A stretch of 39,046 nucleotides of DNA from an uncultured bacterium (GTDB lineage Bacteria; Verrucomicrobiota; Kiritimatiellia; RFP12; UBA1067). The translations under genes were made by a program, and so were the position numbers. Positions 1-39,046 of the stretch are shown here, piece by piece (position 1 is the first letter of the stretch; each line of letters begins with the position of its first letter). Where the stretch lies: the NCBI GenBank assembly GCA_902761275.1, contig CACWJS010000023.1, positions 1-39,046 of the forward strand. The letters are read 5' to 3'. The notes beneath the pieces were generated by a model, which saw only the letters and a program-made list of their open reading frames with translations, was not told the DNA's origin and did no database searches.

Positions 1-3000
1 GGCCAAAGTCAAACTTGATCCATTCACCGTCGCGGTGGCGGCTGCCCCAGCGCGTCTTCATCGACCCGTCCGCCGCAAACGCCGGCTTCAGTCCATCGTT
101 CTCCTCGCCGCTCGCCGTGACGGTCGCGAGACGCGCAAGGTTGACGTCCTCGAGCGCCTGTGCGGCGATCACGCACTCGGCCTTCACGCCGTCCACCGTC
201 GCCTTGAGCGTGTAGACGCCCGGCTTCGCGGCCACAAAAAGGCCGCCCTTCTTGAGATAGTCCGTCGTCTTGACCTTCTTGCCGCCCGCCGTGAAGATGT
301 CGAGCCGAAGCCCCTTCGTCTTCATCGCCGCGCCGAACTGGTCGGTCGCGTCCAGCTTGATTTTCACGCCCTCGCCGACAATCGCGACCGCATTCGTCGG
401 CGCGAACGACAGAACCGAAACCTTCAGCGCCTCTTCGACCGGCAGACGCTTCGTGACGGTGAGTTCGCCCAGCGTCGCGGTCACGGACGCAAAACCGCTC
501 GTCGTCGGCGTGAAGCCCCCCTCGCCAAACGCACCGTCCTCGCTCGTCCATGCCGGCTCCACCGGCTTGAACCGGTCGCCGCCCATCCACAGCGACGCCG
601 CAACCTTGCACGGCACGCCTTCCTTCAGCACCGCCTTCGCCGCGTCGATCTTCAGGCCGAGCGCGCCCGTCGCTCCATGCGGCTTGCCGTAAACCGAGAA
701 GCGGAAGAGCGAAATGCCGTATTGCGTCGCCTTTTCGAGACCCTTCACGCGCACCCATCGCGCCTTCTCGCCGTTGAACGCCAGCTTCTGCAGCCCCGCA
801 ATCCCGTTGCGTTCGCCGCCAACCGTCTTCCAGCTTGAACCGTCCATAGACACCTGAAAGAGGAACTTCGCCGCGTACGAATTCTCCCACTTGAGCTCCG
901 CGCCGTAGAGCGCGACTTCCTCGCCAAGATCGACAGCCGCCGTCAGGTCCGTCTCATCGTGCGCGCTGCCCCAGCGCGTCGTGTCGTCGCCGTCGGTCAG
1001 GTTCGAGCCGGGCATCCCGCCGTTCTCCTGCGACGAGACAACCGTCTTTTTGCCGAGCGCGAGATCCGGCAGCATCACACCGTCTGGGACGAGGGACGGA
1101 AGTTGAGAGCTATTACTGATGAGTTGTGAGCTACTGGTTGCGGCAGGTGTCGTTATGATTTTTCCGTCAGTACGGCTCACCGTAAGCACGCGCGGTTTCG
1201 CCGCCACCGTGCCGACCGCTTTGCCCGTCGCAGCATCGAAGAATGTCACCGTCCGCGGCGTTTCTGCCGCGTTGTAGACCATCAGCGTACGCTTGCCGTC
1301 CTTGAGGAACGCGCGAGCGCATGGATAGTCGGCACGGACGCCGAAATCAAGCTCGCCCCAAGCCAGGTGGCTGTGCGTCGCCCAATAGGTCATGTGGCCC
1401 GTGTCCGCGTTCATCGCGGCAGACATCTTTTTCTCGCGAAGCTCGTCGAAAATCTTTGCCGCCTGAAGAGGATCGTGGCGCTGGAGGTAGGAAAGAAGGA
1501 CGTTTCCGAGGGACTCGTTGCCGACGGCAGGCGTCTCGTGTCCGTCACGCGTCTTCCCCTTCTCGAACCAGCCGCCGATCTCCTTCTTCTCCCACATCTG
1601 CTCCCAGTCCCACTTCGCGAACTTGAGGTCCTCGCTCAGGTAGTCGAGCGCGGGCGTGTTCGGCAGCCACTGGATCGAATGCATCCAGACGGGATCGCCC
1701 GAAAAGTACGTCCACCAGCCGACGCCGTGGCACGTCAGGTTGGAATTGTACGGGTGTTTGAACTTCGTGTAGTCGATGTTCTCGCGGTCGCGGTCGAACC
1801 AGTATTCCGCTACGCCGCGCGCCTCGCTCACATAGCCGAAGATCGCCGCATCGCGCATCGCGTCGTCGCCAAGCGCAAGACCGAGGAGATAGAGCCCGCC
1901 CCAGCCCTGCATCGCCTCAGACGTCGACTCCTGTCCGTTGCCACCGCCATCACCGACGCCACCTGCGAACGAGTGACCCGCCCACGGATCGAACGTGCGG
2001 AAGAACGGGAAGCGCTTTTCAGTGCGGTCCCAGTTGGCGTAGTCGCCTGCGATGAGGCGCAGCATCGGGCCGAACTTCGCCTTGAAGTCGTCGTCCACAA
2101 GGCAGAGGAGCGCGCCCGCGTAGGTGAAGTAGCCGTAGTGGAAGTGGTGGTCGTTGAATGCGTCGGAATCGTAGCTCGTCCCTTCGCCGACCATGCCGCC
2201 CCATTTCGGAACAAAGGAGAAGAAGAAGCGTTCCTCGCCTGGTGTCCATGTGAGCCAGTCCTCGAACTTCGCACGAAGCTTGCCGTGCGCCTTGAGGAAC
2301 GTCGCCTCGTCGCCGATCTCGCGCGCCGCCATCATCGCGAACGCCATCTGCAAGAGCCCCTTGCCGCCCCAGTAGGTATCACCGCCGAAACTGCCGCGCG
2401 CAGCGTAGTCTGCCAGCAGTTCCTTAAAAGTTGACGGATTATATCTTCCCCGCTTGTCCGCCGTAGCCTTGGCGGAGGCGGATTCCCCATTCCTTGGCGC
2501 AGCCCAGTAGGGAAGCATCCCCGCGAACGGATAGGTGATTGAAAGCGAATTGCCCGCCGCCACACGCTGCTTGCCACGCGGCGTTTCCCACACGAGCCCG
2601 TCAATGCACTTGAACTGCGGCGTCGTGCGCTTCAGGTGGTGCGGCTGAAAACCCTGCAGCGCGACAACCGTTCCCCGTTCCCCGCTCCCCGTTTCCCGAA
2701 CATCCTCCGTTTCCACATTCCACGTCGTCTTCAGCTCGGCCTTCTTCTCGTCATACGCCCACTCGACGCGCGTCGAACGGACGACCGCGTAGGCATACGG
2801 CGTCAGCGCGGCGAAATCCTCCTTCTTGTTGAGAAGCCCCACCACCACGAACGTCGCGTTGTCCGTCCAGACGCCGTAAAGGTCGTCTCCAACCTTGAGG
2901 ATATAGGCGGTCTTGTCCTTGCCGAGAACTTCGCCCGCGCCGCCCTCCGTCGTGATCGCGGGCTTGAGACCGCCCGCGAACTCGATCCATGTAAACGGCG

Positions 3001-3490
3001 AGCCGTGCACAAGTGTTGCAGTGATGCGCGCATCGCCGTCGCGCAAAACCATCTCCACGTCCCAATCATGCCAGTCATCCACTTCCGTCGCCTGCGGGGT
3101 GAAGTTGCCAGCCGCGCCGACGATGACGGCGCTCCGCTCCTTCATCTCGGTGCCGTTGTCGATCCAATAGGACGGAAACGCCACGCGCACGCCGCTTGCG
3201 TCGATGTGGACTTTTGCGGGATAGCTCCAGAGGTTCCCCGACCAGCGCGACACAAGCACGTCCGTCCACCAGTCGTTCGTCGGGATCGGATCGCCCTTCC
3301 GGCGCTCGGTCATATAGATTGGGCGCGTCTGCATGATGCGCGACTGGTCGCCCCAGTGCCGCGTCGAGCGCGCGAGTCGCCACGGCGCATAGGAGGCGTA
3401 GCTGCCCTCGCCGCAACGAATCACCTCCTGTGCGGCGACATATAGCGTCATCGCCGCAACGGTGGCAAGGGTTAAAACTGCTTTTCTCAT
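1..3490 (-). CDS. Secreted GH81 endo-beta-1,3-glucanase with discoidin-like domains, C-terminus off the window edge
   Basis: Hydrolyses internal beta-1,3-glucosidic bonds (laminarin, callose or yeast-wall type glucan), probably outside the cytoplasm. The reading frame opens with ATG at 3490 and stays open to base 1 (over 1,160 codons), so the end is missing. A hydrophobic signal peptide covers residues 1-20. The GH81 hallmarks are visible: TNDWWTDVL near residue 71, NDHHFHYGYF with the likely general acid Asp447, and ESTSEAMQGW with the Glu521/Glu525 pair, spaced as in characterised GH81 enzymes. An F5/8C (discoidin-like) domain follows at about 805-933, then Ig-like beta segments, then the start of a second discoidin domain from about 1115. 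GAAGGTG lies 6 nt before the start as a Shine-Dalgarno site. Low-complexity residues around 263-268 and 337-346 come from inserted repeats. It follows the surface protein gene by 74 nt and may be co-transcribed. The family call is firm; the exact substrate is inferred. Confidence 0.88.
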   Translation of the reverse strand, partial: MRKAVLTLATVAAMTLYVAAQEVIRCGEGSYASYAPWRLARSTRHWGDQSRIMQTRPIYMTERRKGDPIPTNDWWTDVLVSRWSGNLWSYPAKVHIDASGVRVAFPSYWIDNGTEMKERSAVIVGAAGNFTPQATEVDDWHDWDVEMVLRDGDARITATLVHGSPFTWIEFAGGLKPAITTEGGAGEVLGKDKTAYILKVGDDLYGVWTDNATFVVVGLLNKKEDFAALTPYAYAVVRSTRVEWAYDEKKAELKTTWNVETEDVRETGSGERGTVVALQGFQPHHLKRTTPQFKCIDGLVWETPRGKQRVAAGNSLSITYPFAGMLPYWAAPRNGESASAKATADKRGRYNPSTFKELLADYAARGSFGGDTYWGGKGLLQMAFAMMAAREIGDEATFLKAHGKLRAKFEDWLTWTPGEERFFFSFVPKWGGMVGEGTSYDSDAFNDHHFHYGYFTYAGALLCLVDDDFKAKFGPMLRLIAGDYANWDRTEKRFPFFRTFDPWAGHSFAGGVGDGGGNGQESTSEAMQGWGGLYLLGLALGDDAMRDAAIFGYVSEARGVAEYWFDRDRENIDYTKFKHPYNSNLTCHGVGWWTYFSGDPVWMHSIQWLPNTPALDYLSEDLKFAKWDWEQMWEKKEIGGWFEKGKTRDGHETPAVGNESLGNVLLSYLQRHDPLQAAKIFDELREKKMSAAMNADTGHMTYWATHSHLAWGELDFGVRADYPCARAFLKDGKRTLMVYNAAETPRTVTFFDAATGKAVGTVAAKPRVLTVSRTDGKIITTPAATSSSQLISNSSQLPSLVPDGVMLPDLALGKKTVVSSQENGGMPGSNLTDGDDTTRWGSAHDETDLTAAVDLGEEVALYGAELKWENSYAAKFLFQVSMDGSSWKTVGGERNGIAGLQKLAFNGEKARWVRVKGLEKATQYGISLFRFSVYGKPHGATGALGLKIDAAKAVLKEGVPCKVAASLWMGGDRFKPVEPAWTSEDGAFGEGGFTPTTSGFASVTATLGELTVTKRLPVEEALKVSVLSFAPTNAVAIVGEGVKIKLDATDQFGAAMKTKGLRLDIFTAGGKKVKTTDYLKKGGLFVAAKPGVYTLKATVDGVKAECVIAAQALEDVNLARLATVTASGEENDGLKPAFAADGSMKTRWGSRHRDGEWIKFDFG
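2453..2482. repeat. Small palindromic element inserted in frame in the GH81 gene
   Basis: TCCGCC (2457-2462) and GGCGGA (2471-2476) form a short palindrome within a 30-base segment that reads SASAKATADK in the glucanase frame. It lies between conserved blocks (PYWAAP and the STFKELLADYA region) where GH81 enzymes have a loop, so it looks like an insertion tolerated by the protein. I recall similar peptides in other metagenomic proteins but cannot check that here. Confidence 0.55.
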
Positions 3491-3564
3491 GGCTACACCT
3501 TCGGCTGGCGTTTCGGCCAAAGAGTCCGAAACATGGTTGTTTAGGGCTTGATGCTAAGTTGCCG

Positions 3565-6177
3565 TTACCTCACGAAGACCGAGAAGCCAGGACCGCCGAT
3601 CGTGAGACTGCCCGCACCAGTCAATATCGAGAGATTGGCCGCAGTAAACTCACCCTTCTTCTTCTCGCCATTGACGAAGAGCGACGAAACTTTCAGATTG
3701 TACCCGTTAAGGTCTATCTTGACATCCGTTGCGTCGGCAACCGTCAAGACCCCGATCTTCGTATCCTTCGTGAGTTTAACGCGAGCCCCCGGCTGAACTG
3801 TCCAATCCGCCTTGGGGACGCCAGTCCACACTGGCTCCCAATAGGTAATGGTGAGGTTATACGGCGTCGTTTCATTGCCGGTGGCTCCGTTTTCAACAAG
3901 CTTGAAATTCGACTCATATGTCGCCTGGTTGACCTTTGCGCCGTTCAGGTGGATACGCTCGGCATCGAAGAGCAGACTATACACATTGTTCGTCCATTCC
4001 TCTGTAGCGTTGAAGGTATACGAACATGCCGGATAGACGACGCCGTTCCCGCTCAGCGAAACGAAGTTCATGTAGGTGGCACCGCCCCATGTTCCGCAGA
4101 CCGCGCCGTCATCGCCGAGCTTGTTGTTGGAGATCTGGGACGAATAGACCTGCATCGTGCCGTTTCCGACAAGCGTTCCCGTCGACGTGATCGCGGCGTT
4201 GGAAACAACTGTGTTCGCGACTGCAATGTTGTTTATCGCATTGTTGTAGGCATCAAGGATGAGCACGGACGCGGTGGTGTTCAGGGTCGCGGGCTCATTC
4301 CCCTGCCATGCGCCGTTCATGTACACGTAGTCGAAATCGCTCGCGAAGAACAGGCCGGACTTGAACGCCTTCACCTCGTTGTCCTGGATGATCGCGAAAG
4401 CAAAGTTGTAGACATTGCCGGAGACGAGCGAGGTGACTGCCTTCGTCGCAACGCCTTCATTGACGACTACGGTTTCGCCCTTGGCGATTATGTTGGCTTC
4501 TGTAATCTCCGCCGTGTCGCACGCGACGATGACGCTTGCGCCGGATGCGATCGAGAAGATCGACGCGGTAAGAGTCGCGGAAGTCGCAGTCACATCGGAG
4601 AAAGCGACGGACGATATCTTGTTTTCATCGACGACGGGATCGTAGGTTATCTTAACCGTCTTGCCGGAGACCTCGACGGAGAAGAACGCTTCCCAGTCGG
4701 AATCCGCAATCGCCGCGCCGTCAAGCTTCAGATAGCCGGGCGTGACAAGGACAGACTTTGCCGAATCGGCATCGGAGATGTTGATGGCGTTGTCGGTAAA
4801 GGTGAAGGACGAAGCCTTGCCGGACAGGAAGTTCACAAATGTCTTTGTCGAAGAACCAGTGTATGTGCCGGGAGGATAGACGCCGAGCCACTGGTCGGCG
4901 CGCCTCGTCGTCATGTCGGAACCGTAAAGGGAGAAAACGAAGGGGGAGTTGACGACAATCGTGGCGATAGAGATGACGGTGTTGGAGAATACCACGTCGG
5001 ACGAAACATTGCAGTCGCCGGAAAGCGCGAGCGTCGCACCGTCGAAGTAGTCCTTTGCCGTGATAGAGAGCGCGCCGGAATAGTTGGCGTTCCTACCGAA
5101 CCAGCGGATGTCCGTCCCGGCCGTGGGAGCTTCCGTCGCGGGCGCCGACTTGTCCTTGGCCCAGCTCGCCGCGTTGCCGAGGTTGTTGTCCTCGCCAATG
5201 TATTCGTAGACGTCCGTCAGCTCGCCGTAGTCGCCATAAGGTGCCATGATGCGCCTCGTCACAGCAGCAGTCGCCGTGTATTCGCCGTTGTAGAAAAGGA
5301 ACGCCCTGATGAAATTGGATCCGACCTCGAGCGTGAGTGTATCGTCCACCGTGCCAGTAGAGGAAACGACTTCACCGTCCGTCACCGTAGGCCAGCTAGC
5401 GAAGGTCTCGCCATAGTCGCGTGTTCCACGGACGAAATAGACCGTCGCGTCGCTGCCGGAATACTTAGTTGCCGTCACGGAAACCGCCACCTGTCCGTCC
5501 TGAACCTCCCCGACGTCGAGATCGCCAAGCTCCCAGCCGTCTACAGACTTCATAGAAAGCGTCGTAGTGCCGTTGCCGTTGTCGCCGTACGTGAAGTGCT
5601 TGTTAAACGTCGCCTCGTCTATCACAGCATCATTATAGCGAATGTACGGAGTTGTTGCTGAATTTGAAAAGAAGAACCAGGGATTTGCCGCGATACTGGT
5701 CTGGTACGTGAAGGTCGCGGCGCGGTTTTTGCCATCAACGAAGTTGAGATAGCTGCCAGTATTCTGCCAGAAGCCGTTGTTACCAGATCCAGTATCAATA
5801 ATCGCCGCATCGGAAATCGTCAGCGATGACCCGGCGAATTGCGAAGCGACGAGCGTACCGCTCACCGTACCGCCGTAGATGACCGGATGTTCGACGTTGT
5901 TGTTGCCGAACTGGATTTCGCCGCCGATAGACCATGAAGCACCGTTTGAAAGCGTCAGAGACAAGGGGATGCGGTAGTTGCCGTTCACCGTCACGCTCGC
6001 CCCGTCAATGACAACAGAATCAGTTTCAGACGGTCCAATCGTAGCAGGGGAATCGTCGACGTTCCAGTTTCCTGCTGTGGCGTAATCGGAGGTACCTGCA
6101 CCACCTGTCCATGTATAAGTGTCGGCGATTAGTTGTCCCGCGAGTGCGGCGATTGCGATTGTGACGAGTTTTTTCAT
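3565..6177 (-). CDS. Large secreted beta-rich surface protein with internal repeats
   Basis: 870 aa, function not recognised. A signal peptide (MKKLVTIAIAALAGQLIA) is followed by a Thr/Ser/Asn/Gly-rich beta-strand protein opening with TYTWTGGAGTSDYATAGNW, the style of parallel beta-helix or autotransporter-like surface proteins of this phylum. Three stretches resemble each other and may be repeats of an 80-100 residue module: a Y-x-NF-(V/L) strand, an aromatic segment, then a pattern such as DEATFNKHF or NQATYESNF followed by a T-rich strand. The protein ends in GGPGFSVFVR, which could be a C-terminal sorting or anchoring motif; that is a guess. A Shine-Dalgarno-like GAAAGGG lies 7-13 nt before the ATG, and an extended -10 lies 24-29 nt upstream. 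The position before the glucanase suggests glucan binding or display. Confidence 0.8.
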   Translation of the reverse strand: MKKLVTIAIAALAGQLIADTYTWTGGAGTSDYATAGNWNVDDSPATIGPSETDSVVIDGASVTVNGNYRIPLSLTLSNGASWSIGGEIQFGNNNVEHPVIYGGTVSGTLVASQFAGSSLTISDAAIIDTGSGNNGFWQNTGSYLNFVDGKNRAATFTYQTSIAANPWFFFSNSATTPYIRYNDAVIDEATFNKHFTYGDNGNGTTTLSMKSVDGWELGDLDVGEVQDGQVAVSVTATKYSGSDATVYFVRGTRDYGETFASWPTVTDGEVVSSTGTVDDTLTLEVGSNFIRAFLFYNGEYTATAAVTRRIMAPYGDYGELTDVYEYIGEDNNLGNAASWAKDKSAPATEAPTAGTDIRWFGRNANYSGALSITAKDYFDGATLALSGDCNVSSDVVFSNTVISIATIVVNSPFVFSLYGSDMTTRRADQWLGVYPPGTYTGSSTKTFVNFLSGKASSFTFTDNAINISDADSAKSVLVTPGYLKLDGAAIADSDWEAFFSVEVSGKTVKITYDPVVDENKISSVAFSDVTATSATLTASIFSIASGASVIVACDTAEITEANIIAKGETVVVNEGVATKAVTSLVSGNVYNFAFAIIQDNEVKAFKSGLFFASDFDYVYMNGAWQGNEPATLNTTASVLILDAYNNAINNIAVANTVVSNAAITSTGTLVGNGTMQVYSSQISNNKLGDDGAVCGTWGGATYMNFVSLSGNGVVYPACSYTFNATEEWTNNVYSLLFDAERIHLNGAKVNQATYESNFKLVENGATGNETTPYNLTITYWEPVWTGVPKADWTVQPGARVKLTKDTKIGVLTVADATDVKIDLNGYNLKVSSLFVNGEKKKGEFTAANLSILTGAGSLTIGGPGFSVFVR

Positions 6178-6200
6178 GGCTTTCCCTTTCTGGTGGCGCT

Positions 6201-6206
6201 ATTATA
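6201..6206 (-). promoter_or_regulatory. Extended -10 promoter of the surface protein gene
   Basis: TGCTATAAT read on the minus strand, 23 nt before the ATG at 6177; no convincing -35. This leaves a leader of about 16 nt, enough for the GAAAGGG ribosome site. Confidence 0.6.
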
Positions 6207-6273
6207 GCATAACCGACGGTTTTGCAGATATCTATTCAAGCACAAAAAATGTGCCCTTTTGCGTTACCTGGAT

Positions 6274-6420
6274 GTGCTTCGGCCTGAATGGCCGCGGGAC
6301 AAGACGCCAGCATTAAGGGCCTCGCACCAAGACGACAACTTAAGGGCCTCGCACCAAGACGACAGCGGCAAGGGCCTCGCGGCAAGACGACAGCATTAAG
6401 GGCCTCGCACCAAGAATTCT
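6274..6420. repeat. REP array, five direct copies, downstream of the transposase
   Basis: A full REP unit beginning GTGCTTCGGCCTGAA (6274) is followed by head-to-tail 27-28 bp copies starting at about 6287, 6315, 6342, 6370 and 6398. Each has the core AAGGGCCTCGCACCAAGAC with small changes. The full unit can fold with a GTGC/GCAC lower stem and a GGCC/GGCC upper stem, an imperfect hairpin like known REPs. The array stops 5 nt before the transposase stop codon. Confidence 0.75.
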
Positions 6421-6425
6421 ATCTT

Positions 6426-7424
6426 TCAATCCGGAACACAACGACTAAATCGAAAGTCTGTAGCCGACGTCGCATAGAGCGACAGCCCACCCGTCGTGGA
6501 AGTCGCAAAGTCTGCGAGCGCGTCGTTGATGCCATGCCAGGCATCATAGCGCGATGAGCCTGGTGCGGCAACGCGGGAGAGAAGCAACAACCGCCCTTCG
6601 GTAAACTGCCGAGGCTCGTCGCCCTTGGGCCGGTAGACGAGCGCGAGCGGGTCGGGCACGGCCCTGATCATTGGCGCACCGCGAGCGATGAGCGCCCGCG
6701 CCACTTCGCGCTCACATGGCGAAATAAAAGTTCCGGCAAGAACAAAACCCTTGTCGACGGCTGCCATCAGACGCTCCAACACAGTCGAATAGTCTTTCAC
6801 TGGGATTCGCCGAGAGAGCCGAATCGCGCAGATTTTTCGTTCAGGAGCCAAGAGCTCAATTGCACCCGCCGCGCTCCACCATTCGTCGCCTGGGATGCGG
6901 TGAGATGAAATAGGCTCAACCACCTTAAGCGGCGGCGGATGGCCATGCATGAGATGCCATTTAAGAGGGTTGTTCTCAATATATTTGTCGGCAAGCTCGA
7001 TTATCTCACGACTGAGGCAGAGGCGGTCATGGTAGCCGCGCTCCCACTCGAATTCAACGCCGATTTTCGCGCAACTGAATTTTGTCCAGCGCTTGAAGTT
7101 GTTGATAAACTGCGCAAGCCTGGCGAGCGGACGATCCATGCCCGGCTTGAGATAGAGCCTTAGATGCACATGGTCGGGCATGATCACCGATTTCTCCACA
7201 ATGATGTCGTCTCGTCGGCGCTCTTCGATGGAGAGTGTCGACAGTGCCGCAATGCCGGCAGGAGAATAGAGCAGTCTACCATTGTCGTCGACAGAACCAA
7301 ACACCTTGGCGCGCCTCGCGACCGCAAATGTGATGAAGATTGCCGCACCACGCGAGTAGTCATAGCCCTTGAAGCGGCGATAATGACCGGCCCCGGCACA
7401 GCGAGATATTGTCTTTAAAGCCAT
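6426..7424 (-). CDS. REP-associated tyrosine transposase (RAYT) with a DprA/Rossmann-like C-terminal domain
   Basis: 332 aa. Residues 25-155 are a Y1/HUH single-stranded DNA transposase of the RAYT type: the metal-binding HVH is at 85-87 in IMPDHVHL, the probable nucleophile Tyr131 lies in WERGYHDRL, and YIENNPLKW (148-156) is the usual RAYT signature. Such enzymes cut and join single-stranded REP hairpins. Residues 180-310 are not part of a normal RAYT. The alternating beta/alpha pattern, GTFISPCEREVARALI, and EGRLLLLS followed by a helix resemble the Rossmann fold of DprA/Smf-like proteins; that similarity is judged by eye. REP arrays flank the gene on both sides, so it is probably active or recently was. 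The -10 is 6 nt from the ATG, implying a leaderless mRNA. Confidence 0.85.
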   Translation of the reverse strand: MALKTISRCAGAGHYRRFKGYDYSRGAAIFITFAVARRAKVFGSVDDNGRLLYSPAGIAALSTLSIEERRRDDIIVEKSVIMPDHVHLRLYLKPGMDRPLARLAQFINNFKRWTKFSCAKIGVEFEWERGYHDRLCLSREIIELADKYIENNPLKWHLMHGHPPPLKVVEPISSHRIPGDEWWSAAGAIELLAPERKICAIRLSRRIPVKDYSTVLERLMAAVDKGFVLAGTFISPCEREVARALIARGAPMIRAVPDPLALVYRPKGDEPRQFTEGRLLLLSRVAAPGSSRYDAWHGINDALADFATSTTGGLSLYATSATDFRFSRCVPD

Positions 7425-7430
7425 GGGCAG

Positions 7431-7436
7431 ATTATA
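7431..7436 (-). promoter_or_regulatory. Extended -10, leaderless promoter of the RAYT gene
   Basis: TGATATAAT on the minus strand; six bases (CTGCCC) separate the hexamer from the ATG at 7424, so transcription should begin at or next to the start codon. Confidence 0.6.
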
Positions 7437-7455
7437 TCACAAACCAGGGGCCCTT

Positions 7456-7676
7456 GGTGTGCTTCGGCCTGAAGGGCCTCGCACCAAGACGATAGCGTTA
7501 AGGGCCTCGCGACACGACAACAGCAGGGGTAGAGACAAGGCAACAGGCCAAATAGCCGCGCGACAGAGCGATGTGGCTGGCTTTAGCCTTTTAAGTCACT
7601 CTGTCGCGAGGCTGTTGCGACCGCCGTCTTGGTGCGAGGCCCTTTAGGCCGAAGCACACAAAGGCCGAAGCACACC
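7456..7676. repeat. REP cluster with inverted copies, upstream of the transposase
   Basis: A full REP unit (7459-7490) and a partial direct copy (7500-7527) face an inverted full unit at 7626-7657; the two full units differ at about one position. Between them CGCGACAGAG (7559-7568) pairs exactly with CTCTGTCGCG (7599-7608), so the whole block can fold as one long cruciform. A last half-unit (GGCCGAAGCACACC) runs up to the stop codon of the glycosidase at 7677. With the array at 6274-6420 this makes a complete RAYT-REP unit. Confidence 0.75.
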
Positions 7677-9449
7677 TTAGTCGGCAACGTACTCGATGTC
7701 GTCGAGATAAAAGGCAAACGGCTTCCCCTGGCCGCCAAGCGTGAAGGCGAAGCCCGTCTTTATGCGCGAGAGGTCCTGGCCGTCGAGCGCGATGCGGTAG
7801 CGCGTCCACCCCTTCTTGAGCTCGACCTCGACCTCGCCCTTGCCCGTGTCGGGAAACGCACAGTCCTTTAACCCGCCGCAGAAAAACTTGACCCTCTCGC
7901 CGCCCTTCTCGCCGCGGGCCCAGAAGACGAGTGTATTTGCGGCCGTGAGGTTGAACCCGCCGTCCGCCTTGCCCCAGTCGTTAGCAGGACTCTGCCACAT
8001 GACGCCAGCCCAGTTGTCGTTCGCGGTGTAGGAGACCTTCATGCAAGCCGAGCCGGAATGCGGCTTTTCCGAGCATCCGTCCTCAACCTTGAGCGAGCCC
8101 GTGTTGCCCATGTAGCCCGAGACAAACCAATGCTGCGGCTCGTCGCGATACACCGCGAACGGCATCTTCTCCGCGCGCCTCTCCTTCTTCGGCTTCGGAC
8201 CCTTCCCTACCATCGGCCAGTTCGCATACGCGGCGTTGCCCTTGCCGTCGAAGCAGTACGCATAGAGGCGGTAATTTCCACCGCCGGGGAGCTTCACCTT
8301 TACCTTGTTCGTGCCCTGGCCCTCGACGATCGACTCGTCCCAGCCCTCGGGCATCGCGAGCCCAAGCCCAGCCTCCCCGTAGTAAGACGCCTCGTCAACG
8401 AGCGTCCACCGCCACGTGAGCTTGTCGCCTTCTGGATCCTTCGCGGATACGGACGCGGAAATCGTCTCCCCTTCCGCCGGCGCGTCCTTCGTGACCTTCA
8501 CTTCCCCGATGCGCGGACAGCGGTTCGCGACCTTGCCGCCCCAGAACTTCGCGAGCGTCGCGACGACTTCGAGCTTCGTGCCGTCGGGAAGCATCGTGCC
8601 GAACCAGGTCGGAGAGCCCTCGTTCTTGTGTCCCCACGTGAAGACATAGCCGCCGAGACACCACTTGCCCTTCTCGTCCAAGATCGTCTTTTCGTAGACT
8701 TCGCGGTACCAATCGGCCTTGTATGTGGAAGTCCACTCCAGCGGAAGCCCGTTGGGCGCCTTGCCGCATTCGTTCGCGCCCTTCGGCCCGTATTCCGTGA
8801 GGATGTAGGGGATCTTGCCGCCGAGCTCGCGCCAGCGCCTGCCGACGCTCGTCGCCCCGCCATAGGAGTTGATGCCCATGTACTGCAGCTCGGGCGCAAA
8901 CTCGAGAATCGCGTCGGCCTTGTCCTTCCACATGTCCGCGACGACAGTTCCGACAGGATGGTTTGGATCAGCCGCCTTCACCTTCTTCGCAAGGCGGTTG
9001 ATGAACTGCCACATCTCCTTCGGGTTCGGCTCGCCGAGTTCCATCTCGTTGCCGAGCGCATAGCAGAGAAGCGCGGGATGGTCCTTGATCTGCGCTACAG
9101 TCTCGAGCACCTCGCGCTCGGTCTGTTCGAGCGCCGCCTTGTCGAGATAGCTGAACCCGTGGTTGTGGTGCCCGAGCCAGAAGCCGAGCATTACGGTGTG
9201 GCCGTACTTCTGCGCTTCGTCCAGCTCCGCCTTCGCCTTGTCCGCGCCCCAGGTGCGGAACGAGTTTCCGCCGATCTCCTTCAGCAGCGCCTTCGAGCCG
9301 CCGCCGCCGCCGCCCTTTATGAAATAGGGCTTGCCGTTGAGCGTGAGATGCCAAGCGCCGGTCGAGCCCTCGATGCGGACAACAGAGCCGGCACCATGCA
9401 GGGCGAGCGCAGCAAAAAACAGGAGGAATGCAATGAGTTGGGTTTTCAT
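7677..9449 (-). CDS. Secreted clan-A glycoside hydrolase (GH2/GH5-like TIM barrel) with C-terminal carbohydrate-binding-like domain
   Basis: 590 aa with a signal peptide (1-20). Residues 35-310 form a TIM-barrel glycosidase: GGNSFRTWGAD (60-70), the acid/base motif YALGNE with Glu135, and the nucleophile motif PYILTEYGPKG with Glu219, the usual clan GH-A arrangement. Residues 315-415 look like a fibronectin/Ig-type linker, and 430-590 like a CBM11/CIA30-type jelly roll (FYLDDIEY at the end). It lacks the sugar-binding and immunoglobulin-like domains that precede the barrel in true GH2 enzymes, so the family cannot be fixed by eye. The divergent sugar-type regulator and the nearby GH81 enzyme point to beta-glucan breakdown, by inference. 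The stop codon touches the REP cluster. Confidence 0.82.
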   Translation of the reverse strand: MKTQLIAFLLFFAALALHGAGSVVRIEGSTGAWHLTLNGKPYFIKGGGGGGSKALLKEIGGNSFRTWGADKAKAELDEAQKYGHTVMLGFWLGHHNHGFSYLDKAALEQTEREVLETVAQIKDHPALLCYALGNEMELGEPNPKEMWQFINRLAKKVKAADPNHPVGTVVADMWKDKADAILEFAPELQYMGINSYGGATSVGRRWRELGGKIPYILTEYGPKGANECGKAPNGLPLEWTSTYKADWYREVYEKTILDEKGKWCLGGYVFTWGHKNEGSPTWFGTMLPDGTKLEVVATLAKFWGGKVANRCPRIGEVKVTKDAPAEGETISASVSAKDPEGDKLTWRWTLVDEASYYGEAGLGLAMPEGWDESIVEGQGTNKVKVKLPGGGNYRLYAYCFDGKGNAAYANWPMVGKGPKPKKERRAEKMPFAVYRDEPQHWFVSGYMGNTGSLKVEDGCSEKPHSGSACMKVSYTANDNWAGVMWQSPANDWGKADGGFNLTAANTLVFWARGEKGGERVKFFCGGLKDCAFPDTGKGEVEVELKKGWTRYRIALDGQDLSRIKTGFAFTLGGQGKPFAFYLDDIEYVAD

Positions 9450-9455
9450 GCCCCC

Positions 9456-9461
9456 ATTATA
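9456..9461 (-). promoter_or_regulatory. -10 element of the glycosidase gene, leaderless
   Basis: TATAAT on the minus strand, followed by GGGGGC and then ATG: a 6-nt gap, mirrored by the divergent regulator gene. No good -35 was seen, fitting activator dependence on the AraC-type regulator. Confidence 0.55.
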
Positions 9462-9490
9462 CTATTTTTCATACAGACCTGCACACTCTA

Positions 9491-9519
9491 TTGCGTTACA
9501 AAAACATGACCGATTGCGT
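9491..9519 (+). promoter_or_regulatory. Candidate regulator operator: two direct TTGCGT half-sites
   Basis: TTGCGTTAC at 9491-9499 and TTGCGTCA at 9514-9521 are direct repeats 23 bp apart, about two helical turns, the geometry used by AraC/XylR proteins. The right copy coincides with the -35 of the regulator gene, which suggests autorepression. The nonamer TTGCGTTAC also occurs at 6259-6267 upstream of the surface protein promoter. Confidence 0.4.
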
Positions 9520-9542
9520 CATCGCCCGAATTCTGGTACAAT
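9514..9542 (+). promoter_or_regulatory. Promoter of the XylR-type regulator, leaderless
   Basis: TTGCGT (9514-9519), 17-bp spacer, TACAAT (9537-9542), then six bases before the ATG at 9549. Start of transcription should coincide with the start codon. Confidence 0.6.
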
Positions 9543-9548
9543 AAAGGC

Positions 9549-10718
9549 ATGGATACCGTCCTTTTCATCACCGACCTTCATGTCGGCTCGCACGTCCCTG
9601 AGTTCGCCGGCGTCTACGAACGCGCGGCGGCACATCATTGGCGCGTCATCGAGCTTGAGCTCTCGCGCTCCGTTCGTCCCCTGCGCGAACTTGTCGCGCA
9701 GTGGAAGCCCGCGGGCTGCATACTCGAGGGATGCACCGTCAAGCCCGCGGAAGCGAAACGGGCGTTCAAGGGCATACCAATCGTAAACCTCGACCCCGAT
9801 GCCGGCACGTCTGCCTCAGCCCGCTATGTCGTTGAAAGCGACCCAGGGACAATCGCGGACTGGGCGGCAAAGGAGCTCCTTCGCACCAAGCCCGCCTCGT
9901 GCGCATACTTCGGGTGGTGCACGAAGACCGTCTGGAGCGCAGAACGCGGGTCCATCTTCAAGAAGACATTGCAACGAGATTCGAGTCTCCCCTTCGCCAG
10001 CTTCAAGGACGACTGGGAAATCGGCGACACTCTCGGCGTGCAGAAAAAGCTCGCGAAGTTCCTTGCGCCGCTCCCGAAGCCGGTCGGCATCTTCGCGGTG
10101 AACGACTATGCCGCCGTGCAGGTCGCCGAGGCATGCAGACAGTCTGGGCTCAATTGTCCCGGCGACTTCACGCTCGTCGGAGTCGACAACGAGGAGATGC
10201 ACTGCGAGTGCGCGGACCCGACCATCACTTCGATAGAGCTGGACTTCCGCGAGGCGGGCCGCCTCGCCGCCGACCTTCTCGCGGAGCTGATCGCGAACCC
10301 GAAACTTCCGCCGCGCCATCTAAAGTTCGGGCCTGTGCGCCTCGTCCGCAGGCAGTCTACGCGCGCGCTGAGGTTCAACGACCCGCGCATCACTCGCGCG
10401 GTCGAGAGAATTCGGCGCGACGCCACGGCAAGGCTCACGGCCGCCGACGTCCTCGCAGAACTGCCCTTCTCGCGGCGCGTCGCCGAGAAGCGCTTCCGCG
10501 CGGCCACCGGCAAGACGATACTCGAAGAGATTCAGGACGTCCGCTTCGAGAAGATCTGCGAGCTTTTGGCTACCGACATCCCGATCGGGCATATCGCCGG
10601 CAGATGCGGAATGCAGTCAGACTCGTTCCTTAAGCGCTTCTTCAAGGCGCGGACGGGACTGACGTTGCGCGAGTGGAGAAATCGCCAGATGCGACTAGCC
10701 CAGCGCCGTAGAGCGTGA
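9549..10718 (+). CDS. XylR-type transcription regulator (LacI-like sensor plus AraC HTH)
   Basis: 389 aa cytoplasmic regulator. Residues 1-270 are a periplasmic-binding-protein-like sugar sensor: a DLHVGSHVPEFAGVYERA opening, then PVGIFAVNDYAAVQVAEACR and DFTLVGVDNEEMHC, the effector-domain motifs of LacI/XylR proteins. Residues 285-389 are an AraC-type double helix-turn-helix (RVAEKRFRAATGKTILEEI and SDSFLKRFFKARTGLTLREWR). E. coli XylR has the same architecture and senses xylose; the ligand here is unknown. It is divergent from the glycosidase with a 99-nt shared promoter region, so it most likely activates that gene and perhaps the GH81 locus. Its 3' end overlaps coaX by 77 bp tail to tail. 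Confidence 0.88.
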   Translation: MDTVLFITDLHVGSHVPEFAGVYERAAAHHWRVIELELSRSVRPLRELVAQWKPAGCILEGCTVKPAEAKRAFKGIPIVNLDPDAGTSASARYVVESDPGTIADWAAKELLRTKPASCAYFGWCTKTVWSAERGSIFKKTLQRDSSLPFASFKDDWEIGDTLGVQKKLAKFLAPLPKPVGIFAVNDYAAVQVAEACRQSGLNCPGDFTLVGVDNEEMHCECADPTITSIELDFREAGRLAADLLAELIANPKLPPRHLKFGPVRLVRRQSTRALRFNDPRITRAVERIRRDATARLTAADVLAELPFSRRVAEKRFRAATGKTILEEIQDVRFEKICELLATDIPIGHIAGRCGMQSDSFLKRFFKARTGLTLREWRNRQMRLAQRRRA

Positions 10719-11544
10719 GCGTCGGGTCGATGACAAAAGGAAGGTCGAGGTCTTTAAGGACCCACTTGGCAAAGCCGCCGGTCGCGACAAGGCGGAAGTC
10801 CGTCTTGAAGTTCTTTTTAAGCTCGGCCACGATCTCGCGCACCATGCCGCGATAGCCGACGAGCGCGCCAAATCGCATCGCCTCCTCGGTCGAGCGGCCG
10901 ATCTTGGGCGCACGCCCTGAGCCGATCTTCATGCGCGGGAGCTTTGCCGTCCTCTCGAAAAGGTAGTCGCGCATCAATGGAAACCCGGGCGCAATCACGC
11001 CGCCGCGCCAGACACGGTCAGAAGTGACAACAGCTGCGGTAAGCGCCGTTCCGAAGTCCATCACAAGAACTGGCGCACCATAGCGCGACACCGCACCAGC
11101 GGCGTCTGCGAGACGGTCTGCGCCGATAGTCTCGGGCTTGGGGTAGTCGAGTTGGAGTTTTGAGTTGGAGTTGGAGAGTGGAACTTTATCGCCCCGTTTA
11201 AGTTGGAGTTTCGAGTTGGAGTTGGAGAGTGGAATCTTCTCCTCTTTTTTCACGGCAAAGCACTTGTACGTGACCTGGCGGAAGGCAAGGCCGTGCGACT
11301 TCGCGAACGCGCGCCATACGCGGTCGACTTTCGGCACGACAGAGACGTAGGCGAGGGTGAGTGGGTGAGTGGGGGAGTGAGAGAGTGGGTGAGTGGGGGA
11401 GTGGAGGAGTTTTACCAGCGACTCGACGACACGGGACGCCTCGCCAAAGCCGCCGTCACAATGGGCCACATGACTCACACGGCCGTTGGACCAAAGTCCC
11501 ACGGCCGTGGAGGTATTTCCTACGTCTACAACTACGAGTCTCAT
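10642..11544 (-). CDS. coaX: Type III pantothenate kinase with two in-frame repeat insertions
   Basis: Phosphorylates pantothenate, the first step of coenzyme A synthesis. The start ATG at 11544 overlaps the upstream stop as ATGA; an in-frame start further upstream would eat into the lipoprotein gene. The family motifs are present: VVVDVGNTSTAVGL (P-loop-like, Asp7), ETIGADRLADAAGA, and VLVMDFGTALTAAVV. The C-terminal LVATGGFAKWV and DPTLTLYG blocks are also normal. The 300-aa length exceeds the usual 250-260 because of two low-complexity stretches: HSPTHPLSHSPTHPL near residue 50, and a duplicated PLSNSNSKLQL segment just before the pantothenate-binding ETIGADR region. Both come from simple DNA repeats and lie in loops, so the enzyme may still work. 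Last gene of the nadC operon. Confidence 0.9.
   Translation of the reverse strand: MRLVVVDVGNTSTAVGLWSNGRVSHVAHCDGGFGEASRVVESLVKLLHSPTHPLSHSPTHPLTLAYVSVVPKVDRVWRAFAKSHGLAFRQVTYKCFAVKKEEKIPLSNSNSKLQLKRGDKVPLSNSNSKLQLDYPKPETIGADRLADAAGAVSRYGAPVLVMDFGTALTAAVVTSDRVWRGGVIAPGFPLMRDYLFERTAKLPRMKIGSGRAPKIGRSTEEAMRFGALVGYRGMVREIVAELKKNFKTDFRLVATGGFAKWVLKDLDLPFVIDPTLTLYGAGLVASGDFSTRATSVPSAP
11149..11235. repeat. GAGTTGGAGTT repeat, two blocks, inside coaX
   Basis: Two near-identical blocks (11149-11197 and 11201-11235) built from GAGTTGGAGTT words are separated by a few bases. They encode the duplicated PLSNSNSKLQL peptide. The same word family occurs at 33541-33573 between two other genes. Confidence 0.7.
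11355..11410. repeat. GTGAGTGGGGGA simple repeat inside coaX
   Basis: Imperfect tandem copies of GTGAGTGGG(GGA) over 56 bases, in frame in coaX as SPTHPLSHSPTHPL. Confidence 0.7.
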
Positions 11545-12062
11545 TCGCAGAGACGCAGCTGCTGGTCGCAAAACGTCCTTACGTAGCCGTCGTCAGTCGC
11601 GGCTCTCGCCCGCTTAAGCGCGGCGACCCATGTCTTGCGGTGTTCCCGGGACGGCGACGATCCGGCAAATACGCACGCCGGCTCATTCAAAGACTTCGGA
11701 CACATGACGAGCTGCGTTACAGCAGCGATCTGGGTGAGCGCCACCGGGTCACCGTCGTAAGACGTGCCAATCTTCGCAAGCAGCGCGTCGGCCGCAGCGG
11801 GCGTCTCGACGAACTTCCTCAGCACATCGGGCTTCGTCGCTTCCTCGACGAGCTTCGGGTTGGCGCGCTGCCACTCGTAGGCCATCTGGTAGCCGTCGAC
11901 ATGCGCCATCGCGTCGTCATACGAAGCGTAGGCGGTCGCGTTGGGCTGGCCAAGCTCGCCTTTGGGCGTGAACTCACCGTACTTCTGAGTGGCGCAGCCA
12001 GCGACAAGCAACACCGCCACAGAAACAAAGACTCCACAAAAAACATTTGTCAGAAGTTTCAT
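11541..12062 (-). CDS. Small predicted lipoprotein, function unknown
   Basis: 173 aa. Start chosen at the MKLLTNVF methionine (12062), which has GAAAGGAGAAGG just upstream; a longer frame to 12104 only reads through repeat DNA. A type II signal peptide ends in the lipobox LLVAGC (Cys23), so the protein should be lipid-anchored. The rest is helical and charged, with no domain that I recognise; CPKSLNEPACVFAGSSPSREHRK and a C-terminal CDQQLRLC place cysteines that could form disulfides. Its stop overlaps the coaX start (ATGA), so translation of the two is coupled. Nothing in the sequence links it to coenzyme metabolism. Confidence 0.75.
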   Translation of the reverse strand: MKLLTNVFCGVFVSVAVLLVAGCATQKYGEFTPKGELGQPNATAYASYDDAMAHVDGYQMAYEWQRANPKLVEEATKPDVLRKFVETPAAADALLAKIGTSYDGDPVALTQIAAVTQLVMCPKSLNEPACVFAGSSPSREHRKTWVAALKRARAATDDGYVRTFCDQQLRLCE

Positions 12063-12074
12063 AGTGCCTTCTCC

Positions 12075-12106
12075 TTTCAACTTTTCAACCTTACAACTTT
12101 TCAACC
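12075..12106. repeat. CTTTTCAACC simple repeat in the lipoprotein leader
   Basis: Copies of CTTTTCAACC / TTACAACTTTTCAACC lie between the oxidoreductase stop and the lipoprotein ribosome site. The same words, in coding orientation, are found inside the radical SAM gene (17415-17480). Confidence 0.6.
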
Positions 12107-12110
12107 AGCC

Positions 12111-13439
12111 CTACCCGAACATTTCCTTACGCCACGGCTCGCGCATCATGTCCTCCTGGTAGAGGAAGCGCTCGGCCGCCTCGTCGTTCTTCGCATGAAG
12201 CGTGTCGGGATCGAACTCGAAGCCACGCCCGAGACGCCACGCGACGATGGCGAGGTTGAACATCGTCGACGAGCGGAAGCCGTTAGACTCGTTGAGCGCG
12301 AACGTCTTGCGGTTGACGCACGAATCGATGAAGTCCGTCTGCTGGGGCGCAGGCTTCGGGAGCTCGGCGAGCGTCTTGAGGACCTTCTCTTCGGGCCACC
12401 ACGTGCCATTCGCCTCGCGGATGCGGAGCGTCTTGCCGTCTTTGTCCTTCTTGTAGACGCAAAGACCGTTCGACCCGCGCAGAAGCGGCTCGTCCTTTAG
12501 CGACACGTCGCCGTCGAGGATCACTTCAGTGCCGTCGGCGTATGTCAGCGTGAAACGGTCGAAGCTGCCGACCGCCTCGGGATGCTGCTTGAGCCCCTTG
12601 TAGTCGATCTTGACGGGCGAAGTCTCGTCCTTGCAAAGGAGGTACTGCAGCGGGTCGAGGTAATGCTGCGCCATGTCGCCAAGCCCGCCGGAATCGTAAT
12701 CCCAGTAGCCGCGGAAGGATGTGCCGAAGCGGTGGTCGCTGTAGGGCTTCCACGGCGCAGGGCCAAGCCACATGTCCCAGTCGAGACCCTCGGGAATCAT
12801 CTGCGCCTTGTCCTGGATACGCCCGGACCAGCCGAACTTCCACGAGAAGCCCTGACCCTGGCCGAAGACGCACTTGAGGGGGCCGTTGCCGAGAAGCCCG
12901 TTCTCGACAATCTGGCGAATCGGCTCGACGGTAGTGCCGAAACCATAGAACGTGTCCTTGAAGCGGAACCACGTGTTGAGGCGGAACATGCGCTTCTGCG
13001 CCTTGATCACCTCCTTCACGCGAATGCCCTCGCCAACAGTGCGAGTCATCGGCTTTTCGCACCAGACGTCCTTGCCGGCCTTCGCGGCCATCACGCTCTG
13101 GACGCCGTGCCAGTGTGGCGGCGTGCAGATGTGGACGATGTCGACGCCTGGGTCGTTGATCAGCTCGAGGAAGTTCTTGTAGCCCTTGATCTTGCCCCAG
13201 CCCGCCTTTTCAGCAGCAGCAAGGCCAGCCGCGACGCGGGGAGCGTAGCAGTCGGTGAGGCCGACGAGCCGCGAGCCCTTGAACGGCAGGTGGTTGGCGC
13301 TGTGCGCAATCTCGCCGAAGCCGATCAACGCGCGCGTGAGCTGGTTGGAAGGAGCCGTCGCCCCCCAAAGGACCTTCGCCGGGACGATGTTGAATGCCCC
13401 GAGCGCGGCCGCACCCTTCAGGAATTCTCTTCTTTTCAT
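12111..13439 (-). CDS. Tat-exported Gfo/Idh/MocA family oxidoreductase
   Basis: 442 aa NAD(P)-dependent dehydrogenase-like protein. The N-terminus MKRREFLKGAAALGAF carries a twin-arginine motif (RREFLKG) and a hydrophobic stretch, so it should be folded with cofactor and exported. A Rossmann domain (about 35-160) holds RALIGFGEIA, VDIVHICTPPHWHG and the family's catalytic-site motif DVWCEKPMTRTV; the C-terminal alpha/beta domain (about 165-440) contains DSGGLGDMAQHYLDPLQY. Such Tat-exported members are abundant in Planctomycetes and Verrucomicrobia and act on sugars or sugar derivatives; the substrate cannot be told. It sits between nadC (60 nt upstream) and the lipoprotein (48 nt downstream) on the same strand. 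Confidence 0.9.
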   Translation of the reverse strand: MKRREFLKGAAALGAFNIVPAKVLWGATAPSNQLTRALIGFGEIAHSANHLPFKGSRLVGLTDCYAPRVAAGLAAAEKAGWGKIKGYKNFLELINDPGVDIVHICTPPHWHGVQSVMAAKAGKDVWCEKPMTRTVGEGIRVKEVIKAQKRMFRLNTWFRFKDTFYGFGTTVEPIRQIVENGLLGNGPLKCVFGQGQGFSWKFGWSGRIQDKAQMIPEGLDWDMWLGPAPWKPYSDHRFGTSFRGYWDYDSGGLGDMAQHYLDPLQYLLCKDETSPVKIDYKGLKQHPEAVGSFDRFTLTYADGTEVILDGDVSLKDEPLLRGSNGLCVYKKDKDGKTLRIREANGTWWPEEKVLKTLAELPKPAPQQTDFIDSCVNRKTFALNESNGFRSSTMFNLAIVAWRLGRGFEFDPDTLHAKNDEAAERFLYQEDMMREPWRKEMFG

Positions 13440-13455
13440 ATCGCTGTGGATTCCC

Positions 13456-13484
13456 TTTTCGTGTGGTTAGTGTTTTTCGTGGTC
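13456..13484. repeat. TTTTCGTGTGGTTAGTGTTT repeat between nadC and the oxidoreductase
   Basis: TTTTCGTG-TGGTTAGTG-TTTTTCGTGG fills most of the 60-nt gap. It belongs to a style of intergenic simple repeat that I recall from many environmental genomes; recollection only. Confidence 0.45.
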
Positions 13485-13499
13485 TTACAATCGTCTGTA

Positions 13500-14390
13500 T
13501 CAGACCGTGCGCCATTCGAGCGAGAGGTCCACCGACCCAGCCGAGTGGGTGAGGCAGCCGAGCGAAATTGCGGTAACGCCCGTCGCGGCGACCTCTTTCG
13601 CGCGCTCAAGCGTAATGCCGCCGGAGGCCTCGGTCTTGGAAATCCCCTTGCACATCTTCACGCACTTCTTCATATCAGCGCAGGACATGTTGTCTAGCAT
13701 AATCCACTCAGGTCTAGCCTTAAGCGCGCTCGCGCACTCCCGCAAGCTCTCGACCTCGACCTCGACGGCGAGCTTCGGGAACTTCTTCCGCGCCGCGACG
13801 ACGGCCTGGTCGAGCTCGTCGGGATTGCCACCCTTCCAGAGACGGCGGTGGTTGTCCTTCATGAGAACGCGGTCGTACATGCCCATGCGGTGATTCGTTC
13901 CGCCACCGCAAAGGACAGCATACTTCTCGAAAACGCGGAGCCCCGGCGTCGTCTTGCGCGTGTCGAGGATGAGCGTCCCGTAGCGTTTCGTCGCGTCGAC
14001 GAACTTCCGCGCGAGCGTCGCGGTCGCGCACATGCGCTGCATGAAATTGAGGGCCGTGCGCTCGGCGGCGAGAATCGACCGCGCCTTGCCGCGGAAGGAA
14101 AGGATGGGCTCCTTCGGCTTCACGACGGAACCGTCTGGCTTGTGGATCACGACCTTGATCTTCGGGTCCACCGCCTTCATGACGGCCTTTGCGACTGTCG
14201 CGCCGGCGACCACGCAGCCAGCCCCCTTCGCGTATATCTCGCCGGTCGCGACGGCCTTGGGGTCAACAAGCGCTTCGCTCGTCGCGTCGCACCATTTCGA
14301 CTTGCGCGCGTCGAACGCGTCGGCAAGATCCTCGTCCAGCGCGAGCCGTACGGCTGCGCGGGCCCTCGTGGAAAGCATGACGTCCTTCAT
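13500..14390 (-). CDS. nadC: Nicotinate-nucleotide pyrophosphorylase (quinolinate phosphoribosyltransferase)
   Basis: 296 aa. Converts quinolinate and PRPP to nicotinate mononucleotide in NAD synthesis. All family blocks are visible: ERTALNFMQRMCATAT, DTRKTTPGLRVFEKYAV, GGGTNHRMGMYDRVLMKDNH, AVEVEVESL, EWIMLDNM and EASGGITLERAKEVAATGV. The start at MKDVMLSTR (14390) is 14 nt after the small membrane-protein stop; a longer frame extends across that gene and is not credible. MLSTRARAA at 14378 is an alternative start. There is no clear Shine-Dalgarno, so translation may be coupled. nadA and nadB are not in the window. Confidence 0.93.
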   Translation of the reverse strand: MKDVMLSTRARAAVRLALDEDLADAFDARKSKWCDATSEALVDPKAVATGEIYAKGAGCVVAGATVAKAVMKAVDPKIKVVIHKPDGSVVKPKEPILSFRGKARSILAAERTALNFMQRMCATATLARKFVDATKRYGTLILDTRKTTPGLRVFEKYAVLCGGGTNHRMGMYDRVLMKDNHRRLWKGGNPDELDQAVVAARKKFPKLAVEVEVESLRECASALKARPEWIMLDNMSCADMKKCVKMCKGISKTEASGGITLERAKEVAATGVTAISLGCLTHSAGSVDLSLEWRTV

Positions 14391-14404
14391 GGAAGAGACG
14401 TCCC

Positions 14405-14641
14405 TTAAGCAGGCATCAGGAATTCCCAATGCTTGTAGATCATCACCGTGAGCGTGACGGTAACAGCAAGGGCTATAAGGCCAAAGACAAGCGCGGCCGT
14501 GGCCGCATTCTTGCTGATGTAGCCGTTGCGCGGCGCCGCGGTGGTGGCTACGGGATCGAGCTTGAACCTGTCGGCGATCGCAGCCCCGCCGGCACCCTCG
14601 CCGCCGGCAACCTTCATCGGCTTGGTCTTTTTGATTTTCAT
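14405..14641 (-). CDS. Small single-span membrane protein, first gene of the nadC operon
   Basis: 78 aa. A basic N-terminus (MKIKKTKPMKVAGGEG) and a Gly/Ala-rich linker lead into one strong transmembrane segment (about 45-70, AALVFGLIALAVTVTLTVMIY), then a short tail. No family recognised. The -10 hexamer is 7 nt before the ATG, so the message appears leaderless. nadC begins 14 nt after its stop. Support comes from its own promoter and its fit between terminator and nadC, not from homology. Confidence 0.7.
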   Translation of the reverse strand: MKIKKTKPMKVAGGEGAGGAAIADRFKLDPVATTAAPRNGYISKNAATAALVFGLIALAVTVTLTVMIYKHWEFLMPA

Positions 14642-14648
14642 GCCGACA

Positions 14649-14654
14649 ATTATA
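14649..14654 (-). promoter_or_regulatory. -10 element of the nadC operon, leaderless
   Basis: TATAAT on the minus strand, 7 nt before the ATG at 14641, and placed directly after the FadL terminator T-run. Confidence 0.55.
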
Positions 14655-14657
14655 CCG

Positions 14658-14683
14658 AAAACCCGCCCTTGAAGTCAAGGGCG
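14658..14683 (-). terminator. Intrinsic terminator of the FadL-like gene
   Basis: On the minus strand CGCCCTTG and CAAGGGCG form a perfect 8-bp stem with loop ACTT, followed by GGTTTT. It starts 5 nt after the porin stop codon (14688). Confidence 0.75.
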
Positions 14684-14687
14684 CCGA

Positions 14688-15923
14688 TTAGAAGCGGTAG
14701 GTAAGAGTGCAGCCGGCCGCGTGGGAGAGGCCGTGGCGGCACTCCATGCGGTAGTTGCGCCCAAGACCATCCTTCATATGCATGCTCTTCGCCTCCATAA
14801 TGACGAGCCCGTAAGTAACGTCTATCTGGAGGTTCTGGGTAATGCGCCACGAAACGCCGCCGCTCACGATCTGGCGGTCACCGGGGGGAAGCATCGTCGA
14901 CTGCTGCTCGTACGAACAGACGTTCGTGTCGTAGACATAGGAGACGACGGCCGTCCAGTCCTTCGCGAAGTCCCACGACGGGGCGATGCCGACGCGCCAG
15001 CTATCGTGCCAGTTCAGCTTGATTTTCTTGTCGCCCTGCGCGGCGGGCAACCTGAAGAGGAGCGTGTCGAGCTCGGACCAGTCGGTCCACGAAACCATCG
15101 CACCGAGGTGCCAGTCGGACGTGATGTCCCAGTTGACGCCCGCGGCGATCGACTGAGGGATGTCGAGGTTCGCCGACGCCGCGCCGCGAGAGTCGGTGCC
15201 GGGCATGCGAAGGTTCGAGTGCCCCTTCACGCGCGTATCGATCTTGGACTTGTAGACCGCACCGACGGAGAGGTTTTCGAGAATCTTGTAGCGAGTACCG
15301 ATCTGCCAGCCGCACGAGGAAAGGCCGTTGTTGCCGTGCAGGTGGTTGCGAATCGACGCATACTGCGGATTGACGTCTGCGAGGTACGCCATCGGATAGG
15401 AATACTGCTCGAAGTCGAAGTAGAGAAGACGAGCACCAGCACCAATCGACCAATCGTCGGTGATGCGATAGGAGACGTTCGGGTTGATGACGAAGCCCTC
15501 GATCGTCGTCTGCTTCGAGCTCCAGGTCATGAGGCTGTCATGGGAGTAGCGCGTGCCGAGGCCGTATTCGGGCGTAACGCCGAGACCAAACGTGAAGCCC
15601 CAGAGCGCAGGAGCGACTACCTGGAAGTGAGGAAGGACGAAAAAGCCAGGATCCATAGGCGAGCACTTGTATTGCTTGCCGTCACGGGAAATGCTAATGC
15701 GCCCACGCGGGTGCTCCGTAACAAAGCCAACCTGGACTGTGATGTTTGTAATGTCGTCGAGTGTTGCCGGGTTGATCGAGTTCGCAGAGCCGTCAAGACC
15801 CTTGCCGAGCAATGCCCCGCCGTAAGATGTGCCGATGGCCGTTGGCTCATAGAGAGCGAAACCAGACGCAAACGCAGCCGATGCCGCGAGAACAGCCGTA
15901 GTCAGTGCCAGAAGCTTCTTCAT
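14688..15923 (-). CDS. FadL/OmpP1-type outer-membrane transport protein
   Basis: 411 aa beta-barrel of the OMPP1/FadL/TodX family, which lets hydrophobic compounds such as long-chain fatty acids cross the outer membrane. A signal peptide (1-20) is followed by GFALYEPTAIGTSYGGA, the family's N-terminal hatch signature, and SANSINPATLDDI with the conserved NPA. Alternating amphipathic strands follow, ending in LTYRF with the terminal phenylalanine needed for barrel assembly. AAGGAG lies about 10 nt before the ATG, and a textbook promoter lies further upstream (15983-16011). It is a single-gene unit with its own terminator. The substrate is not readable. Confidence 0.9.
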   Translation of the reverse strand: MKKLLALTTAVLAASAAFASGFALYEPTAIGTSYGGALLGKGLDGSANSINPATLDDITNITVQVGFVTEHPRGRISISRDGKQYKCSPMDPGFFVLPHFQVVAPALWGFTFGLGVTPEYGLGTRYSHDSLMTWSSKQTTIEGFVINPNVSYRITDDWSIGAGARLLYFDFEQYSYPMAYLADVNPQYASIRNHLHGNNGLSSCGWQIGTRYKILENLSVGAVYKSKIDTRVKGHSNLRMPGTDSRGAASANLDIPQSIAAGVNWDITSDWHLGAMVSWTDWSELDTLLFRLPAAQGDKKIKLNWHDSWRVGIAPSWDFAKDWTAVVSYVYDTNVCSYEQQSTMLPPGDRQIVSGGVSWRITQNLQIDVTYGLVIMEAKSMHMKDGLGRNYRMECRHGLSHAAGCTLTYRF

Positions 15924-15982
15924 TTTATGTTTACTCCTTGTTGATAATGTGTTTATTACCTGTTTAGGTGTAACAGTGTGAC

Positions 15983-16011
15983 ATTATATGCTTTTCTGTC
16001 GCAAACGTCAA
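15983..16011 (-). promoter_or_regulatory. Strong sigma-70 type promoter of the FadL-like gene
   Basis: TTGACG (16006-16011), 17-bp spacer, TATAAT (15983-15988) on the minus strand, leaving a leader of about 50 nt. One of the few promoters here with a clear -35. Confidence 0.8.
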
Positions 16012-16074
16012 TGGGGTAAATTAAGATTTTTTCAAATAGGTAGTTTTTACCAAGATTAGTCAATTTGTGTGCCA

Positions 16075-16267
16075 TTTTAACGCAGAGGCGCAGAGGCGCA
16101 AAGTGCGCAGAGATATCCGTTTTTCGATAGAAATGATGAACTATATAAACCAATTTACAATTATGAACTTTCACTATTTACTGAGAGCAAAAATTGGTGT
16201 CAACAAGGCAATAGCTCTGCAAAAGCTACGAAAAAACTCCGCGTACTCTGCGCCTCTGCGTTAAAAC
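16075..16267. repeat. Inverted-repeat element with AACGCAGAGGCGCAGAG arms
   Basis: Arms at 16075-16095 and 16246-16266 are perfect 21-bp inverted repeats, with further related sequence inward on the left (GCGCAAAGTGCGCAGAGAT). They enclose about 150 bp of AT-rich DNA without a gene. A second copy lies at 38927-39015. The gene-free stretch 15924-16321 otherwise holds only the porin promoter and the TetR terminator. Confidence 0.75.
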
Positions 16268-16287
16268 TCGAAATACCGTTTTAGATG

Positions 16288-16329
16288 AAAAAATAGCACC
16301 GTATCTATGGCAACAACAAGTTTATACGG
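16288..16329 (-). terminator. Possible terminator of the tetR gene
   Basis: On the minus strand CCGTAT and ATACGG form a 6-bp stem around a 19-nt loop, followed by TGCTATTTTTT. The stem overlaps the stop codon; the large loop lowers confidence. Confidence 0.4.
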
Positions 16330-16915
16330 AGATTGAGCGGATCATGTCGGAGACACGCACCTTGACATTCGCGGAATTCGACTCGGTGCCGAGGACAATC
16401 CTAAGAACGCAGGACTCGAGAATTGCGTAAAGTCCCTCGGCCGTGCGCTCCGGATCAACTTCGGGAAGGAACTCGCCCTTCATCACGCCCTCGGTGACAA
16501 GTTTTGCAAACACGGCCTTGATTCCACCCGTAAAACGCGTAATGCGCGCGCCCATGTCTTCACCAGCTCGAACCATCGACAGTACGAAGTCAAAGATCGC
16601 CGACATGAACTCCTTCTTCTCAAAGAGAACGTCAGCCACGTGGAAGCAGACCATCGCGAGACGATCCGCCGCCTTGCCGCGTTTCGCAATCTCCGCCTTG
16701 CAGTCCTTCATAATCTGCCGCGTCGCCGCAAGGATCGCCGCGTCGAGGACTTCGCGCTTCGAGCGGAAGTAGCGGTAGAGGACCGTGCGAGCGACGCCGG
16801 CCGACGACGCTATCATGATGAGCGTCACGTTGTCGTAGCCGACCTGCGAGAAGAGCTTCATCGCCCGTGAGGCGATCTCAAGTCGACGCGATTCGTGGTC
16901 TATTCTTGCGGACAT
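16322..16915 (-). CDS. TetR family transcription regulator
   Basis: 197 aa. The N-terminal helix-turn-helix covers residues 10-58 (RRLEIASRAMKLFSQVGYDN ... SAGVARTVLYRYFRSKREVL), typical of TetR repressors, followed by an all-helical ligand and dimerisation domain. The start ATG (16915) lies 38 bp inside the end of the radical SAM gene, in another frame. An extended -10 at 16960-16965 gives it its own promoter within that gene. The likely targets are itself or the radical SAM gene; no operator was recognised. Confidence 0.88.
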   Translation of the reverse strand: MSARIDHESRRLEIASRAMKLFSQVGYDNVTLIMIASSAGVARTVLYRYFRSKREVLDAAILAATRQIMKDCKAEIAKRGKAADRLAMVCFHVADVLFEKKEFMSAIFDFVLSMVRAGEDMGARITRFTGGIKAVFAKLVTEGVMKGEFLPEVDPERTAEGLYAILESCVLRIVLGTESNSANVKVRVSDMIRSISV

Positions 16916-18404
16916 ACTCTAGTTCGTTTTTCGCGAAGTTGGACTTCAGCGGTTTCACGATTATACCAAATTTCTCCGGCTCGCGGGCGATTGGCGAGTG
17001 GACGGTGAGCGCAAAGCGGTGCCAGAAGCACGACTGTATGAGACCCTTCTTCGCGAGCGACTTGACGTACCGCTCGGCACCCTTCTGCTCCTCTTTCGTT
17101 TCCGTCGGGAAGTCGTACATAAGATAGGCGTGGACGAATATCTTCGCCGCCCTGAAGCCCCTTAGCACCTTCTCCGCAGACGCGCATGTGATGCCCTTGT
17201 TCATCAACTTGAGAAGACGGTCGTTCGCGCACTCGAGCCCGCCAGTAACCGCGATGCACCCCGCCCGCGCCATCTTCTTCGCGAGCGCAGGCGTAAAGGC
17301 GTTGTCGAAGCGGATGTTGCCCCACCACTCGACTTCAAGCTTTCTTCGCAGGATCTCGTCGCAAACCGCCGAGACGAGGGCGGGCGGCATCGCCTCGTCT
17401 ACGAAGTGGACGCCTGAAAGGGAGTTGAAAGGTTGAAAAGTTGAAAGGTTGAAAGGTTGACGAGTTGAAAGGTTGGGTGGGCGATTGCCGAAGAACTCCT
17501 CTATCGCGTCGACGATCTCCGCCGCCTTGGGCATCTGGAAGCACCCGATGTAGGGAAGCTTCACGTCGCAGAACGCACACTTCCGCCAATAGCAGCCGCG
17601 GGCCATCACGAGCTTCACCCACTTGCCGCAGTTCCACAGGTTCGTGACGAAATTGTCGGTCTCGGCGACGTCGAAATACTCGCCCCAGTCTATGCCCTCG
17701 TAGTCGGGCTTCACGAACGGCGGCACATCCGCCGCGCTCGCCCCGCGGTCGCCGAGCATCTTCGCAAACGGCGCATATCCCTCGTCAAGCTGGAATTCGT
17801 CGAAGTACTTGTACGGCCGCCTGTCCGTCATCTCACGAAGCTCCGTCGAGACATAGCCGCCGCCGAGGACAAGCCGAACGCCCGGATAGCGCCGCTTTAT
17901 GTAGCGCGCGATCTTGAACGCCGCGACGAGAGTCCCCGGGAACGGACAGGTTATGCCGACGATCGCTGGTTTCGTCTCTTCCATCGCCGCCTTGAGGTGG
18001 CGCTCGAGGGGCTTGTCGATCACTCCGCGCCGGCGTATCCTGCGCTCGAGTTCTCCGAAGTCGGTGACAGCGCGGCACAGGTGCTCGGCGTAGCGCGAGA
18101 AACCGAAGTCGGGATCAACGTTGTCGCGTATCCAGATGGCAAGCTCGTCAATCGCCTCGCTCGCCTCGCGCTTCGCCTCGACAGGCGCAGGCCCACCGAG
18201 GAACTCGAGAAGCTCGCCCGTCGTCTCGTCGCCGTATTCGAGAAGGACGTCGCGGGCGACTTTTATCGAGAGGTCGCGCTGGGCGACGTCAAGCCCGCGC
18301 GACTTCAAGTACCCCGTCAGGTGCATCGTCGCCGGATAGGGCGTATTCGGCTGCAGCAGCGGCGGGGTCAGAAGGAGAAGTCTCTTCATAGACCGTTCGT
18401 CCAT
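16878..18404 (-). CDS. B12-binding-domain radical SAM protein with in-frame repeat insertion
   Basis: 508 aa. Residues 6-235 are a cobalamin-binding-like Rossmann region (TPPLLQPNTPYPA, PAIVGITCPFPGTL, VRLVLGGGYVSTEL). Residues 262-490 are a radical SAM barrel with cysteines 271, 276 and 279 in RGCYWRKCAFCD, a CX4CX2C spacing instead of the classic CX3CX2C, seen in some members of this family. Residues 309-330 (PNLSTRQPFNLSTFQPFN) are encoded by a simple repeat. The start was set at MDERSMKR (18404): the -10 is only 6 nt upstream, and a longer frame would begin before transcription. The substrate is unknown. Confidence 0.87.
   Translation of the reverse strand: MDERSMKRLLLLTPPLLQPNTPYPATMHLTGYLKSRGLDVAQRDLSIKVARDVLLEYGDETTGELLEFLGGPAPVEAKREASEAIDELAIWIRDNVDPDFGFSRYAEHLCRAVTDFGELERRIRRRGVIDKPLERHLKAAMEETKPAIVGITCPFPGTLVAAFKIARYIKRRYPGVRLVLGGGYVSTELREMTDRRPYKYFDEFQLDEGYAPFAKMLGDRGASAADVPPFVKPDYEGIDWGEYFDVAETDNFVTNLWNCGKWVKLVMARGCYWRKCAFCDVKLPYIGCFQMPKAAEIVDAIEEFFGNRPPNLSTRQPFNLSTFQPFNSLSGVHFVDEAMPPALVSAVCDEILRRKLEVEWWGNIRFDNAFTPALAKKMARAGCIAVTGGLECANDRLLKLMNKGITCASAEKVLRGFRAAKIFVHAYLMYDFPTETKEEQKGAERYVKSLAKKGLIQSCFWHRFALTVHSPIAREPEKFGIIVKPLKSNFAKNELEYVRKNRPRIAST
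16960..16965 (-). promoter_or_regulatory. Extended -10 of tetR inside the radical SAM gene
   Basis: TGGTATAAT on the minus strand, 44 nt before the tetR ATG. Confidence 0.45.
17415..17480. repeat. GTTGAAAGGTTGAAA simple repeat in the radical SAM gene
   Basis: Six or so copies of GTTGAAAG(G/A), read on the coding strand as TTTCAACC words and translated as NLSTRQPFNLSTFQPFN. Length keeps the frame open. Confidence 0.75.
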
Positions 18405-18410
18405 GGGAAT

Positions 18411-18416
18411 ATTATA
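18411..18416 (-). promoter_or_regulatory. Extended -10 of the radical SAM gene, leaderless
   Basis: TGCTATAAT followed by ATTCCC and ATG (18404) on the minus strand. The hexamer overlaps the stop codon of the small upstream frame. Confidence 0.6.
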
Positions 18417-18561
18417 GCATTTCAAGTGGATGCCGCACCGAGCGAACGCACCACAAATGGGCAGGCGTTATCTTTCCTATCGACGACACGACCACCCTCG
18501 CCCCCGCAAAAGCGGATGCGTGAGCAAAAAGCGCAACAAGATCTGCCGCCGCAAATTCCAT
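18412..18561 (-). CDS. Possible 49-residue small protein
   Basis: An ATG at 18561 opens a 49-codon frame (MEFAAADLVALFAHASAFAG...) ending in TAA at 18412, between the kinase and the radical SAM gene. A TGGTAAAAT element lies 8 nt before the ATG (hexamer 18570-18575), matching the leaderless style of neighbouring genes. The first half is hydrophobic enough for a membrane helix. No family is recognised and the short length allows a chance frame. It fills most of the otherwise empty 18405-18616. Confidence 0.3.
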   Translation of the reverse strand: MEFAAADLVALFAHASAFAGARVVVSSIGKITPAHLWCVRSVRHPLEML

Positions 18562-18616
18562 CTGCGGGTATTTTACCATAATTCAGCGTAGCAACATGCT
18601 AACCGCTTACGGCATT

Positions 18617-20560
18617 TCAACGCTCCCGCCGACCATTAAACACTTCCATCTCGCTGTGGCCGTCAGTCAACTTCCTTCCAACCACCAAATGCCAAGGGAT
18701 TGTGTCAGCCCCACCTTTGCAAAGACCCACGATGCCAGATGCGCGAGGCATTGCAAGTCCCGCAACAACGGCCCTCTTGCCGACAAGTTCTCCGTTTCTC
18801 GTCCAACCGCCAAACCGCTCCAAGCGGCAATCCGCCTTCATGCGCCTGAACCGCGCACAGGCGACAGCACCAGCAGGGCCAACGCAGTCATCGACGCTCC
18901 GCCCCGTTGCCTCGCACAGCCTTGCAGTTTCCCCTTCGGCAAGCACGATGTGCAGCTCTTCTTCCGTCGCCAATCGCACCTCATAACCGTCTGGCAGCGA
19001 AGCGCGGACACGTTCCGTCATCGCCCGGCAAAATGCCGCCGCCGATTCCCTATCTGCCACTACACAAAGCGGACATTCATCCGAAAGCGTCGACTCTAAA
19101 GAATCCAGCCCCTCATAGCCGCCTTTCAACGCCCGCCACGCCGCGACCGTAACCGGCAAGCGGCTCATCCAGAACGCAGAACCCGCCATTTTGAACGGCA
19201 GAAGCCGCGCCACACTTCCGTCTCCAAACTCAAACTGCACTTCCTGCGGTTCGCCCGATCCATCGCGCCATTTGTATTCCTTTGCAGGGCTTTCCAGCCG
19301 CTTCGGAGTCTCAATGGTTTTTGCGGTCTCCTTGTTTTCGTTGTCCGACTTGTCCTTGGGCTGTTCCGTCGTTCCGGCATCCTGTGTCGGCTTGTCGTGA
19401 TCTTCCAACTGCTGTTCGATACGCTTTTCCTCGACATGGTGCGACACCATCTCCTTCGCGCGTTTCGCCTCGTCCTCTGCCGCCTTTAGCTTGGCAAGCA
19501 TCTCCTCTTCTGCTCTCCGGGTCTCCTGCCGCAAACGTTCGGTCTCCTGATCCCGACGTACCAATTCTGCCTCATGCGTCCGCCACGCCACCACCCCGGC
19601 GCACAGTCCGCCAATGGCAACAAGTGCCGTGCATACGCACGCAGCGACGAACCATGCCCATCTGCGCCTCCGCGTCCGAGACTTCACGGCACCCTGCGTT
19701 CGCTTTGCGCTTGGCAGAAGCCCAATGACAGCCTGCGCCAATATCTGCGGACGCTCCGCCGGTTCAACCGCAAGCATCGCAGGCAGTATCTCCGTCCAAC
19801 GGCACTTCCACCTGCCACCTGCCAGCAACGCCCGCACATCCACGCCAGGCTCGTACCAGACCCCCGTCAGCATCTTGAACATCGCAACACCCAGCGCATA
19901 CGTGTCAGCCGCAGCCGTCGGCTCCTCGCCATCCTCGACCTCCGGCGCCGTGTAATGGTTCGTGCCAAGAACCATCCGGCTGCCGGGCGTGTCGAATGCA
20001 CTCGTTGGACATGCGCCCGCCGACGCCTTCAACAACCCATCGCCGAAGATGTGCGCAATCCCGAAATCGGAGAGCGTGACATGCTTGTCGGCGTTCAGCA
20101 GTATGTTGTTCAGCTTCACGTCACGGTGAACCACGCCCTGCGAATGGATGTAGTCGAGCGCGTTGCACAGGTCGCGGAACCAGATGAACATGTGATCCTC
20201 GCTTACGCTCGTCCTGTCCACGTCATCAAGGGTATACGGGTTGCCATCCTTGTAGAGAACGAGATCCATAGCGTAGTAGACAACACCCGTTGCACCGTCT
20301 ATCGAAAGGTCGAACACGCGCACGAGGTTCGGATGCTTAAGCCGCGCCAAAACCTGACCTTCTTCCATGAACTTCGCACGGAGCATCGGCCACGACTTCC
20401 CGCCCCTGTAGGCGAAAGCCTTCAGCGCGTAGTGCACGCCAAGGCTCTCGTGCTCCACCTCGTAAACCTCGCCCATGCCGCCGCACCCGATGCAGCGCAC
20501 GATGCGGTATGGTCCAAGTGCCTGACCCGCCTTGTATAACGGCTCTGTCTTTTCGGTCAT
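18617..20560 (-). CDS. Hanks-type Ser/Thr protein kinase, transmembrane, with C-terminal SUMF1/FGE-like domain
   Basis: 647 aa. The kinase domain (17-285) has the Gly loop IGCGGMGEVY, Lys47, catalytic HRDVKLNN (Asp147), DFG 165-167 and APE 205-207, so it should be active. A basic patch and one transmembrane helix (301-326) are followed by a coiled coil (328-388) and a Pro/Lys/Glu linker. The last 170 residues resemble a shrunken formylglycine-enzyme-like (SUMF1) fold: FWMSRLPVTVAAWRAL, a CRAMTERVRASLPDGYEVRLATEEEL block, then little of the usual core. The start at MTEKTEPLYK (20560) has GGAG 7 nt upstream; the frame extends 113 codons further but reads through the divergent promoter. The nearby FGE protein is a candidate partner or substrate. 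Confidence 0.88.
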   Translation of the reverse strand: MTEKTEPLYKAGQALGPYRIVRCIGCGGMGEVYEVEHESLGVHYALKAFAYRGGKSWPMLRAKFMEEGQVLARLKHPNLVRVFDLSIDGATGVVYYAMDLVLYKDGNPYTLDDVDRTSVSEDHMFIWFRDLCNALDYIHSQGVVHRDVKLNNILLNADKHVTLSDFGIAHIFGDGLLKASAGACPTSAFDTPGSRMVLGTNHYTAPEVEDGEEPTAAADTYALGVAMFKMLTGVWYEPGVDVRALLAGGRWKCRWTEILPAMLAVEPAERPQILAQAVIGLLPSAKRTQGAVKSRTRRRRWAWFVAACVCTALVAIGGLCAGVVAWRTHEAELVRRDQETERLRQETRRAEEEMLAKLKAAEDEAKRAKEMVSHHVEEKRIEQQLEDHDKPTQDAGTTEQPKDKSDNENKETAKTIETPKRLESPAKEYKWRDGSGEPQEVQFEFGDGSVARLLPFKMAGSAFWMSRLPVTVAAWRALKGGYEGLDSLESTLSDECPLCVVADRESAAAFCRAMTERVRASLPDGYEVRLATEEELHIVLAEGETARLCEATGRSVDDCVGPAGAVACARFRRMKADCRLERFGGWTRNGELVGKRAVVAGLAMPRASGIVGLCKGGADTIPWHLVVGRKLTDGHSEMEVFNGRRER

Positions 20561-20572
20561 CTCAGTGCTCCA

Positions 20573-20601
20573 TTGACATTGTGTGCAGAATAGTGTACAA
20601 T
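20573..20601 (+). promoter_or_regulatory. Strong promoter of the toxin-antitoxin pair
   Basis: TTGACA (20573-20578), 17-bp spacer, TACAAT (20596-20601). It overlaps the 5' region of the divergent kinase gene, so antitoxin binding here could affect both. The GTGTNCANNNTANTGTACA-like half-symmetry around 20579-20600 may be the operator. Confidence 0.75.
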
Positions 20602-20632
20602 GCTCGCATATTCCATTTGAGGACAAAAGGCC

Positions 20633-20983
20633 ATGACACGAACAGCAACACACCCGATACGACGCCCGCGCCTTGACGAGGATGTCGTGCCTTTTACCGA
20701 ATGTCGGCGGACGCTCAGCGACTGCCTTGAGCGCACGGCTCGCACACATCGTCCCATCGTCATCACGCATAACGGACGCGCCGCAAGCGTCATGATCGGC
20801 ATTAGCGACTTTGAGAACACATGGGACGAGATCGAAATGTGGCGCGAAAAGGCGGAGCTGGCGAAAGCCATTGCCATATCCCGCAAACAATTTGAACAAG
20901 GCGAATGTCTCTCCGATGAAGAATCCTTCAACGAAATCGAGAAAATGCTCGATGAAATGGAATCGAAAAGGAATTCCCGGTGA
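20633..20983 (+). CDS. Phd/YefM-type antitoxin
   Basis: 116 aa. The N-terminal half has the Phd/YefM pattern: DEDVVPFTECRRTLSDCLER, then RPIVITHNGRAASVMIGISDFE, the DNA-binding and dimerisation fold. The C-terminal half is acidic and helical (KQFEQGECLSDEESFNEIEK), the part that usually wraps and neutralises the toxin. GAGGACAAAAGG precedes the ATG. Its stop overlaps the toxin start (GTGA), normal for these modules, and it should repress the promoter at 20573-20601. Confidence 0.88.
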   Translation: MTRTATHPIRRPRLDEDVVPFTECRRTLSDCLERTARTHRPIVITHNGRAASVMIGISDFENTWDEIEMWREKAELAKAIAISRKQFEQGECLSDEESFNEIEKMLDEMESKRNSR

Positions 20984-21303
20984 GAGTCAAATGGTCCAAG
21001 CACGCCCATAGCCAGCGCATGGCCATTGTTCGGCTCATTTTTCGAGAGAAGACACGGGAAATAGCCAGTCGCTGGAACAGGGACTTCGGAGAAACGGCAC
21101 GTCTGCTTCCTCCGTTTCCGGAACTCGGCGACAGGATTCCTGAAGAATGTTTCTGGACGCTTCCGCCAGATTTTGAACGCCTCCGGCAAACTCAATGCGG
21201 CCCATATCGGATTGTCTATGAACATGTTGCAGACGAGATTCATATACTTGCGATAATGGACTGTGCAATGCTCATCCGTTCCCGTGACACATATTGGAAC
21301 TGA
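20980..21303 (+). CDS. RelE/ParE-type toxin
   Basis: 107 aa, GTG start overlapping the antitoxin stop by 4 bases. The C-terminal block GPYRIVYEHVADEIHILAIMDCAMLIR is the conserved beta-sheet core of RelE/ParE toxins, with Arg in the YRI motif and in the terminal strand. The N-terminal helices (SQRMAIVRLIFREKTREIASRW) also fit. Whether it cleaves ribosome-bound mRNA (RelE) or poisons gyrase (ParE) cannot be read from the sequence. It faces the FGE gene tail to tail with 42 bp between. Confidence 0.85.
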   Translation: MRVKWSKHAHSQRMAIVRLIFREKTREIASRWNRDFGETARLLPPFPELGDRIPEECFWTLPPDFERLRQTQCGPYRIVYEHVADEIHILAIMDCAMLIRSRDTYWN

Positions 21304-21345
21304 TTCTTTCATCGTCAAATAGCGCCCTGCCGCTCATCGTCGCAA

Positions 21346-23052
21346 TCATTTCTTCTTACCGGACTTGAAGGAATACCCCTTCTCCTTCATCAAGTCAGGG
21401 CCTATGCAGAGGCGAAGGGTTCCGCACATAGAAGAATCGATCGGGCTAACTTTTTTCCCGTAAAGCTCTGTCGACCAAAGGTACCATCCTCCACGCATTA
21501 TGTACCAAGCAGACATATTGTCACACCAAAGCAACGGATCTATTTCATTATCTTGATAATTTATAGCCGTCTGATTCTTGTTGCTAACATGACCAATATT
21601 TCGATTGGGATTGCAGAAAAGGTTAGAGTTGCATGTTGATAATGTAAACTCTATTCTGTTGCCTAACATGTCATAAAGCCCCAACCCATTTGGCATCTTC
21701 GTACCAACCTCCATTGGTTTAATATCTTCAGGTGTTTCACGGATGCTGTTCTTCGTTGCCCGTTCGATTACATCTTGCTTCGTAACAGCTATTTTAGAAA
21801 TATTTTCTTCCCAATTGTAGTAAGGACTATCAACATTGGAATCCTTGATTTTATAGGCATACTCCCACTCCGCTTCGGTCGGCAATCGAACAACATAACC
21901 TTTTGGCAGTTTGCTCCTGAATCGCTTTGTAAGCTGCTCACAGAAATCCATTGCTTCTATAAATGTCGTGGCGATGGCAACCTTTGGGCCTCCAACTGCC
22001 TTTTGGAAAGCGGTCAATTCAGTTTTCTCATAAGAATCCCATTGTTCCTTAGTCACCTGACATTTTGAAAGCCAAAATGGACGAGATATCGTTACTTTGT
22101 GATATTTAACCAGCGAAGGGACATTAGCACAAGCCGTTTCTGGTTTTTCCGTCCCCATCATGAACTCACCCGCAGGAACGCCAACGAACTCAATAACGGT
22201 CTTGCCATTCAATGGCAGAGTAATTGGCTTCAGTTCCTTGACTTGTTTTGCAAGCGTTGCCTTGTCCTGCATTGCCGCGCCGCCGTATGACTTCGTCTCG
22301 TCGATTCGTCCTTGCACGATCTTAGATTCGTTGCCGGAATACGCACCTTCGCCAAGTGCAATCTCGTACCACATCGCCGCATGTAGCCGCAACGCCTCCA
22401 TCTTCGACTTCGGCTTGCCGTCCGCATAGCCCCACCAGAACTCGGCCACCTTCGACGCCGTATATGCGCCACCCTTGTTCAACTCCCAATCCGCAATCTT
22501 GGCTACTTCGCCTGGCGCAGTCAGGAACGACGCAAGCGCACCATCCCAGTTGCCGACCGCCGCGTACTCCTGACCAAGCGCTTCGCAAAGCGACTCGTCG
22601 TCAGGAGTCTTCTTCAGTTTGCTCTTCAATATGCCGATCTGCCTGTAGCTCTTCCTGTCCCCCTCAATACGCGCCTTGAGATCCTTCGCTGCGCCAGATA
22701 TTGTCGTGTGTCCCACGACAGCAAGCGCATACTCGGTGCCGCCCTCGGCCTGCGCCGCACCATACACGCCATCCGCCTTTCCCCAGCTCTTGGCATCGGC
22801 ATACGCCTTGAACGCATCCTTGAAAAGCGCGAACTTTGCGGCAGACTTCTTCTCGTCCGCCGCATACCCAAGAAGCGCGTCAGCGTACTGCTCCTTGGTG
22901 ATCTTCTTCTGGCGCATCTGCGCAAGGTCGCCTTTCGTCAGCTCCTCGACGTATTTCATGACCGCACGCACATCCGCGTCCGACGGCACGTCAGCCGCCG
23001 CAACATATATCGCCACGCAAATCGCGGCAACAATCATCACCAGCCCTTTCAT
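21346..23052 (-). CDS. Secreted SUMF1/FGE-sulfatase-domain protein with a composition break
   Basis: 568 aa. The start at MKGLVMIVAA (23052) has a GAGAGAA ribosome-like site and opens a clean signal peptide (1-20). Residues 21-280 are helical, perhaps TPR-like. Residues 285-568 carry the FGE/SUMF1 fold: VIEFVGVPAGEFMMGTE, FWLSKCQVTKEQWDSY, GYVVRLPTEAEWEYAYK, NGLGLYDMLGNRIEFT and a W-rich MRGGWYLWSTE. Known members oxidise sulfatase cysteines, build ergothioneine-type products or act as ligand-binding folds; the role here is unknown. The N-terminal half is GC-rich (42 of 60 bases at 22741-22800) but the FGE half is AT-rich (17 of 60 at 21541-21600). This suggests that the domain was acquired separately. 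Confidence 0.85.
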   Translation of the reverse strand: MKGLVMIVAAICVAIYVAAADVPSDADVRAVMKYVEELTKGDLAQMRQKKITKEQYADALLGYAADEKKSAAKFALFKDAFKAYADAKSWGKADGVYGAAQAEGGTEYALAVVGHTTISGAAKDLKARIEGDRKSYRQIGILKSKLKKTPDDESLCEALGQEYAAVGNWDGALASFLTAPGEVAKIADWELNKGGAYTASKVAEFWWGYADGKPKSKMEALRLHAAMWYEIALGEGAYSGNESKIVQGRIDETKSYGGAAMQDKATLAKQVKELKPITLPLNGKTVIEFVGVPAGEFMMGTEKPETACANVPSLVKYHKVTISRPFWLSKCQVTKEQWDSYEKTELTAFQKAVGGPKVAIATTFIEAMDFCEQLTKRFRSKLPKGYVVRLPTEAEWEYAYKIKDSNVDSPYYNWEENISKIAVTKQDVIERATKNSIRETPEDIKPMEVGTKMPNGLGLYDMLGNRIEFTLSTCNSNLFCNPNRNIGHVSNKNQTAINYQDNEIDPLLWCDNMSAWYIMRGGWYLWSTELYGKKVSPIDSSMCGTLRLCIGPDLMKEKGYSFKSGKKK

Positions 23053-23131
23053 TTCTCTCTCGTTCCCTTCTATTTCAGTTGTTATGCCACTCGGCAATCG
23101 GAACGAAAAAAGAAAACCTCTCTTCGTGTTC

Positions 23132-23235
23132 CATAGGAGGCTGTGAGATTGCCTTGTAGAAAACACAAAGAGAGGAAGTGTGCATGCACTTTCTCTGCAA
23201 GTGTCGTTCTACTTGAAACTCTCACATTTCCTATG
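23132..23235 (-). promoter_or_regulatory. Long imperfect hairpin in the leader of the FGE gene
   Basis: Two roughly 50-nt arms pair: CATAGGA/TCCTATG, then TGTGAGA/TCTCACA, GTAGAA/TTCTAC, ACAC/GTGT, AGAG/CTCT and AAGTG/CACTT, around a TGCATG centre. It lies between the promoter at 23321 and the start codon at 23052, so it would be transcribed as a stem of about 100 nt. It could be a control element or a small palindromic mobile unit. Confidence 0.6.
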
Positions 23236-23320
23236 ACGACCGCTTTGCAGCGCAAATTGTCTTTCGGCGCATTGGATTTCTCCCCTTTGCGCCATAGCCC
23301 CGCTCTCGCGGAACATGAAC

Positions 23321-23326
23321 ATTATA
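23321..23326 (-). promoter_or_regulatory. Extended -10 upstream of the FGE gene
   Basis: TGGTATAAT on the minus strand; would give a leader of about 260 nt carrying the 23132-23235 hairpin. Confidence 0.5.
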
Positions 23327-23557
23327 CCAAAATCAGCTCACAGTGGAGTCGTAAATTTTGGCAAAATCGCGGCAAATCTGCCGCACAAAAATCAGACACT
23401 CTGACTGCTGGTATTTGATATGAGATTACGGTGCGGACGAAATTAAGCGAGAGACAGCCAGAGTCGATTAGGGTCGGCTCGTGTCGGATAAAATTAGGGC
23501 GCGGACGCGGCGGTGCGTGTTTCGGCGGCATGCGTCTTATTCTCGACCGCGCGACTA

Positions 23558-23770
23558 TCGCCGCGACAAACGATGGTCGGAGCGAAGCGACGAGGCCGGA
23601 GAGCCGACTGGCGCACGAGAGCATGGTTGCGGGCCCGTCGTGATTTTGACCGCCAGCGTAAAGGGCGCGCGTGAAGGCGCGCGCGTCAAAATCATGCCGA
23701 TGGGGTGCCCGCAAACTGCGGGTCGTGCGAGCAGGTCGGGCGCAGGCCTCACCATCGGGCGGCGCGGCGA
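23558..23770. ncRNA. Candidate structured RNA or palindromic element, strand unknown
   Basis: The gene-free stretch 23327-23816 contains a 213-nt series of strictly nested helices. They are TCGCCGCG (23558) with CGCGGCGA (23763), CGATGGT (23571) with ACCATCG (23751), GAGGCC (23592) with GGCCTC (23745), CCGAC (23604) with GTCGG (23735), CGCACGA (23612) with TCGTGCG (23723), TTGCGGGC (23627) with GCCCGCAA (23707), GATTTTGAC (23642) with GTCAAAATC (23685), and GCGCGC (23665) with GCGCGC (23677). That is about 56 base pairs separated by asymmetric internal loops. No tmRNA, RNase P, SRP or tRNA motif was found, and no convincing promoter or terminator fixes the strand. A degenerate mobile palindrome is the alternative. 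Confidence 0.5.
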
Positions 23771-23816
23771 AATGAAATATGGCAGTCTGGTCCTCGTTTA
23801 GAAAAATTGCCGGTCG

Positions 23817-25040
23817 CTACATCGCAGCGGCGAGCGCCGCGCCGAACTCGGAGCACTTGATTTCGGTAGCGCCCTCCATCTGGCGGGCGAAGTCGTAGGT
23901 GACGGTCTTCGCGGCGATCACCTTGTCCATCGCGGCGATGATCTTGTCGGCCGCCTCGGTCCAGCCCATGTACCTGAGCATCATCTCTCCGGAGAGGATG
24001 AGCGAACCGGGGTTGACCTTGTCAAGACCCGCGTACTTAGGCGCAGTACCGTGGGTCGCCTCGAACACCGCGACGCCGGTCTGGTAGTTGATGTTCGCGC
24101 CTGGCGCAATGCCGATGCCGCCGACCGTCGCGGCGAGCGCGTCGGAAACGTAGTCGCCGTTGAGGTTCAATGTCGCAATCACGTCGTATTCGGCGGGGCG
24201 CGTAAGGATCTGCTGGAGAAACGCGTCGCAGATGCAGTCCTTCACAGTGATCATGCGGCCAGTCTTAGGATTCTTGAACTCGCACCACGGCCCCTTGTCG
24301 ATCAAGGTCGCGCCGTATTCGCGCTGCGCAAGCTTGTAGCCCCAGTCGCGGAACGCGCCCTCGGTGAATTTTTGGATATTGCCCTTGTGGACAAGAGTCA
24401 CCGATTTGCGGTCGTTGTCAATCGCGTAGTCGAGAGCCGCCTTCACGAGACGCTCAGTACCCTCAAGCGACACGGGCTTGATGCCGATCGACGCCGTCTT
24501 CGGGAAGCGGATCTTCTTTACGCCCATCTCGCCAAGGAGAAACGCCTTGACCTTCTCGACCTCGGGCGTGCCGTTCATCCACTCAATGCCAGCGTAGATG
24601 TCCTCGGTGTTCTCGCGGAAGATCACCATGTCGGTGAGCTCGGGGCGCTTCACGGGAGAAGGAACTCCCTTGAACCAGCGGACGGGTCTAAGGCACACGT
24701 AGAGGTCGAGCTCCTGACGCATCGCAACGTTGATGGACCTGATTCCGCCGCCAACCGGAGTCGTGAGCGGGCCCTTGATCGAGACGAGGTTCTCGCGGCA
24801 CGCGTCCAAGGTTGCCTGCGGAAGCCACTCGCCAGTCTGCTTAAACGCCTTCTCACCGGCAAGAACTTCCTTCCACTCGATCTTGCGCTTGCCGCCGTAG
24901 GCCTTTTCGACCGCGGCGTTCCACACCGTCATCGCGGCGCGCGTAATGTCGGGGCCTGTGCCGTCGCCCTCGATGTAGGGAATAACAGGGTTCTCGGGAA
25001 CGCAAAGCTTCCCGTCCTTCATTGTGATCTTTTCGCTCAT
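23817..25040 (-). CDS. icd: NADP-dependent isocitrate dehydrogenase
   Basis: 407 aa, cytoplasmic. Oxidatively decarboxylates isocitrate to 2-oxoglutarate in the TCA cycle. The sequence follows E. coli Icd closely: [13 protein letters not shown], the substrate-site [26 protein letters not shown] with Ser102 (equivalent to the AceK-phosphorylated serine), [26 protein letters not shown] and [11 protein letters not shown]. Lys335 and Tyr336 in the last block indicate NADP rather than NAD. No Shine-Dalgarno is visible before the ATG and the gene follows the LptA-like gene by 21 nt, so it is probably the last cistron of that operon. Confidence 0.95.
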
Positions 25041-25061
25041 GATAGTCAGGTGGTTGATTTA

Positions 25062-26066
25062 TTAGATGTTCAAGTTGATTTCTAACGCACCTGTGAGGTC
25101 TGCCTCGTCGACCTCTACCTGTTCGGAGTCGATCCAGAAGCGGATGCGCTTGCCGCGCACGATCTGCGGCTGCGCCTTCGACTCGTCACGCACTTCGGCC
25201 GTGATGCCGTCGCCCGAATAGAGGACGACAAGGCCGTTCTTCTTTGAATAAGTCGCCTTCGCGCCATACGCGCGGTGCGCATCGTTCGTCATCGCGACAT
25301 GACCGATCGCCACAACACGGCGGACATCGCCCGCGGCGCGACGCATGTCGTCCGTGCCCTTCCCAGCTTTGTGAACGTCGTTCGTGCCCTTTGCCACGCG
25401 GTCCACGTCGTTTGTGCCCTTTGCTGCGCGATGGACGTCGTTAGTGCCTTTTGCGCGTCGCACGCCGTTTGTCGCGTCAGCATCGACTTCGAAGAAGAGG
25501 AACACGCGGTCGGCATGCATCTGATACTGCTCGTCGTCGACGTGAACATGGCCCTCGAAGCTCGCGATACCCTCCTTGCGGTTGTAGACGGTAGTGTCAG
25601 AGGTGATCTTCGCAGGGCGGCCAGTCAGCTTCTTTTCCTTTGGTTTCTTCGGGAGGGATTTCTCGACTTGCGACTCGGCATTGGTGACTGAGGCATCTGT
25701 CGGCACTGTCGCCGGCAAGATGCCGGCTTTCCCAGTTACAGTCTCCGTGACTGGAGAAGCCGCTGTGACTGGGGGAGCCGCCGTGTCTGAGGGAGCAGCC
25801 GTGACTGAGGGAGCAGCCGTGACTGGGGGAGCCGGCATCTTGCCGGCGGCAGTCTCGGCAGCTTGTGGTTCGGGTGTTACGGCTTGCGACGGCTCGGCAG
25901 CTTGTGGCTCGGCGGGCGTGTCCGTCATAAGCTCACCGAGTAGCGACGTAACCTCGTCAACTGACTGCTTGGCAGGCGACTTGTAACCCTTTTCCAACAC
26001 GCACGGCTCGGCCAGGGCGACAAGGCCAGCGATAACGGTAAATATCGAAAAAATGAACTTGTTCAT
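25062..26066 (-). CDS. LptA/OstA-like periplasmic protein swollen by repeats
   Basis: 334 aa. The start at MNKFIFSIF (26066) has AAAGGTGA just upstream and gives a signal peptide; the preceding permease stop is 4 nt away. The C-terminal half is an LptA/OstA-type beta-jelly roll (ITSDTTVYNRKEGIASFEGHVHV, QMHADRV, VVAIGHVAMTN, and GAKATYSKKNGLVVLYSG), the fold that carries LPS across the periplasm. Two insertions interrupt it: a Pro/Thr/Val/Ala-rich linker with palindromic ends (about 75-118) and four 10-residue KGTNDVHRAA-type repeats inside a loop of the jelly roll. lptB or lptC is not adjacent, so a role in LPS transport is inferred from fold only. Confidence 0.75.
   Translation of the reverse strand: MNKFIFSIFTVIAGLVALAEPCVLEKGYKSPAKQSVDEVTSLLGELMTDTPAEPQAAEPSQAVTPEPQAAETAAGKMPAPPVTAAPSVTAAPSDTAAPPVTAASPVTETVTGKAGILPATVPTDASVTNAESQVEKSLPKKPKEKKLTGRPAKITSDTTVYNRKEGIASFEGHVHVDDEQYQMHADRVFLFFEVDADATNGVRRAKGTNDVHRAAKGTNDVDRVAKGTNDVHKAGKGTDDMRRAAGDVRRVVAIGHVAMTNDAHRAYGAKATYSKKNGLVVLYSGDGITAEVRDESKAQPQIVRGKRIRFWIDSEQVEVDEADLTGALEINLNI
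25345..25465. repeat. Four tandem 30-bp units in the LptA-like gene
   Basis: Units encode RAAKGTNDVH variants (KGTNDVH, KGTNDVD, KGTNDVH, KGTDDMR). The last unit is the most diverged. They lie between the strands ADRVFLFFEVD and VVAIGHVAM. Confidence 0.75.
25711..25847. repeat. Palindrome-flanked 18-bp tandem repeat in the LptA-like gene
   Basis: GCCGGCAAGATGCCGGC (25711-25727) and its exact reverse complement at 25831-25847 bracket several 18-bp units of the type GTGACTGAGGGAGCAGCC. The protein reads AGKMPAP, then VTAAPS units, then KAGILPA. Confidence 0.75.
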
Positions 26067-26070
26067 GTTG

Positions 26071-26904
26071 TCACCTTTCGCTGCGAAGCGCGGGGTCGAG
26101 ACGGTCGCGCAAGCAGTCTGCAAGATGGTTGAAGACGAGGACGAGCACGAAGATCTCAAGTGTCGTGAAAGTCATTTCCCACCAGACGCCCTGCCAAAGC
26201 CGCGCGCGCGCGTTGTTGATCATGACGCCCCACGACGGCTCGCCCTGCACGCCAATGCCGAGGAACGAGATGAACACCTCGGTCGCGACGGCCGACGGGA
26301 ATCGTATCGAGAACTGGATGAGGACGATGTGCGCGACATTCGGCAGTATGTGCCGGAACATTATCCTGAGATGCGAATATCCGAGCACCTTCGCCGCCTG
26401 AACGTATGCGCGATCGCGGTGCTTCATCACCTCGGCGCGGATCGTTCGGCATACGCCGACCCACGTCGTAAAGCCGATGCCGAGGTATAGGCCAAGAAGT
26501 CCCTGTCCGACGACGAGCGAAATCGCGAGGATGAAGAGAAGCCCCGGCATCGATGCGACTGTCGCGCACAGCCAAACGACTACCGAGTCTACCTTCCCGC
26601 CGAAGTAACCGCCGAGAAGTCCGAGGAACACGCCGAGCGGAATCGCGATGAGCGACGTCATTATGCCGACGTGGAACGCGATGCGCGTGCCCTGCACTAG
26701 TCGAAGCCCCACGTCGCGCCCGAGGTTGTCGGTGCCGAGCCAGTGTTCGGCCGACGGCGGCTGGTAGCGCTCCTTGGTGTTGACGACGTTGTAGGCCGGC
26801 GTCACGTCGCGCGCAAGGGCGACGCGGTACTGCACCTCGCCGTAGACGGCAGCTGCGAAATACGCGGCAAGGACGATCAGGCATATCTTAATCGAAAGTC
26901 TCAT
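26071..26904 (-). CDS. ABC transporter permease, OppC/DppC type
   Basis: 277 aa inner-membrane permease with about six transmembrane helices. HWLGTDNLGRDVGLRLVQGTRIAF is the signature of the DppC/OppC subfamily of peptide and nickel importers. The cytoplasmic coupling loop (AEVMKHRDRAYVQAAKVLGYSHLRIMFRHILPN) is the EAA motif that contacts the ATPase. The partner permease, ATPases and binding protein are absent from the window; instead it overlaps cmk by 17 bp and precedes the LptA-like gene by 4 nt. The transported compound is unknown. Confidence 0.9.
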   Translation of the reverse strand: MRLSIKICLIVLAAYFAAAVYGEVQYRVALARDVTPAYNVVNTKERYQPPSAEHWLGTDNLGRDVGLRLVQGTRIAFHVGIMTSLIAIPLGVFLGLLGGYFGGKVDSVVVWLCATVASMPGLLFILAISLVVGQGLLGLYLGIGFTTWVGVCRTIRAEVMKHRDRAYVQAAKVLGYSHLRIMFRHILPNVAHIVLIQFSIRFPSAVATEVFISFLGIGVQGEPSWGVMINNARARLWQGVWWEMTFTTLEIFVLVLVFNHLADCLRDRLDPALRSER

Positions 26905-27559
26905 GTATCTTCTCCAGAACGATATCGACCACCTGCTCGAGCGTCAGGTCGGAAGAGTCGATTTCAATTGCACCGTCCGCCTTCCTGAGCGGAGCGCACT
27001 TTCTAGTGGAGTCTATCGCGTCACGCGCGAGGAGCGACGCCTTGACTGCCGCGGCAGACTGGTTGGCAATCCCCTTCTCGACCTCCTCCTTCTGGCGGCG
27101 GCGAGCGCGCGCCTCGGCGGACGCCGTGAGGTAGAAGCGAGCGGGAGAATCGGGGAAAACGGCGGTCGTGATGTCGCGGCCTTCGACTACGAGGTCGCCG
27201 AAGCGCGTCATATCGCGCAGGAGCGCAGTGATCTTGTCGCGGACTTGCTTCACGGTCGCAACCTGCGAGGCATGGGCGTTGATTTCGGGCGTGCGGATGC
27301 GCTCGCCCGGCGGCTCGCCGCCGACATAGTAGGCGATCGCGCCGTTCTCGGGGCGGCACTCGATATCGACAGTCGGCGCAAAGGCCGCGACCGCGTCGGG
27401 GTTGTCGGTATCGACTTTCTTGACGAGCGCCTGCCACGTCATGATGCGGTAGAGAGCACCAGAGTCGACGTGGAGGAAGCCAAGCTTTTTGCCAACGATG
27501 CGCGATACGGAGCTCTTTCCTGCGCCGCTCGGTCCGTCTATTGCGATAACTCTTGCCAT
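26888..27559 (-). CDS. cmk: Cytidylate kinase
   Basis: 223 aa. Phosphorylates CMP and dCMP. The P-loop GPSGAGKSS (9-17), HVDSGALYRIMTW with the CMP-site residues, GRDITTAVFPDSPARFYLTASAEARARRR and the RDAIDSTRKCAPLRKADGAIEIDSS C-terminal block are all standard. It comes 27 nt after the exchanger gene and overlaps the permease gene, so it is the second cistron of the operon starting at 28588. Confidence 0.94.
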   Translation of the reverse strand: MARVIAIDGPSGAGKSSVSRIVGKKLGFLHVDSGALYRIMTWQALVKKVDTDNPDAVAAFAPTVDIECRPENGAIAYYVGGEPPGERIRTPEINAHASQVATVKQVRDKITALLRDMTRFGDLVVEGRDITTAVFPDSPARFYLTASAEARARRRQKEEVEKGIANQSAAAVKASLLARDAIDSTRKCAPLRKADGAIEIDSSDLTLEQVVDIVLEKIHETFD

Positions 27560-27586
27560 GTTATGCCCTATTGTTAAATTGTTTTT

Positions 27587-28588
27587 CTACAGCCGCCCCG
27601 TCTCTTGAAGGAACATCACAACGGAGTAGCCGACGAAGACAAGAAGCCAGACCGCCGCCTCGCGGCGACGAATCCTTCCGGGCTCCCTCGGATTACGGCA
27701 GTTGAGGCCGAAGACGAGGATGGAGAGCGACAGGAGCGCGTTTAGCGGAAGGTCGCGCCTGAGAACGTATGGCGAGAATTCGTCAACAGGCGAGATGACG
27801 CAAGCAAGCCCCACGACCGCGAGCATGTTGAACAGGTTTGAGCCGATTATGTTGCCAAGCACGAACTCGTGCTCGCCGCGACGCGCCGAGGCGATGGCGC
27901 TCGCAAGCTCCGGAAGCGAAGTGCCCGCAGCAATGATGGTGAGCCCGATCATCAGATCGGAAACACCGAGCGTCTTGGCGAGGTCGACAGAACCCCACAC
28001 GAGGATATGCGATGAGCCGACGAGAACGGCAAGCCCGACAAGCACCTTTACGACGGCGAGCGGAAGGCCCTTCTTGTCGGCTCCTAGCGAGGATGCGGCG
28101 CTGTCTGTCGCTGCGCCCTTTGTGCGCTGGTCAAACCAGCAATAAAGCGGCATCAAGAGGGCAAAGGCAGCGAGGAGAATTCCGGCGTCAAGGCGAGTGC
28201 AGCGGCCGTCGCGAAGAACGAACATGGAAAAGAGCGATATGGCGACAAGCCCAGGGCCGGCGACAAGCGTTGTTGATGGCCGCGCGACGAGCGGACAGAT
28301 AAACGCCGAGACGCCGAGAATAACCGCGACATTGAAGATGCAGCTGCCATATGCGTTGCCAAGCGAGAGGTTGGCATGGCCCGAAAGCCCCGACAAGGCG
28401 CTTACGCAAAGCTCGGGAGCGCTCGTCCCGAAACCGATGACGACCATACCGACCACGAACGGAGAAATGCCGAGCGCCTTGGCTACTTGAGCCGCGCCGT
28501 CTACAAACACACCGCTCGACCATGCGAGGGCAACAAGCCCCCCGATGATCATCACAATCGAGAGCCAAAGCGGTATGTCGGAATACAT
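27587..28588 (-). CDS. Calcium/sodium antiporter (CaCA family, YrbG-like)
   Basis: 333 aa inner-membrane exchanger with about ten helices in two inverted halves. The two ion-binding alpha repeats are present: GFGTSAPELCVS in the first half and AAGTSLPELASA in the second, with SGHANLSLGNAYGSCIFN and RGEHEFVLGNIIGSNLFN following them. It should swap Ca2+ for Na+ or H+ at the cytoplasmic membrane. The -10 is 7 nt before the ATG, and it heads the exchanger-cmk-permease-lptA-icd run. Confidence 0.92.
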   Translation of the reverse strand: MYSDIPLWLSIVMIIGGLVALAWSSGVFVDGAAQVAKALGISPFVVGMVVIGFGTSAPELCVSALSGLSGHANLSLGNAYGSCIFNVAVILGVSAFICPLVARPSTTLVAGPGLVAISLFSMFVLRDGRCTRLDAGILLAAFALLMPLYCWFDQRTKGAATDSAASSLGADKKGLPLAVVKVLVGLAVLVGSSHILVWGSVDLAKTLGVSDLMIGLTIIAAGTSLPELASAIASARRGEHEFVLGNIIGSNLFNMLAVVGLACVISPVDEFSPYVLRRDLPLNALLSLSILVFGLNCRNPREPGRIRRREAAVWLLVFVGYSVVMFLQETGRL

Positions 28589-28595
28589 TGCGCTT

Positions 28596-28601
28596 ATTAT
28601 A
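28596..28601 (-). promoter_or_regulatory. Extended -10 of the exchanger operon, leaderless
   Basis: TGGTATAAT on the minus strand, 7 nt before the ATG at 28588, directly after the T-run of the upstream terminator. Confidence 0.6.
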
Positions 28602-28603
28602 CC

Positions 28604-28626
28604 AAAAAAACGCAGGCCCTATGCGT
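28604..28626 (-). terminator. Intrinsic terminator of the yidC-glycosyltransferase operon
   Basis: On the minus strand ACGCA and TGCGT form a 5-bp stem with a 7-nt GC-rich loop, followed by seven T residues. The stem begins at the stop codon of the glycosyltransferase. Confidence 0.65.
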
Positions 28627-30458
28627 CAAGCGTGGTCTTTGCCGATGAATTCGCAGGGGGCCTTTTTCGCAAGGAGCCCACCAAGGAAGCGGATGCCGTA
28701 GGTCACGTGCGTGGCAAGAACGCCGCAGAGCGTTATGACCCAAACTGCGGGATTGAGCGAGAAGGAAGTCAGCAAGACAAGGAAAATGTACGCGAGCATC
28801 GGCATCGAGATAAGCCCCTGCCAAATGCAGAATAGCTCGACCGACATAATGTCCGGCTGCGGGATCGCGACGAGAATCGCCCAAATGAAGAGATACGCGA
28901 CGAACAGCGTCGGAATGAAGTACGAAAGCCGAAGCGAATTTGACGGATAGCGCTTACAGAAATATCCGCGATGGAACGCGTAGCGGCCGAGCTGCCGCAG
29001 ATGCGCCCCGAAAAGCGGACGGCGGTGGTGGCACACGACGACCCAGGGGTCGTAGACAATGCGCTTTCCGGCGTCGACTATGTCCTTGCAGAGAAGCGTG
29101 TCCTCGCCCGGCCAGAAGTCGGTGCGATAGCCGCCGAAAGAATCGAGAAGCGACTTCCTGACAAAGAGGTTGCAGCTCGGATAGTCGTCAACGTCGCGCC
29201 TCACGCCGCCCGCCTTGTAGCGATAGCGGTAGTTTCCCGAGACGAGCAGATTGTCGTAGACACGCCCGCCCATGCGCGCAAGGAACGAGTCGCCCGGAGG
29301 CGTCACTCCTGGCCCGCCGACGGCACCAATCGTCTCGTCGCCAAAATAGCGAACTGCGTATTCAAGCCAGTGCGCGTCAGGATAGGCGTCGTCGTCGATG
29401 AACGCGATGATCTCGCCCTTCGCCGCCTTGATGCCGAGGTTGCGCTTCTCGGCCGGCCTCACCTTCCCTGTCGGTAGAGTTGAAAGTTTAAAGTTTAAAG
29501 TTGAAAGTTGAGAGTCGGCATCCGGAAGGACGATCACCTCGAAGTTGCGGTAAGTCTGGTTCGCAAGCGCTCCGAGGCACTCGTCTAGCATCCAGCTGCG
29601 GCGCGGGCAGGCGATCACCACCGAGACGAGCGGATCGTGGTCGAGTTTCGGAGGAACCTCGGCCTTCGCGTAGTAGCGAAGGACGCGCAAGCGGTAGAAG
29701 ACGGCGAGCGAGTCGAGCGCCATTGTCTTTACCGTGTTCGCCTTGAGCGCGCCGAACTTGTTGCCGAAGCGAATCACTACAGGCGCCTCGGCGATCTTCG
29801 CGCCGCGCTGGTGGGCGATTGCGAGAAGCTCCAAGTCAAAAGCATAAGTCTTGACAAGCATGCGGCCAAGCGACTCGCCGAGCACTTCGCGGCGAAAGAG
29901 CTTCATGCCAGTCTGCGTATCGGTTATCGGGAGACCGACGAAGATCCTGACGAGCGTGAAGTAGACCCAGCTCACGATCCGGCGATGCCACGGATACTGC
30001 ACGACGCTTCTCTTGTGGCGCTTTGAGCCGATCACGATGTCTGCGCCCTTCTCGACCATCGCCTCGAAGAACCACGGCGTCTGCTTCGGGTTGATGTCGA
30101 GATCGCCGTCAAGCAGCATTACGTATTCGCCAGTCGACGCGTCAAACCCCGCCCTTAGCGCGGCGCCCTTGCCGCCATTCCTCTGGCATATAACGGGCTT
30201 TACGATGACATGCTCGTACTTCGGCTCTGCCGCGCGGGTAAGCGCCGCCGCAGTGCCATCCGTAGAGCCATCGTCAACTGGAACGAGCTCAGCCCTTATT
30301 CCGTGGGAATCAAAAAGCCGCGCCGTCTCCGCGACGTTTGCCTCTATCGTGTCCGCGAGGTTGTAGACCGGCATTATGACGGAGAGGCGGCCGCCGCCTA
30401 TCGCGTCACGCGCGATGGCCCACTTGGCCTCAAGCTTCGTCATGCCGCCTTCGAACAT
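28626..30458 (-). CDS. Two-domain GT2 glycosyltransferase with C-terminal membrane segments
   Basis: 610 aa. Residues 24-265 are a dolichyl-phosphate-sugar-synthase-like GT-A domain (VIMPVYNLADTIEANV, DDGS 62-65, LLDGDLD 116-121, KTYAFDLELL). Residues 275-480 are a second GT-A domain (LVSVVIACPRRSWML, AFIDDDAYPDAHWL, WPGEDTLLCKDI). About three transmembrane helices follow (500-600). It may add sugars to a lipid carrier or an envelope glycan at the inner membrane. A 17-residue DSQLSTLNFKLSTLPTG insertion sits before VRPAEKRNLG in domain 2. AAGGAG lies 6 nt before the ATG, 14 nt after the yidC stop. Confidence 0.88.
   Translation of the reverse strand: MFEGGMTKLEAKWAIARDAIGGGRLSVIMPVYNLADTIEANVAETARLFDSHGIRAELVPVDDGSTDGTAAALTRAAEPKYEHVIVKPVICQRNGGKGAALRAGFDASTGEYVMLLDGDLDINPKQTPWFFEAMVEKGADIVIGSKRHKRSVVQYPWHRRIVSWVYFTLVRIFVGLPITDTQTGMKLFRREVLGESLGRMLVKTYAFDLELLAIAHQRGAKIAEAPVVIRFGNKFGALKANTVKTMALDSLAVFYRLRVLRYYAKAEVPPKLDHDPLVSVVIACPRRSWMLDECLGALANQTYRNFEVIVLPDADSQLSTLNFKLSTLPTGKVRPAEKRNLGIKAAKGEIIAFIDDDAYPDAHWLEYAVRYFGDETIGAVGGPGVTPPGDSFLARMGGRVYDNLLVSGNYRYRYKAGGVRRDVDDYPSCNLFVRKSLLDSFGGYRTDFWPGEDTLLCKDIVDAGKRIVYDPWVVVCHHRRPLFGAHLRQLGRYAFHRGYFCKRYPSNSLRLSYFIPTLFVAYLFIWAILVAIPQPDIMSVELFCIWQGLISMPMLAYIFLVLLTSFSLNPAVWVITLCGVLATHVTYGIRFLGGLLAKKAPCEFIGKDHA
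29478..29516. repeat. AGTTTAAAGTTGAAAGTT repeat in the glycosyltransferase gene
   Basis: Copies of AGTT(T/G)AAAG, reading CAACTTTAAACTT on the coding strand and QLSTLNFKLSTL in the protein. The same word style as in the radical SAM gene. Confidence 0.7.
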
Positions 30459-30472
30459 TGCTCTCCTTCAAA

Positions 30473-32194
30473 TCACTTTCCGTGGCGGCGCATCTGCCGC
30501 GTGACGGGCGGGTCGATCACCTCTCCCATAAGGACTTCGCCCTTCGCGGCCGTCTTGGCAGCCGTCTGGCGACGAATGATCCACATCTGCACGATCGAGA
30601 AGAGGTTTGAGAGGAACCAGTAGAGCGAAAGCGCCGACGGGAACGAGTAGAACATGAAGAGCATCATCGCCGGCATGAAGATCATCATCATCTTCTGCTG
30701 GCTCTTGTCGCCGGTCGAAGGCGTGAACGCGCTCTGGAGCCCGGTCGAGACGGCCATCAGGATCGGGAGGATGTTGAGCCCGCCGAACGGGAACCAGCTC
30801 GAGAATAGCGCTTCCGGCTCAGAGAGGTCGCCAATCCAGAGGAATGGCGCGTAGCGAAGCTCGACGGCGGACCTCAAGACGTTGAAGAGCGCGATGAAGA
30901 CGGGAATCTGGATAAGCATCGGCAGGCACGAGCTCATCGGGTTAACCTTCGCCTCGCGGTAGAGCGCCCACGTCTCCTGCTGGAGCCGCTGCGGGTTGTC
31001 CTTGAACTTCGCCTGGATCTCCTTCATCTTCGGCTGGAGCTCCTGCATCTTCTTCATACCCACGGTCGACTTGTGCGTAAGCGGCCAGAAGAGAAGGCGG
31101 ACGAGAATCGTGAGAAGAATGATCGCGACGCCGTAGTTCGGGATCATGTTGTTGAAGAAGTTGAGAATCCAGACGAGCGGATAGCAGAGCCACCGCCACA
31201 TGCCGAACTCCATCACGTCCTTCATGCCGAGGTCCCAGAGAAGCGACTGCTTCTTGGGGCCGACGTAGAAGACGCTCGTGCGCTTCGCCGTATCGTCCGC
31301 GAGCCTTACCTTGGCGAAGACGGACGCGGGGCGGTAGTTGGACGCGGCCAAATCGCGCGCGACAGTCGCTTCGAAACCGGCGTTTGCCGCGGTCGACGAG
31401 CAGAACGCCGTCACGAAGAAGCGGTTCTTGACCGCGACCCACTTCTGTGCGCCCGGATACTTTATCGCGGCCTCTTCAGGCATGCCCGCCGCGCTCTTCG
31501 AGCCGCTGCAGCCGCCCGAAAGCCCGCCTACGAGATAGCCCTTTAGGGGAGAGTCGCCCTCGCAGTGGTGGATTACGCCCTCCTTGCCCTTGCCAGCATC
31601 CATCGCCCAGCTGTCGACGGAAAGGAGATCGTTCTTCGAGTCTCCCATACGCATCTGCCCAAGGGAAATGGAACCGCCGATTCCCTCGTCCTCGAGCGTG
31701 ATGCGGTAGTCCGCGCCGAGGCGGATGGTGCGGCTCTTGCCACCGTTGACGAATCGGACGGAATCGGGATTTTCCTCGGCCACCTCGAACGACTCTACGA
31801 CCTCGCCCGCGCCAAGCGGCGAATCCGCAAAGTCAAAAGCGACAGGCGGGTTCTCGTCGGAGATTTCGCCGCGGTCCTTCGCGTACTTCTTAAGTGTCGC
31901 CTTCTTGACGACCGCACCCCACGTCGAAAGCTCAAGCTTCAGTTCGTCATTTTCAAGGACGACGATCTTCTCGGGCGTCGCGGGATGCACGGGAGCGGGC
32001 TTTACCGTCTCCGGCGTCGTGACAGTCCCGTCCGTCACGTCCGTCCCGTTGGTCGCGTTAGCCGTGCCCACATCGGCAACGGCCTCGACCGTCACATTCG
32101 TCGCGGCAATCGCCGCCTGCTCGGCTGCATACTTGGCGCGTTCCTTTGCACGCCCCATCTCTGCCCAAATATACCAGGCGAGGACAGCGCCCAA
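30473..32194 (-). CDS. yidC: Membrane protein insertase YidC, start uncertain
   Basis: About 573 aa. Inserts and folds inner-membrane proteins. A first membrane segment ([13 protein letters not shown]) leads to the P1-type periplasmic domain (about 55-310). The Oxa1/YidC core follows from about 340, with [58 protein letters not shown] and [26 protein letters not shown]. The frame has no ATG at its head: TTG at 32194 is the first start-like codon. An ATG at 32202 with GGAGG 8 nt upstream is ideal but in the neighbouring frame; one extra T in the TTTT run (32193-32196) would join it as MPFLGAVLAW. So a single-base error or real frameshift is likely. Confidence 0.88.
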
Positions 32195-32369
32195 AATGGC
32201 ATCGCAATATCCTCCACAGTCCCAGCAGCGTTCCCTTCACCGCGCCATGCGTCTTCAATGCCCCGATCATGTAGTTGGAACAACTCGGCTCGAATCGGCA
32301 AGCCCCGCCCATCACCGGCGACAGCACTACCTGGTACGCGCGGACGAGCAGAATGAGCGGCGCCGTCAC
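32058..32369 (-). CDS. yidD: YidD membrane-insertion factor with abnormal C-terminus
   Basis: Core [33 protein letters not shown] and [20 protein letters not shown] is diagnostic of YidD, a small amphipathic protein that assists YidC. The chosen GTG (32369) overlaps the rnpA stop as GTGA; an ATG at 32417 is possible but overlaps rnpA by 52 bp. After RCH the normal HPF..GGYDPVP ending is missing and the frame runs on for about 30 codons through the 5' end of yidC as Cys/Arg-rich residues, so the true end has been lost or shifted. See the yidC entry for the likely indel. Confidence 0.75.
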
Positions 32370-32692
32370 GATGCGCGAGAGGCGAGACGCGCCATTTCCT
32401 CCATCACATCCTGGCATTTCCTGTCCTTAAGGGCGGAGCGCCCGATAAAGACCCACTCGGTCCGCTCGGGCATCGCGCCGCTCTTCACAAGCAGACGGTA
32501 CGCCTCGCGCATCAGGCGCTTCGCGCGGTTGCGGTCAACCGCGTCGTGAAAGCTCTTCTTTGAAACGACGACGCCGGCCTGCTGGTCGGCGTCGGGTGAC
32601 GAGAGATGCCACGCGACGAGGAGACGCCCCTTTATGGAACGCCCCCGGTCGAAGACACGCTTGTACTTCGCGCCGGGGAGCCGCGTGGACAT
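32366..32692 (-). CDS. rnpA: Ribonuclease P protein component
   Basis: 108 aa basic protein that assists the RNase P RNA in maturing tRNA 5' ends. [48 protein letters not shown] (the RNR signature) and [10 protein letters not shown] match the family. It follows rpmH by 12 nt, and its stop overlaps yidD, the universal rpmH-rnpA-yidD-yidC order. Confidence 0.95.
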
Positions 32693-32704
32693 TTCGCCAA
32701 GCCT

Positions 32705-32842
32705 TTAGACCTGCGTCAGGCGCTTGCGGCCTTTCGCACGACGGGACGCGAGAACCTTGCGTCCGCCCTTTGTCGCCTTGCGGGCGCGATAGCCGATTTT
32801 CCTTTTCCTCTTAAGCTTCGAGGGCTGCCATGTCATCTTCAT
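32705..32842 (-). CDS. rpmH: Ribosomal protein L34
   Basis: 45 aa: begins [20 protein letters not shown] and ends [11 protein letters not shown], the near-invariant L34 pattern of the large ribosomal subunit. AAAGGAAG precedes the ATG by about 8 nt. It has its own extended -10 at 32877-32882, next to the stop of the HAD gene. Confidence 0.97.
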
Positions 32843-32876
32843 GATTGATTCTTCCTTTCAACTGAAATGAGCGGAT

Positions 32877-32882
32877 ATTTTA
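32877..32882 (-). promoter_or_regulatory. Extended -10 of rpmH
   Basis: TGGTAAAAT on the minus strand gives a leader of about 27 nt that contains the ribosome site. Confidence 0.55.
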
Positions 32883-32888
32883 CCATAT

Positions 32889-33536
32889 TTACTCTTCGGC
32901 TTTCAAGTGGCGCAGTAATTCCTCAAAACGATTGATCTTGACCGTGAAACGAGAGTCGTTCAGCCGCCCGAAGCCAAAAGTGCAAAAAGCGCCCTTCACA
33001 CCTGCATTTGCCGCCGCCTGCATGTCCGTCCAGCTGTCGCCCACCATCCAGTCGTGCGACGAGAGGCGATGCCCGCCGAGACGCGACGCACACTCCCGCA
33101 GCGACTGGGGGTCTGGCTTCAGCGGCACTCCATCGCCGCCGGCGACAATCGCAGGGCCAAAGTATCGCGCCATGCCGAACTTCTCGAGGATGAGTTTTAC
33201 CGCGAAGTTGGGCTTATTCGTGTTGATGCCAAGAAGCCATCCGCGCGATTTAAGCTCATCGAGGGTCCTTCGCACATTTGGATATGGAACAACCGTCTCA
33301 CAGCAATGCTCGGCGTAGTGGCTGTGGAAAATCTTCCACAGCTCCTCGTACGGAATCGTCGCCTCTGGGATCGAATGTTCAAGAAGATACCGTGCACCCT
33401 GCCCGACATGCGTGATGACCGTCTCGACCGGAAGCTCGGCGAGGCCGAGGTCGCGCCTTGTATGGTTCACGGTTCCGGCGAGGTCGGCGCGCGTGTCGAA
33501 GAGAGTTCCGTCAATGTCGAAGAATACAGCTGGCAT
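32889..33536 (-). CDS. HAD-family phosphatase, phosphoglycolate phosphatase-like
   Basis: 215 aa. Motif I FFDIDGTLFDTR (nucleophile Asp7, Asp9), a helical cap, motif II GINTNKPN, motif III Lys in PLKPDPQSL, and motif IV MVGDSWTDMQAA place it in the Gph/PGP group of haloacid-dehalogenase phosphatases. The likely substrate is 2-phosphoglycolate or another small phosphate ester. It lies between the pseudouridine synthase and rpmH on the same strand. Confidence 0.88.
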   Translation of the reverse strand: MPAVFFDIDGTLFDTRADLAGTVNHTRRDLGLAELPVETVITHVGQGARYLLEHSIPEATIPYEELWKIFHSHYAEHCCETVVPYPNVRRTLDELKSRGWLLGINTNKPNFAVKLILEKFGMARYFGPAIVAGGDGVPLKPDPQSLRECASRLGGHRLSSHDWMVGDSWTDMQAAANAGVKGAFCTFGFGRLNDSRFTVKINRFEELLRHLKAEE

Positions 33537-33540
33537 GGTA

Positions 33541-33602
33541 GGAGTTGGAGTTCAGAGTTGGAGTTGGAGTGGAGTTAGGGGTCAGGAGTCAGGAGTCAGT
33601 AA
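33541..33602. repeat. GAGTTGGAGTT and GGTCAGGAGTCAGGAGTC repeats
   Basis: Two simple-repeat words fill the gap between the pseudouridine synthase stop and the HAD start, and run into the last codons of the synthase. The first word is the one inserted in coaX. Confidence 0.65.
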
Positions 33603-34347
33603 GGCCTTTGGGGGGTGGGGCGGTGAACTCCAGCCATTCGCTGGTGCGCGGATGGCGGAAACGAAGCGACAGCGCATGAAGGTAGAGCCGCGATGCACGC
33701 TCGCCGCCGTACTTCTCGTCGCCTATCACCGGATGTCCCGCTTCGGAAAAGTGGACACGAATCTGGTTCTTGCGGCCGGTCTTGAGCTTCACCTCGACGA
33801 GCGTAGTGCCGTCGGTCGTGGAAATCCGCCGCCACTCGGTCCGTGCGAGCTTGCCAATTCTGGCCTTAGGGTCTTTAGCGTCTTTTAGCGTCGCCTTAGG
33901 GGTTTTCCGAGTCGAGATGCCATTATCAGACCCTAATCTGACCCTAACTGACCTTACCCTGTAGCCGTCGGCGTCTTCAAGAAGATAGGACTCGAAGTTT
34001 CCACTCTCTTCTTCAAGCAATCCTTCTACACGGGCGCGATACGTCTTCTCTGTAAGGCTCGCCCAGTCGGCGCGGAACTTCTCCGCAATCTCCTCGGACT
34101 TCGCGAACATCATGACGCCGCTCGTCTCGCGGTCGAGACGGTGGACGAGCCACACGCGCTTCTTCGATTTCGCCTGCCCCTTGCGCACGTAGTCGTTCAG
34201 AATATTCTCTGCGGTAAGCTGGCTTTCGCGCGCAAGGCGGCCGACGAGCTTCGTGTGCGTCGCGAGAAGCCCGGCGGGCTTTTCGATCACGATTACGTCG
34301 TCGTCCTCAAAGAGGATCGGAAACGGCAGACGGTGCTTATTCTTCAT
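33589..34347 (-). CDS. RluA-family pseudouridine synthase with a repeat insertion
   Basis: 252 aa. Isomerises uridine to pseudouridine in rRNA or tRNA. VIVIEKPAGLLATHT, the catalytic HRLDRETSG (Asp72), EKTYRARVEG, LVEVKLKTGRKNQIRVHF and HPVIGDEKYGG are the family blocks. Between residues about 130 and 165 an insertion (GSDNGISTRKTPKATLKDAK) comes from GACCCTAA-type repeats. The start overlaps the acyltransferase stop by 4 bases (ATGA). No S4 domain precedes the catalytic part. The exact RNA target is unknown. Confidence 0.9.
   Translation of the reverse strand: MKNKHRLPFPILFEDDDVIVIEKPAGLLATHTKLVGRLARESQLTAENILNDYVRKGQAKSKKRVWLVHRLDRETSGVMMFAKSEEIAEKFRADWASLTEKTYRARVEGLLEEESGNFESYLLEDADGYRVRSVRVRLGSDNGISTRKTPKATLKDAKDPKARIGKLARTEWRRISTTDGTTLVEVKLKTGRKNQIRVHFSEAGHPVIGDEKYGGERASRLYLHALSLRFRHPRTSEWLEFTAPPPKGLTDS
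33866..33962. repeat. TTAGGGTC / TTAGCGTC repeats in the pseudouridine synthase gene
   Basis: Words TTAGGGTCTTTAGCGTC and GACCCTAATCTGACCCTAAC flank a short unique segment. They are in frame and lie in a loop between strands. Confidence 0.6.
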
Positions 34348-35252
34348 TTCGCGGCCACCGGCTGGAGTATCCAGCGCTTGTTGTACCAGTACCAGTGCTC
34401 AGGATGCGCCTTGATGCGCTCGTCGAGCATCTTCATCGCCTCGCGCGTGAGACGTGCGGCCTCGGCCTTCTTGTCCTCCGCCGCGGGATCGGGGCGGAGA
34501 GTTCCAACGTGGTCGAAGACATGCTTCCCGTTCTCGCGGCGCATAACGGCGACGACGATCGGCGAGCCGCATCTAACGGCAAACATCGCACCCGCGTGAC
34601 TTACATTCGCCTTGCCGCCAAGGAAATCGACTTCGACATCTGGCTGAGGAACACGAAGGTCTGGGAGTATCGCAAACGCGCGGCCAGACTCAAGCTTCTC
34701 CTTTATTTCTACAAGCGTCTTCGCGCTACCACGCTCGAGAACCTCGATAGCTCCATATTGCCGCTTCATCCACGCGTCGATCTTCGGATTGCGCTGCTTC
34801 GCCGCGATTGCAAAGAGTGGAATTCCGTAGGCGGCCATAGCCCACGCAGCCATATACCAGTTGCCCGAGTGCGGCACCATTATCACGACGCCCTTCCCCT
34901 CGTCGACGTATGCCTGAAGACGGTTTTTGTACATCTGTCCGTCGACAACATGGCGATCCATCCACTTGCGGGTGAGGCGCGGCGCGCATATCATCTCGAC
35001 TGCGGTCTGCAGCACGTTCGCGAGCGAGCAGACGGCGATACGAAGCCGCTCAGGTTTAGTCATCTCAGGAAACACGGACGCAATTCGCTCCATCGTCCGC
35101 GCACGCTTGAAGCGAAAGACGCGAACGGCGAAAGCGGCTGCAAACGACGCAAGCCACATCGCCACCGGATACGGAATTGCGTTGACGAGCCCGCACGCGA
35201 GCCGCAGCGCCCCGTATTCGACATTGACTGCAAATCCGCTTTTCTTCGCCAC
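34344..35252 (-). CDS. LpxL/HtrB-like lipid A acyltransferase homologue
   Basis: 302 aa, membrane-associated. The N-terminal hydrophobic helix and the blocks GVVIMVPHSGNWYMAAWAMA, LFAIAAKQRNPKID and GRAFAILPDLRVPQPDVEVDFLGG place it in the lysophospholipid/lipid A late acyltransferase family, which adds secondary acyl chains to lipid A. The catalytic H-X4-D/E motif is altered: His128 is followed by SGNW and then Tyr133 in place of the acidic residue, so activity or chemistry may differ. The GTG start follows the phosphatase stop directly, with AAGGGGA 8 nt upstream; an extended -10 lies at 35286-35291. Confidence 0.85.
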   Translation of the reverse strand: MAKKSGFAVNVEYGALRLACGLVNAIPYPVAMWLASFAAAFAVRVFRFKRARTMERIASVFPEMTKPERLRIAVCSLANVLQTAVEMICAPRLTRKWMDRHVVDGQMYKNRLQAYVDEGKGVVIMVPHSGNWYMAAWAMAAYGIPLFAIAAKQRNPKIDAWMKRQYGAIEVLERGSAKTLVEIKEKLESGRAFAILPDLRVPQPDVEVDFLGGKANVSHAGAMFAVRCGSPIVVAVMRRENGKHVFDHVGTLRPDPAAEDKKAEAARLTREAMKMLDERIKAHPEHWYWYNKRWILQPVAAK

Positions 35253-35738
35253 TTAGGAATCCCCTTGGTTGTCCTTGTGGTCAGTATTATAGCAAAAAGG
35301 CAAGCTGTCCAAGAGCGCCTGACAGCCGAGAAGCACGTCGTCGTACGTCTCGTCGAAGTTGCCTGTATACCACGGGTCTGCGACGTCGCGATTCGACCCG
35401 GCGAAGGAAAGGAGCTTTTTCAGCTTGCCGCGGTCCTCTGGTCGGACGAGATACTCAAGGTCCGACATGTTGTAGCGATCCATCCCGATGATCAAGTCGT
35501 ATTCAGCCGCCTTTTCGGAGGTGAGGAGCCACGCCTCGCGCCGCGGATGCGGTATGCCCATCTCGTCAAGTTTGACCCTAGTGCCGCGATGCGTGTCGCA
35601 GCCGATAGCGTCTTCGTGCATCGCGGCAGACTCCACCACGACGTCGGACCTTCCCGCCTTGGCAAGCAAGTCCTTCATCACGAATTCCGCCATTGGACTG
35701 CGGCAGATGTTCCCGTGGCAAACGAACAAAATCTTCAT
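35253..35738 (-). CDS. Low-molecular-weight protein tyrosine phosphatase
   Basis: 161 aa. The P-loop VCHGNICRS (Cys7, Arg13) and the general-acid loop DVADPWYTG (Asp121) are complete, so it should be active on phosphotyrosine or on related phosphates such as phosphoarginine. Its message appears leaderless (hexamer 8 nt before the ATG). It starts a tightly packed run leading through the acyltransferase and the synthase to rpmH-rnpA-yidC. Confidence 0.93.
   Translation of the reverse strand: MKILFVCHGNICRSPMAEFVMKDLLAKAGRSDVVVESAAMHEDAIGCDTHRGTRVKLDEMGIPHPRREAWLLTSEKAAEYDLIIGMDRYNMSDLEYLVRPEDRGKLKKLLSFAGSNRDVADPWYTGNFDETYDDVLLGCQALLDSLPFCYNTDHKDNQGDS
35286..35291 (-). promoter_or_regulatory. 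Internal extended -10 for the acyltransferase gene
   Basis: TGCTATAAT on the minus strand within the 3' end of the phosphatase gene, 33 nt before the GTG at 35252. Confidence 0.45.
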
Positions 35739-35746
35739 CGCCGCAG

Positions 35747-35752
35747 ATTATA
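35747..35752 (-). promoter_or_regulatory. Extended -10 of the phosphatase operon, leaderless
   Basis: TGATATAAT on the minus strand, 8 nt before the ATG at 35738. Confidence 0.55.
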
Positions 35753-35806
35753 TCAAATCGCGGCCGACTTTGCGTCGCCCCCGGCCAGACCCGCCTTAGG
35801 AAAAAT

Positions 35807-36442
35807 CTATTGAAAAGAGATATTTGCCGCCAAGACCACGACGACTGCGGCGAGCATCAGAGCCGAGACGAGCTTCAGGGTAGCCGTCGCCTTCACTGAG
35901 CCGACGAGTTTCGCGCGAAAGAAGTCGGCGGCCACAATCGCTGGAAGGTAGATAAAAGGCACAAGGGCGCAGAAAAGCGTACCGAGGAGAAGCGTCTGCA
36001 CAGCCGGCGCAAGAGTCGAGTCGGGGTGCGTGAAACTAGGCAGGAACGCAAGGAAGAAAAGAATCGTCAGCGGGTTCGACATCGACATCGCAATCCCGCG
36101 GAGGAAAAGCCGGAAGCCACGCCCGCTCGCGGGACGGAGCGCGTCGGGTGACGCGGCGCGGAAACTGCGGATTGCGTCCGCAAACGCGCCATAAGCAAGA
36201 TACGCAATATATGCGGCTCCAGCGATCTGGATCGCGGACATCGTCGCAGGGTGGGCTGTGAAGAACGAGGCGACGCCCGCAGTCAAGAGGAGTATCCAGA
36301 GCCAACAACCGGCCACGAGCCCCAGCATCAGCGTTGCGGCGCGAGCCTTGCCGTCCGAAAGCGCGGTCGCGATTGTGCAGGTCAAATCTGGTCCGGGCTT
36401 TACGATGAGCGCGAGCGATCCAATAATATAAGTTGTCAGCAT
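35807..36442 (-). CDS. LysE/RhtB family exporter
   Basis: 211 aa inner-membrane protein with about six helices. The N-terminal SLALIVKPGPDLTCTIATAL carries the family PGP signature, and FLRGIAMSMSNPLTILFFLAFLPSF is the conserved central block. Members export amino acids such as lysine, homoserine or threonine. The start ATG (36442) overlaps the bioB stop by 7 bases; longer frames read back into bioB. Placed with bioB and a LysR regulator, it may export a small metabolite related to biotin, but that is inference. Confidence 0.9.
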   Translation of the reverse strand: MLTTYIIGSLALIVKPGPDLTCTIATALSDGKARAATLMLGLVAGCWLWILLLTAGVASFFTAHPATMSAIQIAGAAYIAYLAYGAFADAIRSFRAASPDALRPASGRGFRLFLRGIAMSMSNPLTILFFLAFLPSFTHPDSTLAPAVQTLLLGTLFCALVPFIYLPAIVAADFFRAKLVGSVKATATLKLVSALMLAAVVVVLAANISFQ

Positions 36443-37395
36443 ACTGCTTTCTTTGCGCCAACAGAGTAACCGGCCTGGACGGCAAGATGCCTGTCGTCGT
36501 CGAAGTCTGCACCAGGCGTTGTGAGAAGAGGGCCCGCGATGCCAGCAGACATTCCAACATAGATGCACTTTGCCGCCGTCTCGTCTGACATGTCGCGGCG
36601 TCCGCCTGCAAAGCGAAGCGGCGTAGAGGGATTCACGAGCCGCAGAAGCGCGACCGAGTCGACGACTCGCTCTGGGTCGAGGATGCCACGGTCCGCAAGC
36701 GGAGTTCCATCAATTGGATGAAGCACGTTGACGGGAATGGAATCAGGCGCAATTTCCTTGAGCGCAAAGCAGAACTCGACGAGCTGCTCGTCCGTCTCGC
36801 CCATTCCGATTATGCCGCCGCAGCATATCTGAAAGCCAAGCTTCTTCGCGACGCGCAGGGTGGCAAACTTGTCGGCCGCTGTATGCGTCGTGCAAAGCGA
36901 CGGAAAGAGAGACGGCGCGGTTTCAAGGTTGCAGTGGACACGCTGGAGCCCCGCCGCCTTGAGTTTTGCGAGGTCTTCTTCGGAGAGGAGTCCGAGCGAG
37001 GCACAAAGCCCGATTTTCGGCGCCGCTTCGCGCATCGTCTTCAATGCCGCGCAGACGTTCTCGACATCCTCGCGGGAAAGCGTGCGGCCGGAGGTGACGA
37101 TGCCTATCCTGTCAGCGCCATTAGCCGCCGCTTCCTTCGCCGCCTTGACGCACGCCTCTGTTCCGACCCAGCCGTATGTCTCACAGCCGGTCTTCCAATG
37201 CGCCGACTGCGCGCACCACTTGCAGTTTTCTGAACATCGCCCAGAGCGCGCGTTGATGATCGAGCAGAAGTCAAACCGCTTCTCGACGCAATTGAGAGTC
37301 GTCTCGTGCGCGCGCTCGCGAAGCTCTACTCTACGCTCCGGTTTCAGGAGCGCCAGCGCCTCTTCTCTCTCTATTCCATCGGACATCGCGTACAT
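36436..37395 (-). CDS. bioB: Biotin synthase
   Basis: 319 aa radical SAM enzyme that inserts sulfur into dethiobiotin. The SAM cluster SGRCSENCKWCAQS has cysteines 54, 58 and 61 (CX3CX2C), and the second cluster ligands are supplied by CASLGLL, CNLET and further cysteines. QICCGGIIGMGE, IPVNVLHPIDGTPL and LRFAGGRRDM (cluster-ligand arginine region) are standard. It starts 4 nt after the lysR stop at MYAMSDG; MSDG at 37386 is an alternative. No other bio gene is in the window, so it may salvage dethiobiotin. Confidence 0.95.
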   Translation of the reverse strand: MYAMSDGIEREEALALLKPERRVELRERAHETTLNCVEKRFDFCSIINARSGRCSENCKWCAQSAHWKTGCETYGWVGTEACVKAAKEAAANGADRIGIVTSGRTLSREDVENVCAALKTMREAAPKIGLCASLGLLSEEDLAKLKAAGLQRVHCNLETAPSLFPSLCTTHTAADKFATLRVAKKLGFQICCGGIIGMGETDEQLVEFCFALKEIAPDSIPVNVLHPIDGTPLADRGILDPERVVDSVALLRLVNPSTPLRFAGGRRDMSDETAAKCIYVGMSAGIAGPLLTTPGADFDDDRHLAVQAGYSVGAKKAVC

Positions 37396-37399
37396 TCCG

Positions 37400-38329
37400 T
37401 CACAGCCCGGCGTCAGCGTAGCTGCGCTCTGCGCAGCGGCTGCGGATGGCGGAGACGAAGGTCTTGCCCGCCGAAGATAGAGGCGCGTCGCTCTGCACGA
37501 CGAGCCCGACCCGTATCATATCGTCCATCTTGAGCGGCACGGCGACGACTTCGGGACCGTTGAGCTCCTTCGACAGCGCGCCGGAGGCGACGGTAAAGCC
37601 GTTGAGCCCGAGGATGAGGTTGGTCATGGTGGCGCGGTCGCGCACGCGAATGTTCTTCTTTCGGTCGATGGACGGCATGACCTCTTCCGCAAAGTAAAGC
37701 GCGTTCTCGGTTCCCTGCTCAAACGAGATGAAAGGATAGTCGTCGAGTTCCGCCGGGGCGACGCCGCCCTTGCGCTTGGCAAGAGGGTGTCGCTTTCCGA
37801 GGAAGACGTGCGGACGCGACACGAAAAGCTCTTCGAACTTGAGCCCTTCGTTTTTGAGGAGCTTCGAGATGACCCTCTCGTTGCGTGTCGAGAGGTACAT
37901 TACGCCGATCTCGCTGCGGTGGCGCGCTACGTCGTCGATTATCTCGCTCGTGACCGTCTCGCGCAAGGTGAAGTCGTAAGCCGCGGAATCGCATTCCTTC
38001 ACGACCTCCATAAAGGCCTCGACGGCGAAGGCGTAGTGCTGGCAGGAGACGGCGAACTGCGGCTTTCTCACCGCCTTGCCCGTGTACTTCTCCTGGATCC
38101 GCGCTGCATCGTCGAGAATCTGCCGCGCCGAGGCGAGAAACTCCTCTCCCTCTCGCGTGACGGCGATGCCGCGCGCCGACCGCGAGAAGATGGCTGTGCG
38201 AAGCTCTTCTTCGAGCGCGCGAATCGACTCGGTGAGCGTCGGCTGCGTGACGAAGACGCGCCGCGCGGCCTCGCTGATACTGCCGTACGTCGCTACTGCG
38301 TCTGCATACTTGAGCTGCTGGAGTGTCAT
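37400..38329 (-). CDS. LysR family transcription regulator
   Basis: 309 aa. The winged helix-turn-helix spans residues 2-60 (LQQLKYADAVATYGSISEAA, RVFVTQPTLTESIRALEEEL), followed by a two-lobed effector-binding domain (90-300). It heads a run with bioB and the LysE-type exporter, so it probably responds to a metabolite of that pathway. Unlike most LysR genes it is not divergent from its neighbours but co-directional with a 4-nt gap. The -10 is 6 nt before the ATG. Confidence 0.92.
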   Translation of the reverse strand: MTLQQLKYADAVATYGSISEAARRVFVTQPTLTESIRALEEELRTAIFSRSARGIAVTREGEEFLASARQILDDAARIQEKYTGKAVRKPQFAVSCQHYAFAVEAFMEVVKECDSAAYDFTLRETVTSEIIDDVARHRSEIGVMYLSTRNERVISKLLKNEGLKFEELFVSRPHVFLGKRHPLAKRKGGVAPAELDDYPFISFEQGTENALYFAEEVMPSIDRKKNIRVRDRATMTNLILGLNGFTVASGALSKELNGPEVVAVPLKMDDMIRVGLVVQSDAPLSSAGKTFVSAIRSRCAERSYADAGL

Positions 38330-38335
38330 GTGGAC

Positions 38336-38341
38336 ATTATA
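38336..38341 (-). promoter_or_regulatory. Extended -10 of the lysR-bioB-lysE operon, leaderless
   Basis: TGGTATAAT on the minus strand, followed by GTCCAC and the ATG at 38329. Confidence 0.6.
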
Positions 38342-38353
38342 CCATTTTTGCGA

Positions 38354-38908
38354 TTAAGCCGTGGCGTTGAGCTCCGGATGCCAGGTGAAGGCGGTTATGT
38401 TGCGCCAGCGGACGGATGTCGGCTTCCCGCTGAAGGTCGAAAGCACCTTGACTTCATCCGACAGGACGTCGGTTATCGCGGGTGCGCGGATGAACGTCAT
38501 CGGGAAATCGTGCTTGCCGTCGAAATCGCCGCGCGTCGTGAAGCTGCCGAGCTGGCGCCCGTAGGCATTGCGCTTCACCGCCACCGGAAGAACGCCAAAC
38601 CACTTCTCGGGCCTCGTGGCGTCGCGCCGACCAGGGTCGTCGATCTTCTCCGCAAGCAGGATCAGCCCCGCGCATGTCGCGAAGACGGGAAGCCCGCCGA
38701 GGATTCGCTCCTTGATGGGGGCGAAAAGCCCGAGGTCGTTGAGAAGCTTCCCCTGCACGGTCGACTCGCCGCCCGGCAGCGCCAGAAGGTCCATCGGCCG
38801 CCCAAGGTCGGCGAGCTGGCGTATCTCAAATACGTCAGCGCCCTCTTCGCGCCAATACGCCTCCATCTCGGCGAACGCGCCCTGAACCGCCAATACTCCG
38901 ACTTGCAT
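38354..38908 (-). CDS. pdxT: Pyridoxal 5'-phosphate synthase glutaminase subunit
   Basis: 184 aa class-I-type glutaminase that frees ammonia from glutamine and feeds it to PdxS for vitamin B6 synthesis. GVLAVQGAF, ALPGGEST, the nucleophile block FATCAGLILLA (Cys79) and FTWHPEL (His177, Glu179) complete the triad. AGGATAGAG lies about 8 nt before the ATG. pdxS is not in the window; it could lie upstream beyond the right edge. Confidence 0.95.
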   Translation of the reverse strand: MQVGVLAVQGAFAEMEAYWREEGADVFEIRQLADLGRPMDLLALPGGESTVQGKLLNDLGLFAPIKERILGGLPVFATCAGLILLAEKIDDPGRRDATRPEKWFGVLPVAVKRNAYGRQLGSFTTRGDFDGKHDFPMTFIRAPAITDVLSDEVKVLSTFSGKPTSVRWRNITAFTWHPELNATA

Positions 38909-38926
38909 TTTTCTCTATCCTAGTTA

Positions 38927-39015
38927 TTTAACGCAGAGGCGCGGAGTACGCAGAGCGGGGAAAGTGTTGTGCCGATCTCTGCGCACTTTGCGTCTCTGCG
39001 ACTCTGCGTTGAAAA
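38927..39015. repeat. Second AACGCAGAG inverted-repeat element
   Basis: AACGCAGAG (38930-38938) pairs with CTCTGCGTT (39002-39010), and CGCAGAG (38949-38955) with CTCTGCG (38977-38983). The left arm matches the right arm of the 16075-16267 copy (GCGGAGTACGCAGAG type) and vice versa, so the two copies are in opposite orientation; this one has a much shorter centre. Confidence 0.75.
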
Positions 39016-39046
39016 CTACTTTCCGCGTTCTTCCATTATGGTCTCG
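39016..39046 (-). CDS. Possible C-terminal end of a gene entering from the right edge
   Basis: On the minus strand the last codons read ETIMEERGK followed by TAG at 39016-39018, right beside the repeat element. Ten codons cannot identify a gene. Position upstream of pdxT would suit pdxS, but the peptide does not clearly match the usual PdxS tail. Confidence 0.3.
   Translation of the reverse strand, partial: ETIMEERGK

Follow-up and report, generated by a model that had tools for sequence, protein, structure and literature searches.

A RAYT transposase fused to a DprA-like domain beside private REP-like hairpins in a rumen-type Kiritimatiellae bacterium

The gene described here, from a rumen-type Kiritimatiellae bacterium, raises the question of what a tail of about 150 residues resembling the DNA-processing protein DprA might contribute to a transposase of the RAYT type. 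The window (the whole stretch of DNA analysed, 39,046 nucleotides) otherwise holds ordinary metabolic and envelope genes as neighbours of the fusion. Among its other proteins are an 870-aa neighbour without a Pfam match (3565-6177) and a 760-aa protein (18617-20899) in which a Ser/Thr protein kinase domain was recognised (PF00069, E 3.2e-35).

Table 1. Features of the fusion gene and its surroundings (window coordinates)
Feature	Position	Strand	Evidence or remark
RAYT-DprA fusion gene, 332 aa	6426..7424	-	ATG start, no internal stop
Predicted HUH/Y1 RAYT core, residues ~19-160	6945..7370	-	NF047646 and 4er8 structural match
HUH motif H85-V86-H87	7164..7172	-	near-invariance in 48 relatives
Predicted catalytic Tyr148 (YIENNP)	6981..6983	-	near-invariance in 48 relatives; Y motif of PMC6006769
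Predicted DprA-like SLOG/Rossmann domain, residues ~171-332	6429..6914	-	structure, profile, bridging protein
Arg205, putative counterpart of the ssDNA-binding Arg of DprA (SpDprA R115, HpDprA R52)	6810..6812	-	alignments; Arg in 30/35 tails
Invariant Glu238 (FISPxE), where DprA has GID	6711..6713	-	35/35 tails
Asn300, putative counterpart of the DprA RN-motif Asn	6525..6527	-	34/35 tails
Upstream REP-like hairpin, minus-strand sequence GTCTTGGTGCGAGGCCCTTCAGGCCGAAGCAC; left arm of inverted pair	7452..7514	.	
Inverted REP copy, ends in AGGCCGAAGCACAC repeats	7602..7676	.	83% complementary to 7452-7514
Downstream REP-like element with an array of REP half-units (27-28 bp each)	6273..6420	.	

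The N-terminal part of the protein was assigned to the RAYT family by both profile and structure. It matched the NCBIfam model NF047646 (REP_Tyr_transpos) over residues 25-158 with an E value of 5.2e-9 and 36.1 bits, which is under the 80-bit equivalog cut-off and marks the core as a divergent clade; Pfam Y1_Tnp, with the N-terminal half alone matched, gave E 0.0019, also under its cut-off. The best structural match of the modelled core was the E. coli TnpAREP-REP complex 4er8 (Z 14.0, rmsd 2.5, 130 residues; Foldseek, VIA-align). These results bear out the initial annotation, which had recognised a RAYT core from HVH 85-87 and YIENNPLKW, both of them present. Its choice of Tyr131 as the catalytic tyrosine was mistaken: this residue belongs to a YHD motif and is replaced in the copies from Victivallales. 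Since Tyr148 of YIENNP is near-invariant over 48 relatives and corresponds to what Quentin et al. 2018 (PMC6006769) define as the Y motif, it is the catalytic residue. D84-H85-V86-H87, Y148, N152 and P153 are each at least 90% conserved in the same 48 relatives, and the predicted catalytic residues of the core are thus intact.

A full-length model built from an alignment of the window protein with those of database loci reached a mean pLDDT of 91.9, with both domains above 90 at most residues. In this whole-protein model the C-terminal half matched ShosA with Z 12.9, HpDprA with 10.9, SpDprA with 10.8 and RpDprA with 8.9 (Foldseek, VIA-align), and the tail modelled alone (pLDDT 91.3) matched the same four with 11.8, 10.4, 10.3 and 8.4. 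For the tail alone, the top seven PDB entries were all DprA or ShosA, followed by Moco carrier, TRPM and LOG proteins at Z 6.7 or below. A LOG-type or generic Rossmann identity was rejected, given that the LOG entries reached at most Z 6.5 against 8.4-11.8 for DprA and ShosA.

Profile comparisons led to the same family. The tail profile matched the PDB chains of HpDprA (E 0.001) and SpDprA (E 0.0018). Its hhalign score against DprA proteins of the same order was 34.8, and none of 60 column-shuffled controls exceeded 17.6; a wider alignment of tails was collinear with DprA across 121 columns (P 4.5e-4). A free-standing protein of 198 aa from locus L185 bridges the two groups: it matches the tail profile at 4.5e-20 and, with 34.8 bits, passes the PF02481 cut-off of 29.6. 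In direct searches the tail of the window protein had no Pfam match and one of 48 relatives had a match at E 0.094, and a PHROGs search with the tail returned nothing. Two other candidates were discarded, namely a TetR protein, the sole and chance result of a single-protein PDB search, and the stathmin-like 4f61, a spurious coiled-coil match at the top of the tail profile search of the PDB. Because the tail is kept in tens of diverged homologues with identical domain order, it is not a chance open frame. Its predicted membership of the DprA branch of the SLOG/Rossmann superfamily is therefore supported, and so is the earlier proposal of a DprA/Smf-like C-terminal half, which had pointed to GTFISPCEREVARALI and EGRLLLLS, both located in the tail. 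L185 and a second free-standing DprA-like protein, L184, carry GFxSPxE in place of SGxAxGID, and both resemble the branch from which the tail derives.

Conservation within the tail was counted in an alignment of 35 diverged tails, in which G187 and E238 never vary and N300 and P266 almost never do. In DprA, the arginine of G-x-R (SpDprA R115, HpDprA R52) takes part in ssDNA binding (PMC4066776); at the corresponding position 205 five of the 35 tails lack an arginine in the alignment as computed. A basic residue stands 7-8 positions ahead of N300 in 31 of 34 tails, where SpDprA has K202 and HpDprA K137, the correspondence being approximate. The SGxAxGID motif of DprA is absent, with FISPxE in its place, and GxR is replaced by SR, so that the glycines of both motifs are largely lost and the affinity of the tail for ssDNA may be altered or lost. 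The retention of the arginine together with the replacement of SGxAxGID nevertheless suggests that the tail belongs to a diverged DprA branch in which the ssDNA-binding site is partly preserved, and it may accordingly bind ssDNA.

The gene is surrounded by what appear to be its own REPs. Upstream, two segments of 63 nt (7452-7514 and 7602-7664) form an inverted pair with 83% complementarity. The REP core occurs six times in the window, against 0.05 expected, and with up to two mismatches allowed the whole 3.4 Mb assembly holds six sites, all around the fusion gene. Many dispersed copies, which are typical of RAYTs though not universal, are absent from the same 3.4 Mb. The minus-strand unit GTCTTGGTGCGAGGCCCTTCAGGCCGAAGCAC folds into a bulged hairpin (z -2.1; -2.5 for the opposite strand), and the downstream half-units alone fold no better than shuffles.

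Hairpins at other fused loci are particular to the locus and differ from those of the window gene; they often have a loop resembling TTCA and, on the 5' side of the stem, a C[C/T]TG foot. Around 61 fused genes the density of perfect hairpins was 2.46/kb up to 300 bp away and 0.35/kb beyond 800 bp; the values at short RAYTs were 1.04/kb near and 0.42/kb far. Of the 88 near hairpins 27 have the C[C/T]TG foot, as do 3 of the 57 far ones (P 1.3e-4), a statistic that concerns partly related loci and a motif picked after viewing the data. Fused genes thus usually have REP-like hairpins beside them: one is present at 42 of the 61 loci, and about a third are without REPs by these criteria. In several copies of the fusion, repeats lie inside the reading frame. 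A paralogue in the same genome, L002 (L002:1270-2451, C31), carries four PPRQALSLEKQA-like REP-like units in its coding sequence, at the N-terminus; this repeat occurs five times in the genome, all at the L002 gene, and in-frame arrays of similar appearance were seen in L040, L041 and L048.

Comparison of closely related loci gave some indication of mobility. Loci L035 and L036 (96%) are collinear with the window. In L037 (93%) the flanking genes are unchanged, but the gene between them is turned round (L037:2752-4140), its breakpoints inside the REPs, as read from one metagenome-assembled contig, a setting in which inverted repeats can mislead the assembler. At L038/G008 (75%), gene and REP lie at a different locus, beside uxaC. 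An empty site was sought through this neighbour, and uxaC without a RAYT was found in other genomes, but the upstream sides were not comparable, so that the search yielded no clean empty site. Together, L037 and L038 point to a REP-gene unit that may occasionally flip and relocate. The inversion may have been made by the enzyme itself or by RecA acting between the inverted REPs. The RAYT of L038 is also adjoined by an autotransporter-like beta-strand-repeat protein.

The fusion is not confined to this genome. As the initial annotation had proposed to check, other genomes were searched, and the same architecture recurs in many of them, with well over a hundred related RAYT-DprA fusions in gut and rumen bacteria. 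Among 58 genomes (this one and others of its genus or order) 38 matched the whole protein, and 39 of 57 matched the tail profile, with up to 13 copies per genome and nearly all tail matches in ORFs of 300-560 aa; phylum-wide, 72 of 289 sampled genomes gave a match at 1e-8. Victivallales share the architecture, as do, beyond the phylum, members of Bacteroidales (Muribaculaceae, Paludibacteraceae, Bacteroidaceae, Rikenellaceae). In phages and plasmids the search found short RAYTs only, covering 41-45% of the query.

On a tree of RAYT cores the fused label required 3 changes, against 31 when labels were shuffled; the tree was built by a quick method and its deep nodes are weakly supported, and one of its "short" copies, L004, is in fact a frame-broken fused gene. 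Distances among cores and among tails were correlated (0.58), a value equalled in none of 2000 permutations. The few label changes and this correlation argue for an old fusion that has mainly been held together within its lineage, and core and tail appear to co-evolve. A few tails, those of L054, L097 and L186, fall elsewhere, and the domain may have been acquired a second time. The broken copy, which belongs to the genome of the window (L004/L005, C57:6164-6740), lies in two overlapping frames, adjoined by a small gene pair that looks, by eye, like a toxin-antitoxin system.

Set beside known systems, the fusion resembles several of them in part. With TnpAREP/RAYT of E. coli (4er8; NF047646) it shares the HUH core with a single tyrosine (Z 14.0) and REP-like hairpins beside the gene, but it adds the DprA-like domain, and its REPs are private and few, whereas TnpAREP/RAYT has more than 100 dispersed copies. 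With DprA/Smf (PF02481; HpDprA 4ljk, SpDprA 3uqz) the tail has in common the Rossmann/SLOG fold, a GN..LL motif, the ssDNA-binding arginine, the asparagine of the RN motif and the order of elements. It differs in the two motif replacements described above, in having neither a SAM nor a DML1 domain, in being fused to a nuclease, and in that most members fall under Pfam detection. ShosA (8zva/9vzo), a DprA-like antitoxin and the best single structural match of the tail, is a stand-alone partner of the adjacent toxin ShosT, unlike the tail fused to a RAYT.

Quentin et al. (PMC6006769) list 12 TnpAY1 subclasses with tail domains; none is reported as DprA-like, and the word "DprA" is absent from their text. 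The only one of comparable length is subclass 2.3 (about 325 aa), which likewise has a long subclass-specific C-terminal domain; it is characterised by NHYH and YVDLNP, insertions in the core, a proteobacterial distribution and a lack of REPs, in contrast to DHVH, YIENNP and the presence of REPs in the fusion. Subclass 2.4 shares the YIxNNP motif, REPs inserting into the gene itself and occurrence in Bacteroidetes, but has a median length of 194 aa and no conserved tail domain. The initial annotation knew of no described RAYT with this architecture, and the comparison agrees with it: the tail is normal for its own clade, but this clade lies outside the described subclasses. In the open-licence literature we found no paper naming both RAYT and DprA, and none on a DprA-HUH transposase or a Y1_Tnp and DNA_processg_A fusion, a prior mention elsewhere being possible. 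The RAYT-DprA clade is apparently widespread and undescribed.

The RAYT of E. coli is monomeric and the transposases of the IS200 type are dimers. RAYT cores process ssDNA at REP hairpins (PMC6006769), and the Rossmann domains of DprA mediate both ssDNA binding and dimerisation (PMC4489622). The simplest joint reading would be that a RAYT has taken its dimer and ssDNA-holding functions from a DprA-like domain. We favour, at a probability of about 0.5, a two-domain ssDNA processing enzyme in which an HUH/Y1 nuclease acts on private REPs together with a dimer-forming, ssDNA-holding module. The core would recognise and cut the REP hairpins flanking its own gene when they are single-stranded; the DprA-like domain, which may dimerise, would hold the cut strand or strands and pair two otherwise monomeric RAYT active sites; and the REP or REPIN ends, now and then with the gene itself, would be rejoined or inverted. 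A more far-reaching version, which we regard as tentative, is that such loci are self-contained mobile or phase-variable "REPtrons", where the built-in DprA-type domain would let the transposase cut, hold and rejoin private REPs, flipping or moving the gene, in effect an HUH recombinase carrying its own recombination mediator.

The tail might instead serve as a RecA mediator. DprA loads RecA (PMC4066776), and a bona fide DprA activity could load it on ssDNA nicked or freed by the core, directing repair or recombination at the REPs; the closest fold relatives of known function are indeed DprA proteins, the ssDNA-binding arginine is kept, and private inverted REPs with one in-place inversion would fit. 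This reading is rather unlikely, as a complete dprA is already encoded separately in the genome (G000:C16), the tail stops at about the Rossmann core, and the RecA-contacting acidic EDE patch of SpDprA is poorly conserved even within DprA (PMC4066776). About equally doubtful is a ShosA-like regulator or sensor, restraining the HUH nuclease until ssDNA or a SLOG-type nucleotide ligand is bound, perhaps in phage defence. It draws on ShosA, annotated as a DprA-like antitoxin in PDB 9vzo, being the best match to both models, and on the nucleotide binding of SLOG relatives (LOG, Moco carrier, TRPM). Yet the Z-scores of ShosA and DprA differ by little over 1, a PADLOC defence search with the fusion protein gave no match, and the association found is with REPs, among ordinary metabolic and envelope neighbours. 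The tail could also be a degenerate passenger, descended from a single capture of a DprA-like domain and retained as a structural appendage with no DNA-related role. The replacement of key DprA glycines would suit this reading, but it is improbable in view of the invariant and near-invariant positions over the 35 tails and the long co-evolution with the core, which indicate strong selection on the tail.

The fusion bears on the way in which REPs are moved or maintained by REP/RAYT systems. It names a likely partner activity for the nuclease, since the second domain comes from the ssDNA mediator that is known best in bacteria. Because its private REPs are very few, the fusion gene lets substrate and enzyme be tested together. 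The fusion also shows that the DprA-like branch is used beyond transformation and antiphage toxin-antitoxin systems.
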